The notes beneath the pieces were generated by a model that made no database searches, had not been told where the DNA came from, and was given only the letters and a program-made list of their open reading frames with translations. 64,000 bases of DNA, from positions 89,253 to 153,252 of the forward strand of contig CAIQBW010000012.1 of the NCBI GenBank assembly GCA_903870165.1, in the 5' to 3' direction. Each line of letters opens with the position of its first letter. Within the stretch, counting starts at the first letter, position 1. Shown here piece by piece: positions 1 through 64,000 of the stretch. A program made the position numbers and the translations under genes. This DNA comes from an uncultured Methylophilaceae bacterium (GTDB taxonomy: Bacteria; Pseudomonadota; Gammaproteobacteria; Burkholderiales; Methylophilaceae).

Positions 1-644
1 AGACCAAACTCAAATTTAGTATCAGCGATAATAATGCCTCGAGTTAAGGCATATTCAGCGGCTTCTTGGTACAAGCGGATGCTGATTTCCGCAACCTTTT
101 CAGCAAGATCCTTACCTAAAAGTGCCGCACACTTTTCCAAGGTGATATTTTCATCATGATCGCCCACATCAGCTTTGCTTGATGGTGTGAATATTGGCAT
201 TGGCAATTTAGAGGCTTCTTGCAAGCCACTTGGAAGGGGAATGCCACAAACCGTTCCGCTAATTTTGTACTCTTTCCAACCACTACCAACTAAATAGCCA
301 CGAACAATTGCCTCGATTGGTAAAGGTTTAAGCTTTTTAACTACTAAGGCACGCTTGCCCAATTGAGCTTTTTCAGCAGGATCGTTCACTGCAGAGTCTG
401 GGTTAATGCCGGTCAGATGGTTAGGGACAATATGACCTAGTTTCGCGAACCAAAAGTTAGCAATCTCAGTAAGGATTGCGCCCTTGTCTTTAATTGGCGT
501 AGGCAAAATCACATCAAATGCAGAAAGCCTATCAGTGGCAATTAACAACATGGTGTTAGCATCAATATCATAAATATCACGCACTTTACCCTGATGAAGC
601 AATGGGAGGCTTTTTATGCTTGATTGCGTTAGCGATTTAGACAA
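1..644 (-). CDS. purC: Phosphoribosylaminoimidazole-succinocarboxamide synthase, C-terminus cut by window edge; probable TTG start
   Basis: Reverse strand reads (M)SKSLTQSSIKSLPLLHQGKVRDIYDIDANTMLLIATDRLSAFDVILPTPIKD, the typical PurC N-terminus; AGGAA upstream of a TTG at 644. Not in the supplied ORF list. Confidence 0.93.
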   Translation of the reverse strand, partial: MSKSLTQSSIKSLPLLHQGKVRDIYDIDANTMLLIATDRLSAFDVILPTPIKDKGAILTEIANFWFAKLGHIVPNHLTGINPDSAVNDPAEKAQLGKRALVVKKLKPLPIEAIVRGYLVGSGWKEYKISGTVCGIPLPSGLQEASKLPMPIFTPSSKADVGDHDENITLEKCAALLGKDLAEKVAEISIRLYQEAAEYALTRGIIIADTKFEFG

Positions 645-776
645 TTTAGTTTCCTAATTCAGATTCAACAAACGACTGGATTTCAGGGAAATTAAAGCGA
701 GTAAAACCACTCAAGCTATAAAGTCCACACATGGAGATTATACCTTAAGTGTGCTTATCTCTAAAAATCGAGGGTC

Positions 777-2870
777 TTAAACTGCGGAGTATCTGAGTGC
801 AAATGCCGGAATACTATCAGGATGTAGAGCTTTACTATAAAGCCAACCCTGAACAGAGAATGGCACATTTTTGGGAATTTTTGATAATTGCTCTTCGGTT
901 TCTACACCTTCAACCACCAAAGAAAGACCTAGTGCATCAGCAAAATTAAAAATACCTGACATCACTTTTTTCCCTCCTTCAGTCTCCAATGCAAGAACAA
1001 AACTTCTATCGACTTTCAAATAGTCTGCATTCAAGCTATTTAAATAACTTAAGGATGAATAGCCTGTACCAAAATCATCGATATAAACCTTTCCTCCAAA
1101 GGCATGAATGCGCTTAATAGCATCAATCACTTCAGCCAAACTAGAAGAGAAATCTTGCTCAATAATCTCAATCGAGATTCTGCCCTTTGCCTGACTGATT
1201 TTGTTGATGAGTTCATTCGTTGCAACTTTCTCGCTCAGCGTTGCACCTGTCACATTAATTTTAATAGGCACCTCGACACCAGCCTCTTGCCATATAGCGT
1301 CTTGTTCCAGAGCTTCGCCAGCCACCCACAAATCAATACTTTTCATCAAGCCAGCTTCATTTAACCAAGGTAAAAATTCATAAGGCATGATGATTTTTCC
1401 AGTTTTATCTCGGGCACGAAGCAATGCTTCAGCGCCAACAAACTTCTTGTCATGGACAGATACTTGCGGCTGATATTCCAAGAAAAAATCTAGCTCAGCG
1501 AGCCTTTCCAATTGGTGGCGTTTACGAATTTGTGCATGGCGCAATGTGTTTGAATTTTGTACAACATCATCAGCAAACAAAGAGGCCTCTTCATGAAGAT
1601 GCGTATAAGTCATCTTCAAGGACTTTAAATATACGTTGAGAGGCTTCAAGCTGTCCCGCTCTAACGCCTTAACAAAAGGGCTATAAATCATTGAGCCAAG
1701 CATGATATTAAATAACTGCAATCCAACAGCGTGCATATCATGATGTGAAGCTACATAAGCATTAAATCCAATCAAACAATTAAGTGGGATATCAGCACTA
1801 GGGATCGCCACCCAACCAAAACTAATCACGGTCAATGCCACAATGACATTCATAATAGGTACGGCAAAGAAAGGAATGAGCATTCGAGGGTTCAAAATAA
1901 TTGGTAGGCCAAACAACAATAACTCATTGACGTTTAACAAACCGATTGGAATGCTAGCAACCGCCAGCAAACGTAAGGTTTTACTTCTCGAAAAAATCAA
2001 GACAGAAACAATTAATGAGAAAGTTGCACCACACCCCCCCATAAAAACAAAAGCCCCAAGAAACGACTCGTTAACAACACCCAAGCCAGCAGAGGATGTT
2101 TCCGTTAATTGCATCATCAGCGGATGCAAAACATTAGCCCCGTGTATCCCAAAAAACCATAGGACGGAATTCAAACCTGCATAAAGAACACCACCCAAAT
2201 AAGATGCCCCGATAGATGCATCACTCAGAAATGCAGGAAAAGTGACAAGCGAGCTGACATATAACAGTAACTTTAGAGTGATGAAAATAATCGAGAAGAC
2301 CGTAATTCCAGGAATCGTTAAATTAAGCGCACCTTTAACATTCCCTCCTGCGAAGTCAGCATCGGTAATCCTTGCCCATTTCTTCTGATATAACCAATAC
2401 ACCATAGGAACCACAATGAAAGGAATGATAATGCCAATAATCAACATGAAGGTGTCAGCTCGACTTGAATCCCCTCCCAATTGCTGCTTTGCAACAAGCG
2501 TGGAAATAAGCGCCAACAGAGAGACTGGCATTGGTGGAAGACGCTTCTTAACGCTCAATATATAAGCCAAGGAGCTCGTCGCAATAATAGGAATCAAACT
2601 AGAGAATATTTTATTTAAGCTAGACAGGTTGGCGACTTCCTCGGGCGCAACCCCTATCAATTGCAACATAAATGCAGTTGCAACGAAAATAGCGGACATG
2701 ATTGCACATGGCAATGTCCAAATCATGGCCTCTCTTAAGTAAAAAATAGATTCTGTCGGCAAAAAGCGAATCAGGTTCGTTTTCACATACATAGTCACAC
2801 GCTTAAATGCGTGTGCTAAATATCTATATTCCAAAAGCTTAGTCATAAATTTAGTGATTTTTACATTCAA
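777..2870 (-). CDS. PTS EIIC (lactose/cellobiose-type)-like membrane domain fused to a C-terminal EAL (c-di-GMP phosphodiesterase) domain
   Basis: Multi-TM N-terminal half with EIIC-like FFGIHG and NVNELLLFGLPIILNP motifs; C-terminal half with AEALLR, DDFGTGYSSLSYL, KVDRSFV, VVEGVET and QGWLYSKAL motifs. Confidence 0.9.
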   Translation of the reverse strand: MNVKITKFMTKLLEYRYLAHAFKRVTMYVKTNLIRFLPTESIFYLREAMIWTLPCAIMSAIFVATAFMLQLIGVAPEEVANLSSLNKIFSSLIPIIATSSLAYILSVKKRLPPMPVSLLALISTLVAKQQLGGDSSRADTFMLIIGIIIPFIVVPMVYWLYQKKWARITDADFAGGNVKGALNLTIPGITVFSIIFITLKLLLYVSSLVTFPAFLSDASIGASYLGGVLYAGLNSVLWFFGIHGANVLHPLMMQLTETSSAGLGVVNESFLGAFVFMGGCGATFSLIVSVLIFSRSKTLRLLAVASIPIGLLNVNELLLFGLPIILNPRMLIPFFAVPIMNVIVALTVISFGWVAIPSADIPLNCLIGFNAYVASHHDMHAVGLQLFNIMLGSMIYSPFVKALERDSLKPLNVYLKSLKMTYTHLHEEASLFADDVVQNSNTLRHAQIRKRHQLERLAELDFFLEYQPQVSVHDKKFVGAEALLRARDKTGKIIMPYEFLPWLNEAGLMKSIDLWVAGEALEQDAIWQEAGVEVPIKINVTGATLSEKVATNELINKISQAKGRISIEIIEQDFSSSLAEVIDAIKRIHAFGGKVYIDDFGTGYSSLSYLNSLNADYLKVDRSFVLALETEGGKKVMSGIFNFADALGLSLVVEGVETEEQLSKIPKNVPFSVQGWLYSKALHPDSIPAFALRYSAV

Positions 2871-2958
2871 TCTACGTCAGGATTGGTAAATTCTAACAGA
2901 AAATATAATTAATCTTTAAATTTAAATTCTCTAACTATCATGTTATTACATATTTAAG

Positions 2959-2995
2959 TTAAAGAAAAAGGGCCCGCAGGCCCCTTTTTCTTTAA
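2959..2995. terminator. Rho-independent terminator-like hairpin downstream of pgk
   Basis: Inverted repeat aaagaaaaaggg-cccgcagg-cccctttttcttt. Confidence 0.8.
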
Positions 2996-3012
2996 CCGAT
3001 CGAATTTTAAAA

Positions 3013-4191
3013 TTAGCTCCGCTGCTCTAAAATCTCAACGGCAGGCAATTTTTTGCCTTCTAAGAATTCCAAGAATGCACCGCCAGCAGTTGAGATATAA
3101 GACACCTGGTGGTAAATATCATATTTTTGAATGGCGGCAATAGTGTCGCCACCACCTGCCAAAGTAAAAGCTTTTGTTTTAGCAATCGCCATGGCAATCG
3201 CTTTAGTCCCTTCACCAAACTGATCAAATTCAAACACGCCTAATGGACCATTCCAAACCACCGTTCCCGCTTTCATGATAATGTCAGCAAGCTCTTGAGC
3301 AGATTTTGGACCGATGTCAAAAATCATATCATCCGCTGCAATTGCATCGGCATCTTTAATCACCGCAGGCTCATTAGCATCAAAGTTTTTACCTGTCACC
3401 ACATCAACCGCAATCGGCACAGCCGCGCCACGCGCTGCCATTTTTTCCATCAAAGCTTGTGCTGTTGGAAGCAAGTCGTCCTCGCACAAAGAAAGACCAA
3501 TTTCATGACCACAAGCTTTTAAGAAAGTATTAGCAATACCGCCACCAACAACTAACTGATCTACTTTCTCAGACAAGCTTTCAAGCACTGTTAGCTTAGT
3601 TGATACTTTAGAACCCCCAACAATCGCCACCATAGGGCGTGCTGGATTTAGCAGCGCCTGACTTAACGCATCTAGTTCTTGGGTAAGTAAAATACCCGCT
3701 GCTGCAATAGGTGCAAATTTAGCCACCCCATAAGTCGAAGCTTCCGCACGATGTGCAGTGCCAAACGCATCCATCACAAATACATCACATAGTTTTGCAT
3801 ACGCTTGTGACGTTTCATCCAGATTCTTTTTTTCGCCTTTATTAAAACGACAATTTTCAAGCAATACTAATTCGCCAGCAGCAACCTCAAAATCACCAGA
3901 CACCCAGTCTTTTATCAATCTAACTGGCCTACTTAGCTTGGCTGAAATAACTTCAGCTACCGGCTTGAGTGAGTTTTCTTCTGAGTAAACCCCCTCTTCT
4001 GGACGGCCAAGATGTGATGTCACCATTACCTTTGCACCGGCATTTAGCGCAAATTCGATCGTTGCCATTGAAGCGGTGATACGTGCATCGGAAGTCACCT
4101 TGCCATCTTTGACTGGCACATTTAAGTCAGCACGAATAAATACGCGCTTACCCGCCAAGTCCAAATCGGTCATTTTAATAATTGCCATCAA
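3013..4191 (-). CDS. pgk: Phosphoglycerate kinase
   Basis: [44 protein letters not shown] motifs. Confidence 0.98.
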
Positions 4192-4197
4192 AACTCC

Positions 4198-5259
<1,062 letters not shown>

Positions 5260-5271
5260 TTACTTCAATAA

Positions 5272-7275
5272 TTACAGTACTGACTTAACAGTTTTCACTA
5301 CGTTTTCAACAGTGAAACCGAAGTGCTTCATCAATACGCCACCAGGTGCAGACTCACCAAATGTGTCGATACCAACAACAGCACCTTCTAAGCCAACATA
5401 TTTGCGCCAGAAGTCTGAGTGAGCAGCTTCAACAGCCACGCGCTTAACACCTGGTGTTAACACGCTGTCGCGGTATGATTTTTCTTGACGGTCAAATACG
5501 TTTGTTGAAGGCATTGAAACTACACGTACTTTAGTACCCGCAGCATTCAACTCGGCAGCAGCTTTAATTGCTAAATCAAGCTCAGAGCCATTAGCAATAA
5601 TGATGACATCCGCTTTACCAGCAACATCAGAGAACACATAACCACCCTTGCGGATTAGGTCAAAGTGCGCTGTGTCGTGTTTAATACCAGGCACATTTTG
5701 ACGGCTCAATACCAAGCTTGATGGACCATTATGACGTTCAGCAGCGGCAACCCAAGCTACTGCAGTTTCAGTTGAGTCAGCTGGACGCCATACATCCATA
5801 TTAGGAATATAACGAAGACCAGATGTGTTCTCGATTGGTTGATGGGTTGGACCATCTTCACCTTGACCAATAGAGTCATGTGTCAACACAGCAACTGTGC
5901 GTTGTTTCATTAATGCAGCCATACGCAATGCACTCTTAGCGTAGTCTGAGAACATGTGGAATGTACCGCCGAATGGTAAGAAGCCGCCGTGCAATGCCAT
6001 ACCGTTCATGATGGCGAACATGCCGAATTCACGAACACCGTATGAGATGTAGTTACCTGGTTTTTTACCATCAACGTGTGTGAAGCTACCGCATGATGTT
6101 AAGTTAGAGCCAGTCAAGTCAGCTGAACCACCCAAGAACTCTGGCAATGTTGGTGCCAAAGCAGCGATTACATTTTGTGAGGCTTTACGTGTTGCAATTG
6201 TTTCTGCTTTTTCATTTGTTGCAGCAATCAATGCATCAGATGCTTGTTTCCAGTTAGCCGGTAAATCACCTGCCATACGACGTTTGAATTCAGCAGCTTC
6301 AGCAGGGAAAGCTTTAGCATAAGCATCAAACTTTGCGTTCCAGTCAGCTTCTAATTTAGCACCCTTAGCTTTTTGATCCCAACCAGCGTAAACATCTGCT
6401 GGGATTTCAAATGGAGGATAGTTCCAACCGATGTTTGCACGTGTTGCTGCAACCTCATCTTCACCAAGTGCAGAACCGTGGCAATCATGGCTACCAGATT
6501 TGTTTGGCGAGCCCATACCGATGACTGTTTTACAGCAAATCAATGATGGCTTGTCAGTAACAGCTTTAGCTTTCTTAAGCGCAGCATCAATAGCATCAGA
6601 ATCGTGACCGTCTACTGATTGAACGTGCCAGCCATAAGCTTCAAAACGTTTAGCTGTGTCGTCTGTGTACCAACCTTCAATATGACCGTCGATAGAAATA
6701 CCGTTGTCATCCCAGAAAGCGACCAGCTTACCCAGGCCCCATGTACCAGCCAAAGCACAAGCTTCGTGTGATACACCTTCCATCATACAACCGTCACCCA
6801 AGAAGCAGTATGTGTAGTGGTCAACGATGTCGTGACCTGGTTTGTTGAATTGGTTAGCTAAAAGTTTTTCAGCCATCGCAAAACCAACGGCGTTGGTGAT
6901 ACCTTGACCTAGTGGACCAGTCGTTGTTTCGATGCCTGGTGCATAGCTGTATTCTGGGTGACCCGCACATTTAGAATGCAATTGACGGAATGTCTTGATT
7001 TCATCCATAGGCAAATCGTAGCCAGTCAAATGCAACAATGAGTAAATCAACATTGAGCCGTGGCCGTTAGATAATACGAAACGATCGCGGTCAGCCCAAT
7101 TTGGATTTGTTGGGTTGTGACGCAAATTGTGGTTCCATAATACTTCAGCGATTTCAGCCATACCCATAGGTGCACCTGGGTGGCCAGAGTTAGCTTTTTG
7201 CACCGCATCCATAGACAAAGCACGGATAGCGTTTGCTAAATCTTTACGAGTTGCCATTTCTTTCTCCCTAATCAA
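5272..7275 (-). CDS. tkt: Transketolase (start may be the internal [14 protein letters not shown] Met)
   Basis: [44 protein letters not shown] motifs. Confidence 0.98.
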
Positions 7276-7532
7276 TCAATCTATAAAGCGTAAAAAGTGC
7301 CAGCCAATCCAACGGGATTTTTAGTATAAATACCCATCAAATTAAGCATGGCACTGAAATTCTTCAAGCCTCTCCCTCAAACTCATGAACATCGAGGCTA
7401 CGTGTTTTTGTGTAGCGCGATATTTACTTATTAGTTTTACGGGAGCTTAGAGCTGAATTATTGCTTAATAAGGCATTTTGAGCAATACCATTAATCTCTT
7501 AATGGTTGCAAAACGTCCATTTTAGTAATGTT

Positions 7533-8105
7533 TTATCTCCATTTAATTGAACACCCAATACTCGCAATTTGATCTTTAGGGCCAGCACCTGTTTCCGCCA
7601 CCATCTTCATCGCCTCTAACAAATCTTTTGTAGGATTGGGCCTAGGCGTTAAATCACGCCCTTGGTTATCGAATCGACCACGATACTGCAACTCCAAGTT
7701 TGCGTTAAATCCAAAAAAGTCTGGGGTGCACACAGCATCATAAGCACGTGCGATTTCTTGTGTTTCATCGAGCAAGTAGGGAAAGCCAAAATTAAACTCG
7801 CTAGCTACTTCTTTCATTTTTTCAAAAGAATCTTGTGGATAATTCACCACATCATTGGATGAAATCGCCACAGCGTTCACCCCCAAGCTTTTAAGTATTG
7901 CCATATCGGCCACTAGTCGCTCACGTATCGCCTGGACATAAGGGCAATGATTACAAATAAACATCACCAGCAAACCTTTAGCGCCGACCACATCAGCAAG
8001 CTTCCAATTATGACCATCGACACCCGGCAAATTGAAGTCTGGCGCTTTCCAACCAAAATCACATATTGGCGAATTCAAACTTACCATTTTGATACGTCCT
8101 TCCAT
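7533..8105 (-). CDS. Thioredoxin-like/redoxin family protein
   Basis: Thioredoxin fold with FICNHCPYVQAIRERL (CxxC) and peroxiredoxin-like region. Confidence 0.85.
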   Translation of the reverse strand: MEGRIKMVSLNSPICDFGWKAPDFNLPGVDGHNWKLADVVGAKGLLVMFICNHCPYVQAIRERLVADMAILKSLGVNAVAISSNDVVNYPQDSFEKMKEVASEFNFGFPYLLDETQEIARAYDAVCTPDFFGFNANLELQYRGRFDNQGRDLTPRPNPTKDLLEAMKMVAETGAGPKDQIASIGCSIKWR

Positions 8106-8146
8106 TAGAATGCATATTCTGATTTTACCACCCAGACTTAAAAATT

Positions 8147-8896
8147 ATGGCTAATCCACGCTTTTACTGCGACCCAAAAAATTCTGACAAGCTCGCACTG
8201 GGCGCACAAATAAAATTATCTGATAACGCAGCAATACATGCCACACGAGCGCTGAGATTAGATATCGGGGACTTGGTTATTTTGTTTAATGGTGACGGCA
8301 ACGATTACCATGGAGAACTCAGCTTTATCAAAAAAGGCGAAGTCATTGCCAAAATCAACAGCATTAAAACGATAGAGAACGAATCTCCAATTAAAGTGAT
8401 CCTGGCACAAGCAATTTCAAGTGGAGATCGCATGGACTTTACAATTCAAAAGGCAGTAGAAATGGGCGTGACAGAAATTCAACCGATTGCCAGTCAGCGT
8501 AGCGTCGTAAAACTTTCCGGCGAACGCGCTGAAAAACGTCGTGAACATTGGCAAAATGTTGTTAATTCAGCTTGCGAACAATCCGGCCGCGCTTTTGTAC
8601 CAAAAGTCTCCATGCCGCTCACCTTAGCCAACTGGCTAGCCAGCAATCCAAAGGCAGAAACGAAAGTCACGCTAGCCCCTACGGCAGAAATAAACTTCAA
8701 AGAACTTCCAATACCCTCAGGCAATGTATGTCTACTTGTTGGCGCAGAAGGCGGACTTACTGAAGAGGAAATCTCACTTGCGGCATCCCAAGGATTTACA
8801 CCCGTAAGATTAGGCAAACGAATACTCCGTACAGAAACAGCACCCCTTGCCGCCATCGCCGTCATGCAAACCATCTGGGGTGACTTCTGCGTTTAA
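8147..8896 (+). CDS. rsmE: 16S rRNA m3U1498 methyltransferase
   Basis: QAISSGDRMDFTIQKAVEMGVTEIQPI, LLVGAEGGLTEEEI, LGKRILRTETAPLAAI. Confidence 0.96.
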   Translation: MANPRFYCDPKNSDKLALGAQIKLSDNAAIHATRALRLDIGDLVILFNGDGNDYHGELSFIKKGEVIAKINSIKTIENESPIKVILAQAISSGDRMDFTIQKAVEMGVTEIQPIASQRSVVKLSGERAEKRREHWQNVVNSACEQSGRAFVPKVSMPLTLANWLASNPKAETKVTLAPTAEINFKELPIPSGNVCLLVGAEGGLTEEEISLAASQGFTPVRLGKRILRTETAPLAAIAVMQTIWGDFCV

Positions 8897-8978
8897 CGCA
8901 ACAAATGATGATTTAATTTGCTGTTATTACATTTTTTAATTAAAATAATGTTTATTAAACAAATTTTATAGGTGATTT

Positions 8979-10622
8979 ATGTCACTTGGATCAGCAATCA
9001 GAAGTCAAAGAAAATCATTGCATCTTACCTTGCAAGCGCTCGCCAATACTATTGGCGCCGATAGTGGCAATCTCTCCAGAATAGAGCGTGGCGAACAAGG
9101 CATCACAGAATCAATGTTACGTAAATTATGTTCGGCTTTAGACTGCACGCCTGCATTTTTATACGCCCAATCGGAGACAGCTCAAGCAGGTATGGTCTCC
9201 GAAAAAAATGTTAATTACGCATTTTTAAACAAAAAACCATTACAAACGCCTTCAGCCCAAAGCTTAAATAGACCGCAAGAGTTTGTAAGCTGGTTTCGTT
9301 CTGTTGCGCCATACATTCATGCGTTTGGTGGAAAAACCTTTGTGATTGCCTTTGGTGGTGAAGTGGTTGACGATGGCCAATTCGTCTCTTTATCACACGA
9401 CCTTAACTTGCTCGCCAGCCTTGAGGTCAGAATAGTTCTAGTGCACGGCGCTCGCCCACAAATTGAATCACGGCTGAAGCGCGCAAGCATTAACACCAAG
9501 CTCGCGGGAGGTTTACGTGTAACCGATGATGCAGCAATGGAAGTGGTCAAAGAGGCTAACGGCTCAATTCGAGTAGAAATTGAATCGTTACTTTCGATGG
9601 GCTTGGTAAATTCGCCAATGGCCGGCTCTGACATCCGAGTAGCTAGTGGAAACTTCATCACTGCAAAACCAATTGGTGTACTTGAAGGTATTGATTTGCA
9701 ACATACAGGTGAAGTAAGAAAAGTCGACAGTGCCGCTATCCAAAAGAGATTGGATGATGGAGAGATGGTATTAATCTCGCCACTTGGCTATTCGCCAACT
9801 GGCGAGGCGTTTAATCTTTCACTGGAAGATGTTGCCGTGAGCGCAGCGATTGCTCTTGATGCTGACAAGCTCATTTTCCTGATGGATTCCGCTGGCGTTC
9901 ACAATGCACGAGGCGAACTTTTGCGGGAGATGACAGCGCAAAAAGCCAAAAATCTTTTGCGGCATGTCAAAAAAAATCATGCTAAAAATACTGAGGCAGA
10001 ATCACCGGAGTCTCCAAACATTACTGAAGACGAAGCTTACTACCTGCCCGCAGCGATAAAAGCTTGTGACCATGGCGTTGCGAGAACGCACCTTATTTGC
10101 AGACATACTGACGGCGCAATCCTGCAAGAACTTTTTACTCACGACGGCATTGGCACCATGGTCACGGAAATGCCCTTGGAATCGATGCGCCAAGCGGAAA
10201 TTGGTGATGTAGGCGCCTTATTGCAACTCATCGAGCCGTTGGAAGCTGAAGGCATTCTAGTGCGGCGAGGAAGAGAGCGTCTCGAAATGGAGATTGAGCA
10301 ATTCTACGTCATGGAACATGATGGCCGTGTCATTGGTTGCGCTGCGCTTTATCCTTTTATAAAAGAAAAAATGGCCGAATTTGCTTGTCTTGCTATACAC
10401 CCAGCCTATCGTGGCGGGGGAAGAGGCGATAGACTTTTCCATTACTGTGAAGAACAAGCAAAAGAACTCGGCTTTAAAACTATTTTCTGCCTCACAACAA
10501 GAACCGAACATTGGTTCTTAGAGCGGGGTTTTATCGAAAAAACAGTAACAGACTTGCCAGCAGAAAAACAGAAAATCTACAACTTGCAAAGACGCTCAAA
10601 AGTTTTTGTGAAAAAGCTCTAA
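8979..10622 (+). CDS. argA: N-acetylglutamate synthase with an N-terminal XRE-type helix-turn-helix domain
   Basis: Residues 1-65 are an HTH_3-like domain (LGSAIRSQRKSLHLTLQALANTIGADSGNLSRIERGEQGITESMLRKLCSAL); then an amino-acid-kinase-like domain and a C-terminal GNAT domain in one uninterrupted ORF. Confidence 0.9.
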   Translation: MSLGSAIRSQRKSLHLTLQALANTIGADSGNLSRIERGEQGITESMLRKLCSALDCTPAFLYAQSETAQAGMVSEKNVNYAFLNKKPLQTPSAQSLNRPQEFVSWFRSVAPYIHAFGGKTFVIAFGGEVVDDGQFVSLSHDLNLLASLEVRIVLVHGARPQIESRLKRASINTKLAGGLRVTDDAAMEVVKEANGSIRVEIESLLSMGLVNSPMAGSDIRVASGNFITAKPIGVLEGIDLQHTGEVRKVDSAAIQKRLDDGEMVLISPLGYSPTGEAFNLSLEDVAVSAAIALDADKLIFLMDSAGVHNARGELLREMTAQKAKNLLRHVKKNHAKNTEAESPESPNITEDEAYYLPAAIKACDHGVARTHLICRHTDGAILQELFTHDGIGTMVTEMPLESMRQAEIGDVGALLQLIEPLEAEGILVRRGRERLEMEIEQFYVMEHDGRVIGCAALYPFIKEKMAEFACLAIHPAYRGGGRGDRLFHYCEEQAKELGFKTIFCLTTRTEHWFLERGFIEKTVTDLPAEKQKIYNLQRRSKVFVKKL

Positions 10623-10688
10623 GCATTTAACAAAAAAGCAGCGACGCATGAGGTTTGTTTCAAGGTAAAATAATGTCAAACAACATGA

Positions 10689-11587
<899 letters not shown>

Positions 11588-11588
<1 letters not shown>

Positions 11589-12226
11589 TGCAAGATAGCC
11601 GACGTGTATGGGTTTTTGACCTGGACGACACCCTACACGACGCTTCGTCTCACATATTTCCCATCATGAACAAAGCCATGACACAATACATCATGGATAC
11701 GCTGGATCTCAACGAGCACCATGCCTTTGAACTGCGGAAACATTACTGGCGCATTTACGGCGCAACCCTTAAAGGCTTGATGCGCCATCACGGCATAGAT
11801 CCTTATCACTTTCTGTGCAAAACGCACGACCATATGGACTTGGAAAATATGGTCACCGAAATTAAACAACTTAGACATTGCATTAACAATCTTAAAGGCC
11901 GAAAAGTCATTTTCACCAACGCCCCGATGAATTACGCAATTCGAGTTTTAGATACCCTCGGCATCACAGACTTATTCAGCTTAGTATTTAGTGTTGAGTC
12001 CACAAAATTTCATCCGAAACCATCAGTCCGCGGATTCAAGCAACTACTCAGCGCCATCAAAGCTGAAGCGAAAGACTGCGTAATGCTCGAGGATAACTTA
12101 CCAGCCTTGATGACCGCAAAACGATTAGGTATGAAGACGATTTGGGTTTCTAAAAAACTCAAAAAACCAAATTTTGTAGATTTAAGAATCAACAACGTGT
12201 TAGCGCTCACTCACTCTAGAATATAA
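11588..12226 (+). CDS. HAD-superfamily pyrimidine 5'-nucleotidase
   Basis: VFDLDDTLHDAS, KVIFTNAP, CVMLEDNLPALMTAK; start overlaps the argB stop (TAATG). Confidence 0.9.
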
Positions 12227-12268
12227 TCTAGATGAAGGTTATACTAATAAAAATAACTTTAAAAATCC

Positions 12269-12856
12269 TTGGAGATACTCATGGCAACGAAACCAGGTGA
12301 ACGTAAACAACAGATTTTGGAAACGCTAGCGAAGATGTTGGAGACCCCAACACAAGAAAAAATTACGACAGCATCACTTGCTGCAAAACTGGATGTCAGC
12401 GAAGCGGCGCTTTATCGTCACTTTGCAAGTAAAGCCCAAATGTTCGAAGGTTTAATCTCTTTCATTGAACAAAGCCTATTCGGTCTCATCAATAAAATCA
12501 CGACCGAAGAAACCGATGGCATGACCCAAGTTCGACGAATCGTGACGATTATGTTGTTATTTGCGGAAAAGAATCCAGGCATGACACGCGTTCTAACAGG
12601 CGATGCCCTAGTGAATGAAGACAGTAGATTACAACTTCGTATCAATCAAATGTTTGACCGTTTAGAGTCGACTATTAAACAGTCATTCCGTATCGCGCAA
12701 ACACAAACTGGACGAACAATGGATGCTGAATCCCAAGCCAATTTAATGTTATGTTTTGTGATTGGTCGCTGGCACCAGTTTGCAAAAAGTGGTTATAAAC
12801 GTAAGCCGATGGAATTTGTTCAGCAACAACTGAGCTACTTAAACGGCGCGGAATAA
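12269..12856 (+). CDS. slmA: TetR-family nucleoid occlusion factor SlmA
   Basis: GERKQQILETLAKMLE, ITTASLAAKLDVSEAALYRHFASKAQMFEGLI; start may be the MATKPG Met. Confidence 0.93.
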   Translation: MEILMATKPGERKQQILETLAKMLETPTQEKITTASLAAKLDVSEAALYRHFASKAQMFEGLISFIEQSLFGLINKITTEETDGMTQVRRIVTIMLLFAEKNPGMTRVLTGDALVNEDSRLQLRINQMFDRLESTIKQSFRIAQTQTGRTMDAESQANLMLCFVIGRWHQFAKSGYKRKPMEFVQQQLSYLNGAE

Positions 12857-12860
12857 ATGC

Positions 12861-14069
12861 TTAAAAGACTTCCTTGACTGCGGCTAAACGGGCTTCAAAT
12901 ACAGCCTTTTTAATCGCCTCTGGCGCAGTATGAAGCTTTGCAACTGCGCCAGCATCAACGGCCAGCACAGCTTCTAGCAAGCCATTCAACACCTTCGCTT
13001 CGGGACATTCCGCTGATTCAAACCCAGTCCTTCCGCGTGAATCACATTCGCAAGCCAGTAAAAAATCTTTAAAGCGTTGAGGCTGACGAATCGCATCCGT
13101 ATCAATTAAAAACTGTAATGCCGTGTCAGGTCGCATTTGAAAGACTTGGTGAACTTTTCCATGAAATTTTGCGACGATTTGCGCAAGTTCTTTACATTCA
13201 TTTGGCACGCGCAATCTCTTGCTCACGTTCTGAAGCAAAGTTACGCTCCTAACTTCGTGCCCAGTGTGTCTAGGCCACATCTCCCTTGGCGTCGTTCCCT
13301 TGCCTAAATCATGCGTGAGTGCCGCAAAACGTATCGGCAGTGAGTATCCACAACTTGCGGCATAATCAATCACCATCATGATATGCACCCCTGTATCAAT
13401 CTCAGGGTGGTACATTTCAGGCTGTGGCACCCCCCAAAGCGCATCTAACTCAGGCATGATTTTTTGTAATGCGCCACAAGCACGCAGCACTTCAAACATT
13501 CGACTTGGCTTAATCTCCATCAATCCCTTAGCAAGCTCCTGCCAAACCCTTTCTGGGACTAGCGCATCTACCTCACCGTTTTCAACCATTTCACGCATTA
13601 ATGCCAAAGTTTCAGGCGCAACTGAAAAATCAGTAAACCGTGCCGCAAACCTTGCCGCTCTTAATATACGCACAGGATCTTCACTAAAAGCTAGGCTGAC
13701 ATGTCTCAGTATTTTATTATTTAGATCATCCAAGCCGCGGTAAGGGTCTATTAATTGCCCCTCATCATCTTTTGCAATCGCATTGATAGTTAAATCACGC
13801 CGAGCAAGATCTTGTTCAAGTGTCACATCTGGATCAGCATGCACTTGAAAACCTTTATAACCTTTGGCTGTCTTTCGCTCGGTTCTCGCTAGGGCGTATT
13901 CTTCATAGGTTTCGGGATGTAAAAAAACGGGAAAATCTTTACCGACAGCTTTATAGCCTAAACTTTCCATTTCCGCAGGAGTGCTTCCGACCACAACAAA
14001 ATCACGGTCTTTAACGATGAGTCCAAGTAGCTCATCACGCACAGCGCCTCCAACGCAGAAAACTTGCAT
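12861..14069 (-). CDS. cca: CCA-adding tRNA nucleotidyltransferase with HD domain
   Basis: MQVFCVGGAVRDELLGLIVKDRDFVVVG, RRDLTINAIA; start set at 14069 (TAAgATG) just after the upstream stop rather than the ORF-track start 14108. Confidence 0.95.
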   Translation of the reverse strand: MQVFCVGGAVRDELLGLIVKDRDFVVVGSTPAEMESLGYKAVGKDFPVFLHPETYEEYALARTERKTAKGYKGFQVHADPDVTLEQDLARRDLTINAIAKDDEGQLIDPYRGLDDLNNKILRHVSLAFSEDPVRILRAARFAARFTDFSVAPETLALMREMVENGEVDALVPERVWQELAKGLMEIKPSRMFEVLRACGALQKIMPELDALWGVPQPEMYHPEIDTGVHIMMVIDYAASCGYSLPIRFAALTHDLGKGTTPREMWPRHTGHEVRSVTLLQNVSKRLRVPNECKELAQIVAKFHGKVHQVFQMRPDTALQFLIDTDAIRQPQRFKDFLLACECDSRGRTGFESAECPEAKVLNGLLEAVLAVDAGAVAKLHTAPEAIKKAVFEARLAAVKEVF

Positions 14070-14070
14070 C

Positions 14071-15012
14071 TTATCTGCCAGCCCTTGCGCGAAATCGGTT
14101 ATAAGCATTGCGTGGGTTATCTTCGTTCAAATAGTCTGGCACGATGGTTTCAAGAGCGACTGGATGAAAGCCTAAAAATGCAGGGAAACTTGTGACACAC
14201 ACACTATCCACCTCCATAGAGCGCACGTTATCTCTGGTCATCAACTTCACAGGCAACAACTCCATCGCAAAGGCTTGCAGATAGGAAAGCATATTGTTAA
14301 GCCCAATAATAGTGGGCCTCTTGCCCAAAGTGTCTGCCACATAAGTAACTAATTGGCGCAACGTATAAACCTTAGGGCCCGCTAAATCATAGGCTTTACC
14401 ATAAGTATCAACATTGTCTAAAGATGCCACAAAAGCATAAGCAACATCCTCAACATAAATTGGTTGGAATTTAGCATTTGGTTTGGCAAGCAGAATTACT
14501 GGCAAAAGCCTGACTAATGAGGCAAACAGATTAATAAACCCGTCACCACGGCCAAAAATAATCGATGGTCTAAACACAGTCACATCGAGATTTTTGTTTG
14601 AGCGAAGCACAGCTAATTCACCTTCAGCTTTTGATTTCAAATAGTAACTTGGCGCATCTTTAGATGCTTGCAATGCGCTCATATGCACTAATCTTTTAAC
14701 GCCTAATTTGTTGCATAGCTTGGCTAAGCGCGCTGGTAATTCTGCATGCATGGCTTGGAAGCTAGCTTTTTTGCTATTGTGCAAAATACCTATCAGATTA
14801 ATCACCACGTCTGAACTTTTAAGGGCTTCAGCCAGCGCTACATCGTCCATCACATCGCACTCAAGTACATCAACATTAGGCAATAAAATAAGATGCTTGC
14901 TTGCTTCGCGTCGGCGCGTGAGAACTTTAACAGCATACCCAGCCAAGCTTAAATGACGAACTATCGCGCTACCAACAAAACCTGAACCACCCAACAAACA
15001 TACTTGCTTCAT
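14071..15012 (-). CDS. NAD-dependent epimerase/dehydratase, complex I NDUFA9-like family
   Basis: CLLGGSGFVGSAIVRHLSLAGYAVKVLTRR, Rossmann fold; VFRPSIIFGRGDGFINLFA. Confidence 0.88.
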   Translation of the reverse strand: MKQVCLLGGSGFVGSAIVRHLSLAGYAVKVLTRRREASKHLILLPNVDVLECDVMDDVALAEALKSSDVVINLIGILHNSKKASFQAMHAELPARLAKLCNKLGVKRLVHMSALQASKDAPSYYLKSKAEGELAVLRSNKNLDVTVFRPSIIFGRGDGFINLFASLVRLLPVILLAKPNAKFQPIYVEDVAYAFVASLDNVDTYGKAYDLAGPKVYTLRQLVTYVADTLGKRPTIIGLNNMLSYLQAFAMELLPVKLMTRDNVRSMEVDSVCVTSFPAFLGFHPVALETIVPDYLNEDNPRNAYNRFRARAGR

Positions 15013-15045
15013 GCTTTTTGCTACTTTCTTTTTTGTATTTTTATA

Positions 15046-16983
15046 TTAAATATCGCCTTCATCACTGGCATTTGCATTTCCATCGCCAATAATCATCCCT
15101 AGTCTTTGTTTAAGACTCACTGATTTGGTTCCTAGACTATTGGAATAAAAACAGGTGTTAGCCATGACTTTTTGTACATATTGACGCGTCTCTAAAATCG
15201 GAATGGTTTCCGCGTAAATCGCCCCCTCCATCGGCTTTTTAGGTGCCCAATGTCTTGCATTACCAGGCCCAGCATTATAAGCTGCTGTTGCCATTGCCGC
15301 TTGACCACTCATTAAATCCAATGTGTAGCGTAAATAATAAGTCCCCAACTTCACATTAGTTTCTGTTTGATGAATCATATTCTGGCGATACTCACTAAAT
15401 CCTGTTTTTTTAGCTATCCATGCAGCAGTTGCAGGCATGACCTGCATCAAGCCAGACGCCCCAACGCCAGATTTTGCATAACTGACAAAGCGGCTTTCTT
15501 GACGAGTTAAACCATAAACCCAAGCCTCATCCAAGCCATTGGCTTTAGAGAAAGTCTGTACAGTTTCACGATAAGGGGCTGGGTAACGCAATACAAAATT
15601 ATGCACAAACTTGGTTTTTTCAGCGGTGCTAATCGCCAGATCATACCAAGATTGGCGCATCGCCAATTCTGCAGCAGCGAGCATTTGCTTATCATCATAA
15701 TCTTTAGTTGCCCATGCCCACTCTGCACGACTCTCCCAGCGCATATCTAACCTTTGTAGCTCAAGCGCTCTTTGCATGGCCGGTTGATTTTTAACAGCCT
15801 GCACCTCTGCGTCTGAAGGCACATAATTACTTGGAGTATTTGTTATCACATCGCCCAACTCATCTTGTGCTAGCAAACCATAAAATGAATGCTCACGTGA
15901 AAGAGTAACAAATATCGCATTTGCTTTTGCAATGAGATTTTGCGCTTTATAAGCACGTGCCTTCCAATAGCGCCATGGAGGCTCTTCTTGTTGAGTCGCT
16001 TGCATATCTTCAATGGTCGCTAAGACCAAGGCCCAATTTCTATCCAACAATGCAGCGCGAACTTTCCAAGCAATTTCATCTTGCTCCAGCTCACTGTTTT
16101 TCACTTTCGCATACAAACTTAATGCCTGCTCATCATGACGACGTGCGGCTTGCATCGCTAGACGACCCCACATGTAAACTTGTTCATCAGTTTCAAACTG
16201 GGGCATGAGTTTAGCCCATGTGCTTAATCCAGCATCCAACTTACTTCGAACTAACTTATCTATCGCATAGAGATTGAGCGCCCGCCCCAAATGACTTTTA
16301 AATGGGATAATTTTCTTTTCGAGCGCGACTTGTGGGTTTTGGTAAACAGTATCAATGAGTTTTAATTGTGCTTTTGAAATGTTTGAATCACGTTGAATGA
16401 TGGCCTTAGCTAAAGCGACTTTTCCTTCTTGCATCGCCAATCTAAAACGCGCCCAAATATCATCTTGCGTGAGGACCTTGGATGCTTGCATCAAATCAAA
16501 TAAGTTTTCGCAATTCGCTGGTTGCTCTGCTGTGCTCATCCATAAGGCTTTGCCTTCTGTCAAAGCAATAACATCTCCTTTTTTGGCGCGTCCTTCAAGC
16601 ACATAGCAACTCACTGCTAAATCTTCACGTTTAAAATTAGGAAGCTCATCAAAAAAGGTGTCCCAATCTTGACGTTTACCTAGGCTCTTAAGCCACTCGG
16701 CACGCACCTTATCTGCAAAAGAGTAGTCGGCGTATTGGGATAAAAAGTCACGAATCACAACTTTATCGCTGGTACTCAAAGTAATCAGCATGAGCCAGTA
16801 GTCTGCGTAAGACGCTAGGATGTAATTTTGGGAATGAAGCTGGCTTGCATCCTCAGCAAGTGCCTTCACGTTTCTGGATTGATAGGCCGTTTGAGCGTGT
16901 ACGAATATTTGATCTGCACTCATCCCCCAAGCAGAGCTAGCGCTAGATAAGGCCAAACTTAATAAAATTGCCCAACGTTTCAT
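15046..16983 (-). CDS. slt: Soluble lytic murein transglycosylase
   Basis: Signal peptide, helical superhelix, C-terminal GLTRQESRFVSYAKSGVGASGLMQVMPATA and AAYNAGPGNARHW. Confidence 0.95.
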   Translation of the reverse strand: MKRWAILLSLALSSASSAWGMSADQIFVHAQTAYQSRNVKALAEDASQLHSQNYILASYADYWLMLITLSTSDKVVIRDFLSQYADYSFADKVRAEWLKSLGKRQDWDTFFDELPNFKREDLAVSCYVLEGRAKKGDVIALTEGKALWMSTAEQPANCENLFDLMQASKVLTQDDIWARFRLAMQEGKVALAKAIIQRDSNISKAQLKLIDTVYQNPQVALEKKIIPFKSHLGRALNLYAIDKLVRSKLDAGLSTWAKLMPQFETDEQVYMWGRLAMQAARRHDEQALSLYAKVKNSELEQDEIAWKVRAALLDRNWALVLATIEDMQATQQEEPPWRYWKARAYKAQNLIAKANAIFVTLSREHSFYGLLAQDELGDVITNTPSNYVPSDAEVQAVKNQPAMQRALELQRLDMRWESRAEWAWATKDYDDKQMLAAAELAMRQSWYDLAISTAEKTKFVHNFVLRYPAPYRETVQTFSKANGLDEAWVYGLTRQESRFVSYAKSGVGASGLMQVMPATAAWIAKKTGFSEYRQNMIHQTETNVKLGTYYLRYTLDLMSGQAAMATAAYNAGPGNARHWAPKKPMEGAIYAETIPILETRQYVQKVMANTCFYSNSLGTKSVSLKQRLGMIIGDGNANASDEGDI

Positions 16984-17049
16984 TATGTTCCTTGAGCTAG
17001 GACTTTGATACTTGCCCCACCCATCGTGAAAATTTTAGGGCGATGCAAT

Positions 17050-17238
17050 TTATACCAGGATAATACGCACAACCGCCATCACAACGGCAGCAGCGAGCAA
17101 CAATAGAAATGCGTATTTAATGATCTGCCCCAAGAGGCGAAGATAGCGCTTATCACCTTTGACCAAAAAGGCCCCTAAGCAAACTGCACATGGAAATATA
17201 ATTAAGATTAATAAAACTCGAGCGATTAATAATCCCAT
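17050..17238 (-). CDS. Small hydrophobic membrane protein of unknown function
   Basis: 62-aa ORF with two predicted TM stretches, located between slt and lpxC on the same strand. Confidence 0.6.
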   Translation of the reverse strand: MGLLIARVLLILIIFPCAVCLGAFLVKGDKRYLRLLGQIIKYAFLLLLAAAVVMAVVRIILV

Positions 17239-17252
17239 AGTCCCTGACTCAC

Positions 17253-18182
17253 TTAAATGTAATGCAATGCGGGGGAGGCCATTATTGGAGCTTGAAATCC
17301 ACTAGGCGCTTCTTCCGCTTTTTCGAAGGTTGCATACTCCCAAGCATCAGCATCAGCCAACAATGTACGTAACAATTGGTTATTCAGCGCATGGCCAGAC
17401 TTGTGGGCTGTGAAAGCGCAAAGCAAGGGATGCCCAAGCACATACAAATCCCCAATCGCGTCTAAAGTTTTGTGTTTTACAAACTCGTCTTCGTAACGCA
17501 AACCATCGTGATTCAAAATGCGGTATTCATCTAAAACGATGGCGTTATCCAAGCTACCACCACGTGCCAAACCCATAGAGCGTAAGGCTTCTACTTCATG
17601 CATAAAGCCAAACGTGCGGGCGCGGCTTACTTCTTTGATATATGAATTGTCGGCAAAATCAATTTTGACATTGTTACCTGTATGCTCAAAAACAGGATGC
17701 GCAAAATCGATCGTAAAATCGACTTTAAATCCAAAATATGGATCAAAACGCACCCATTTATCCCCATCTTGGACTTCGACCGTCTTTTTGATACGAATAA
17801 ATTTCTTGGCGGCGGCTTGTTCGACAATCCCTGCTTGCTGAAGTAAAAATACGAACGGGCCTGAGCTTCCATCCATAATCGGTACTTCACCAGCGGACAA
17901 TTCAACGTAAATATTATCTATCCCTAGCCCAGCTAGTGCGGACATTAAATGCTCGACAGTAGCAACGCGCACCCCTTCGTGTTCCAAGGCTGAACACATC
18001 CGAGTGTCGCATACATATTGAGGCTGCACTTTGATTTCCGCTGAATCGGGCAGATCGACGCGGCGGAACACAATACCAGTATTGGGTGCTGCAGGACGAA
18101 AGGTCATTTTGACCTTTTCGCCAGTATGCAAGCCAACACCAGTGGCACTAATTGATTTTTTAAGGGTGCGCTGTTTCAGCAT
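17253..18182 (-). CDS. lpxC: UDP-3-O-acyl-N-acetylglucosamine deacetylase
   Basis: [53 protein letters not shown]. Confidence 0.98.
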
Positions 18183-18368
18183 ATTTTCTTTTTAATCTCA
18201 CCTTACATAACCTAAAAAATCTTTTTAGGGCTTCTTAAACTTAAGAACCCCTCTCAATAAAGACTATCTATCCTGCTAAAAGCATAGCATAAATGCCGCA
18301 CTCACTCATAACGAGTGCCATCCCTAAAACTTAGCCAGTGATTAAACAGGCAGATTAATCTAACTCAA

Positions 18369-19547
18369 TTAATCTGCTTGTTTACGTAAAAATGCTGGGA
18401 TGTCATATTCCTCAATCCCATCTTTTTTCATCGCATCCACTTGGGCACGACGACCGCTATTTTGTGTAAACACAGCAGGCTCATCATCGTCCATGAAGCC
18501 AACATTGCCAGCGCCGGTGTAGATTGGTTGGTTGGTTGTACCATCACGTACTACTGGCGTAGTCATCACGAGTTTTGGTTTTTGTTGCGCACCAACACCA
18601 TTCAAGCCTGTCGCAACCATCGTTACACGCAAGCCATCACCGATGCTCTCATCAAATACGTTGCCCACAATCACAGTTGCTTCATCCGCAGTGAATGAGC
18701 GAATTGTGTTCATTACATCGTAATATTCTTTCATTTTGAAAGAGTGACTTGCAGTAATGTTCACCAAAACACCGCGTGCATTCGCTAAGTTGACGTTCTC
18801 TAGCAATGGGCTTGCAACCGCTTGTTCAGCTGCCAATACCGCACGATCTGGACCTGTAGCTACCGCAGAACCCATCATTGCCATGCCCATTTCAGACATC
18901 ACTGTGCGCACATCAGCAAAGTCAACGTTGACCAAACCTGGGCAATTAATAATTTCGGCAATGCCTGAAACAGCGTTATGAAGTACATCGTTAGCTGCTT
19001 TAAAAGCATCGGTAAATGTCACATCATCGCCCAGCACTTCCATCAATTTGTCATTAGGGATAATGATAAGAGAGTCAACATGCTTTGATAGTTCTTCCAA
19101 ACCATCCGTTGCGACCTTGCCGCGCTTGCCTTCAAATGCGAATGGTTTAGTCACCACTGCAACTGTCAAAATACCCATTTCTTTCGCAACTTCAGCAACG
19201 ATAGGGGCTGCACCAGTACCTGTACCGCCACCCATGCCAGCAGTGATGAATAACATATCAGCGCCATCAATCACTTCCGCGATGCGGTCACGGTCCTCTA
19301 AAGCAGCTTCTCGGCCGATTTCAGGTTTAGCACCTGCACCCAGACCCTTTGTGATGTCCATACCAATTTGCAGTACAGTCTTCGCTTGGCTTTTTTTCAG
19401 CGCTTGCATGTCGGTGTTCGCACAAATAAATTCTACGCCGCCAACGTTTTTTGCAATCATGTGCTCGACAGCGTTACCGCCGCAACCACCCACACCAATG
19501 ACCTTAATGACGGCTTCTTGGTTTTCGTTATCCATAATTTCAAACAT
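18369..19547 (-). CDS. ftsZ: Cell division protein FtsZ
   Basis: GVGGCGGNAVEHM, GGGTGTGAAPIVAE, C-terminal EEYDIPAFLRKQAD. Confidence 0.99.
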   Translation of the reverse strand: MFEIMDNENQEAVIKVIGVGGCGGNAVEHMIAKNVGGVEFICANTDMQALKKSQAKTVLQIGMDITKGLGAGAKPEIGREAALEDRDRIAEVIDGADMLFITAGMGGGTGTGAAPIVAEVAKEMGILTVAVVTKPFAFEGKRGKVATDGLEELSKHVDSLIIIPNDKLMEVLGDDVTFTDAFKAANDVLHNAVSGIAEIINCPGLVNVDFADVRTVMSEMGMAMMGSAVATGPDRAVLAAEQAVASPLLENVNLANARGVLVNITASHSFKMKEYYDVMNTIRSFTADEATVIVGNVFDESIGDGLRVTMVATGLNGVGAQQKPKLVMTTPVVRDGTTNQPIYTGAGNVGFMDDDEPAVFTQNSGRRAQVDAMKKDGIEEYDIPAFLRKQAD

Positions 19548-19619
19548 TGTATTTCTCCTTGATATCTGCCTAAACTAAATTACTTCTGCCTTTATTACTT
19601 TTACTACCACTACCTACTA

Positions 19620-20858
19620 CTAAAAATTACCTTGAAACCAACTCTTCATCCGTTCGAGAATCCTACCGAATGAATTCGCATCCAAGCTCACTTGAATCTG
19701 TTGTGCGACTTGGCGCTTGCCTATCAACAACAAACCTACACCTGTTGCATAGCGCGGATTACTTACTACTTCTGACAAACCACCTACGTATCTTGGCAAA
19801 CCTAGACGAACTGGCATGTGGAAAATCTCCTCACCCAACTCAACCATGCCTTTCATCATTGCTGAACCACCTGTAATCACGATGCCTGAAGCAATCATCT
19901 CTTCTAAACCGCTACGGCGTAATTCAGCCAATACGAACTCATACAACTCCACCACACGGGGCTCAATCACTTCAGCCAAGGTTTGAACTGAAAGCTGGCG
20001 GCCTTCACGACCATCGGTGCCTTGCACTTCAACCACTTCACGGGGATCTGCTAGTTGTCTTAAGGCACAACCGTGTTTAATCTTGATGTCTTCAGCGGAT
20101 TGCGTTGGTGTTCTTAACGCGACTGCAACGTCATTAGTGATTTGATCCCCTGCAATAGGTATGACTGCCGTATGACGAATCGCACCTTGCTTGAACACAG
20201 CAATATCTGTTGTCCCTCCGCCGATATCCACCAAACAAACGCCTAATTCTTTTTCATCTTCTGTCAGCACTGCTTCACTAGAAGCCAAAGGCTGAAGAAT
20301 CAAATCTGTCACTTCTAAACCGCAACGCTTAATACTCTTGACGATGTTTTGCGCAGCGGCAACAGCGCCAGTCACAATATGAACCTTCACCTCCAGCTTC
20401 ATGCCGCTCATGCCAAGCGGCTCACGCACGTCTTCCTGACCGTCAATGATGTATTCTTGTGTAAGAATATGCAGAATCTGCTGGTCTGAAGGCAAAGCAA
20501 TCGCTTGCGCAGTTTCAATCACACGCGCCACATCAGCCTGCGTCACCTCAGCATCTTTAATCTTCACCATTCCCCGTGCATTAATACTTTGCACATGGCT
20601 GCCAGCAATCCCTGTAAATGCATTCTTAATCGTGCAATCAGCCATCAGCTCAGCTTCTTCAATCGCACGTTGAATCGCGTTCACTGTCGAATCAATGTTA
20701 ATCACTACGCCCTTTTTAAGACCGCGTGAGACGTGTTGTCCGAGGCCAATGACATTCATACTTCCATCAGCCATCAACTCTGCCACGATTGCGACAACTT
20801 TAGATGTGCCAATATCTAAGCCAATAATGAGGTTTTTCTCTTCTTTAGCTCTACTCAT
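19620..20858 (-). CDS. ftsA: Cell division protein FtsA
   Basis: IIGLDIGTSKVVAIV, LVDIGGGTTDIAVF; next to ftsZ. Confidence 0.98.
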   Translation of the reverse strand: MSRAKEEKNLIIGLDIGTSKVVAIVAELMADGSMNVIGLGQHVSRGLKKGVVINIDSTVNAIQRAIEEAELMADCTIKNAFTGIAGSHVQSINARGMVKIKDAEVTQADVARVIETAQAIALPSDQQILHILTQEYIIDGQEDVREPLGMSGMKLEVKVHIVTGAVAAAQNIVKSIKRCGLEVTDLILQPLASSEAVLTEDEKELGVCLVDIGGGTTDIAVFKQGAIRHTAVIPIAGDQITNDVAVALRTPTQSAEDIKIKHGCALRQLADPREVVEVQGTDGREGRQLSVQTLAEVIEPRVVELYEFVLAELRRSGLEEMIASGIVITGGSAMMKGMVELGEEIFHMPVRLGLPRYVGGLSEVVSNPRYATGVGLLLIGKRQVAQQIQVSLDANSFGRILERMKSWFQGNF

Positions 20859-20922
20859 CGTGTTTCTCCACTTTTCTTAATTCAGTTCTATTCATGCTGG
20901 TTAATAATTTATCTTGCTTAAA

Positions 20923-21798
20923 CTAGGCTTTAGTCTTTTTCACTTCAATCTTCTTTAAATCCGGCTTTTTAATCTCTTTATTGCTTTGTTCTTTTTTAAC
21001 TGGCGCTTTTTTGCCAGCTTCTTTTTTAGGTTCGCTCTTACCGTTATGTTGACTTTGCTCTTTAGGCTCTAAGGCTACAGCTGCAGGCTTAAATGCTGCC
21101 AATGCCATTGGGCTTCTCACTGCAAAACCACTTGGATAGCGCAAATCCACATATTTCAAGTCGCCTTTCAAGCCCGCATAGGTTTTGCTATACACCTGCA
21201 TAAAGCGTGCAAGGCGCATATCCATCTTTTCGCGACCAAGTGAAATCACCATGCCTGTATTGGTCGTTACCTGCCAAGAGCGTCTTGGCGTCAACGTCAC
21301 TTCCGTTAATTTCATTTTCATTGGCAAAATTAACTCGCCAAACTCAGCGTAATGTTCAGCCACTTCTTTTACGCCATCCCCTGGGCCATAAAATACTGGT
21401 AAATCAGCATCTGAGGCCGCATGAAACAACTCACCATGCGTGTTCACCAATGCAATATTTCCCCAACGCGCCAAGGCTTGATGCTCCTCAATCACCACTT
21501 CCAATCGATTAGGCCATCGTCTTCTCACACTCACCGTTCTAGCCCAAGGAAGTTTCTCAAAGGCTTCACGTGTCTTCACTAAATTCACTGTAAAAAAGTT
21601 ACCTTGCAAATAACGGCCAGAAATTAATTTCACTTGCTCGCGTGTCACATGTTTCAGTTCACCCTCTACTCGCACTTCATTGAGTGGGAAAATCGGCAAA
21701 TGGACCACAATGAAAAGAGCACCGTACATAAATAGTACAAATGCAAATGCAAACAACACGTTTGCAATCCAATTCAAAATATTGGGTTTATCCCACAC
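20923..21798 (-). CDS. ftsQ: Cell division protein FtsQ with Lys-rich C-terminal extension
   Basis: POTRA-like region, [30 protein letters not shown]; dcw position. Confidence 0.96.
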
Positions 21799-22720
21799 GT
21801 ACTTTTGCTCCGTGCTGTTTAATCGCCAATGTCAAAATGCGTTTCACTAATTCAGCAAATGGAATACCTGCTGCTTTTGCAGCCATCGGCACCAAGCTGT
21901 GGTCTGTCATCCCAGGGCTCGTATTCACTTCCAAAAAGTAATGTCTTCCTGATTCATCCATCAAGAAATCCACACGACCCCAGCCTGTGCCACCGATTGC
22001 CTTAAATGCCTGCAAGGCCTCTGCCTGTATCTTGGCTTCTTGGTCTTTTGGCAAACCACACGGGCATAAATACTGCGTGTCATCACGCAAATACTTTGCT
22101 TCAAAATCATAAAACTCATTAGCAGGAACGATCCGCACAATCGGCAATACTTGGTCGCCTAGAATTCCAACGGTATACTCACCACCACCCACAAACTGCT
22201 CGGCAATGACAAGCGGGTCTGATTTAGCCGCCAACTCATAAGCAGCTTTCAAATCCCCCGCCACTTTTACCTTGCTAATTCCAATACTTGAGCCTTCGTT
22301 GGCTGGTTTTACAAAGAGCGGCAATCCTAGCTTTTCCTCAATCACTGCAAAATCAGAATCAGCACTCACCACTTCAAATGCAGGCGTTGTCACGCCTGCT
22401 GCATGCCAAATTAACTTAGTACGCCACTTGTCCATCCCAATAGCTGAAGCCATCACGCTAGAGCCTGTATATGGAATGCCAAATAACTCCAAAACCCCTT
22501 GCATGGTGCCATCCTCACCGAAACGGCCATGAAGAGAGATAAAGGCAGCATCAAATTGTTCTAAGTCATGCAATGGTCGAGTCGCTGGGTCAAATGGCTC
22601 CGCATCTATTCCTTGCGCTTGCAAAGCGGCTAAAACAGCTAAGCCGCTCTTAAGCGAGACTTCACGCTCGCCTGATTTGCCGCCCAATAAAACCGCTACT
22701 TTTCCAAATGTGTTACTCAT
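21788..22720 (-). CDS. ddl: D-alanine--D-alanine ligase
   Basis: [48 protein letters not shown]. Confidence 0.97.
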
Positions 22721-23625
22721 GCTTTTCCACTCACTTTTTCACCCAACACATGCACTTCTTGGCGCAAGCTAATTCCAAACTTCTCTTTTACTGTCTCACG
22801 CATTAGCGCAATTAATTGCTCAATATCTTCAGCACTTGCATCGCCCAAGTTCACAATAAAATTGGCATGCTTTTCCGAAATCTGTGCGCCGCCAATTTTG
22901 TGGCCTTTTAAGCCACAAGCCTCAATCAATCGTGCCGCATAATCACCTTCTGGATTACGGAAGGTTGAGCCTGCGTTTGGTAAATTAAGCGGCTGCGTCG
23001 CTAATCTTTTGGCTAGTAAAGCTTTAATCTTTTCCTCAGACGCTTCAGCATCCCCAGCTGATAACTCAAACCAAGCACCGACAAACCATTCTTTTGCTAC
23101 TGGCATAGCAACATGGCGATATGTCGCAACGAATTCATCCGCATTTCGTTCATGCACCAAGCCTTTAGCATCAATCGTTAGCACGCGTTTAACGCTGTCC
23201 CAAGTTTCGCCACCATGACAGCCGGCATTCATCGCCAAAGCACCACCTACCGTACCAGGAATACCAGCCCAAAATTCGCCACCTTGTTTGGCTTGTTTTG
23301 CGGTAAAACGTGCCAACTTAGCACACGTCACACCAGCATCTGAATAGACTAAATCACCTTCCATTTGTAAGGTGTTGAGTGCGTTATGAAGCACCACCAC
23401 CGTACCGCGTACCCCTGCATCTCTTACCAATAAATTCGAACCCAAGCCCACAAAATGAATTGGCTCATTGGCATCTAAACTTTGTAAGAAAGCACTTAAA
23501 TCATCCAAGCTCGCAGGAATATATAAACGATCCGCTTTGCCGCCCACGCGCCAGCTGTTGTAACGAGTCATAGGCTCGTTCAACAACAAACTTCCTTGTG
23601 CTGGAGCTTGGGCCATTACTTGCAT
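22717..23625 (-). CDS. murB: UDP-N-acetylenolpyruvoylglucosamine reductase
   Basis: [52 protein letters not shown]. Confidence 0.97.
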
Positions 23626-25028
23626 AAATCCCTTGTTAAACTTGCCACTTGGCCAATTGAACCGGCTCCCATGACAATCACCACATCCGCGTCTTGCACA
23701 GTGTTCACAATCGCTTGCGGTAATTCAGTCGTCGTTTCTACAAAGAGTGGCTCCACCTTCCCCGTCACGCGAACTGCACGAACCAACGAGCGGCCATCTG
23801 CGGCTACGATTGGGGCTTCACCAGCTGAATAAACTTCAGTAAGCAAAACAGCATCTGCGCTTGAAAGCACTTTTACAAAATCTTCAAAACAATCACGTGT
23901 TCTTGTAAAACGATGTGGCTGGAAAGCAAGCACCAAACGTCGGTTAGGAAATGCACCGCGTGCAGCCGCGATCACCGCCTGCATTTCTACTGGGTGATGG
24001 CCATAATCATCAATCAATGTAAATGTGCCGCCGGCTGGTGCTTTAACTTCGCCATAGCGCTCAAAACGACGACCCACACCTTTAAATTCTTTAAGCGCTT
24101 TAATCATCGCGGCATCAGGCACATTGAGTTCACTAGCAATCGCAATGGCCGCCAAGGCATTGAGTACATAGTGTTTACCAGGCAAATTCAACGTCACATC
24201 AAATTCTGTTGTCACCCCATTAATACGCTGTACGGTAAAGCGCATTTGGCCGTTATCCGCAATGACATTAATCGCTCTAACACGCGCAGCATCACTGAAG
24301 CCATAAGTCATGACAGGCTTGGTGATGCGCGGCAAAATTTCACGGATATTGGCATCATCCACACATACCACTGCCATACCCCAAAACGGCAATTGCTGAA
24401 CAAAATCCACAAATGCGGTTTTAAGCTTGTCGAAGCTATGCTCGTAAGTGTCCATATGGTCAGCATCTATATTGGTGACCACCGCCATCACTGGGGTTAG
24501 GTGCAAGAATGAAGCATCAGACTCATCTGCCTCAGCCACGATATATTCACCCGTTCCTAGTTTTGCGTTAGCATTCGCTGATTCCAACTTACCCCCAATT
24601 ACATAGGTTGGATCCATACCCGCTTCAGCTAAGATGCTAGCAATCAAACTCGTTGTCGTCGTTTTTCCATGCGTACCCGCCACTGCGATTCCCTGTCTAA
24701 AGCGCATCAATTCAGCCAACATTAATGCACGTGGCACGACTGGAATGCCCCGCAAACGGGCTTCTTTAACTTCAGGATTGGCTTCATTAACAGCACTCGA
24801 AACTACAACGACATCTGCGTCCGTCAAATTCTCTTTTTGATGGCCTTGGTAAACCTTTGCACCAGCCGCTTCCAACCTCGCAGTCACATTGTTACTTGCC
24901 AAATCAGAGCCAGTGACGTTGAACCCTAAGTTCACGAGCACTTCAGCAATACCGCTCATGCCTGAGCCACCGATACCGATAAAATGAATATTCTTCACTT
25001 TATGTTTCATGCGGCCACCTCCATACAA
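23616..25028 (-). CDS. murC: UDP-N-acetylmuramate--L-alanine ligase
   Basis: [39 protein letters not shown]. Confidence 0.98.
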
Positions 25029-26071
25029 ATATTTGCAACATCAATCGTGGCTGTAGGCTTGCCTAAAGCACGCGCTTTATTTGCCATGCTTAAACAATTA
25101 TCACGTGTTAATGTCATCAAAATATTCACTAGTTTCTCTACCGTTAATTCTTTTTGTTGTACTAGAAATGCCGCTTCATGTTCTGCCAAGTAGGCTGCAT
25201 TTGTAGTTTGATGGTCGTCCACCGCAAAAGGAAATGGCACCAATAAACTACCCAATCCAACGACTGATAACTCAGCAACTGTCATTGCACCTGCACGGCA
25301 AATCACAAAATCTGCCCATGCATACATATCGGCCATGTTCTCAATAAATGCTCGGCATTCCGCCACTACGCCGTGTTTTACATAATTACTTTGCAATGCC
25401 TCAATGTGCTTAGTACCAGCTTGGTGAATGACATGAGGTCTTGCCTCTGCGGGGATTGCAGAAAGAGCTTGAGGAATTAAGTCATTCAATGCTTGCGCAC
25501 CTAGACTGCCGCCCACCACCAAAACTCTTAACGCGCCTTTATGCATAGAGAGTCGCATTTCTGGTTCAGCCAATTCAGTAATATCTACGCGTACTGGATT
25601 TCCGATCACTTTGGCTTTACTCAGCGCATTCGGAAAAGCAGCCAATACACGAGTTGCGATTTTTGCCATCAATTTATTGGTTAAGCCTGCCACTGAATTT
25701 TGCTCATGGATCACTAGTGGCTTAGCCAGCAAACGAGCAATCAAACCGCCAGGGAAAGCTGCAAAACCACCCATCCCAAGGACAACATTTGGCTGATAGT
25801 GACGGATCGCTTGATAGCTTTGGCTCAAGGCTTTTGCCAAGGCAATTGGCAACAACATCCAGCCCAATAAACCTTTACCACGAACACCTTGCATGGTCAT
25901 CATGGCTTTTTGATAGCCTTTGCCTTCTATCAAACGGTTTTCCATACCACCGTCAGTCGCAAGCCAAACAATATTCCAGCCCTGTGCTTTCAAATAGTCA
26001 GCCACCGCCATCGCTGGATAAACATGCCCACCGGTTCCACCTGCCATGACCATAAGCGTTTTGGTACTCAT
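25007..26071 (-). CDS. murG: UDP-GlcNAc:undecaprenyl-PP-MurNAc-pentapeptide GlcNAc transferase
   Basis: [41 protein letters not shown]. Confidence 0.98.
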
Positions 26072-27231
26072 ACTTGAATACCCTTAAACAAACGTTTATT
26101 TTCCCAATCAATACGGAGCAATACCGCCATCGCGACACAATTTGCCAAAATACCCGTGCCTCCAAAAGACAGTAGCGGTAAGGTCAAGCCCTTGGTTGGC
26201 AAAAGTCCCATGTTCACGCCCATATTGATGATGCTTTCTACGCCCATCCAAATACCAATCCCTTGCGCCAATAAAGCAGAGAAAAACTGTTCATTGCTCA
26301 CTGCCTCTTTTGCAATTTTGAAAGAGCGTACGACTATCCATGCGAACAAACCGACTAAGACAGCTACACCTGCAAAACCTAACTCTTCAGCAATCACTGC
26401 CAATAAGAAGTCGGTATGCGCCTCTGGCAAATACATTAACTTTTCTACACTGCCGCCCAAGCCAACCCCTAACCACTCTCCACGTCCAAAGGCAATTAAA
26501 GCGTGGGTGAGTTGATAGCCCTTACCAAAAGGGTCTGCCCACGGATCCATATAACCGACAATTCGTTGTAAGCGATATGGCGAAGTTTTAATTAAAATAA
26601 TGAAGCCAAAAAATAGCAAAATCAGTAGCCCAACAAAGATGCGATAGTTAATGCCCCCCAACCATAAAATGGCGATTGAAATTGAAGCAATCACTACAAA
26701 CGCACCAAAGTCTGGCTCCATCAACAATAAACCACCAACCAAGAGCATCACACCTAACATCGGCAAGAACCCATGTTTAAAGCTATCCATCAATGCGGCC
26801 TTGCGTGTGGTGTAATCAGCCACATATACCGCCGCTAAAAACTTCATAAATTCCGAAGGCTGAATTTGGAACAACACCAACTTAATCCAACGACGACTCC
26901 CCAACACTTTGTGTCCAATCCCTGGCACAAGAACCAAAGCCAACATGCCAAGGCCAATTAAAAACAACAATGGCGCTGATTTCTGCCAGATACGCGTTGG
27001 TACTTGGAAGGCAATCCCGCCAGCAACCAAACCTGCCACTAAAAAGCCTGCATGGCGCACCAAGTAATAAGATGCTTGATGATGCGTAATAGATTTTCCT
27101 TCAGCCCATGAAATTGAAGCGGAATAAACCATCACCATGCCGAACGCCAGCAAAATCAGAGTGACCCAAAGCAACGCTTGGTCATAGCTTTCGCCCGTGA
27201 TTTTGTTGCGATTATTTAGCATCGGCATCAT
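26068..27231 (-). CDS. ftsW: Peptidoglycan polymerase FtsW
   Basis: SEDS family; [50 protein letters not shown]. Confidence 0.97.
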
Positions 27232-28610
27232 GCGGCGATTCCCTTGCTGGGAAGCGCTTTGACGCTTTGTACAAAGACCTCTGCACGGTGAACATAATTG
27301 CGGAACATGTCGAAACTAGCGCAAGCTGGAGATAGCAGTACTGCATCACCCGCTTTAGCCAAGTCATATGCTATTTTCACTGCCGCTTCTAAACTTTCAG
27401 CGTTTATCAAATCAACTTCTGTTCCACTTAAAGCAGTTTCAATCTGCGGCGCATCACGACCAATCAACACTACCGCACGGGCATTTTTTTGCACAATTTC
27501 AGCCAAAGGCGAGAAGTCTTGACCCTTGCCATCACCACCCGCAATTAACACAATCTTCTTAGCATCATTTGGCGCCACTAAACCTTGAAGCGCCGCATAA
27601 GTCGCACCAACATTGGTGCCTTTTGAATCATCATAAAAAGCAACATTTTCAATATCTGCGACCCATTCAACACGGTGTGGCAAGCCTTTGTATTCACGTA
27701 AGGCCTTAATCATGGCAACTTGCGGCACATCAATCGCTTCACACAGCGCCATTGCCGCCAAGGCATTCGCAGCGTTATGCAAACCTGCAATTTTCATTTC
27801 GGTTGTTGCTAACAATGCTTTTGAACCACGAGTAAGTTGGGTAATATTTGCTCGTGTAGTCAAGCCAAAATCGTTGTCATTCGTAGCTTCATCAACACCA
27901 AATGTCACAACATTACGCCCTTGCAAGGCCATACCCATGCTCCAAGCATCTTGGCGGTTAAGTACTTGCACGCCACGACCAAAAAACACACGCGCTTTCG
28001 CTTGGGCGTAGTCATCAAGTCCGTTATAACGATCCATGTGGTCTTCGCTAATATTAAGCACCGTTGCAGCATCCGCATTTAATGACGATGTGGTTTCAAG
28101 TTGAAAGCTAGAAAGTTCCAATACATAAACATCTGGCACATCGCCATCTAATGTATCGAGCACTGGCACGCCAATATTTCCCGCCACCTCTGTTTGCAAT
28201 CCTGCAGACTTGCACATCTCGCCTACTAAAGTCGTCACAGTGCTTTTGCCATTTGCACCTGTAATTGCAATAATCTTTGCGCTAGCAGGTTTGTATTGTG
28301 CGAACAATTCAACGTCACCCACCACTGGCACTCCGCGCATAATCGCAGCTTGCACCATGGGCTCTGCCATTGGCACGCCTGGGCTAATAACGATTAATTC
28401 TGCATTCTTAAACACGGCTTCAGCAAATGCCCCTGTATGTAATTTCACGCTTGGCAATTCAGCTTCAAGCGTCGCAACTCTTGGTGGGTTTTCACGTGTA
28501 TCGGCAACAGACAAACAAGCGCCTTGGCGATGAAGCCAACGCAATGCCGAAAGCCCCGTGTCACCGAGGCCTAGCACTAACACCTGTTTGTCATGCAATT
28601 CGAGTTTCAT
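27228..28610 (-). CDS. murD: UDP-N-acetylmuramoylalanine--D-glutamate ligase; start corrected to the MKLELHD Met (ATGA overlap with mraY)
   Basis: [44 protein letters not shown]. Confidence 0.97.
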
Positions 28611-29710
28611 CGTATTTTTAAACTCGCCAATCCAACTAACACCAACATCATGGTAATAATCCAGAACCGCACCACCACTTGCGTTTCTTTCCATCCTTTT
28701 TGTTCATAGTGGTGATGCAAAGGCGCCATCAAAAAGATGCGCCGGCCTTCACCAAATTTCTTTTTGGTATAACGGAAATAACTGACTTGAATGGCAACCG
28801 ACAATGTCTCCACTACAAACACCCCGCCCATCACAAACAAGATGATTTCTTGCCTAACAATCACGGCCACCGCACCCAATGCCGCGCCCAGCGCTAAGGC
28901 ACCCACATCTCCCATAAACACTTCAGCTGGATAAGCGTTAAACCATAAAAATCCCAAACCCGCACCAGACATAGCAGCACAAAAAACAGTCAATTCACCA
29001 GCACCAGGCACATAAGGAATTCCGAGATATTTCGAGAAGAAGATGTGGCCAGTCACGTAAGCAAAAATCGCTAAAGCGGCAGAAATCATGAGCGTTGGCA
29101 TTATGGCTAAACCATCCAAACCATCTGTCAAATTCACTGCATTACTACTGCCCACCAGCACTAAATAGGTCAGTACTACAAAAACTATTGAGCTCATTGG
29201 GAATACTAAATGTTTGAAAAAAGGCACATAAAGTGTTGTCTCTGAGGGCAGAACAGCTGTTTGTAATAAATAAACAGCCACGCCAAAACCGATGGCTGAC
29301 TGCCAAAAGTATTTCGCTTTCGCTGATAAGCCTTTAGGGTTGCGATATACCACTTTGCGCCAATCATCGACAAAGCCGATGATGCCAAAGCCCAAGGTAG
29401 TGAATAGCACCACCCAAACGTAGCGATTACTCAAATCAGCCCAAAGCAAAGTAGAAATCGCAATCGCCACCAAAATCAATGCACCACCCATCGTTGGAGT
29501 GCCAGCTTTCACTAAGTGCGTTTTGGGGCCGTCGTCACGCACTGATTGACCCACTTTATATTCCGTCAATTTTCGGATGAGTTTAGGTCCTACAACAAAT
29601 GAAATGGCTAAAGCTGTCATCGTTGCTAAAACAGCACGAAGTGTGATGTAGTTAAACACATTAAAGCCGTGAATATCGTGCGCTAACCAGCGAGCAAGTT
29701 CTAGCAACAT
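28607..29710 (-). CDS. mraY: Phospho-N-acetylmuramoyl-pentapeptide transferase
   Basis: [35 protein letters not shown]. Confidence 0.98.
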
Positions 29711-31080
29711 TAGTGATTTCCCCCATTATTATTTGTTTGCGGTAGTTGGATTGCATCAACAACACGCTCCATGCGCATTGAGCGTGAACCTTTTACCAAC
29801 AACGTTGCTTGAGCATTCATCATGCTTTTGAGACTTTCAACCAAAGTATCTAACGTTTCAAAATGTGCTGCATTTTCCCCAAAGGCAATCACGGCATTTT
29901 TAGTTAATGCGCCTAATGCAAAAAACTTTTCTATGCCCGCTGTTTTTGCATAAGCACCAATTTCTGCATGCATACTTGCTGCGTCAGCACCTAGTTCAGC
30001 CATGTCCCCCATGACAAAAACACGCTCACCAGCACTCGCTTTAAGCACATCAATTGCAGCTTTCATCGACATTGGATTTGCGTTGTAGGTATCATCAATC
30101 ACTTTCGCCCCCGCAAAACCTTGTTTGACTTGCAGGCGACATTTAACGCCCGCAAACTGACTTAATCCTGTAGCAATTTTTTCTAATGAAACATTCAAAG
30201 CCAAGGCCGCTGAAGCAGCCGCCAAAGCATTACTTACATTGTGTACACCAGGGGCTGGTAGCGAAAAATTGGCTGTACCTTTTGGTGTAATCAATTCAAC
30301 AGCACTACTCGCTTCATGCAATTCATATCTCGCCGTTACATCCGCCTTTGCTTTTAAGCCAAAAGTGACTTGGTGATGGTTACTCGCTAAGCTTTTCCAC
30401 AAACCAGCAAACACATCATCTGCATTAATAACCGCAGTACCTCCATCAACTAAACCTTCAAAAATCTCACCCTTGGCGTTTGCAATTGCCTCAAGACTGC
30501 CAAGTTCACCGATGTGCGCAGTGCCCGCGTTATTGACTAAAGCGATGCTTGGCTTGGCTAAGCCCGTTAAATAAGACAACTCACCTGTATGGTTCATCCC
30601 CATTTCCAGCACTGCATATCTATGTTGCTTATCCAAATTCAGCATGGTCATCGGCAGACCTATGTCGTTATTTAAATTGCCTTGAGTAGCCAAAACACTT
30701 TCATCATTACCGGCAGCCACTTTTAAAATAGCAGCCAACATTTCTTTAACTGTCGTTTTGCCATTGCTGCCTGTAATGGCAACCACTGGTATCTCAAACT
30801 TTGAACGCCAATATGCAGCCAAATCACCTAGCGCCAAGCGTGTATCCTTTACAACCAATGCAGGGCTGACATTTGAAGCCTTGGAAACAAGAACTGAAGA
30901 TGCCCCTTGCTCTAAACTTTGCGCGGCATATTCATGCGCATCAAAATTTTCACCTTTAAGTGCAACAAATAGCTGTCCTTTTTTGATCGAACGGCTATCA
31001 GTACCTACACAGCAAAATACAACATCTGGACCAATCAGCTGACCCTGGGTTGCTAAAGCAGCTTCTGATAGACGCATCAT
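29710..31080 (-). CDS. murF: UDP-MurNAc-tripeptide--D-Ala-D-Ala ligase
   Basis: [28 protein letters not shown]. Confidence 0.97.
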
Positions 31081-32534
31081 GCCGCCATCTCCCGCAAGGC
31101 TTCTTGCGCCACTTGCATATCGTTAAATGGATATTTCACACCAGCAATTTCTTGGTAATTTTCATGGCCCTTGCCAGCGATTAACACCACATCACCTTTT
31201 TTAGCTGTTTTGATTGCCTGTTTAATTGCGTCAGCACGATTTTCGATACTTTCCATCCGCTGATTGGCGCCAGCCATTACCGCCTGAATAATGCTCGTGG
31301 CTGACTCACCGCGTGGATTATCTGAAGTTACAATCACGCGACTAGCCAAGCTAGAAGATACTTTACCCATAAGTGGGCGCTTACCTTTATCTCTATCACC
31401 ACCACAACCAAACACGCAAATAAGCTGTGAATTTGGGGCTAATTGCGCACTGAGGGATTTCAATACCTGCTCTAACGCATCTGGCGTATGGGCGTAATCA
31501 ACAACGATTAATGGTTGATTGCCACCCCCGCATTGCTGCATGCGACCAGCCACCGGCTTAATTGTAGAAATCGCTTTCACAGCATCCACTAAAGCAATAT
31601 CAGAAGCTAATAAAGTGGCCAGCACCGCGATTAAGTTATAGGCGTTAAATTGTCCTATCACATTGGCACAAACCGTCGCCGCACCTTTAGGTGTTGTCAC
31701 ATCTAGACGCATGCCAGCATCGTTCAATTGCATGCTATTTACGGCAATGTCGTTTTTACCTAAAAAATCTTTATTCAGGCCATAAGTCATCACTGATTTG
31801 CCTTGTGCAGCTAATTTAGCGGCAAGGTCTGCTCCAAAAGCATCATCACGATTCAACACTGCAGTTTTTAAACCATTCCAAGCAAAAAGCTTTTTCTTAG
31901 CGTCACCATAAGCTTGCATATCGCCGTGATAATCCAAATGATCACGCGTAAGATTGGTAAACACGGCAATATCAAAAGCCACACCATTGACGCGGCCTTG
32001 GTCTAAACCGTGTGATGAAACTTCCATCGCTACCACATTGACTTTTTGTGCCAAATAATCAGCCAATAAGCCATGTAGCACAATACTATCTGGCGTGGTG
32101 TTGCTAGTTTTGGATAAGTCGTTTAGCAGACCATTACCCAATGTGCCGACTACTGCAGATTGCCGACCAAGCGCATTAAAAGCTTGTGCCAACCAATGAC
32201 TACAAGTTGTTTTGCCATTAGTACCGGTTACGCCCACCATCCAAAGTTGATCGGAGGGCTTGCCATAAAACTCACTTGCCACATCACCAACTGCTTGCCT
32301 TAAACCTCTGATTGGTTGATTGGGCACTTTCCAATCAGCATTCCATGTAAAGCCTTCTTGTTCCCACATCACTGCTGATGCGCCACTTGCTATCGCTTGC
32401 GCAATATAAGCGCGACCATCATTCGCATCGCCCTTATAAGCAACAAACAAGCTGCCTGTTTGTACTCGGCGACTATCCGCTGTCATATGCGCAATATTGA
32501 CCTGTGATTTTAATGAAGCAAGATTGGCACGCAT
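31077..32534 (-). CDS. murE: UDP-MurNAc-L-Ala-D-Glu meso-DAP ligase
   Basis: GVTGTNGKTTCSHW, DYAHTPDALE, TSDNPRGE. Confidence 0.97.
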   Translation of the reverse strand: MRANLASLKSQVNIAHMTADSRRVQTGSLFVAYKGDANDGRAYIAQAIASGASAVMWEQEGFTWNADWKVPNQPIRGLRQAVGDVASEFYGKPSDQLWMVGVTGTNGKTTCSHWLAQAFNALGRQSAVVGTLGNGLLNDLSKTSNTTPDSIVLHGLLADYLAQKVNVVAMEVSSHGLDQGRVNGVAFDIAVFTNLTRDHLDYHGDMQAYGDAKKKLFAWNGLKTAVLNRDDAFGADLAAKLAAQGKSVMTYGLNKDFLGKNDIAVNSMQLNDAGMRLDVTTPKGAATVCANVIGQFNAYNLIAVLATLLASDIALVDAVKAISTIKPVAGRMQQCGGGNQPLIVVDYAHTPDALEQVLKSLSAQLAPNSQLICVFGCGGDRDKGKRPLMGKVSSSLASRVIVTSDNPRGESATSIIQAVMAGANQRMESIENRADAIKQAIKTAKKGDVVLIAGKGHENYQEIAGVKYPFNDMQVAQEALREMAA

Positions 32535-34252
32535 TAGGTTGCCTCCTTCACTTCAGGCAAACCCGCTGGTGGCAAAATCACATTGTTATTTGGCGCATCT
32601 TGAGGTACGCCCATCATTCTGAGCGTTGCCCCCATCACCGAGCTGAATACTGGTGCAGCGACAATACCACCGTAATATTGACCATTGCTCGGCTCATCAA
32701 TCATGACCGCCACAATCAACTTAGGATTACTTGCTGGTGCCATACCTACAAAGGATGCAATATATTTATCTTGATATCCGCCAATACCTGGCTTGTGAGC
32801 AGTACCGGTTTTACCTGCCACGCGATAACCCATGACTTGCGCTTTAGGGGCGGTACCGCCAGCTTGAACAACTGTTTCCAACATATCGCGGACACTTAAG
32901 GCTGTCGCTTTTGAAAAAACCTGTTGACCGACTGCAACATCTTTAGCCTTTAGCAATGTGACTGGCCGCAATTCACCATCATTCGCGAACACCGTATATG
33001 CTCGAGCAAGCTGCAATAGCGTCACACTAATACCGTTGCCATATGAGATAGTGGCTTGCTCAATAGGATGCCATGTTTTGTAATTTCTAAGCTTCCCTGC
33101 TGCTTCACCTGGAAAGTTCACATGTGTAATCGTGCCAAAACCTAGCTGGTTAAAAACACCCCACATATATTGAGGCTCCATCGACAAAGCAATCTTTGCA
33201 GAGCCTACATTCGATGACTTCTGAATCACCTGCGCAACTGTCAGCAATCCATTAGGGTGTGAATCATGCACAGTTGCCGTGCCTATTTTGAAGCTCCCTG
33301 GTGCAGTTTCAATTTTGGTATCAGGCGTGTACTTGCCGGTTTCAAGCGCAGCCGAAATAGTCATTGGCTTCATCGTTGAGCCTGGCTCAAAAAGGTCAAC
33401 AATCGCACGATTACGAGATTTTGCGATGTCCTTACTTGGATTGTTTGGGTTATAAGCTGGGAAATTCACCATGGCTAAAATCTCACCCGTTTTAGCATTC
33501 AGTACTATCGCCGCACCAGCTTTTGCTTTGTTCTCTTCAACCGCTTTTGATAATTCACGATAAGCCAAATATTGAACTTTACGGTCAATAGAAGCGACCA
33601 AATCGCGCCCATCTTGCGGCAATTTCACAGCCTCTAAATCATCAACAATATGGCCTTGTCGGTCTTTAATTACATGACGACTGCCTGGCTTTCCTGAGAG
33701 CCAGGTCTGATATTGCAACTCAAAACCCTCCAAACCTTTTTCATCAGAGCCAGTGTAACCAACCAAATGCGCCGTCACTTCACCTGCTGGATAGAAACGC
33801 TTATATTCACGTTGCATGTAAACACCAGGAATATGAAGCGCCATGACGTGATTTGCCAACTCGGGGGAAATACGACGTTTTAGATAAATAAAATCGCGAT
33901 TTTGGTTCGCGAGTTTTGCTGAGATTTCATCTGGATTCATTTCCAGAAGTTTTGCCAGCTTCTCAATTTGCTCTTTGCTAGCTTGCGCATCCGCTGGGTT
34001 TGCCCAAATAGATTCAACGGGTGAACTGATCGCTAATGGCTCACCGTTACGGTCAGTAATCATCCCGCGATGGGCGTAAAGTGTCATCGCGCGGGTAGTA
34101 CGTGCATCCCCTTGCTGTTGTAAGAATGAATGGCGCATCCCTTGCAAGAATACTGCACGGCCAATTAATGCGCCAAAGGCCAGCAACACCAATACCAACA
34201 GCAAGCCACGACGCCACTGTGGTAATTTGACTGTTTGCTGAACGACGGCCAT
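32534..34252 (-). CDS. ftsI: Peptidoglycan D,D-transpeptidase FtsI (PBP3)
   Basis: EPGSTMKPMT (SxxK), SSN, AGKTGTAHK (KTG) motifs. Confidence 0.98.
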   Translation of the reverse strand: MAVVQQTVKLPQWRRGLLLVLVLLAFGALIGRAVFLQGMRHSFLQQQGDARTTRAMTLYAHRGMITDRNGEPLAISSPVESIWANPADAQASKEQIEKLAKLLEMNPDEISAKLANQNRDFIYLKRRISPELANHVMALHIPGVYMQREYKRFYPAGEVTAHLVGYTGSDEKGLEGFELQYQTWLSGKPGSRHVIKDRQGHIVDDLEAVKLPQDGRDLVASIDRKVQYLAYRELSKAVEENKAKAGAAIVLNAKTGEILAMVNFPAYNPNNPSKDIAKSRNRAIVDLFEPGSTMKPMTISAALETGKYTPDTKIETAPGSFKIGTATVHDSHPNGLLTVAQVIQKSSNVGSAKIALSMEPQYMWGVFNQLGFGTITHVNFPGEAAGKLRNYKTWHPIEQATISYGNGISVTLLQLARAYTVFANDGELRPVTLLKAKDVAVGQQVFSKATALSVRDMLETVVQAGGTAPKAQVMGYRVAGKTGTAHKPGIGGYQDKYIASFVGMAPASNPKLIVAVMIDEPSNGQYYGGIVAAPVFSSVMGATLRMMGVPQDAPNNNVILPPAGLPEVKEAT

Positions 34253-34269
34253 TTTCTATAAATCCCCTT

Positions 34270-34572
34270 TTACTTTGATACTGGTGTTGCTGATTGTGGT
34301 GCCGGTACCTCATCAGGCGCCACAATTTGGATATGTTTTGTATCAGGCACATGCATGTGCAATAAATCCGTTGCCACTTGCTCCAAACGGCTATGCATCG
34401 CCCATGTGCTTTGCTCTAACTGCAATTGTGTCCATTCCGTTTCAAAAAGCTTGGCCGCTTCTTGCTGTTGCTGTAACTCAAAATACAATTTGCGTGATTT
34501 ATGTTGTGAAGTGACTAAACTCAAAGCACTAATAATCAACACTGCAAATAAAATGAGATTTAAACGCGTCAT
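34270..34572 (-). CDS. ftsL: Cell division protein FtsL
   Basis: Small bitopic membrane protein between ftsI and rsmH; LEQSTWAMHSRLEQVATDLLHMHVPD. Confidence 0.9.
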   Translation of the reverse strand: MTRLNLILFAVLIISALSLVTSQHKSRKLYFELQQQQEAAKLFETEWTQLQLEQSTWAMHSRLEQVATDLLHMHVPDTKHIQIVAPDEVPAPQSATPVSK

Positions 34573-35553
34573 TTACAATCTCACATTCGTCCGTTCAGCT
34601 ACGCGCAAAACTGCACTGCGTGAACGCGGGTTTTTCTTCACTTCTTGCTCACTTGGTTTTTGTGCTTTTCCTATCGCCATCATTCTTGGCTGCGGCAAAT
34701 CTTTTGCGAGTACAGGAAAGTTTGATGGCAAGTCATCCCTATCTTGCTCACCTTTTACAAATTGCTTCACGATGCGGTCTTCTAATGAGTGAAAACTAAT
34801 CACTGACAATCGACCTTGCGGTGCAAGCATGCGCAAACATTGCGGCAATACTAGCGATAACTCCTCAAGCTCTTGATTGAGGAAAATCCTGAGAGCTTGA
34901 AAAGTGCGCGTCGCCGGGTCTTGGCCAGGTTCAATTTTTGGGACGGCACTTGCCACGATCTTGGCAAATTGTTTAGTAGTGGTGATGGCATCCCCCCCTG
35001 TGCGTGCCGCAACAATCGCCCTTGCAATCTGTTTAGCAAACCGTTCTTCACCATAAGCTTTTATAACCTCCGCCAATTTTTGTTCTGTAGCTACCGCGAC
35101 AAACTCAGCAGCGGTTTGACCGCTACTTTGGTCCATACGCATATCCAATGGGCCATCAAATCTAAAACTGAATCCACGCTCGCCGATATCAATTTGTGGT
35201 GATGAAATGCCTAAATCAAGCAAAACACCATCCACGGCCGAGATGCCTAGCTCAGCTAGCACCTCTTCTAGCGCAGCAAAATGACGATGCACAATTTGAA
35301 AACGGGCATCTTGAATAGATGCCGCAGAACTTACAGCCGCCAAATCACGATCAAGCGCAATCAAGCGACCTTCACTTCCCAACTTTTCCAAAATTTTGCG
35401 GCTATGTCCACCACGTCCAAATGTACAATCGACGTAAATGCCAGCTGGCTTAATGGCCAAACCTTCAACCGCTTCCTCCAACATCACCGTAATGTGCGGT
35501 GACACCTCTCCTACCAATTGTTCAGACTGGGCCAATAGTGAGCTTGCGCTCAC
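34573..35553 (-). CDS. rsmH: 16S rRNA m4C1402 methyltransferase
   Basis: [41 protein letters not shown]. Confidence 0.98.
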
Positions 35554-35996
35554 AGTGAGAAGCCCTCTAATTCAGTGGGCAGCGCCAATTCTTCACTTGC
35601 CATCACAATATCTAATTGAGCACGCCAAGCATCGAGATTCCATATTTCGAAGTGACTGCCTTGGCCGACTAACATCGCCTGCTTATCCAACCCTGCAAAT
35701 TCTCGAAGCGCTGGCGAAACTAGCAAACGACCCGCCGCATCCATTTGCATATCTTCTGCATAACCAACCAACAAACGCTGCAATGCACTTGAGCGCTTAT
35801 CAAACGAAGACAAGGACATCATTTTGGCTTGAATAGGCTCCCACGCAACTTGTGGGTACAACAACAAACAACGGTGAGGATGTGCAGTCAATACCAATTG
35901 ACCTGCACTTTGAGACAAAAGGGCGTCACGATGCTTAGCTGGAACTGCCAGCCTGCCTTTCACATCCAAACTTAATGATGAAGCACCGCGAAACAT
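35550..35996 (-). CDS. mraZ: Transcriptional regulator MraZ
   Basis: [26 protein letters not shown]; AbrB-like repeat; first dcw gene. Confidence 0.97.
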
Positions 35997-36096
35997 AAAA
36001 TCTTCTTAAATCCTTTTTTTGATGGTGGTAATGAGTCAAAACAGAAAAATTGCTGGCCGTATCGGGAGATGAGCGCAACCAAATTGGCCAGCAAAA

Positions 36097-36124
36097 TTCC
36101 CACAAAACACCACTTTCACCCACT
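36097..36124 (-). promoter_or_regulatory. Candidate MraZ box: three GTGG[G/T] repeats at exact 10-bp spacing
   Basis: Minus strand GTGGGtgaaaGTGGTgttttGTGGGa; forward-strand CCCAC 36099-36103, ACCAC 36109-36113, CCCAC 36119-36123; matches the known TGGGN-N5 MraZ operator layout. Confidence 0.8.
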
Positions 36125-36131
36125 TGATGAC

Positions 36132-36160
36132 ACTATAGATAAAAAAATGAGCTTTCGCAA
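36132..36160 (-). promoter_or_regulatory. Candidate sigma70 promoter for mraZ/dcw: TTGCGA-N17-TATAGT
   Basis: -35 at 36160-36155, -10 at 36137-36132, 17-bp spacer, immediately upstream of the MraZ-box repeats. Confidence 0.6.
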
Positions 36161-36170
36161 GCCCTTTTTT
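36141..36170 (-). terminator. Intrinsic terminator-like hairpin (probably of rnpB)
   Basis: Minus strand aaaaaaGGGCTT-GCGA-AAGCTCATTTTTTT: 6-bp stem, GNRA-type loop, U-tract. Confidence 0.6.
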
Positions 36171-36453
36171 ACGGTTTTTCCTTTACAGGACAATGACTTA
36201 GCGCATTTTTCACATAAATAAAATATCCTTAATAAATAAGTACATAGCTAATTTAATGAATGTGACTTATAAAGAGTAAAAAAATGGATGAAATTTAAGA
36301 TTATTTAACAAACCCAAGCCCACAAAAGGTTTGCGGGATTTCCAAGAAAAAATCCAACGAATGTATTTATTTTGAAAATAATTTCAGCGCATCAAAAAGA
36401 GAGAGAGATTTGATGCAAAACGGCAGAGGAATTTTACAAAAAACAAGAAAAGT

Positions 36454-36768
36454 GAAGCTGGCCGGTAAGCCGGGTTCTGTTCTCACCTTGCGGCAAGTGA
36501 CAGTCATTCATCTAGGCGTGCAATTACTCGCACGCTCAAGCAACCTACCCGCTGACAGCGCGAGCCACGCCATTGTCAGCCTATTTGGTCTTGCTACGGA
36601 TGGAGGTTACCGCGTTTCACCGTAACTTAATACGCTCGTCTCTGTGGCCCTATTCCGCGCCTTATACTATTGCTAGCTTTCAGCGTACGGCTGTTAGCCG
36701 TCATCCCGCTCTGCGTAGCCCGGACTTTCCTCCCCTCATTACTGAGCGGCGACTGTCTAGCCAGCTTC
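36454..36768 (-). ncRNA. rnpB: RNase P RNA (bacterial type A)
   Basis: Minus strand gaagctggctagacagtcgccgct...gaggggaggaaagtccgggct...agaccaaataggc...ggtaggttgcttgagc...cctagatgaatgactgtca...acagaacccggcttaccggccagcttc; the conserved P4/J elements are all present. Confidence 0.96.
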
Positions 36769-36840
36769 GAAGCTATTTTAACACGCAAAAGATACTGGAT
36801 TTATAATGAACACCCTCACACAATAAATACTTAAGCAATC

Positions 36841-37536
36841 ATGGTCGCAGAACACATTGGACAACTCGACACCTCTTGGCAAGACGTAATAGGCGAAGAA
36901 TTAAACAAGCCTTACATGCACTCTCTTAGTAACTTTTTAAAACAAGAAAAATTGGCGGGAAAAACTATTTATCCTCCAAGCCCACTCATTCTCAACGCAT
37001 TTAATCAAACGCCATTTGACAAAGTTAGCGTCGTCATCATTGGCCAAGATCCATACCACGGGCATGATAAAGGCAAAGCGCAAGCACATGGCTTAAGTTT
37101 TTCAGTGCCACACGGTGTTGCAAAGCCGCCATCCCTTAGAAACATATTCAAAGAAATTGAAGCGGATTTAGGCATCAAAATGAATGAGGAAGGCGATCTA
37201 ACCGCCTGGGCAAAACAAGGCGTTTTATTGCTTAATGCAACATTAACTGTGGAAATGGGCAATGCAGGATCACATCAAAAACGTGGCTGGGAAGAATTTA
37301 CCGATGCAGCAATTACAGCCTTAAACGCACAACGAGAAAGATTGGTGTTTTTACTTTGGGGAAGTTATGCGCAAAAGAAAGGCGAGATGATAGATACCAA
37401 TAAGCATTTAGTGCTTACATCACCCCATCCATCGCCTTTATCCGCGCATCGAGGATTTTTTGGCAATCATCAATTTTCACAAACCAATCATTACTTAAGC
37501 AGGCACGGCGGAACGCCTATTAATTGGCAGATTTAA
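36841..37536 (+). CDS. ung: Uracil-DNA glycosylase
   Basis: [36 protein letters not shown]. Confidence 0.98.
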
Positions 37537-38564
37537 GCCATTCTCCAAGCAACCGATTGCCCTGCTCGCAAGGGCACCAAAACATCACTAGTGAAGGCCA
37601 TGCTCTCAGGCACAATCCAAGCCTCTTTCACCAAGGCTATTTGATCTGTATTGCGTCGCAAGCCGTAAAAGTCAGCGCCATAAAAGCTCGCAAAAGCCTC
37701 TAGCTTATCCAAGGCATTTTCCATCTCAAAAACTTCAGCATAAAGCTCAATCCCAGCATGAGCACTATACATACCAGCACAGCCACAAGCCGCCTCCTTG
37801 GCTGACTTTGCGTGAGGAGCACTATCTGTACCCAAGAAAAATTTAGGGCTGCCTGAGGTCGCCGCTTTTACCAGCGCCAGCCTATGTTCTTCACGTTTTA
37901 GGATAGGCAAGCAATAGTGATGAGGGCGAATGCCTCCTGTAAACATGGCATTACGATTCATCAGCAAATGATGCGGCGTAATGGTTGCGGCCACATTGTT
38001 TGGTGAACCTGCAACGAACTCAGCGGCATCTTTAGTGGTAATGTGTTCAAACACTACTTTAAGCGATGGATATTTCGCTAGTAGCGGGTTCATGTGACGG
38101 TCAATAAACACGCGTTCACGATCAAAAACATCCACATCCGAATCTGTCACTTCAGCATGCACTAGCAAAGGCAAACCACTTTCTTGCATCGCCTCCAAAG
38201 CCCCAGCACAAGCATCTAAACTAGTCACACCCGAATCAGAATTAGTCGTCGCCCCAGCTGGATAAAGCTTCACGCCATGCACAAAACCGCTCGCTTTGGC
38301 CTTTGCGATCTCATTGGCACTTGTGTTATCCGTGAGATACAAAGTCATTAAAGGCTCAAAATGGGCACCCACAGGTAGCGCATCCAAAATACGCTGACGA
38401 TACTCAGCAGCTAAAGCTGTTGTCGTCACTGGTGGACGCAAGTTAGGCATAACAATCGCACGCGCAAAACGGTGCGCAGTATCTGGCAATACCGCTTTTA
38501 GCGCATCGCCATCACGTAAATGTAAGTGCCAATCGTCTGGGCGGGTAATGGTGATTTTATCCAT
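37533..38564 (-). CDS. pyrC: Dihydroorotase
   Basis: [43 protein letters not shown]. Confidence 0.98.
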
Positions 38565-38566
38565 GC

Positions 38567-39418
38567 TTATTCGTCTTTAAGTTTGAGTGCAAATTCATAA
38601 AGGATGTTTTTCTTCACACCCGTAATTTCAGTGGCTAATTTTACCGCTTGTTTAAGCGGCAAATCAGCTAAGAGTAATCTTAATACGCGTTCGGCATCTT
38701 CACTAATAACCGCTTCTTCAACAACTATGGCCGCTTCTACCAACAACACGAACTCGCCACGCTGTTGATTAGGATCGCTTTCCAGCCATATTTTAGCGTC
38801 TTGCAAGGCGCAGCGATGAAAAGTTTCGAATGTTTTAGTGAGCTCTCTTGCTATAGTCACGCGGCGCTCACCACCCAAAACTTTAGCCAAATCTTCAACA
38901 CATTCAATAATGCGGTGCGGCGCCTCATAAAACACCAAAGTACAAGAATAGGCCTTTAAATCCTCTAAAGACTTTCGTCTCTGTGAGCCGCTTGCTGGCA
39001 AAAAACCGTGAAACATAAAACCAGTAGCCGTAATGCCAGAAGCAGAAAGTGCGGCAATCACAGCGCTTGCACCAGGCACTGGCACTACATTCACCCCAGC
39101 TTCACGCAATACATCAACCACAATAGCACCAGGATCGCTAATGCCCGGCGTTCCTGCATCAGTGACCAGCGCAATAGATTCACCCGATTGCAGCCGCTCT
39201 AACAATAATTGGGCAGATTTTTGTTCATTGTGCTCATGCACCGCGATAAGTTTTTTCTGAATCGCAAAATGTGATAGCAAATGCGAAGTGTGTCGCGTGT
39301 CTTCTGCGGCAATCGCATCCACTGTTTTTAAAACATCAAGCGCGCGCAGGCTAATATCTTGGAGGTTTCCAATTGGGGTCGCGACCACATATAATGTAGG
39401 GACATGATGAACACTCAA
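38567..39418 (-). CDS. rsmI: 16S rRNA 2'-O-ribose C1402 methyltransferase (TTG start)
   Basis: [42 protein letters not shown]. Confidence 0.96.
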
Positions 39419-41074
39419 ATCAAACTCTCCTTCATGCTGTTCGTGCTGATTTTCTCAGCCATCACCGCCATATTTAGCAACAGCAATTTAGCTTACGCTG
39501 AACAAAATTCTAAAAATAAAAAAAGTATCGAAGATTACTTTACTGAGAGCTACAACTGCCTCAAAAATAATGACAAAACATGCGCTCAAATTGCGGCGGC
39601 TAACATCCCTATTCAATCACCATACGCCAATCTGCTTAATGGGGTTTTAGCGAGCTTAGACGGTGATTTTGATACGACTTTTCGTGAGCTCATTCCGCTT
39701 CAAACAAATAAATCGCTCAATACGCTAGCAAGCATAAGTTTACACACAAGCCTCGCGCTAGCCTATGAAAACCAATCCGACAGTCTGCGCGCTTTAGAGC
39801 AACGCGTCCTGCTCGACACATTACTGCTTCAGCTAAAGCCTATTAACCAAGAAGACATTAACGCAAACCAACAGCAAATATGGGAAATTATTTCGGTATT
39901 AAGCAAGGCCAACCTTGCCGAAATGCGAGGCAATAGCACTGACACCATCATTCAAGGTTGGATAGATTTAGCCTTGGCGGCAAAGTATCAAAATAATGGC
40001 GAGCGCAATCAAAAAGCCATAGAAAATTGGCGTAAAGCATATGCAGAACATCCAGCGAAAGAGGGCATCGCAGCCCAAATCTTCCCAGCGATAACAATCA
40101 AATCTGAAGTGCACAAAGTAAAGTTGAAAGGATCTGTTGCGCTCTTATTGCCATTTTCTAAAGCAGAGCTGTATCCAATTTCAGATGCCATTGAGCGGGG
40201 CTTTACTGCCGCAAAAAAAATTGCTAACGATAATGTAGAGGTGAAAATTTATGCAAGCCAAGATACCGAAGAATCAATTCTACAGCTCTACCAACAAGCA
40301 TTAAATGATGGCGTAAGTTATGTGCTTGGGCCATTCACACCGATTGAAAGTCATATAATTAAAAATGCTCAAAATAACGCAATAACCCTAATCCTAAACA
40401 AGACACCATTCAAACCAAGCAGCGCAAACACTTTTGCATATGGCCTATCTCCATTAGACGAAGTACAACAAACGATTAAAGTAGCAAGAAATCTAGGTAT
40501 GCAAAAAGCGACAGTGGTTTCATCTAGCACCGATCTTAACAAGCAAATTAGCAAAGACTTCAAAGATCACTGGCTGGCATCGGGCGGCGAGATCAATATT
40601 CTTGAAAGTTACGAGGGTGATATTAACCGCCAAATCAACGAAAGCGATATGATTTTTATAGCAGCTGACGCTGAACAAGCAAGGCTCATTCGTCCGGCAT
40701 TACCTTCCAGGATTCCAACATTTGGCCTATCTGAAATATATAGTGGTGAGCCGATGAACGCAGACAACAAACCGCTACAAGGCATTAGATTTGTAGACTT
40801 GCCTTGGATAGTTGATAGAGGAAATGAAAAGTTTGCAGCATATAAAGCTGCATCTGCAGACTTACCTCCAGGCAAAATGCAACGTTGGTTTGCCCTTGGT
40901 GCTGATGCATATCAAATTCTTATTGCCTTAGACAGACTGACTTCAGATGGCGCAACGATAGATGGCCTCTCTGGCAAGATTGACGTCAATGCCTCTGGCG
41001 AAATCAGCCGTAGCATCGCCAATGCCAGCTTTGGTCCAGAGGGTATCGTTTTAGAGTCTTATCATGATGATTAA
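39404..41074 (+). CDS. lpoA: LppC/LpoA-family penicillin-binding protein activator
   Basis: Signal peptide, TPR-like N-terminus, periplasmic-binding-protein-like C-terminus (VALLLPFSKAELYPISDAIERGFTAAKK); sits beside rsmI. Confidence 0.8.
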   Translation: MMNTQIKLSFMLFVLIFSAITAIFSNSNLAYAEQNSKNKKSIEDYFTESYNCLKNNDKTCAQIAAANIPIQSPYANLLNGVLASLDGDFDTTFRELIPLQTNKSLNTLASISLHTSLALAYENQSDSLRALEQRVLLDTLLLQLKPINQEDINANQQQIWEIISVLSKANLAEMRGNSTDTIIQGWIDLALAAKYQNNGERNQKAIENWRKAYAEHPAKEGIAAQIFPAITIKSEVHKVKLKGSVALLLPFSKAELYPISDAIERGFTAAKKIANDNVEVKIYASQDTEESILQLYQQALNDGVSYVLGPFTPIESHIIKNAQNNAITLILNKTPFKPSSANTFAYGLSPLDEVQQTIKVARNLGMQKATVVSSSTDLNKQISKDFKDHWLASGGEINILESYEGDINRQINESDMIFIAADAEQARLIRPALPSRIPTFGLSEIYSGEPMNADNKPLQGIRFVDLPWIVDRGNEKFAAYKAASADLPPGKMQRWFALGADAYQILIALDRLTSDGATIDGLSGKIDVNASGEISRSIANASFGPEGIVLESYHDD

Positions 41075-41150
41075 ATCATATACAAAAAATCACTTGGATT
41101 AAGATTGCTTCTTAAACTTAGAGTATTTAAAAAAAGATAGAATATAGCCC

Positions 41151-41741
41151 ATGGATTTAATTACCCGAATTAGTCAGCAATTTGAAGAAAGCGCACGATT
41201 AAAATTAGCGCTGGCTGAATTGCTCGCTGCACCCATTGCCGCTTCAGCAGAAATTATTGTTGAAGCATTTTTAAAAGAGAAAAAAGTGCTCACTTGTGGC
41301 AATGGTGCTGGCGCTGCAAATGCACAATACTTTAGTTCACGCATGCTAAACCACTTTGAAGTGGAGCGCCCAGGTTTAGCAGCTATTTCTCTTTGCGCCG
41401 ACAGCACGACCCTAACAGCGATTGCGAATTTTGGACATTACGACCAAACATTCTCTAAGCAAGTACTAGCACTAGGGCAATCTGGCGACGTGCTGATTGC
41501 GATTAGCACCAGCGGAAATGCCGCCAACATATTAAACGCCATCAAAGCCGCAAAAGAACGTAATATGAAGGTGATTGCTTTTAGCGGCGGCGATGGTGGC
41601 TTATTGGTTGAACTTTTGGAAGAGCAAGATATCCATCTAGGCGTCCCCGATGAAAGCCCAGCAAGAATTCAAGAGGCTTATGTTCTTATTTTGCATTGCT
41701 TATGCGATGCTATCGATTGTCTTTTACTAGGAGTAGATTAA
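41151..41741 (+). CDS. SIS-domain phosphoheptose isomerase-like protein (DiaA/GmhA)
   Basis: KVLTCGNGAGAANAQYFSSRMLNHFEVERPGLAAISL; ISTSGNAANILNAI. Confidence 0.88.
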   Translation: MDLITRISQQFEESARLKLALAELLAAPIAASAEIIVEAFLKEKKVLTCGNGAGAANAQYFSSRMLNHFEVERPGLAAISLCADSTTLTAIANFGHYDQTFSKQVLALGQSGDVLIAISTSGNAANILNAIKAAKERNMKVIAFSGGDGGLLVELLEEQDIHLGVPDESPARIQEAYVLILHCLCDAIDCLLLGVD

Positions 41742-42326
41742 ATGCATGCATTCACTAAAACCTCACTTGGCACTTTAATCTTAGCCGCTGCGCTCAGCAC
41801 ACAACTCACAGCTTGCGTTCCAGTCGTTGTTGGCGGCGCTGCAGCTGGTGGCGCAATGGCGGCTGACCGCCGCACTTCAGGCACCTATATTGATGACCAA
41901 GCAATTGAACTTAAAGCGGGTAAAGCAATTGCTGATAGCTTAAAAGATAACGTGCATGCCAACGTGACGAGTTATAACCGTCAAGTGATAATTACCGGTG
42001 AAGTTTCGGACGAAGCAAACAAGAAAAAAGCTGAATCACTCGTTAGGCCAATCGAAAACGTAGCGAGCATCAAAAACTACCTTGAGATTGCAAAAAATAG
42101 CTCACTTAGCACTCGCACCAATGACGCTTATATCACTTCAAAAGTGAAAGCAAACTTCCTTAAAGAGAACAAGTTCGCAGCAAACTATGTAAAAGTAGTG
42201 ACAGAAAACGGTACAGTTTATTTATTAGGCTTAGTGACACATAAAGAAGCAGATGACGCGGTTGAAATTGCACGCAGCATTGGTGGCGTAAAAACTGTTG
42301 TCAAAGTTTTTGAATACATCGACTGA
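41742..42326 (+). CDS. BON-domain lipoprotein (DolP/YraP-like)
   Basis: Lipobox LTAC; two BON-like repeats (VTSYNRQVIITGEVSDEANKKKAESLV; VTENGTVYLLGLVTHKEADDAVEIARSIGGVKTVV). Confidence 0.88.
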   Translation: MHAFTKTSLGTLILAAALSTQLTACVPVVVGGAAAGGAMAADRRTSGTYIDDQAIELKAGKAIADSLKDNVHANVTSYNRQVIITGEVSDEANKKKAESLVRPIENVASIKNYLEIAKNSSLSTRTNDAYITSKVKANFLKENKFAANYVKVVTENGTVYLLGLVTHKEADDAVEIARSIGGVKTVVKVFEYID

Positions 42327-42411
42327 GCACAAAATCATTCACTGATAAAATACGGCTTACAGAAAATAAGTCTCTTTTTAACGATTAACTAAAGATATCT
42401 AGGTAGTTTAT

Positions 42412-42711
42412 ATGAGCGAAACAATTAAAGAAATTATCATCGAAGGCCTGACCCGTGCAGGCAAACCATTCCGTCCAAGTGACTGGGTCGACCGCATGTG
42501 CAGTACTTATGCAAGCTTTGGCGCAGACCGAAAACTAAAATATTCACCTTACCTAAAACCGCGTGTTGTAAATGGCGTTCGTTGTTTGGCGGTAGACTTA
42601 AAGCTAAAAGACATCAATCCTGAAGGTTATGCCCAACTGATGCATTTTGCTGGAGAAAATAACTTGAATGTATTGGATGAAAATGGCGTTAGCATAGAGA
42701 CGCCAACTTAA
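42412..42711 (+). CDS. DUF3579-like protein
   Basis: IIIEGLTRAGKPFRPSDWVDRMCSTYASFGADRKLKYSPYLKPRVVNGVRCLAVD resembles the small beta-proteobacterial DUF3579 family. Confidence 0.75.
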   Translation: MSETIKEIIIEGLTRAGKPFRPSDWVDRMCSTYASFGADRKLKYSPYLKPRVVNGVRCLAVDLKLKDINPEGYAQLMHFAGENNLNVLDENGVSIETPT

Positions 42712-42726
42712 CATTTACAGCCAGTT

Positions 42727-42756
42727 AAAAAAACCTGCGGATCAAGCAGGTTTTTT
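42727..42756. terminator. Bidirectional terminator-like hairpin
   Basis: aaaaaaaCCTGCggatcaaGCAGGtttttt. Confidence 0.75.
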
Positions 42757-42761
42757 ATTTT

Positions 42762-43301
42762 TTACTGGGGAGCCAATGCGTCGAGCGATTCATTAGGCGG
42801 CGACAACATGATTAATTCAACTGCCTGCTTAGAAAGCTGTCCTCGCTTAATCTTAACCAACCGGCCTTGAGGGTTATAAATTAAGGTTGTCGGCAATACC
42901 GATGGCGAGCCAAATTGAGCGAAGATTTTAGGCGTGCCAAGGATGATTGGGTACGAAACCAGCATATCATCCACAAAATGCCGGACCTCACGCTCATTTT
43001 TATAATCTACGGCAATGCCTAACACAACTAAATCCTTAGCTTTTCGTTGCTCATATAAAGATATGAAATCAGGCATCTCGTCTAAACAAGAGGGACACCA
43101 AGTGGCCCAGAAATTCAAGATCACCCACTTACCTTGATAATCAGATAGACGATGTTCTTTACCAGCGAGGTCTTTCATCACAAAGCTTTTAGTACCGTCA
43201 GCATTTGCATCCAGATGAATCAATGTAAGAAAACTTAAGACCAATAAAAACTGGCTGAGATAATGAATAGGGTTAAAAGTTTGTCGATTGTTCATGAGCA
43301 A
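42762..43301 (-). CDS. TlpA-family thiol-disulfide oxidoreductase
   Basis: GKWVILNFWATWCPSCLDEMPDF. Confidence 0.9.
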   Translation of the reverse strand: MLMNNRQTFNPIHYLSQFLLVLSFLTLIHLDANADGTKSFVMKDLAGKEHRLSDYQGKWVILNFWATWCPSCLDEMPDFISLYEQRKAKDLVVLGIAVDYKNEREVRHFVDDMLVSYPIILGTPKIFAQFGSPSVLPTTLIYNPQGRLVKIKRGQLSKQAVELIMLSPPNESLDALAPQ

Positions 43302-43484
43302 ATATTATCACCAAGCCAAGCAAAAACGCAGAGTTTGCGACTTTTCCAGAAAAAATCTGCGTGAATTCAAGCAAAAGAGATGCAGACAACACTTCACTAA
43401 AGGCGGATTTTTCGCTAGGATAGCGAAATAGTATTTTCATTTTTCCTTATTTCAAGCATTCATTCAATTTAGAGGTTCACCATA

Positions 43485-43811
43485 ATGAGCGACCAAATCA
43501 TTCACACAAGCGACGATTCTTTCGAGCAAGAGGTTTTACAATCACAACTTCCAGTATTAGTTGATTACTGGGCTGAGTGGTGTGGTCCTTGCAAAATGAT
43601 TGCGCCAATCTTGGATGAAGTAGCTAAAGAATATGAAGGTCGCATCAAAGTTGCAAAACTGAACATTGATGAAAACCAAAACACACCTCCAAAATACGGC
43701 ATTCGTGGCATTCCAACTTTAATGTTGTTCAAAAACGGCAACGTTGAAGCAACTAAGGTAGGTGCACTATCGAAATCACAATTAACTGCTTTCATTGACA
43801 GCAACATTTAA
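43485..43811 (+). CDS. trxA: Thioredoxin
   Basis: [37 protein letters not shown]. Confidence 0.98.
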
Positions 43812-43824
43812 TCAATATAGTCTA

Positions 43825-43856
43825 GTGTCTGGTTCATTCAGAACCAGACACGTTTT
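43825..43856 (+). terminator. Terminator-like hairpin downstream of trxA
   Basis: GTGTCTGGTT-cattcag-AACCAGACACgttttgt. Confidence 0.7.
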
Positions 43857-43916
43857 GTAAGTTCTTAGTCTTATCATCCCTCTTAAGTAGTTTCGTTTTC
43901 CAGTGAGCTTCCTCAT

Positions 43917-45176
43917 ATGCATCTATCAGACCTAAAACACCTCCCAGTCACAGAACTCGTCGACATGGCTATTGCCAACGAGATCGAAAACGCCAGCCGT
44001 ATGCGCAAGCAAGATTTAATCTTTGCCTTACTAAAAAATACCGCTAAAAAAGGCGATAGCATTTTTGGGGATGGCACTTTAGAAGTTTTGCAAGATGGTT
44101 TCGGCTTTTTGCGCTCACCAGACACCTCCTATCTAGCAGGCCCTGATGATATTTATGTTTCACCTTCGCAAATTCGCCGTTTCAATTTACACACTGGCGA
44201 TACGATTCAAGGTGAGATTCGCACTCCTAAAGATGGCGAACGTTATTTTGCTTTAGTCAAAGTCGATAGCGTTAACGGTGAATCTCCAGAAAACACCAAG
44301 AATAAGATTCTGTTCGAAAACTTAACACCGCTATTTCCAACCATTCCGCTGACATTAGAGCGTGATATTCGTGGGGAAGAAAACGTGACTGGCCGTGTCA
44401 TCGACATGATTGCACCAATTGGTCGCGGCCAACGTGCACTTTTAGTGGCAAGTCCAAAAAGCGGTAAAACCGTCATGATGCAACATATTGCGCATGCAAT
44501 TACCGCCAATCATCCGGATGTCAGCTTAATCGTATTGTTGATTGATGAACGTCCCGAAGAAGTGACAGAAATGACGCGCTCCGTTAAAGGTGAAGTGGTT
44601 GCTTCAACCTTTGATGAGCCAGCAACTCGTCACGTGCAAGTCGCTGAAATGGTACTAGAAAAAGCAAAACGTCTCGTTGAGCACAAAAAAGATGTGGTGA
44701 TTTTATTAGACTCCATCACACGTCTAGCTCGCGCTTACAACACTGTAGTGCCAGCATCTGGCAAAGTGTTAACCGGCGGGGTGGATGCGAATGCGCTACA
44801 ACGTCCAAAACGCTTCTTTGGTGCAGCACGTAATATTGAAGAAGGCGGATCACTCACTATCATTGCAACAGCACTTGTAGATACAGGCTCTCGTATGGAT
44901 GACGTGATTTATGAAGAATTCAAAGGCACGGGCAATATGGAAATCCATCTTGACCGCCGCATGGCTGAAAAACGCATTTATCCAGCGATTAACGTCAATA
45001 AATCGGGTACACGCCGTGAAGAATTGTTGATTGAAAAAGACATCCTTCAAAAAATCTGGGTGCTTCGAAAATTGCTTTACCCAATGGATGACTTAGAAGC
45101 GATGGAATTCTTGCTCGACAAAATCAAGGCCACCAAAAACAACGCTGACTTTTTTGATAGTATGAGACGTGGTTAA
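43917..45176 (+). CDS. rho: Transcription termination factor Rho
   Basis: [45 protein letters not shown]. Confidence 0.99.
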
Positions 45177-45240
45177 TAGTTGCTTAATTTAAAGTTTTCA
45201 TTGATAATTGCTGGCTCAGTAAAAAGCTATTGAAAGAGAT

Positions 45241-45447
45241 TTGACCATGAAGGCCGAAATTCATCCAGAGTACAACGAAATCAACGTATCTTGCAGCTGC
45301 GGCAGCAAGTTCAAAACTCGTTCTACCAACAGCAAAGACATGAACATTGAAGTATGTTCACAATGTCATCCATTCTACACAGGCAAGCAAAAGATTTTAG
45401 ATACTGCTGGTCGTGTTGAGAAGTTCCGCCAAAAATACGGCATGTAA
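45241..45447 (+). CDS. rpmE: 50S ribosomal protein L31, zinc-binding form (start possibly 45247)
   Basis: [27 protein letters not shown]...[15 protein letters not shown]. Confidence 0.98.
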
Positions 45448-45463
45448 TATTGGGTGCATACTC

Positions 45464-45491
45464 AAAAAAGGCAGCTCACGCTGCCTTTTTT
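45464..45491 (+). terminator. Terminator-like hairpin downstream of rpmE
   Basis: aaaaaaGGCAGC-tcac-GCTGCCtttttt. Confidence 0.85.
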
Positions 45492-45545
45492 ATTTTAGAC
45501 TATCCATTATTTAAAAAACGCACATCAAATCAAGGCAAAATCTAG

Positions 45546-47192
45546 ATGGCATTTGAGATTGATCATGATTGGCAAGGCAACCTAGCCACACCAAGAGCCA
45601 GAATCGGCGAGGCCGCAAAGACGCGCCTATTGATTATTCTTTGTTGCATTTGGATTTGCATCGGCCTGATTGGCCATCATCCTTGGAAGCCCAACGAATC
45701 AACCAGCATCAGCATTATCAAATCCATGCTTGCTGGCGAACACTTGCTGGACCCTATCGCCGTTGGCGAAAATGTGATTAAAAATCCCCCTTTGTATTAC
45801 CTTACTGCGGCGACATTCTCAAAAGCACTCAGTCCAATACTCAACATGCACGATGCAGCGAGAATTGTGAGCGGCTTCTGGATGGCGCTCACATTACTGC
45901 TCACAGGTATGATAGGACGAGAACTATGGGGTGAAGGCATAGGCCGCCAAACAACTTTCATCATGCTTAGTTCTATTGGACTGATTGGAACTGCTCATTT
46001 ATTGATGCCTGAAGTTTCAGCGTTTACAGGCAATGCCATGGCATTCTATGCACTAGCACTCGCCAAACGCCGCCCATTTAGAGCGAGCGTGTTACTAGGT
46101 ACAGGCATCGGTATCAGCTTTCTGTCTACAGGATTAATCACCGCAGCTATCAGCTTGCTTACAGCAATAGCATTGCCTTTATTTTTCAAAGCCTGGCGCT
46201 CAAAAAGTTATGCAGTTGTCCTTGGTTTAGCTGCCATCACATTAGCTCCTTGGGTTTTGTTATGGCCTGCTTTGATTTGGCATACTTCACCTAGCCATTT
46301 GAGCAATTGGTGGCAAAACCAAATTCAATTCTCGCAATTTAATCATCTATACTCAATCCGAACCCTTTGCTGGTTTGCTTGGCCATCCCTACCCATTGCA
46401 GCTTGGGGAAGCTGGCGCTTTCGTTCAGGACTATTATTCAAGCCAAAATTTCAACTCATCATCACATTCTTTTTTATTGGGTTTATCTTAATTGGCTTAA
46501 AAGCCAAAAGCACAGATGTCAACGTACTAACTTTACTTGTTCCTTTGGTCGCAATGGCTGGTGGATGTGCTGAAACCCTTAAGCGCGGCGCGGCGGGTGC
46601 ACTCAATTGGTTTGGCCTTACTTTGTTTGGATTAATGGGCATCTTGATTTGGCTTGGGTGGATTGCCATGATGACCGGATATCCCGCAAAGCTATCAGAA
46701 CGCATGCATATTCTGTCTGGGTTGTCAGAAGCCCATATCAGCATCCCTGCTCTCATCATCGCGCTATTTGCCACACTGATTTGGGTCATTACCATCAATG
46801 CAAAACGCTCTAACCGCGCTGCTGTAACAGATTGGGCTGTTGGCATTACCATGGCATGGTCGCTTTTGATGACTTTATGGTTGCCCATGATAGATTCTGC
46901 CAAAAGCTACCAAGGCCTAATGCTTAGCCTCCAAAAAGCTTTACCTGCAAAACATGCCTGCATTAACAGCACTGGGTTTGGTCAGCCGCAGCAAGCCCTG
47001 CTGGACTATTACACCGACTTACGTGTTATTCCCTTGAACGAATCTTCTGAGCCAAGCTGCGATTTATATTTAGTCCAAGAAGACAAAAATCACGCGCATA
47101 TCCATCCAAGTGACGACTGGAAAGTGATTTGGCAAGGCAAGCGCCCGGCTGATAGGCATGAAAAATTCAGGCTCTTTCAAAAAGTAAATTAG
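45546..47192 (+). CDS. ArnT/GT39-like membrane glycosyltransferase
   Basis: Multi-TM; HPWKPNEST..., NPPLYYLTAATFSKAL pattern of dolichyl-phosphate-mannose-type GTs. Confidence 0.7.
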   Translation: MAFEIDHDWQGNLATPRARIGEAAKTRLLIILCCIWICIGLIGHHPWKPNESTSISIIKSMLAGEHLLDPIAVGENVIKNPPLYYLTAATFSKALSPILNMHDAARIVSGFWMALTLLLTGMIGRELWGEGIGRQTTFIMLSSIGLIGTAHLLMPEVSAFTGNAMAFYALALAKRRPFRASVLLGTGIGISFLSTGLITAAISLLTAIALPLFFKAWRSKSYAVVLGLAAITLAPWVLLWPALIWHTSPSHLSNWWQNQIQFSQFNHLYSIRTLCWFAWPSLPIAAWGSWRFRSGLLFKPKFQLIITFFFIGFILIGLKAKSTDVNVLTLLVPLVAMAGGCAETLKRGAAGALNWFGLTLFGLMGILIWLGWIAMMTGYPAKLSERMHILSGLSEAHISIPALIIALFATLIWVITINAKRSNRAAVTDWAVGITMAWSLLMTLWLPMIDSAKSYQGLMLSLQKALPAKHACINSTGFGQPQQALLDYYTDLRVIPLNESSEPSCDLYLVQEDKNHAHIHPSDDWKVIWQGKRPADRHEKFRLFQKVN

Positions 47193-47273
47193 GCAATATC
47201 CACACTTTGAATAGCATTGTATCTCGCTGGACTAAGCCTTAATATTCTAGCCTTAGCCAATTAACAAGCAGTC

Positions 47274-48275
47274 ATGCCAACCAAGCCAAACACCCTCATT
47301 GATGCTCATGGACGACAAGTCGATTACATCCGTTTGTCGATCACCGACCGTTGCGACTTTCGTTGCACTTATTGCATGGGTGAAGATGTATCATTTCTTC
47401 CAAAAGATGAAGTCTTATCGCTTGAAGAGTGCGCGCGGATTGTTAAAGCCTTTGTTTCACTGGGCGTCAGCAAAGTACGTATCACCGGTGGCGAGCCATT
47501 AGTCCGTAAGAATGCGAATTGGCTGTTTGAAGAAATCGGTCAATTAGCTGGCGTGCGTGAGCTGGTTACCACCACCAATGGCTCGCAGCTCGAGCATCAT
47601 GCCCAGGCATTAAAAGCCTCGGGCGTAAAACGCATCAATATTAGTCTAGATAGTCTCAATGCCGAGCGCTTTAAAAATATCACTCGCGTGGGCGATTTAG
47701 ATAAGGTCTTACGTGGCATTACTGCCGCCAAACAAGCTGGCTTTGAGAACATCAAACTAAATACCGTGCTCATGCGTGGCATCAACGATGATGAAACCCT
47801 AGATTTGGTGAGCTTTGCTATCAATCATGCTGTCGATATTTCGTTTATTGAAGAGATGCCGATAGGCGTTGTTGACCATCACCGCGAGAGTTCTTTTATA
47901 AGCAATATTGAAACATTAGCCACACTTCAAAAACATTATCCGCTCGTCAGTAGTACGCTTAGTACTGGCGGCCCTGCTCGCTACTGGCAAGTTCCAGACA
48001 CTAATACCAAAATTGGATTTATCTCACCACATAGCCACAACTTTTGCGAAGCGTGTAACCGCGTTCGAATCACATGCAAAGGCGAGCTCTATTTGTGCTT
48101 GGGCCAAGATGACAAAATCGAACTGATGCCTATTTTGCGCGCACATCCCAATGATGATGAACCGCTAAGACAAGCCATTATCGAGAGCATGAAAATCAAG
48201 CCCAAGGGCCATGACTTTGACCTGAAACGGGCTAAGCCTGCGGTTGTGCGCTTTATGTCACACACAGGCGGCTAA
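47274..48275 (+). CDS. moaA: GTP 3',8-cyclase
   Basis: DRCDFRCTYCM radical SAM motif, C-terminal CEACNRVRIT...FMSHTGG. Confidence 0.98.
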   Translation: MPTKPNTLIDAHGRQVDYIRLSITDRCDFRCTYCMGEDVSFLPKDEVLSLEECARIVKAFVSLGVSKVRITGGEPLVRKNANWLFEEIGQLAGVRELVTTTNGSQLEHHAQALKASGVKRINISLDSLNAERFKNITRVGDLDKVLRGITAAKQAGFENIKLNTVLMRGINDDETLDLVSFAINHAVDISFIEEMPIGVVDHHRESSFISNIETLATLQKHYPLVSSTLSTGGPARYWQVPDTNTKIGFISPHSHNFCEACNRVRITCKGELYLCLGQDDKIELMPILRAHPNDDEPLRQAIIESMKIKPKGHDFDLKRAKPAVVRFMSHTGG

Positions 48276-48276
48276 A

Positions 48277-48864
48277 TTGACCAAAGACCAGATTACAGGA
48301 CTCATACTCGCAGGCGGAAAAGCACGTCGCATGGGTGGTATAGATAAAGGCCTCATTGCTTTTAAAGGGCAGTCTATGGTGATGCATGTCATTAAGCGTT
48401 TAAGCACTCAAGTTGGCGCGATTTTGATTAATGCCAACAGAGAAATAGAACGTTACCAAAGCTTAGGCTTTAATGTCGTGACTGATGAAATAAATGATTT
48501 TGCAGGCCCACTCGCTGGCCTACATGCGGGGATGAAAGTTGCAAAAACAGAATTTATACTGAGCGTGCCCTGTGATTCACCACTTCTGCCTAATGACTTA
48601 TCTCAGCGATTAATGACAGCTCTAGAATCACAAAATGCTGATATTGCCGTAGCTAAAACAGGTGAACAACATCACCCAGTATTTTGCTTATGCCGAACAA
48701 GTTTGGCGCAAGACTTGGAAACTTATTTAAATGCGGGCGGCCGCAAGGTAGATGAATGGCAAAAGAAACATGCTTATGTAGAAGTGCGTTTTGACGACAA
48801 TCCTTCAGCGTTTTCTAACGTCAACACGCCTGAAGAATTGGGCAATCTTGAGGCTGAATGTTGA
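48277..48864 (+). CDS. mobA: Molybdenum cofactor guanylyltransferase (probable TTG start at 48277; ORF track starts 48244)
   Basis: GLILAGGKARRMGGIDKGLI, GPLAGLHAGM, SVPCDSPLLP. Confidence 0.95.
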   Translation: MTKDQITGLILAGGKARRMGGIDKGLIAFKGQSMVMHVIKRLSTQVGAILINANREIERYQSLGFNVVTDEINDFAGPLAGLHAGMKVAKTEFILSVPCDSPLLPNDLSQRLMTALESQNADIAVAKTGEQHHPVFCLCRTSLAQDLETYLNAGGRKVDEWQKKHAYVEVRFDDNPSAFSNVNTPEELGNLEAEC

Positions 48865-49388
48865 AGACCAATAACATCCCCGTGCTAGGTTTTTGTGCCC
48901 ATAGTAGCGGCATCGGTAAGACCACTTTATTGACACAACTCATCCCTGCGCTTATCCATCAAGGCTTACGCATTTCGGTGGTGAAACATGCACATCACGA
49001 ATTTGATATCGACCATGAAGGCAAAGACAGCTTTAAATTGCGCAAAGCAGGCGCTGTGCAAATGATGGTCGCATCCCGCCAGCGGTGGGCATTGATGACA
49101 GAGTTAGTGCATACTCCGCTTGCGGAAAATGAGCCTAATCTTGCGCATTTACTCGATCAAATGGATGGCAATTTAGTTGACCTTGTACTAGCTGAAGGCT
49201 TTAAACATGAACCGATTCCCAAGATTGAAGTGCATCGTGCTGCATTTGGCACGCCGCTATTGGCGGCAGAAGATGTCAACATTATCGCCATTGCAACTGA
49301 CGCCCCGTTACCGATTTCAACCCCTCAAATCGACCTCAACGACATCAATGCGATTGCCGCATTTATACATACTTGGTTAAAAAAATGA
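48858..49388 (+). CDS. mobB: Molybdopterin-guanine dinucleotide biosynthesis adapter protein
   Basis: VLGFCAHSSGIGKTTLLTQLIPAL, VVKHAHHEFDIDHEGKDSFKLRKAGA. Confidence 0.95.
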   Translation: MLKTNNIPVLGFCAHSSGIGKTTLLTQLIPALIHQGLRISVVKHAHHEFDIDHEGKDSFKLRKAGAVQMMVASRQRWALMTELVHTPLAENEPNLAHLLDQMDGNLVDLVLAEGFKHEPIPKIEVHRAAFGTPLLAAEDVNIIAIATDAPLPISTPQIDLNDINAIAAFIHTWLKK

Positions 49389-50665
49389 CGACAAAAAAAA
49401 CGCTCACAGAACTAGCAAACACCACCAGCGTATGCGACGACTACGATCCCAATTCCATGCCTGTTGAGCAGGCAAGAAACTACATCAGAGCTTTTTTAAC
49501 CCCTGTGAAAGAAACAGAACGATTGCATCTTCACGCCGCTTTAGGTCGCGTGTTGGCGGAAGAAATTATTGCCACACATAACGTGCCGAACCACGATAAT
49601 TCAGCGATGGATGGCTACGCTTTTAATGCTGATGACCTAATAAAAGGCATAACACGCCTCAAAATCACAGGCGCCGCTTTTGCTGGCAATGCCTTAACAG
49701 GCAGATTTGAAAAAGGCGGATGCGTCAGAATTATGACTGGGGGGGCTATTCCTGCAGGTGCGGATACCGTTATCGCCCAAGAACGAGTTGAACTGGACGG
49801 TGAGTTTATCCAATTTGCCGACATGCCAAATCGTGGTGCAAATGTGCGCTATGCCGGGGAAGACCTACAAGCGGGACAAGTTGTTTTAAATGTTGGCCAT
49901 CAAATCAACCCCACCGATTTAGGGCTTATTGCATCCCTCGGCATCGGCGAAGTAGCCGTGTATCGCAAACTAAAAGTAAGTTTTTTTTCAACAGGTGACG
50001 AACTTGCAAGCATAGGCAGCAGTTTAAAATCTGGCCAGATCTTTGATAGCAATCGTTACACCCTATTTGGGATGCTGACCCGCATGGGGACTGAGATACA
50101 AGACCTTGGCGCGATTCCAGACGATCCCATTTTACTAGAAAAAACGCTTATGAAAGCCGCTGAAAGTTCTGATGTGATTTTAACCAGCGGCGGCGTATCC
50201 GTTGGCGAAGCGGACTACATGAAACAGCTCCTTCAAAAGCTCGGCAAAGTATTATTTTGGAAAATCGCCATGAAACCTGGCCGTCCACTGGCTTTTGGCA
50301 AAATCGGCAATGCTCATTATTTTGGCCTACCAGGCAACCCAGTCGCTGTGATGGTGACGTTCTATCAATTTGTAAGACAAGCCATGCTGGTGATCATGGG
50401 GCAAGCTAATCCCGCTGCCATCCCTATGCTCAATGTCGTTTGCACCAGTTCCATCAGAAAGCTCAAAGGTCGCACGGAGTTCCAACGTGGGATTTTATTT
50501 TTGGGTGAAGATGGCCATTGGCAAGTGAAAACTACAGGCAATCAAAGCTCAGGTGTACTGAGCTCCATGTCGCAAGCCAACTGTTTTATTGTGCTTGATG
50601 ATGACGTGGGCAACGTAGAAGCAGGTAATACGGTCAAAGTACAATTATTTGATGGGGTTATTTAG
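49373..50665 (+). CDS. moeA: Molybdopterin molybdotransferase
   Basis: NHDNSAMDGYAF, MTGGAIPAGADTV, FGLPGNPVAVMVTF. Confidence 0.97.
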   Translation: MVKKMTTKKTLTELANTTSVCDDYDPNSMPVEQARNYIRAFLTPVKETERLHLHAALGRVLAEEIIATHNVPNHDNSAMDGYAFNADDLIKGITRLKITGAAFAGNALTGRFEKGGCVRIMTGGAIPAGADTVIAQERVELDGEFIQFADMPNRGANVRYAGEDLQAGQVVLNVGHQINPTDLGLIASLGIGEVAVYRKLKVSFFSTGDELASIGSSLKSGQIFDSNRYTLFGMLTRMGTEIQDLGAIPDDPILLEKTLMKAAESSDVILTSGGVSVGEADYMKQLLQKLGKVLFWKIAMKPGRPLAFGKIGNAHYFGLPGNPVAVMVTFYQFVRQAMLVIMGQANPAAIPMLNVVCTSSIRKLKGRTEFQRGILFLGEDGHWQVKTTGNQSSGVLSSMSQANCFIVLDDDVGNVEAGNTVKVQLFDGVI

Positions 50666-50687
50666 TAGCTTAAAAGCCTGGGCTAAT

Positions 50688-51065
50688 TTAAGAGAAATTA
50701 AGCTCAATGCCATTGCCGGCAGGGTCGCTAAAAAATATCTGTTTTTGCCCAGAATCACTAATCTCGCGCGTTCTAAACTTAATGGCCAGCTTTTCTAGGC
50801 GCGCAATAGTCGCATCATAATCTGTAGCAGTAAAAGCCACATGGTCAAATGTGGTTGCCACGTTTTCCTTTCGCTTTTCCTCAGGTTTTGCCTCAGACAA
50901 ATGCAACACATCTTTACTCCCCGCATATAACCAATACCCAAAGCTGGTTAATTGTGGGCGTTCACCGATCTGCAAGCCAACAACATCACGATAAAAGACT
51001 TTTAGCTGCTCCATCCTTAAGCGACTAGCGCGTAAATTGTAATGATTAAAACCAAGAATTGCCAC
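50688..51065 (-). CDS. VOC (glyoxalase/dioxygenase fold) family protein
   Basis: NHYNLRASRLRMEQLKVFYRDVVGLQIGERP...DHVAFTATDYD...DPAGNGIELNFS. Confidence 0.88.
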   Translation of the reverse strand: MAILGFNHYNLRASRLRMEQLKVFYRDVVGLQIGERPQLTSFGYWLYAGSKDVLHLSEAKPEEKRKENVATTFDHVAFTATDYDATIARLEKLAIKFRTREISDSGQKQIFFSDPAGNGIELNFS

Positions 51066-51080
51066 TTGCTATCCCGAAAT

Positions 51081-51116
51081 AAAAAAAGCTTAGCTAGATT
51101 ATAGCTAAGCTTTTCT
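51081..51116. terminator. Terminator-like hairpin downstream of the TonB receptor
   Basis: aaaaaaAGCTTAGCTA-gatta-TAGCTAAGCTtttctct. Confidence 0.8.
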
Positions 51117-51131
51117 CTTCAATAGTAAATA

Positions 51132-53314
51132 TTAAAATCGATAACTAGCACTTAGACCCACAATATAATTGCGACCAGCACCCGCTTCATAAAATTCACC
51201 ATTACTATCGTTAATTCTAACAGCGCTGATATAGTCTCGATCAAAAATGTTATCTACACGCGCGTATTCTGAGAAACGCCAATTACTAATTTCTTGCTTG
51301 AACCCAGCGCGAATATTAACGATGCTATATCCACTAGCATACGCAGTATTGTTATCGTTAGCATAAGTTTTAGAGTTGTTTACAGACTCAAGAGCTGTTG
51401 TGAATCCAAGGCTAGGATAAGTCCAGGACAGTTCACCATAGAGTTGATTCTTAAATGTTCCAGGAATGGTATTTCCCTTACTAATTCCCAATCCCAATCC
51501 ACTATAAGCAGCGTCATATTTAGCATCCATATAAGTATAGGCTGCGTAAACATTAAAGTTATGTTGTAATTTACTATCTAAAGAGAGTTCCAGACCGTTT
51601 CTAGAAGTTTCAACAGGAACATTAAAGTAACTCGCATACCCGCTAGTATTAGAATAAACTGCAATCTCGTTTCTAGTGATCGTTCTAAATAATGCTAAAT
51701 TTATACGTGTATTTTCATTTACAAATGATTTAAACCCCACTTCATAATTATCACTATTACTTGCTGCAAGATTTAGATTAGGGCCTTGGCCTGTTGAAGT
51801 TCCATCTGTATATGCCATTTGAATACTATTAGGAGTTTGGAATCCCTTTCCATAATTCACATAAGCATTAGTGTCCTCCCTAACTTTCCAAAGAAAGCCA
51901 ATAGAGGGGGTAGTATTGCTAAATTGAACGCTTCCTTTGCTTACACCTCCTGTGATATGAGGATTAAAATTCAAGATACTGTGAATATTTCTAACTCCAG
52001 CGTTTAAATCTAGATTATTAAAAATTGATAGTTTTCCTTGGACATACTCATCGAAATTCATTGAGTTATCAGTTTCATTTCTGTTTGGAGATGCAGATTG
52101 GGCTGCTGATACAGAACCATTAGTTGCATTAAAGTCCATCCTGTCATCTGACATATAGGCATAAGATATACCAGAAGTTAATGTATAGTTTTTACTGAAA
52201 ATATCACCCTTATTAGTTCAGTTAATATCTGCACCTATAAAATCACGAGAAATTGTACTTTCTTTACCACAGTAGGATCCGGTCGCACCTAAACAAGGAT
52301 CACTGCCATGAGAATTTGGATATACTGCAGGAATTGCTAAAGTAGATAAGTACTGCGCGTTGTTTCTGTGTCCCGCATAAGTAACGATATTGATTGAGTT
52401 ATTATCATTAATAATGTGTTCAAGATTAATACCTAATTGAGTATTCTCTCTAGCTACTCTTGTGTTAGCTCCGATGGCTGCAGATGGCACTCCTTGAGGA
52501 TTAGATGAAATCATTGGAATGCTACTTAAATAGCTAGAGTGAGATGCCGCAGAAAGTGTAGAAGCAGTCCCCACTCCACCTAGGCCAAGTGGATCTTGGG
52601 CTTCCATCTTCATGTAATCAGCTAATACCGTGAAATGTGTATCACTGCCAAGGTCGAAAGAAAACTCAGCAGTTGATTGTTTTTTGTGCGCTGCACTATG
52701 TTGACGATAACCGTCAGTATTAAAATTTGATTCATTGAGTAAATAGCCAATGCCATTAATCGTTCCAGTAGCTTGGGCTGATTCTTTAGTCGTTCCATAA
52801 CTTCCAGCCAAGAAACTTGCGCTCACTTCATTACCAGTTGGAGGGGTTTTTATGGTTAATGAAATCACTCCACCAGCACCGTTTCCGTACATAGTAGCAA
52901 ATGGGCCTTTCAAGACTTCAATTGATTTAACAGTTTCAAAATCAATATTACCTGGCTGCCCAATGCCATCTGGCATAGTCAAAGGAATGCCATCCACATA
53001 AAGTCTTATGCCTGTTACACCAAAGTTAGAGCGCAATCCAAATCCACGAATGGAAATTTGAGGATCTTGAGCAAACTGGTTTCTACTTTCGGCAGTAACA
53101 CCAGCGATACGATTAATACTTTCTGACAAAATCATGCCAGCACCAGCATTTTCAATGACTGATTGATCGACGACATCTACAGAAGCTGGAGCATCAAAAC
53201 TATTAACAGCAGAGCGAGTTGCTGTAACGACAATAGGATTTAATTCACGTTATCAGCCAGTACACTTGTTGAAAAAAGACTAGCAACAAGCATTAATAAT
53301 GGTTTTCTATTCAT
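51132..53314 (-). pseudogene. TonB-dependent outer-membrane receptor, YncD/PqqU-like; disrupted by one frameshift near 53246 and one in-frame TGA at 52218-52220
   Basis: Signal peptide MNRKPLLMLVASLFSTSVLADN (start 53314, reading frame 2), then ELNPIVVTATRSAVNSFDAPASVDVVDQ...ISIRGFGLRSNFGVTGIRLYVDGIPLTMPDGIGQPGNIDFETVKSIEVLKGPFATMYGNGAGG in frame 0, TGA at 52218, then the barrel continues in the same frame to ...VDNIFDRDYISAVRINDSNGEFYEAGAGRNYIVGLSASYRF. Confidence 0.88.
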
Positions 53315-53550
53315 CTCAATTTATTCTTATAAATTTTTGGAGTACGAATATTAAGGATTTAACAACTTTGACGCCATGATGAAAATCATGAAAATTTACA
53401 TATTTGCAACATTTCTCGCAAAAAAATTGGCTATCTAAATTTATTGAAGTACGATGTCAGCATATTAAGTCATCGAAACTTAATTAAATACAAAAAGTTT
53501 ATGTAATGTTGTTAAAACTAATTCGACTTAAAAATGAGAGGAACCAACCT

Positions 53551-54348
53551 TTGAAAAAACAGAATCTAATATTGATTGGCATTTTTGCTTTATTGATCAC
53601 CACAATTTCATCAGCAAATGCAGAATCCGACCCTTCTAAATGGCCATTAGTAAAAGAGGCTTTTTTTTCACAAAGGTCGATGGCAGATGCTCCTTTTATT
53701 ACCTTTGTAGCCCCTCGCCGTGCTGAAAGCGGTGCACAAGTGCCTCTTGAGATTTCTATCGACCAAACACAGGCCGACGCTAACGCGATTAAAACGCTTT
53801 ATGTATTGGTAGATTCAAACCCTATTCCGCTGGCGGCCACTTATCACCTTACAGATAAATTAGGTAAATTTAAGCTTGCTACGCGTATTCGTATGGAGAT
53901 GGACTCTTACATTCGTGCAGTGGGCGAAACTGCGGATGGCAAGCTCTTTATAGCCTCTGTAGAAATTCGCGCGGCTGGCGGCTGTGGTGGCACAGTAGAT
54001 GGCGATGAAAATGCAATTCGTGCGGCAGCAGGCAAAATTAAAATGAATGTAGAAAGCCCTGTTAAGTTTGGCGATGCGACTTCAGCCACTTTTATCATCA
54101 AACACCCAATGCGAACTGGCTTGCAACGTGATCTAGTATCGCAAGGATTTGTGCCAGCTTTTTATATTCAAAAGGCTGCATTCACTTACAACAACGAGCC
54201 TGTGATGAATGTTGATTTTGGTGTGGGCACAAGTGAAGACCCTTACTTAAGATTTAACTTTATCCCTAGCGCGCCTGGGGTGTTAGCTGTAAAAGCTGTT
54301 GATAACGATGGCAAAGAATTTACCCATCAAACTGAAGTGAGAAACTAA
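53551..54348 (+). CDS. Quinoprotein dehydrogenase-associated SoxYZ-like carrier protein (probable TTG start 53551; ORF track 53506)
   Basis: Signal peptide (M)KKQNLILIGIFALLITTISSANA; SoxY-like domain ending in AAGGCGGTVDG; SoxZ-like C-terminal domain (KHPMRTGLQRD...PYLRFNFIPSAPGVLAVKAVDNDGKEF). Confidence 0.88.
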   Translation: MKKQNLILIGIFALLITTISSANAESDPSKWPLVKEAFFSQRSMADAPFITFVAPRRAESGAQVPLEISIDQTQADANAIKTLYVLVDSNPIPLAATYHLTDKLGKFKLATRIRMEMDSYIRAVGETADGKLFIASVEIRAAGGCGGTVDGDENAIRAAAGKIKMNVESPVKFGDATSATFIIKHPMRTGLQRDLVSQGFVPAFYIQKAAFTYNNEPVMNVDFGVGTSEDPYLRFNFIPSAPGVLAVKAVDNDGKEFTHQTEVRN

Positions 54349-54378
54349 ACGGCATAAAATACTTAAGTTTAGGCAATG

Positions 54379-54410
54379 AAAAAGGGCGCTGAGGCGCCCT
54401 TTTCTTTTTT
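54379..54410. terminator. Bidirectional terminator-like hairpin between convergent genes
   Basis: aaaaaGGGCGCtgagGCGCCCttttctttttt. Confidence 0.85.
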
Positions 54411-54425
54411 ATATCAGCCGCTTAG

Positions 54426-55055
54426 TTACTTCTTGCAAGAGCCTTTACAGCACAATCCACATAATGACATACGTTTCATTGTGCCGTCTTTATCAATAAA
54501 CTTGTGTTTCAAAGCGCCCAATACGTGAACGCCAATTACCACTAGCATGATGATACCTACCACTTCGTGGACGTCTACAAACGATTCACGAATCGCTTTG
54601 TTATCTAAACCATTCATCAAGCTGATACCGAACCATTTCACGCCATATTCAAATTTGCTGTTAATAGCCATGACTAACCCTGTAATTGGCAAGGAAAACA
54701 TAAGCAGGTAAAGCAAATGGTGGCCGCCAGTGGCAATCTTTTTCTCAATGGCAGTGAGGCTGCCCAAAAGTGCTGGTGGACGGTGTGTAATGCGCCAGAG
54801 GAAACGGAACGCTACAAGACCTAAAATAGTAATCCCAATTGATTTATGTAAGTTAAAGTAGAAAGTTCTTGGAGTCACTTCAACAGCCATATTCCATGTG
54901 TAGATTCCCAAATTAAATAAGTCAAAAGCCGTTGTTTTAGGTTGATCTTTTGGAATGTCGGACATAAACCAGCCTAAAGCAAACATCGCCAAAATAGCGA
55001 TACCTATCAGCCAATGTAAAATAATGGCTGTTTTTGTGTATTGATTCTGCGTCAT
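54426..55055 (-). CDS. Cytochrome b561-family protein with Cys-rich C-terminal tail
   Basis: Four TM helices with conserved His (ILHWLIGIAI, HKSIGITILGLVAFRFLWRITHRPP, GHHLLYLLMF, VHEVVGIIMLVVIGVHVLGALKHKFIDKDGT). Confidence 0.9.
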   Translation of the reverse strand: MTQNQYTKTAIILHWLIGIAILAMFALGWFMSDIPKDQPKTTAFDLFNLGIYTWNMAVEVTPRTFYFNLHKSIGITILGLVAFRFLWRITHRPPALLGSLTAIEKKIATGGHHLLYLLMFSLPITGLVMAINSKFEYGVKWFGISLMNGLDNKAIRESFVDVHEVVGIIMLVVIGVHVLGALKHKFIDKDGTMKRMSLCGLCCKGSCKK

Positions 55056-55191
55056 ACTTTTCCCCTTATAAAATACTAATGCATAAACTTATGCGTGCTA
55101 TATTGCATCATTAACGCTACTCTTGCTAGACCTGATTACAAATTAAAAGTTTTACAATCGTAGGCAAACAGATTGCCTTAAAGGACATTCA

Positions 55192-56112
55192 ATGCTTAAA
55201 AAGATACTACTTGGAATCGCGGCATTTTCAATTACTCATGCCGCTTCAGCCGCACCTTTAGCCATGGAGAATTTAGGAAATGGTGTATACGTGCATCACG
55301 GCGCTCATGAGGACATGTCCGAAGGCTACCATGCTGATATTTGTAATGTGAGCTTTATTGTTGGCAGCAAGGGCATTGCAGTGGTTGATACAGGTGGTAG
55401 CTTAAAAACGGGGCAAGCCCTGCATGAGGCCATACGCCAAGTTTCTAATCTGCCGATTCTTTATGTCATCAATACCCATGTGCATCCAGACCATATTTTT
55501 GGTAACGCGGCATTTAAAGAGGACAAAGCTATCTTTGTAGGCCATGAAAAACTGCCTGATGCCATGGAGCGTCGCCGTGATAATTATTTAAGAATTAATC
55601 AACAATGGCTAGGTGAAGCTTTTGCAGGCAGTGAAATCGTTAAACCTAGCGTGCTGGTTAAAACAACCGCCAATCTGGACTTAGGCGACAGATCACTCTT
55701 ACTCACCGCCTACCCAACTGCACACACCAATACGGATTTAACGGTATTCGATAATAAAAGCTCAACGATTTGGACAGGTGATTTACTATTTGTGGAGCGC
55801 ACTCCTTCAATTGATGGCGATATCAAAGGCTGGTTAGCAGTGATCAATGAGCTTAAAAACAACGAGGCAGCATTTGCAATTCCTGGCCATAGTAGCTCAC
55901 TCAAAGATGCGAACTGGAAAGAACAACTCAATAATGAAGAGCGTTATTTATGGACGCTATTAAACGACATCCGCGCCAGCATCAAAAAAGGTGAGGTGAT
56001 GGAAAAAGCAATGGGCACCGCGGCGGCTTCTGAGCGTAGCTACTGGCAACTTTTTGATATCGTAAATCGCCGCAATGTGAACAACATTTACCCTGCATTA
56101 GAGTGGGAGTAG
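55192..56112 (+). CDS. Exported MBL-fold metallohydrolase, quinoprotein relay system zinc metallohydrolase type
   Basis: Signal peptide; NTHVHPDHIFGN (HxHxDH), TAHTNTDLTVF, GDLLFVERTPSIDGDIKGW, IPGHSS; next to the SoxYZ-like carrier and cyt b561. Confidence 0.85.
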   Translation: MLKKILLGIAAFSITHAASAAPLAMENLGNGVYVHHGAHEDMSEGYHADICNVSFIVGSKGIAVVDTGGSLKTGQALHEAIRQVSNLPILYVINTHVHPDHIFGNAAFKEDKAIFVGHEKLPDAMERRRDNYLRINQQWLGEAFAGSEIVKPSVLVKTTANLDLGDRSLLLTAYPTAHTNTDLTVFDNKSSTIWTGDLLFVERTPSIDGDIKGWLAVINELKNNEAAFAIPGHSSSLKDANWKEQLNNEERYLWTLLNDIRASIKKGEVMEKAMGTAAASERSYWQLFDIVNRRNVNNIYPALEWE

Positions 56113-56204
56113 ATTGCCCGCGAATCAATTAGCAATTCGTAGGCTTCATGTATAATCGATAATTAATTTTAACCCGCAAACGATAGAATCATCGCTTTTT
56201 AATT

Positions 56205-56912
56205 TTGGCTATTTTTTCTCAACTCTCATTTAATCGTGACAATGCATTTGCATGGGCATTAGCAATCTCTATTGCATTGCACGCGCTTGCCGCATTAGAA
56301 ATCCCTGGGATTTCTTTTGAGAAAATGGTAAAACCAGTAGAGCTAACTATTGAGCTGGCACCGCCAAAACCTTTACCACCGCCTCCACCTCCGCCAGTAA
56401 AACCGCCCGAGCCAGTAAAACCGAAAGTTGTGCCTCCAAAACAACCTAAGCCAATTCCTCATCCAGAGGTAAAGCCGGTAATTACACCTCAACCCATCAG
56501 TGAGCCTCCACCTGTGATTGCTGCTGCACCAAAGGCAGAGGCACCACCAACATTTGTAGCGCCTACACCTGTTATAACAAAACCAGAACCAACAAAACCA
56601 ACCGTTAATCAAGCAGACCTTGATTCAGCACGTAATCAATACGGCAGTGCATTAAGCCGAGAAATTGCTAAGCACATTAACTATCCGGGTATTGCAAAAA
56701 TGCGAGGCTGGCAGGGCGTGGTTGAGATTGATTTCCAATTAGATGGCAATGGTAAGATTTTGAGCCAAAAAATCCATACTTCTAGCGGCTTCCCTGTGCT
56801 AGATAATCAAGCTTTAGAGATGGTTAAAAAATCGAACTTCCCTATGCCTCCGGAAGTCCTAAAAAGTAGCGCATTTAATGTGACGGTGCCTGTTTCATTC
56901 AAGCTTGAATGA
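56205..56912 (+). CDS. tonB: TonB-family energy transducer
   Basis: N-terminal TM, Pro/Lys-rich spacer (PPKPLPPPPPPPVKPPEPVKPKVV), TonB_C domain (INYPGIAKMRGWQGVVEIDFQLDGNGKI). Confidence 0.9.
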   Translation: MAIFSQLSFNRDNAFAWALAISIALHALAALEIPGISFEKMVKPVELTIELAPPKPLPPPPPPPVKPPEPVKPKVVPPKQPKPIPHPEVKPVITPQPISEPPPVIAAAPKAEAPPTFVAPTPVITKPEPTKPTVNQADLDSARNQYGSALSREIAKHINYPGIAKMRGWQGVVEIDFQLDGNGKILSQKIHTSSGFPVLDNQALEMVKKSNFPMPPEVLKSSAFNVTVPVSFKLE

Positions 56913-57006
56913 AACAATTGAAGGCTTCTTCAAATCTTCATAAATCTTACTTGCGTTAATCTTTTTTTTTAACAACAATGAACATAAGCGCATTCACATA
57001 AACATT

Positions 57007-57462
57007 ATGAACAATACAAGCTTCCAAGATTTCGAACTCCCATCCACAGGCGGTAAAACTTTTAAGCTTTCAGAGCATCTTGGCAAAACATTAGTCATTT
57101 ATTTCTACCCTAAAGATTCAACCCCAGGCTGTACAACACAAGGCCAACAATTCCGTGACCATTATGCAGACTTCACCGCAGCAAATACCGAAATTTTTGG
57201 TATTTCCCGTGACAGCATTAAGTCACATGAAAACTTCAAAGCTAAATTCGAGTTCCCTTTTGATTTATTAGCCGACACGGAAGAGTTAGCCTGCCAGTTG
57301 TTTGGTGTCATTAAGATGAAAAAGATGTACGGCAAGGAGGTAAGAGGCATAGAACGTAGCACTTTTATTATCAACACAGAAGGCGCTTTAATACGCGAAT
57401 GGCGTGGCGTCAAAGTTGATGGCCACATCCCCGAGGTATTAGCGTTTGTTCGCTCTTTGTAG
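57007..57462 (+). CDS. bcp: Thioredoxin-dependent peroxiredoxin (Bcp)
   Basis: YFYPKDSTPGCTTQGQQFRDHY, RSTFIINTEG. Confidence 0.95.
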   Translation: MNNTSFQDFELPSTGGKTFKLSEHLGKTLVIYFYPKDSTPGCTTQGQQFRDHYADFTAANTEIFGISRDSIKSHENFKAKFEFPFDLLADTEELACQLFGVIKMKKMYGKEVRGIERSTFIINTEGALIREWRGVKVDGHIPEVLAFVRSL

Positions 57463-57508
57463 CTTTTGTAGTTTTTAATCTGCGTGTTAACTGGGGAGAG
57501 TAAATCTG

Positions 57509-58906
57509 ATGGCTAAGAAACCAGCAACTGGCAACAAACTATTTGTGCTCGATACCAACGTACTGATGCACGACCCTTCAAGCCTTTTCCGGTTTGAGGA
57601 GCATGATATTTACCTCCCAATGGTGACTCTAGAAGAGCTGGATAACAACAAAAAAGGCATTACCGAAGTTGCCAGAAATGCCCGGCAAACCAGCCGAAAC
57701 CTAGAAGAGATTGTAGGGGCCAGCCTCGCTAACCTAGATGACGGCTGCCCACTCTCCATTAAAGGAAATAAACATGCAACAGGACGTTTATTCCTGCAAA
57801 CGGATGCGATGGACTTTTCCTTACCAATGCTCGCTGGCAGCATAGCTGATAATCAAATCTTAGGTGTCGTCCTCGCTTTAAAAAAGAAATACCCTGAACG
57901 TGAAGTTATCCTTGTCAGCAAAGACATCAACATTCGTATTAAAGCCCGTGCTTTAAGCGTACCCGCTGAAGACTACTTTAACGATAAAGTATTAGAAGAT
58001 ACTGAATTGCTTTACTCAGGCATGAAAGAATTGCCTGAGAATTTTTGGGATAAACACAGCAAGGCAATGGAATCTTGGCAGGATGCAGGGCGCATGTTTT
58101 ACCGCATCACAGGTCCACTTTGCAAAAGCTTTTTAATCAATGAGTTTGTTTATTACTCTTACGAAAAGCCTTTTGAAGCAATCGTTAGAAACGTTGAAGG
58201 CAATACAGCCGTTCTAGAAATCATCCGAGACTTTACGCAAGTTAAACACAATGTTTGGGGCATTATTGCGCGAAATCGTGAACAGAACTTTGCGCTCAAT
58301 TTGCTGATGGATCCAGATGTCGACTTTGTATCATTGCTAGGCCAAGCAGGCAGCGGTAAGACATTGCTCACATTGGCAGCTGCATTAACGCAAACGCTAG
58401 ACAAAAAAATCTACAGCGAAATCATCATGACCCGCGTCACCGTTTCTGTGGGTGAAGACATTGGCTTCCTACCTGGTACTGAAGAAGAAAAAATGGCGCC
58501 TTGGATGGGGGCACTTGAGGACAATTTAGATGTGCTCAATAAATCTGATGACGATGCTGGAGAATGGGGCAGAGCTGCTACACAAGATTTGATTCGCACC
58601 CGTATAAAAATCAAATCGCTCAACTTTATGCGTGGCCGCACTTTCTTAAATAAATTCCTTATTATTGATGAGGCCCAAAATCTGACACCCAAACAAATGA
58701 AGACTTTAATTACTCGGGCAGGCCCTGGGACTAAAGTGGTTTGTTTAGGTAATATCGCCCAAATTGATACGCCTTATTTAACCGAAGGCAGCTCTGGACT
58801 TACATACGTTGTCGACCGCTTCAAAGGTTGGGGACATAACGGCCATATCACCCTGATGCGCGGCGAGCGCTCTCGCTTAGCTGATTTTGCGGCTGAGATT
58901 CTTTAA
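57509..58906 (+). CDS. PhoH family protein with N-terminal PIN domain
   Basis: KLFVLDTNVLMHDPSSL (PIN); GQAGSGKTLLTLAAAL and LIIDEAQNLTPKQMKTLITRAGPGTKVVCLGN (PhoH). Confidence 0.95.
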   Translation: MAKKPATGNKLFVLDTNVLMHDPSSLFRFEEHDIYLPMVTLEELDNNKKGITEVARNARQTSRNLEEIVGASLANLDDGCPLSIKGNKHATGRLFLQTDAMDFSLPMLAGSIADNQILGVVLALKKKYPEREVILVSKDINIRIKARALSVPAEDYFNDKVLEDTELLYSGMKELPENFWDKHSKAMESWQDAGRMFYRITGPLCKSFLINEFVYYSYEKPFEAIVRNVEGNTAVLEIIRDFTQVKHNVWGIIARNREQNFALNLLMDPDVDFVSLLGQAGSGKTLLTLAAALTQTLDKKIYSEIIMTRVTVSVGEDIGFLPGTEEEKMAPWMGALEDNLDVLNKSDDDAGEWGRAATQDLIRTRIKIKSLNFMRGRTFLNKFLIIDEAQNLTPKQMKTLITRAGPGTKVVCLGNIAQIDTPYLTEGSSGLTYVVDRFKGWGHNGHITLMRGERSRLADFAAEIL

Positions 58907-60097
58907 ATGAGAAATGCAATGAGCAAAGGGTTCTACACGCTACTCATCGCGCAGTTTTTATCTGCAGTAGCCGACAATGCTTTGCTCTTTGCTGCAATCG
59001 CACTTTTACATCAACTCAACGCACCAAGCTGGCACGAACCCTTGTTACGTGAAGTTTTCATTATTTCTTACATTGCGCTCGCACCTTTTGTGGGTCCCTT
59101 TGCGGATGCTTTACCCAAAGGTAAAGTGATGTTTTTAAGCAACGGCATCAAGTTTTTTGGATGTGTTCTAGCCTTGCTCGGCGTTCCCCCACTTTACGCT
59201 TATGCGATTGTAGGCATAGGCGCAGCAGCCTATTCCCCAGCAAAATACGGCATTCTGACTGAAATGCTTCCTTCAAACCAATTGATTATGGCGAATGGCT
59301 GGATGGAGGGTACTACCGTTATCGCAATTATCTTGGGCCCATTGTTTGGATCTACTATTTCCGCCAACGATCCTTATTTTGGTATTGCAGTAATTACTGC
59401 TATTTATATGACGGCTGCATTTTTTAACTACCGCATTCCTAAGATGCCTATCGATCACTGTGTGGAGCAACGATCATTAAGTTTCATCATGAAGGACTTC
59501 TGGCACGCTTTTACGACACTTTGGAAAGATACTCAGGGTCAAGTATCACTTGCAGTAACAACGCTATTTTGGGGTGCTGGCGCAACTCTACAGTTCGTTG
59601 TTTTGAAATGGGCTCACATGTATTTAGGATTTGACCAAACAGACGCGACTAAGCTCATCGCAATTCTTGCTGTTGGCATCGCAGTTGGTTCAGTGATTGC
59701 ATCGGTTTATGTGAAATTAGAAAAAGCGGCCAATGTTTTACCTGCAGGCATTTATATGGGTGGACTGGTTGTCTGCATGGTCTTTGTGCACAATCCAATT
59801 GTGGCGGCTGTCCTGTTGTTCTCTATTGGGGTGTTAGCTGGATACTTTTTAGTACCACTCAATTCTTTGCTTCAGCATCGCGGTCATACTTTACTTGGTG
59901 CGGGCCACTCAATTGCCGTTCAAAATTTCAATGAGAATATTGGCATTTTGCTCATGCTGGGCGCGTATACCTGGATGGTGGGTCAAAACATAGCGATCAA
60001 TTACATCATCATTATCTTTGGTGGCTTCATCATGATCACCATGGCCTTAATTTCACATCTATATCGTAAACACATCCAACAAAAAAGCCCTGCTTAA
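58907..60097 (+). CDS. lplT: MFS transporter, lysophospholipid transporter LplT-like
   Basis: MSKGFYTLLIAQFLSAVADNALLFAAIALL, PAKYGILTEMLP, PLNSLLQHRGH. Confidence 0.88.
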   Translation: MRNAMSKGFYTLLIAQFLSAVADNALLFAAIALLHQLNAPSWHEPLLREVFIISYIALAPFVGPFADALPKGKVMFLSNGIKFFGCVLALLGVPPLYAYAIVGIGAAAYSPAKYGILTEMLPSNQLIMANGWMEGTTVIAIILGPLFGSTISANDPYFGIAVITAIYMTAAFFNYRIPKMPIDHCVEQRSLSFIMKDFWHAFTTLWKDTQGQVSLAVTTLFWGAGATLQFVVLKWAHMYLGFDQTDATKLIAILAVGIAVGSVIASVYVKLEKAANVLPAGIYMGGLVVCMVFVHNPIVAAVLLFSIGVLAGYFLVPLNSLLQHRGHTLLGAGHSIAVQNFNENIGILLMLGAYTWMVGQNIAINYIIIIFGGFIMITMALISHLYRKHIQQKSPA

Positions 60098-60114
60098 TCT
60101 AAACAGGGCTTTTT
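60081..60114. terminator. Bidirectional terminator-like hairpin
   Basis: aaaaaaGCCCTGcttaatctaaaCAGGGCttttt. Confidence 0.8.
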
Positions 60115-60132
60115 GAATTTCTATCCATTTCT

Positions 60133-61467
60133 TTAGTGTAGTTTTACTTGCGGTTCCGTGCGACGCGTAATCATGCGTGCAATCGTTTGTAAAAATACCG
60201 TGAAGAAGCCATGCAAAGCAATTAGATGCATTTTGTAGAGTGATTGGTACATCAATCGGGCAAACATGCCTTCAATAAACATGGTGCCACCAGAGATTGA
60301 GCCCATTAAGCTACCGACGGTTGAGTAACGGCCTAAATTCACTAATGAGCCATAATCTCGATAAACATAGGTTGGTAGCGATTTTCCAGCAAGTCTAGCT
60401 CTCACTGTTTTAATCAACATCGAAGCTTGCTGATGCGCAGCTTGGGCACGCGGTGGAACGTTATCTACAGATCCCACCATCGGGCAAGCAGCACAGTCGC
60501 CAAATGCAAACACATTCTCATCAACGGTTGTTTGCAAGGTCCGTTTAACAACCAACTGATTAATCCTGTTTGATTCCAAACCATCTAAGCCGTTTAAAAA
60601 GTCTGGCGCTTTAATCCCTGCGGCCCAAACCACAAGCTCAGATGGAATAAAACGGCCACTATGGGTATAAATGCCCTTATCTGTTACTTCGGTAACACGT
60701 TCACCTGCGTAAACGTGCACGCTCAATTTTCTCAGTTCTAAATCTACTGCTTTTGATAGATTTGGCGGTAACGCTGGTAACACACGGTCAGAAGCCTCAA
60801 TCAGTGAAATGCTAATATCTTTATCAGGATCAATCTTATCCAGCCCATAAGCTGCTAGCTCACGGGTTGTATTATGCAGCTCTGCCGACAGCTCTACGCC
60901 AGTTGCCCCTGCTCCCACAATAACCACTTCTAATTGACCAGCATGCACTGGTCCAGCTTGCGTTTGCGCGCGCACCAACGCGTTGTGAAGTCTTCTATGA
61001 AAGCGTTCTGCTTGATCCATCGTATCCAATGCGATTGAGTTCTCTCTGGCGCCTTTAATACCAAAATCATTGGTTGTACTACCAATTGCAATAATGAGCG
61101 TGTCGTATTTGATTGTGCGTCTAGGAATAATCTCCGCACCATCTTCATCATAATTTGCGCTGATATAGACTTCTTTTTTAGCGCGATCTAAGCCATCCAT
61201 TTCACCGAGTCTAAAATTAAAATGATGCCAATGGGCTTGGGCTAAATACTCAAGTTCATGCTTGTCTGGATTCATACTACCAGCGGCGATTTCGTGAAGT
61301 AGTGGCTTCCAAACGTGTGTTCGTGTTCGATCAATCAAAGTGATTTCCGCTTTGCCTTTGCGGCCTAAACTGTCACCTAAGCGCGTAGCAAGCTCAAGGC
61401 CGCCAGCACCCCCGCCTACAATAACGACTTGATGAAGTTCAGCACCTGAGCGTTTTTTGAATCGCAT
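60133..61467 (-). CDS. Type II NADH:quinone oxidoreductase-like FAD-dependent oxidoreductase
   Basis: VVIVGGGAGGLELATRLGD, VVIVGAGATGVELSAEL, FAFGDCAACP, C-terminal amphipathic region. Confidence 0.93.
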   Translation of the reverse strand: MRFKKRSGAELHQVVIVGGGAGGLELATRLGDSLGRKGKAEITLIDRTRTHVWKPLLHEIAAGSMNPDKHELEYLAQAHWHHFNFRLGEMDGLDRAKKEVYISANYDEDGAEIIPRRTIKYDTLIIAIGSTTNDFGIKGARENSIALDTMDQAERFHRRLHNALVRAQTQAGPVHAGQLEVVIVGAGATGVELSAELHNTTRELAAYGLDKIDPDKDISISLIEASDRVLPALPPNLSKAVDLELRKLSVHVYAGERVTEVTDKGIYTHSGRFIPSELVVWAAGIKAPDFLNGLDGLESNRINQLVVKRTLQTTVDENVFAFGDCAACPMVGSVDNVPPRAQAAHQQASMLIKTVRARLAGKSLPTYVYRDYGSLVNLGRYSTVGSLMGSISGGTMFIEGMFARLMYQSLYKMHLIALHGFFTVFLQTIARMITRRTEPQVKLH

Positions 61468-61499
61468 AAAAATTGATTGCCTTAAAATTAAAAATTCTC

Positions 61500-62017
61500 T
61501 TATTCGTTACCAGTGAGCTTATCGTTATGACTACGAATCCAAGCCTGAATCTGTAATACCTCATCTGGTTTTAAACCATTTGTTGGATCTGTAGGGTCCA
61601 TTAAGCCTTTACCTTTTGCTCCCATCCCTCCATTTGTTCCATTCCAAATCGTTTCAAACATTCCTTTGTTCGTCGCATTTTTTGCATAATGAAAATCGGG
61701 GCCATGTAAGCTTGGGCCTGTTTGACCTTGCGCATCGCCACCATGACATTGTGTGCATGAGTACATCTGGAATAGCTTCTTACCTTGGGCAATAGCATCT
61801 GCATTGCCAATGTAGGGATTTTTACCTGTTGCGCTAAACGCTTTCGATTGGGCTGTATCAAAAAGTTCTGCTTTAATTTCTAGCGGGCTCCCATCTTGGG
61901 TTTGACAAATGCCACCATAGCAGCACCTTTTGACGCTGAACCAGTCTCTGACTTGCCAGAGCAAGCTACTAAAGTTGCCAATGTAAGCACTGATACCATT
62001 AATAATTTTGTTTGCAT
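61500..62017 (-). pseudogene. XoxG-like cytochrome c with lipoprotein-type signal, apparent 1-nt frameshift at about 61919/61920
   Basis: Start 62017 gives MQTKLLMVSVLTLATLVACSGKSETGSASKGAA; the body continues only in another frame YGGICQTQDGSPLEIK...YSCTQCHGGDAQGQTGPSLHG. The ORF-track start at 61964 is in a non-homologous frame. Confidence 0.75.
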
Positions 62018-62092
62018 ATAAACGTTAGCCTATTTTTTATTTTTTCTATGCTACAGGCTTATTTTAACTCAACTTGTTAAGGTCTATAAAAC

Positions 62093-62121
62093 AAAAAAGG
62101 CTACCCGAAGGTAGCCTTTTT
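62093..62121. terminator. Terminator-like hairpin downstream of the xoxG-like gene
   Basis: aaaaaaGGCTACCcgaaGGTAGCCttttt. Confidence 0.85.
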
Positions 62122-62135
62122 ATCACACAAAAAAA

Positions 62136-62666
62136 TTAATTTTGTGGAGTTTCGTTCAACCATGGTTTGTCGCCGCCACCTGCGTACATACTACGCAACC
62201 AACCAATAATACGTAAGATTTCGTCAGTTTTTAACAGTTCTGGATTGCCTGCTGCTTGATTGTGCCAAGTTGGCATACCAGCATTTGAACCACCAGCGAT
62301 TGTTTCAAACATACCTTTATCTGTTGTGTGCTTAGAGTACTGCCATGTTGCGTCAGTAATACTTGGACCGGTTTGGCCGCCTGCGTTACCGCCGTGACAT
62401 TGTGTACATGACCAGTAACCGAATAGTTTTTTACCGGTTTTTGCAACATCAGCATCAGCTACCGCTTTTTTAGTGTATGGATTTACACAAGTTGCCAAAA
62501 ATTCTTTAGCTTCTGGTGTATCTTCATCAACCGCTTTAATTGGCAATGGGCTGCCATCTTTTGTTGATACTAATTGACAAGCAGCACTGGCTTGAAGAGG
62601 CAATAAGCCAACTAAAGCTAATACTGAACTCAAAATAATTGCTTTTACAGCGTTGTTGCCTAACAT
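62136..62666 (-). CDS. xoxG: Cytochrome c, XoxG-like (c-type, methanol dehydrogenase electron acceptor candidate)
   Basis: Signal peptide; single CTQCHGG heme motif; adjacent to xoxJ and xoxF. Confidence 0.8.
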   Translation of the reverse strand: MLGNNAVKAIILSSVLALVGLLPLQASAACQLVSTKDGSPLPIKAVDEDTPEAKEFLATCVNPYTKKAVADADVAKTGKKLFGYWSCTQCHGGNAGGQTGPSITDATWQYSKHTTDKGMFETIAGGSNAGMPTWHNQAAGNPELLKTDEILRIIGWLRSMYAGGGDKPWLNETPQN

Positions 62667-62803
62667 GTCATCTCCTAAATTTCGAATAATTGCTTCTGTT
62701 ATATTGGTAGAACAAAAATTTAATTTTGAAGCGTTATTCTATAACGAAACCGAGGGAATATGGTTGACTTTATTCAACAGAATTTCATCAACCATTTCAC
62801 TCA

Positions 62804-63721
62804 TTAAATAGGCTTATCAACCTTCTCGCCACGATTTTGCTCGCGAGCTTTTTTCTCTAAGCTATCCCCTTTAACAACGTTAGAATGTGGGACACCATAC
62901 TGATCTAGAATTTTATCGATATCAGCCTGACGATTAGCAATCGCTTTATTTAACTCTTCAGCACGTGCTTTATCTTTATTACGCACACCGATTGAGATAT
63001 TCCAGTTTTCCTTACCCTTTACGTTTTTATCTTCGTACTCAGGGATAGGGACTACAACAAGAGGAATAGACGCTTGCTTTGCAAAGTAGCCTGCAATCGG
63101 ACCCCATACAATTGCCACATCAATATCACCTTTCACCAAATCATCAATCAATTGACTTGGTGGGAAGTTTAAATCGCGCTGCAAACGATACGGACGCGCA
63201 TTTTCCATTAAGTTATGATCAGCGAGCGGACGTGTTGGAGGACTTTGGCCAACAATACCAATAATGCCTTTTCTTAAATCAGGCGCATCCCAGTCAGTGA
63301 TGTTGTAACCACTACTCTTACGATAAACAAACACGAAACCTGAGCGATAGTAAGGCACTGAAGTACGCATAGAATCGTTATCTGATGTTGTGCTCATTAC
63401 GTAGTCACATCGATTTGCATTTAATGTATTTCTTAGAAAACCTTGACGGTAATAAGCATATTGAAATGAAAGCTTCTTACCTAATTCTTCTGCAAGTACC
63501 GCAGCAATTTTGTCTTCAAAACCTTCCTGCTTGCTGTTTGAGTAAGGCATATTGTCTGGGTCAGCACAGACCTTAAATTCGGTTGGATCTTCAACTCGAC
63601 GAACTTCGCCAATACGTCCTTCATCAGGATTGATTGCCGGAATGTCTGGCATATCCGCAGCTAGTACATTGCCAACTACAACACTGCCTAGCAAAACAGA
63701 CATTAATAGGTTTTTAAACAT
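62804..63721 (-). CDS. xoxJ: XoxJ/MxaJ-like quinoprotein dehydrogenase-associated periplasmic substrate-binding protein
   Basis: FKVCADPDNMPYSNSKQEGFEDKIAAVLAEELGKKLSFQYAYYRQGFLRNTLNANRCD; next to xoxF. Confidence 0.9.
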   Translation of the reverse strand: MFKNLLMSVLLGSVVVGNVLAADMPDIPAINPDEGRIGEVRRVEDPTEFKVCADPDNMPYSNSKQEGFEDKIAAVLAEELGKKLSFQYAYYRQGFLRNTLNANRCDYVMSTTSDNDSMRTSVPYYRSGFVFVYRKSSGYNITDWDAPDLRKGIIGIVGQSPPTRPLADHNLMENARPYRLQRDLNFPPSQLIDDLVKGDIDVAIVWGPIAGYFAKQASIPLVVVPIPEYEDKNVKGKENWNISIGVRNKDKARAEELNKAIANRQADIDKILDQYGVPHSNVVKGDSLEKKAREQNRGEKVDKPI

Positions 63722-63763
63722 TTGATATTCCTTTATCCGTTAGATTGCATAAATCTAGAACTA

Positions 63764-63794
63764 AAAAAACACCCCGCCGAAGCGGGGTGTTTAT
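63764..63794 (-). terminator. Terminator-like hairpin between xoxF and xoxJ
   Basis: aaaaaaACACCCCGCcgaaGCGGGGTGTtta. Confidence 0.8.
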
Positions 63795-63846
63795 ATGACA
63801 AACTAACTAACGGTTAGTTCTATAACTACAGTTTTTCAACTATAAA

Positions 63847-64000
63847 TTATAGGCTGAACACGTTCAATGCACCGCCGCCAGGAGCAGCGTTGTATTTTGT
63901 CAATTCAGCATAACCACCAGCAGCGCCAAGCGCGTCTGTTGGGTTAGTCATACCAAGGTTCATCGCAACACCAGCCCAGCCACCGATACCTGATAGCACG
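63847..64000 (-). CDS. xoxF: Lanthanide-type methanol dehydrogenase XoxF, C-terminal fragment (cut by window edge)
   Basis: Minus strand VLSGIGGWAGVAMNLGMTNPTDALGAAGGYAELTKYNAAPGGGALNVFSL*; not in the ORF track; adjacent xoxJ/xoxG. Confidence 0.82.
   Translation of the reverse strand, partial: VLSGIGGWAGVAMNLGMTNPTDALGAAGGYAELTKYNAAPGGGALNVFSL

Follow-up and report, generated by a model that had tools for sequence, protein, structure and literature searches.

A fused SoxYZ-like carrier and an exported zinc metallohydrolase beside xox genes: association with PQQ alcohol dehydrogenases and occurrence in phages

Introduction

Which task could a SoxYZ-like carrier protein and a zinc metallohydrolase have in a methylotrophic bacterium, when their genes lie close to xox genes? 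This question is raised by a stretch of 64,000 nucleotides (hereafter the window) from an uncultured member of the Methylophilaceae. A sequence-only reading of the window had presented the two proteins and a neighbouring cytochrome b561 as a little-known module, with the hypothesis that the hydrolase releases the product bound by the carrier and that electrons pass via b561. The pair is indeed under-characterised, but it had already been named in NCBIfam and was discussed in 2024 and 2026 (PMC11237559, PMC12997753). It deserves attention since it occurs across methylotrophs and many other PQQ-using bacteria, and the carrier is kept even in genomes of 1.3 Mb. The new points of this work are a hydrolase beside a Sox operon, a genus free of the hydrolase, and the probable re-assignment of phage genes.

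Results

The carrier and the hydrolase of the window

The carrier gene (53506..54348, plus strand) encodes an exported protein in an ORF of 280 aa. In the profile search, it reaches 233 bits with TIGR04557, the quinoprotein dehydrogenase-associated family (curated cut-off 140), while it stays under the cut-offs of the thiosulfate models for SoxY (TIGR04488, 77.5 bits vs 125) and SoxZ (TIGR04490, 71 bits vs 76). The protein is a SoxY-SoxZ fusion in a single frame with GGC at residues 158-160, and its internal GGCGG arm (residues 158-162; 53977..53991, plus strand) holds Cys160, the sole cysteine of the carrier. The fusion with an internal arm cysteine that had been read from the letters is thus borne out by the TIGR04557 score and Cys160, and the ORFs of carrier, b561 and MBL hydrolase were all three found together as described. 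The arm cysteine is present in every aligned fused or SoxY sequence. Actually, G158 and C160 are invariant in 50/50 fused proteins (alignment A2), as are N105, P106, G145, H200, P201, G205, P246, and D266. The AlphaFold model of the carrier is confident (pLDDT 90), and in the structure match its halves resemble SoxY and SoxZ structures.

The hydrolase gene (55192..56112, plus strand) encodes an exported zinc metallohydrolase of 306 aa, a SoxH-related type 2 protein that scores 394.5 bits with TIGR04559, over the curated cut-off of 280. For these window genes, the family matches are far above chance (E = 1e-69 and 1e-118). The HxHxDH metal-binding motif lies at residues 96-101 (55477..55494, plus strand), and with H178, D197, and H233 all seven MBL ligands are in place (H96, H98, D100, and H101 being the others); they are conserved in 32/32 aligned type-2 proteins. 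By analogy with the MBL superfamily, these seven residues would bind the metal. The AlphaFold model is again confident (pLDDT 93), and its closest folds in the structure search are 8d2z, a chlorothalonil dehalogenase, CphA, and alkylsulfatases.

As for the related type-1 hydrolases, four that adjoin SoxYZ (L053, L063, L064, and L065) are without the full set of metal ligands; one example has N-L-H-P-D-Y replacing HxHxDH, together with D197G. These four are possibly pseudoenzymes, and since they have lost metal ligands, hydrolysis is not universal among the relatives.

The surrounding locus and cytochrome b561

G417, a complete genome from the same genus, has the genes in this order: TonB receptor, carrier, b561, hydrolase, TonB, peroxiredoxin, and PhoH-like, followed by a transporter, a disulfide oxidoreductase relative, two xoxG relatives, xoxJ, and xoxF, where some of the names come from sequence inspection. 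In the window, the TonB-dependent receptor gene (51132..53135, minus strand), which is PqqU-related, is apparently broken: where G417 has an intact 713-aa gene, the window has two ORFs, the frame changes close to the N-terminus, and there is a stop in frame. A TonB-like energy-transducing protein follows the hydrolase (56205..56912, plus strand; PF03544, 65 bits). On the minus strand lie two xoxG-like relatives of cytochrome cL, at 61500..61964 and 62136..62666 (TIGR03872, 94 and 92 bits, both under the cut-off of 148), and a xoxJ relative, i.e., a quinoprotein-associated substrate-binding protein, at 62804..63721 (TIGR03871, 283 bits, cut-off 212). Named relatives are nearly all from Methylophilaceae.

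The xox cluster that had been placed nearby is represented by the xoxG and xoxJ relatives at 61500-63721, but xoxF falls outside the assembly. The gene was not found in the window assembly, which is 82% complete, and the contig terminates exactly where G417 has xoxF, right after xoxJ (L118/L119). A PQQ-like lipoprotein of 612 aa on contig C10 was considered as the XoxF of this genome and was rejected with 416 bits, below the cut-off of 480.

The cytochrome b561 gene (54426..55055, minus strand; 209 aa; PF01292, 107.8 bits, cut-off 30) is divergent from the hydrolase gene. In Methylophilaceae loci b561 adjoins the hydrolase even when SoxYZ sits elsewhere, while outside this family it is near in only 2 of ~38 loci according to the neighbourhood count, by which we rejected it as a core part of the relay. 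The passage of electrons via b561 is thus not supported as a general role, because b561 follows the hydrolase, not the carrier, within Methylophilaceae; it is a lineage-specific neighbour. The C-terminal tail of the window b561 is cysteine-rich (CGLCCKGSCKK), and this tail is partly altered in G417.

The carrier occurs with PQQ alcohol dehydrogenases

Profiling against quinoprotein dehydrogenases, which the sequence-only reading had suggested as a check, was performed on 399 Pseudomonadota genomes. A carrier was counted if TIGR04557 was over its cut-off in one open frame; matches with internal stops, which are split soxY-soxZ pairs read through, were excluded. A PQQ alcohol dehydrogenase match is found in 45/45 genomes with an intact fused SoxYZ vs 97/399 of all genomes, with p values of 1.4e-32 by genome and 2.7e-15 by genus, and the carriers come from 25 genera and 12 families. 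The dehydrogenase is over the family cut-off in 44 of these 45 genomes, the exception being the incomplete window assembly, and in 32/45 it lies within ~20 kb of the carrier. Type 1 or type 2 hydrolase is likewise found in 45/45. The type-2 form exceeds its cut-off in 33 genomes, of which 32 are carrier genomes; the remaining 13 carrier genomes have a type-1-like hydrolase, which adjoins the carrier in the loci retrieved. Fused SoxYZ and hydrolase therefore occur strictly with PQQ alcohol dehydrogenases.

In addition, the carrier is present in 42/64 genomes with a short soluble-type dehydrogenase vs 2/30 with only the long quinohaem-type (p 3e-8), open-frame length being a rough proxy for this split. 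The converse fails, in that about half of the PQQ alcohol dehydrogenase genomes are without the carrier. Outside Methylophilaceae, the neighbours of the carrier include MoxJ, methanol cytochromes, a CXXCW rhodanese, a PQQ beta-propeller, and pqq genes.

Sulfur pathway genes

Among the ORFs scanned in the window we found no soxB, soxA, soxX, or soxCD, as the sequence-only reading had stated, and its concern that a complete Sox pathway might exist elsewhere in the genome found no support. SoxB has no match in the window genome at its 82% completeness, and it is missing from 79/80 Methylophilaceae genomes (found in one). As to loaders, no SoxXA was noticed near the loci, and a CXXCW rhodanese is over cut-off in 0/80 genomes of the family.

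The window genome does hold a canonical split SoxY/SoxZ pair on another contig (C33), over both cut-offs. Taken as proof of a full Sox pathway, this second SoxYZ was rejected, as the pair is canonical but comes without soxB. It is flanked by an M48-like peptidase gene and a FAD protein gene (G000:C33, L009; L113-L117). The same type of locus in other Methylophilaceae has canonical SoxYZ as a fusion, so being fused is not enough to mark a SoxYZ as the quinoprotein type. In the tree, canonical and quinoprotein carriers are separate clades (support 98).

Hydrolase and carrier can occur apart

G364, a genome from the same order with a completeness rating of 100%, has a type-2 hydrolase of 384.6 bits beside soxY-soxZ-soxA-soxX-soxB, each of which is over its own cut-off (L076:4773-10552). 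At 1e-60, TIGR03075 finds no match in this genome, nor does any fused carrier exceed the cut-off there, and the G364 hydrolase branches among those of Methylophilaceae (support 96). Hence the hydrolase can part from the quinoprotein yet remain with a SoxYZ arm, which is probably its constant partner. The position beside a real Sox operon suggests the identity of the partner and offers defined substrates. As G364 is a single case, a transfer of the hydrolase without matching function is possible.

The opposite situation is seen in the streamlined genus g225 (1.2-1.4 Mb), where the hydrolase is missing in 7/7 genomes while it is present in 73/73 other genomes of the family. Here the carrier is retained but divergent (125-131 bits, slightly under the TIGR04557 cut-off), with its cysteine kept in the three loci aligned, and the PQQ alcohol dehydrogenase is kept too. 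The carrier is therefore retained without a type-2 hydrolase. Overall, the notion that the hydrolase releases the product of the carrier gains from the pairing of hydrolase and SoxYZ arms, but the hydrolase is dispensable, being missing from all seven g225 genomes and not found in phages by a search for close relatives.

Carriers encoded by phages

With the protein of another streamlined genus, g227, and alignment A3 as queries, the sequence search found 20 IMG/VR loci that encode relatives of the carrier; the SoxYZ proteins of the window and of g225 as queries retrieved no viral relatives. The cultivated phages of the searched collection gave no match to the carrier, and sox is not mentioned in the paper describing the OM43 phage Melnitz. 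Four viral proteins were scored, and they reach 188-192 bits with TIGR04557 (cut-off 140) vs 59-64 bits with TIGR04488 (cut-off 125). All viral rows of the tree (11/11) group with the g227 carrier (support 98), and this group is nested inside the Methylophilaceae group (support 97). The arm and its flank (IRASGGCSGYMDVHDPELT) are identical in five aligned phage proteins and g227.

The viral carrier genes are flanked by phage genes, i.e., those for tail tube, baseplate hub, ssDNA-binding protein, DNA polymerase, ribonucleotide reductase, and terminase, which makes host contamination unlikely. Since the gene contexts differ, at least two phage types are involved, a T4-like marine one and at least one other. 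In L134, L136, L141, L154, L143, and L155 the quinoprotein-type fused SoxYZ was seen between structural and replication genes. A large protein that is CHASE2-like and adenylate-cyclase-like by eye lies near SoxYZ in L134, L136, L137, L138, and L141. The phage tail tube is closest to that of Pelagibacter phage HTVC008M.

Two of the loci, L134 and L141, also carry an NAD formate dehydrogenase (653 bits in L134, cut-off 329). This enzyme was observed on ~70 IMG/VR contigs (L157-L225), mostly 76-100% identical to that of L134, and two of them have SoxYZ. Because many viral contigs have the gene without the carrier, it supports a C1 context weakly. It was also rejected as a host marker, being 65-71% identical to the Methylophilaceae enzymes, which themselves occur in 7/80 genomes.

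Fused phage soxYZ genes with ggCs arms, including a Methylophilales-like clade, were published as thiosulfate-oxidation genes by Kieft et al. 2021 (PMC8190135), and one viral sequence has already been placed in a xoxF-linked clade (PMC11237559). Judging from the related IMG/VR genes, and not from the sequences of Kieft et al., many of the 44 published phage soxYZ genes are probably the quinoprotein carrier.

Discussion

Proposed role of the pair

We consider it fairly likely that both proteins work in the periplasm on behalf of soluble PQQ methanol/alcohol dehydrogenases (XoxF in this case), one as a thiol-arm carrier and the other as the hydrolase that clears the arm. A small reactive group would be taken over, at the dehydrogenase or close to it, by the one cysteine of the flexible GGCGG arm inside the carrier; the zinc hydrolase, as a relative of SoxH, would then hydrolyse the arm conjugate and restore the free thiol. 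What we observe in this respect is that the proteins are associated with the dehydrogenase, that the cysteine is invariant and the metal site complete, and that the hydrolase pairs with SoxYZ arms, in G364 as well. The alkylsulfatases among the fold neighbours of the hydrolase also count for this explanation. Against it stand g225 without the hydrolase, the ligand-poor type-1 relatives, the lack of an evident loader, and the report that the P. putida homologues had little effect on alcohols without lanthanide in RB-TnSeq (PMC12997753).

Regarding the cargo, we see about an even chance that it is a reduced sulfur species which would otherwise attack PQQ. A C1/acyl thioester is a tentative second candidate, and a maturation or cofactor role in place of either cargo appears doubtful. 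Sulfur is slightly favoured over C1 because of G364, the kinship with SoxH, and the published finding that thiosulfate inhibits growth on methanol (PMC12997753); for SoxH of other sulfur oxidisers, a role in freeing sulfate from SoxY has been proposed (PMC10045233, PMC11237559). C1, in turn, is favoured by the fact that no loaders were detected in Methylophilaceae and by the linkage with formate dehydrogenase.

These last points belong to a specific thioester scheme, which we regard as unlikely though worth spelling out: formaldehyde would add to the arm thiol non-enzymatically, the quinoprotein would turn the resulting thiohemiacetal into a thioester by oxidation, and formate would be freed by the hydrolase. 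This would be a protein-bound counterpart, in the periplasm, of the glutathione formaldehyde pathway. Such a scheme suits an arm that has no constant partner other than a dehydrogenase which produces aldehyde, and a thiohemiacetal that forms spontaneously requires no loader. It also fits the two phage contigs that pair the carrier with NAD formate dehydrogenase, and the lucinid symbionts in which soxYZ-S4 adjoins fdhAB and xoxF (PMC11237559). Two findings speak against it: the G364 hydrolase adjoins a thiosulfate Sox cluster and has no PQQ alcohol dehydrogenase in its genome, and g225 has the carrier and no hydrolase. Moreover, glyoxalase II is missing among the 50 best fold matches of the hydrolase, and the phage formate dehydrogenase is widespread without SoxYZ.

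Another suggestion (PMC12997753) is that the carrier helps in maturation or redox repair, forming or repairing a vicinal disulfide or loading PQQ or a metal. The strict association with the dehydrogenase, the one vicinal CC pair in XoxF of the same genus, and the adjacent broken PqqU-like receptor gene would agree with it. We nevertheless judge it improbable, for a single-cysteine protein is poorly suited to disulfide catalysis, the hydrolase would be left without an evident task, and in G364 the hydrolase lies beside a Sox cluster without the dehydrogenase. Finally, that the fusion is a plain SoxYZ for thiosulfate oxidation, as a relic or a part of a full pathway, is very hard to believe despite its fold and sequence similarity to SoxY/SoxZ and the canonical genes elsewhere in the genome, since it scores under both the SoxY and SoxZ cut-offs, belongs to a clade separate from canonical SoxYZ, sits in a family with soxB missing in 79/80 genomes, and has a locus that travels with xox genes.

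Returning to the carrier-hydrolase pair and its proposed service to PQQ dehydrogenases, we lean, by a little, towards a wider proposal: in marine phages of the T4-like type, and in at least one further phage type, the carrier may be an auxiliary gene of methanol oxidation, the published phage 'soxYZ' genes may at least partly boost methanol oxidation of the host, and carrier and hydrolase may form an exchangeable arm-loading/arm-clearing cassette for methanol and thiosulfate oxidation. If this is true, estimates of the phage share in ocean sulfur oxidation need revision, and the influence of phages on methanol turnover becomes a testable topic.

Comparison with known systems

The thiosulfate Sox system (SoxXA-SoxYZ-SoxB) has the arm-carrier principle in common with the window pair, but it uses a separate SoxY with a C-terminal arm, SoxXA as loader, and SoxB as hydrolase, while the window genome is without soxB. 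Closer is the TIGR04557 protein PP_2677 of P. putida, which by its description (PMC12997753) shares the family, the fused architecture, the arm cysteine, and the quinoprotein context. Unlike PP_2677, the window carrier belongs to a methylotrophic family with no CXXCW rhodanese over cut-off, and to a xox locus with b561. Published homologues also exist in Methylorubrum extorquens AM1 (META1p1703-1705). Similarly, the TIGR04559 protein PP_2678 and the window hydrolase are of the same family, exported, with a full metal site, and adjoin a SoxYZ fusion; the differences are that b561 is divergently adjacent to the window hydrolase, and that a close relative of the latter lies beside the complete Sox cluster of G364. 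The phage soxYZ of Kieft et al. 2021 (PMC8190135) is fused with a ggCs arm like the carrier, and its IMG/VR relatives score here as the quinoprotein carrier and cluster with that of a streamlined methylotroph. In the lucinid symbionts, for which we noticed no count of co-occurrence across genomes in the published work, the SoxYZ-S2 and SoxYZ-S4 clades are by description likewise fusions beside PQQ-ADH or xoxF and soxH, for which the authors suggested a role in carbon metabolism or in the protection of methanol dehydrogenase (PMC11237559).
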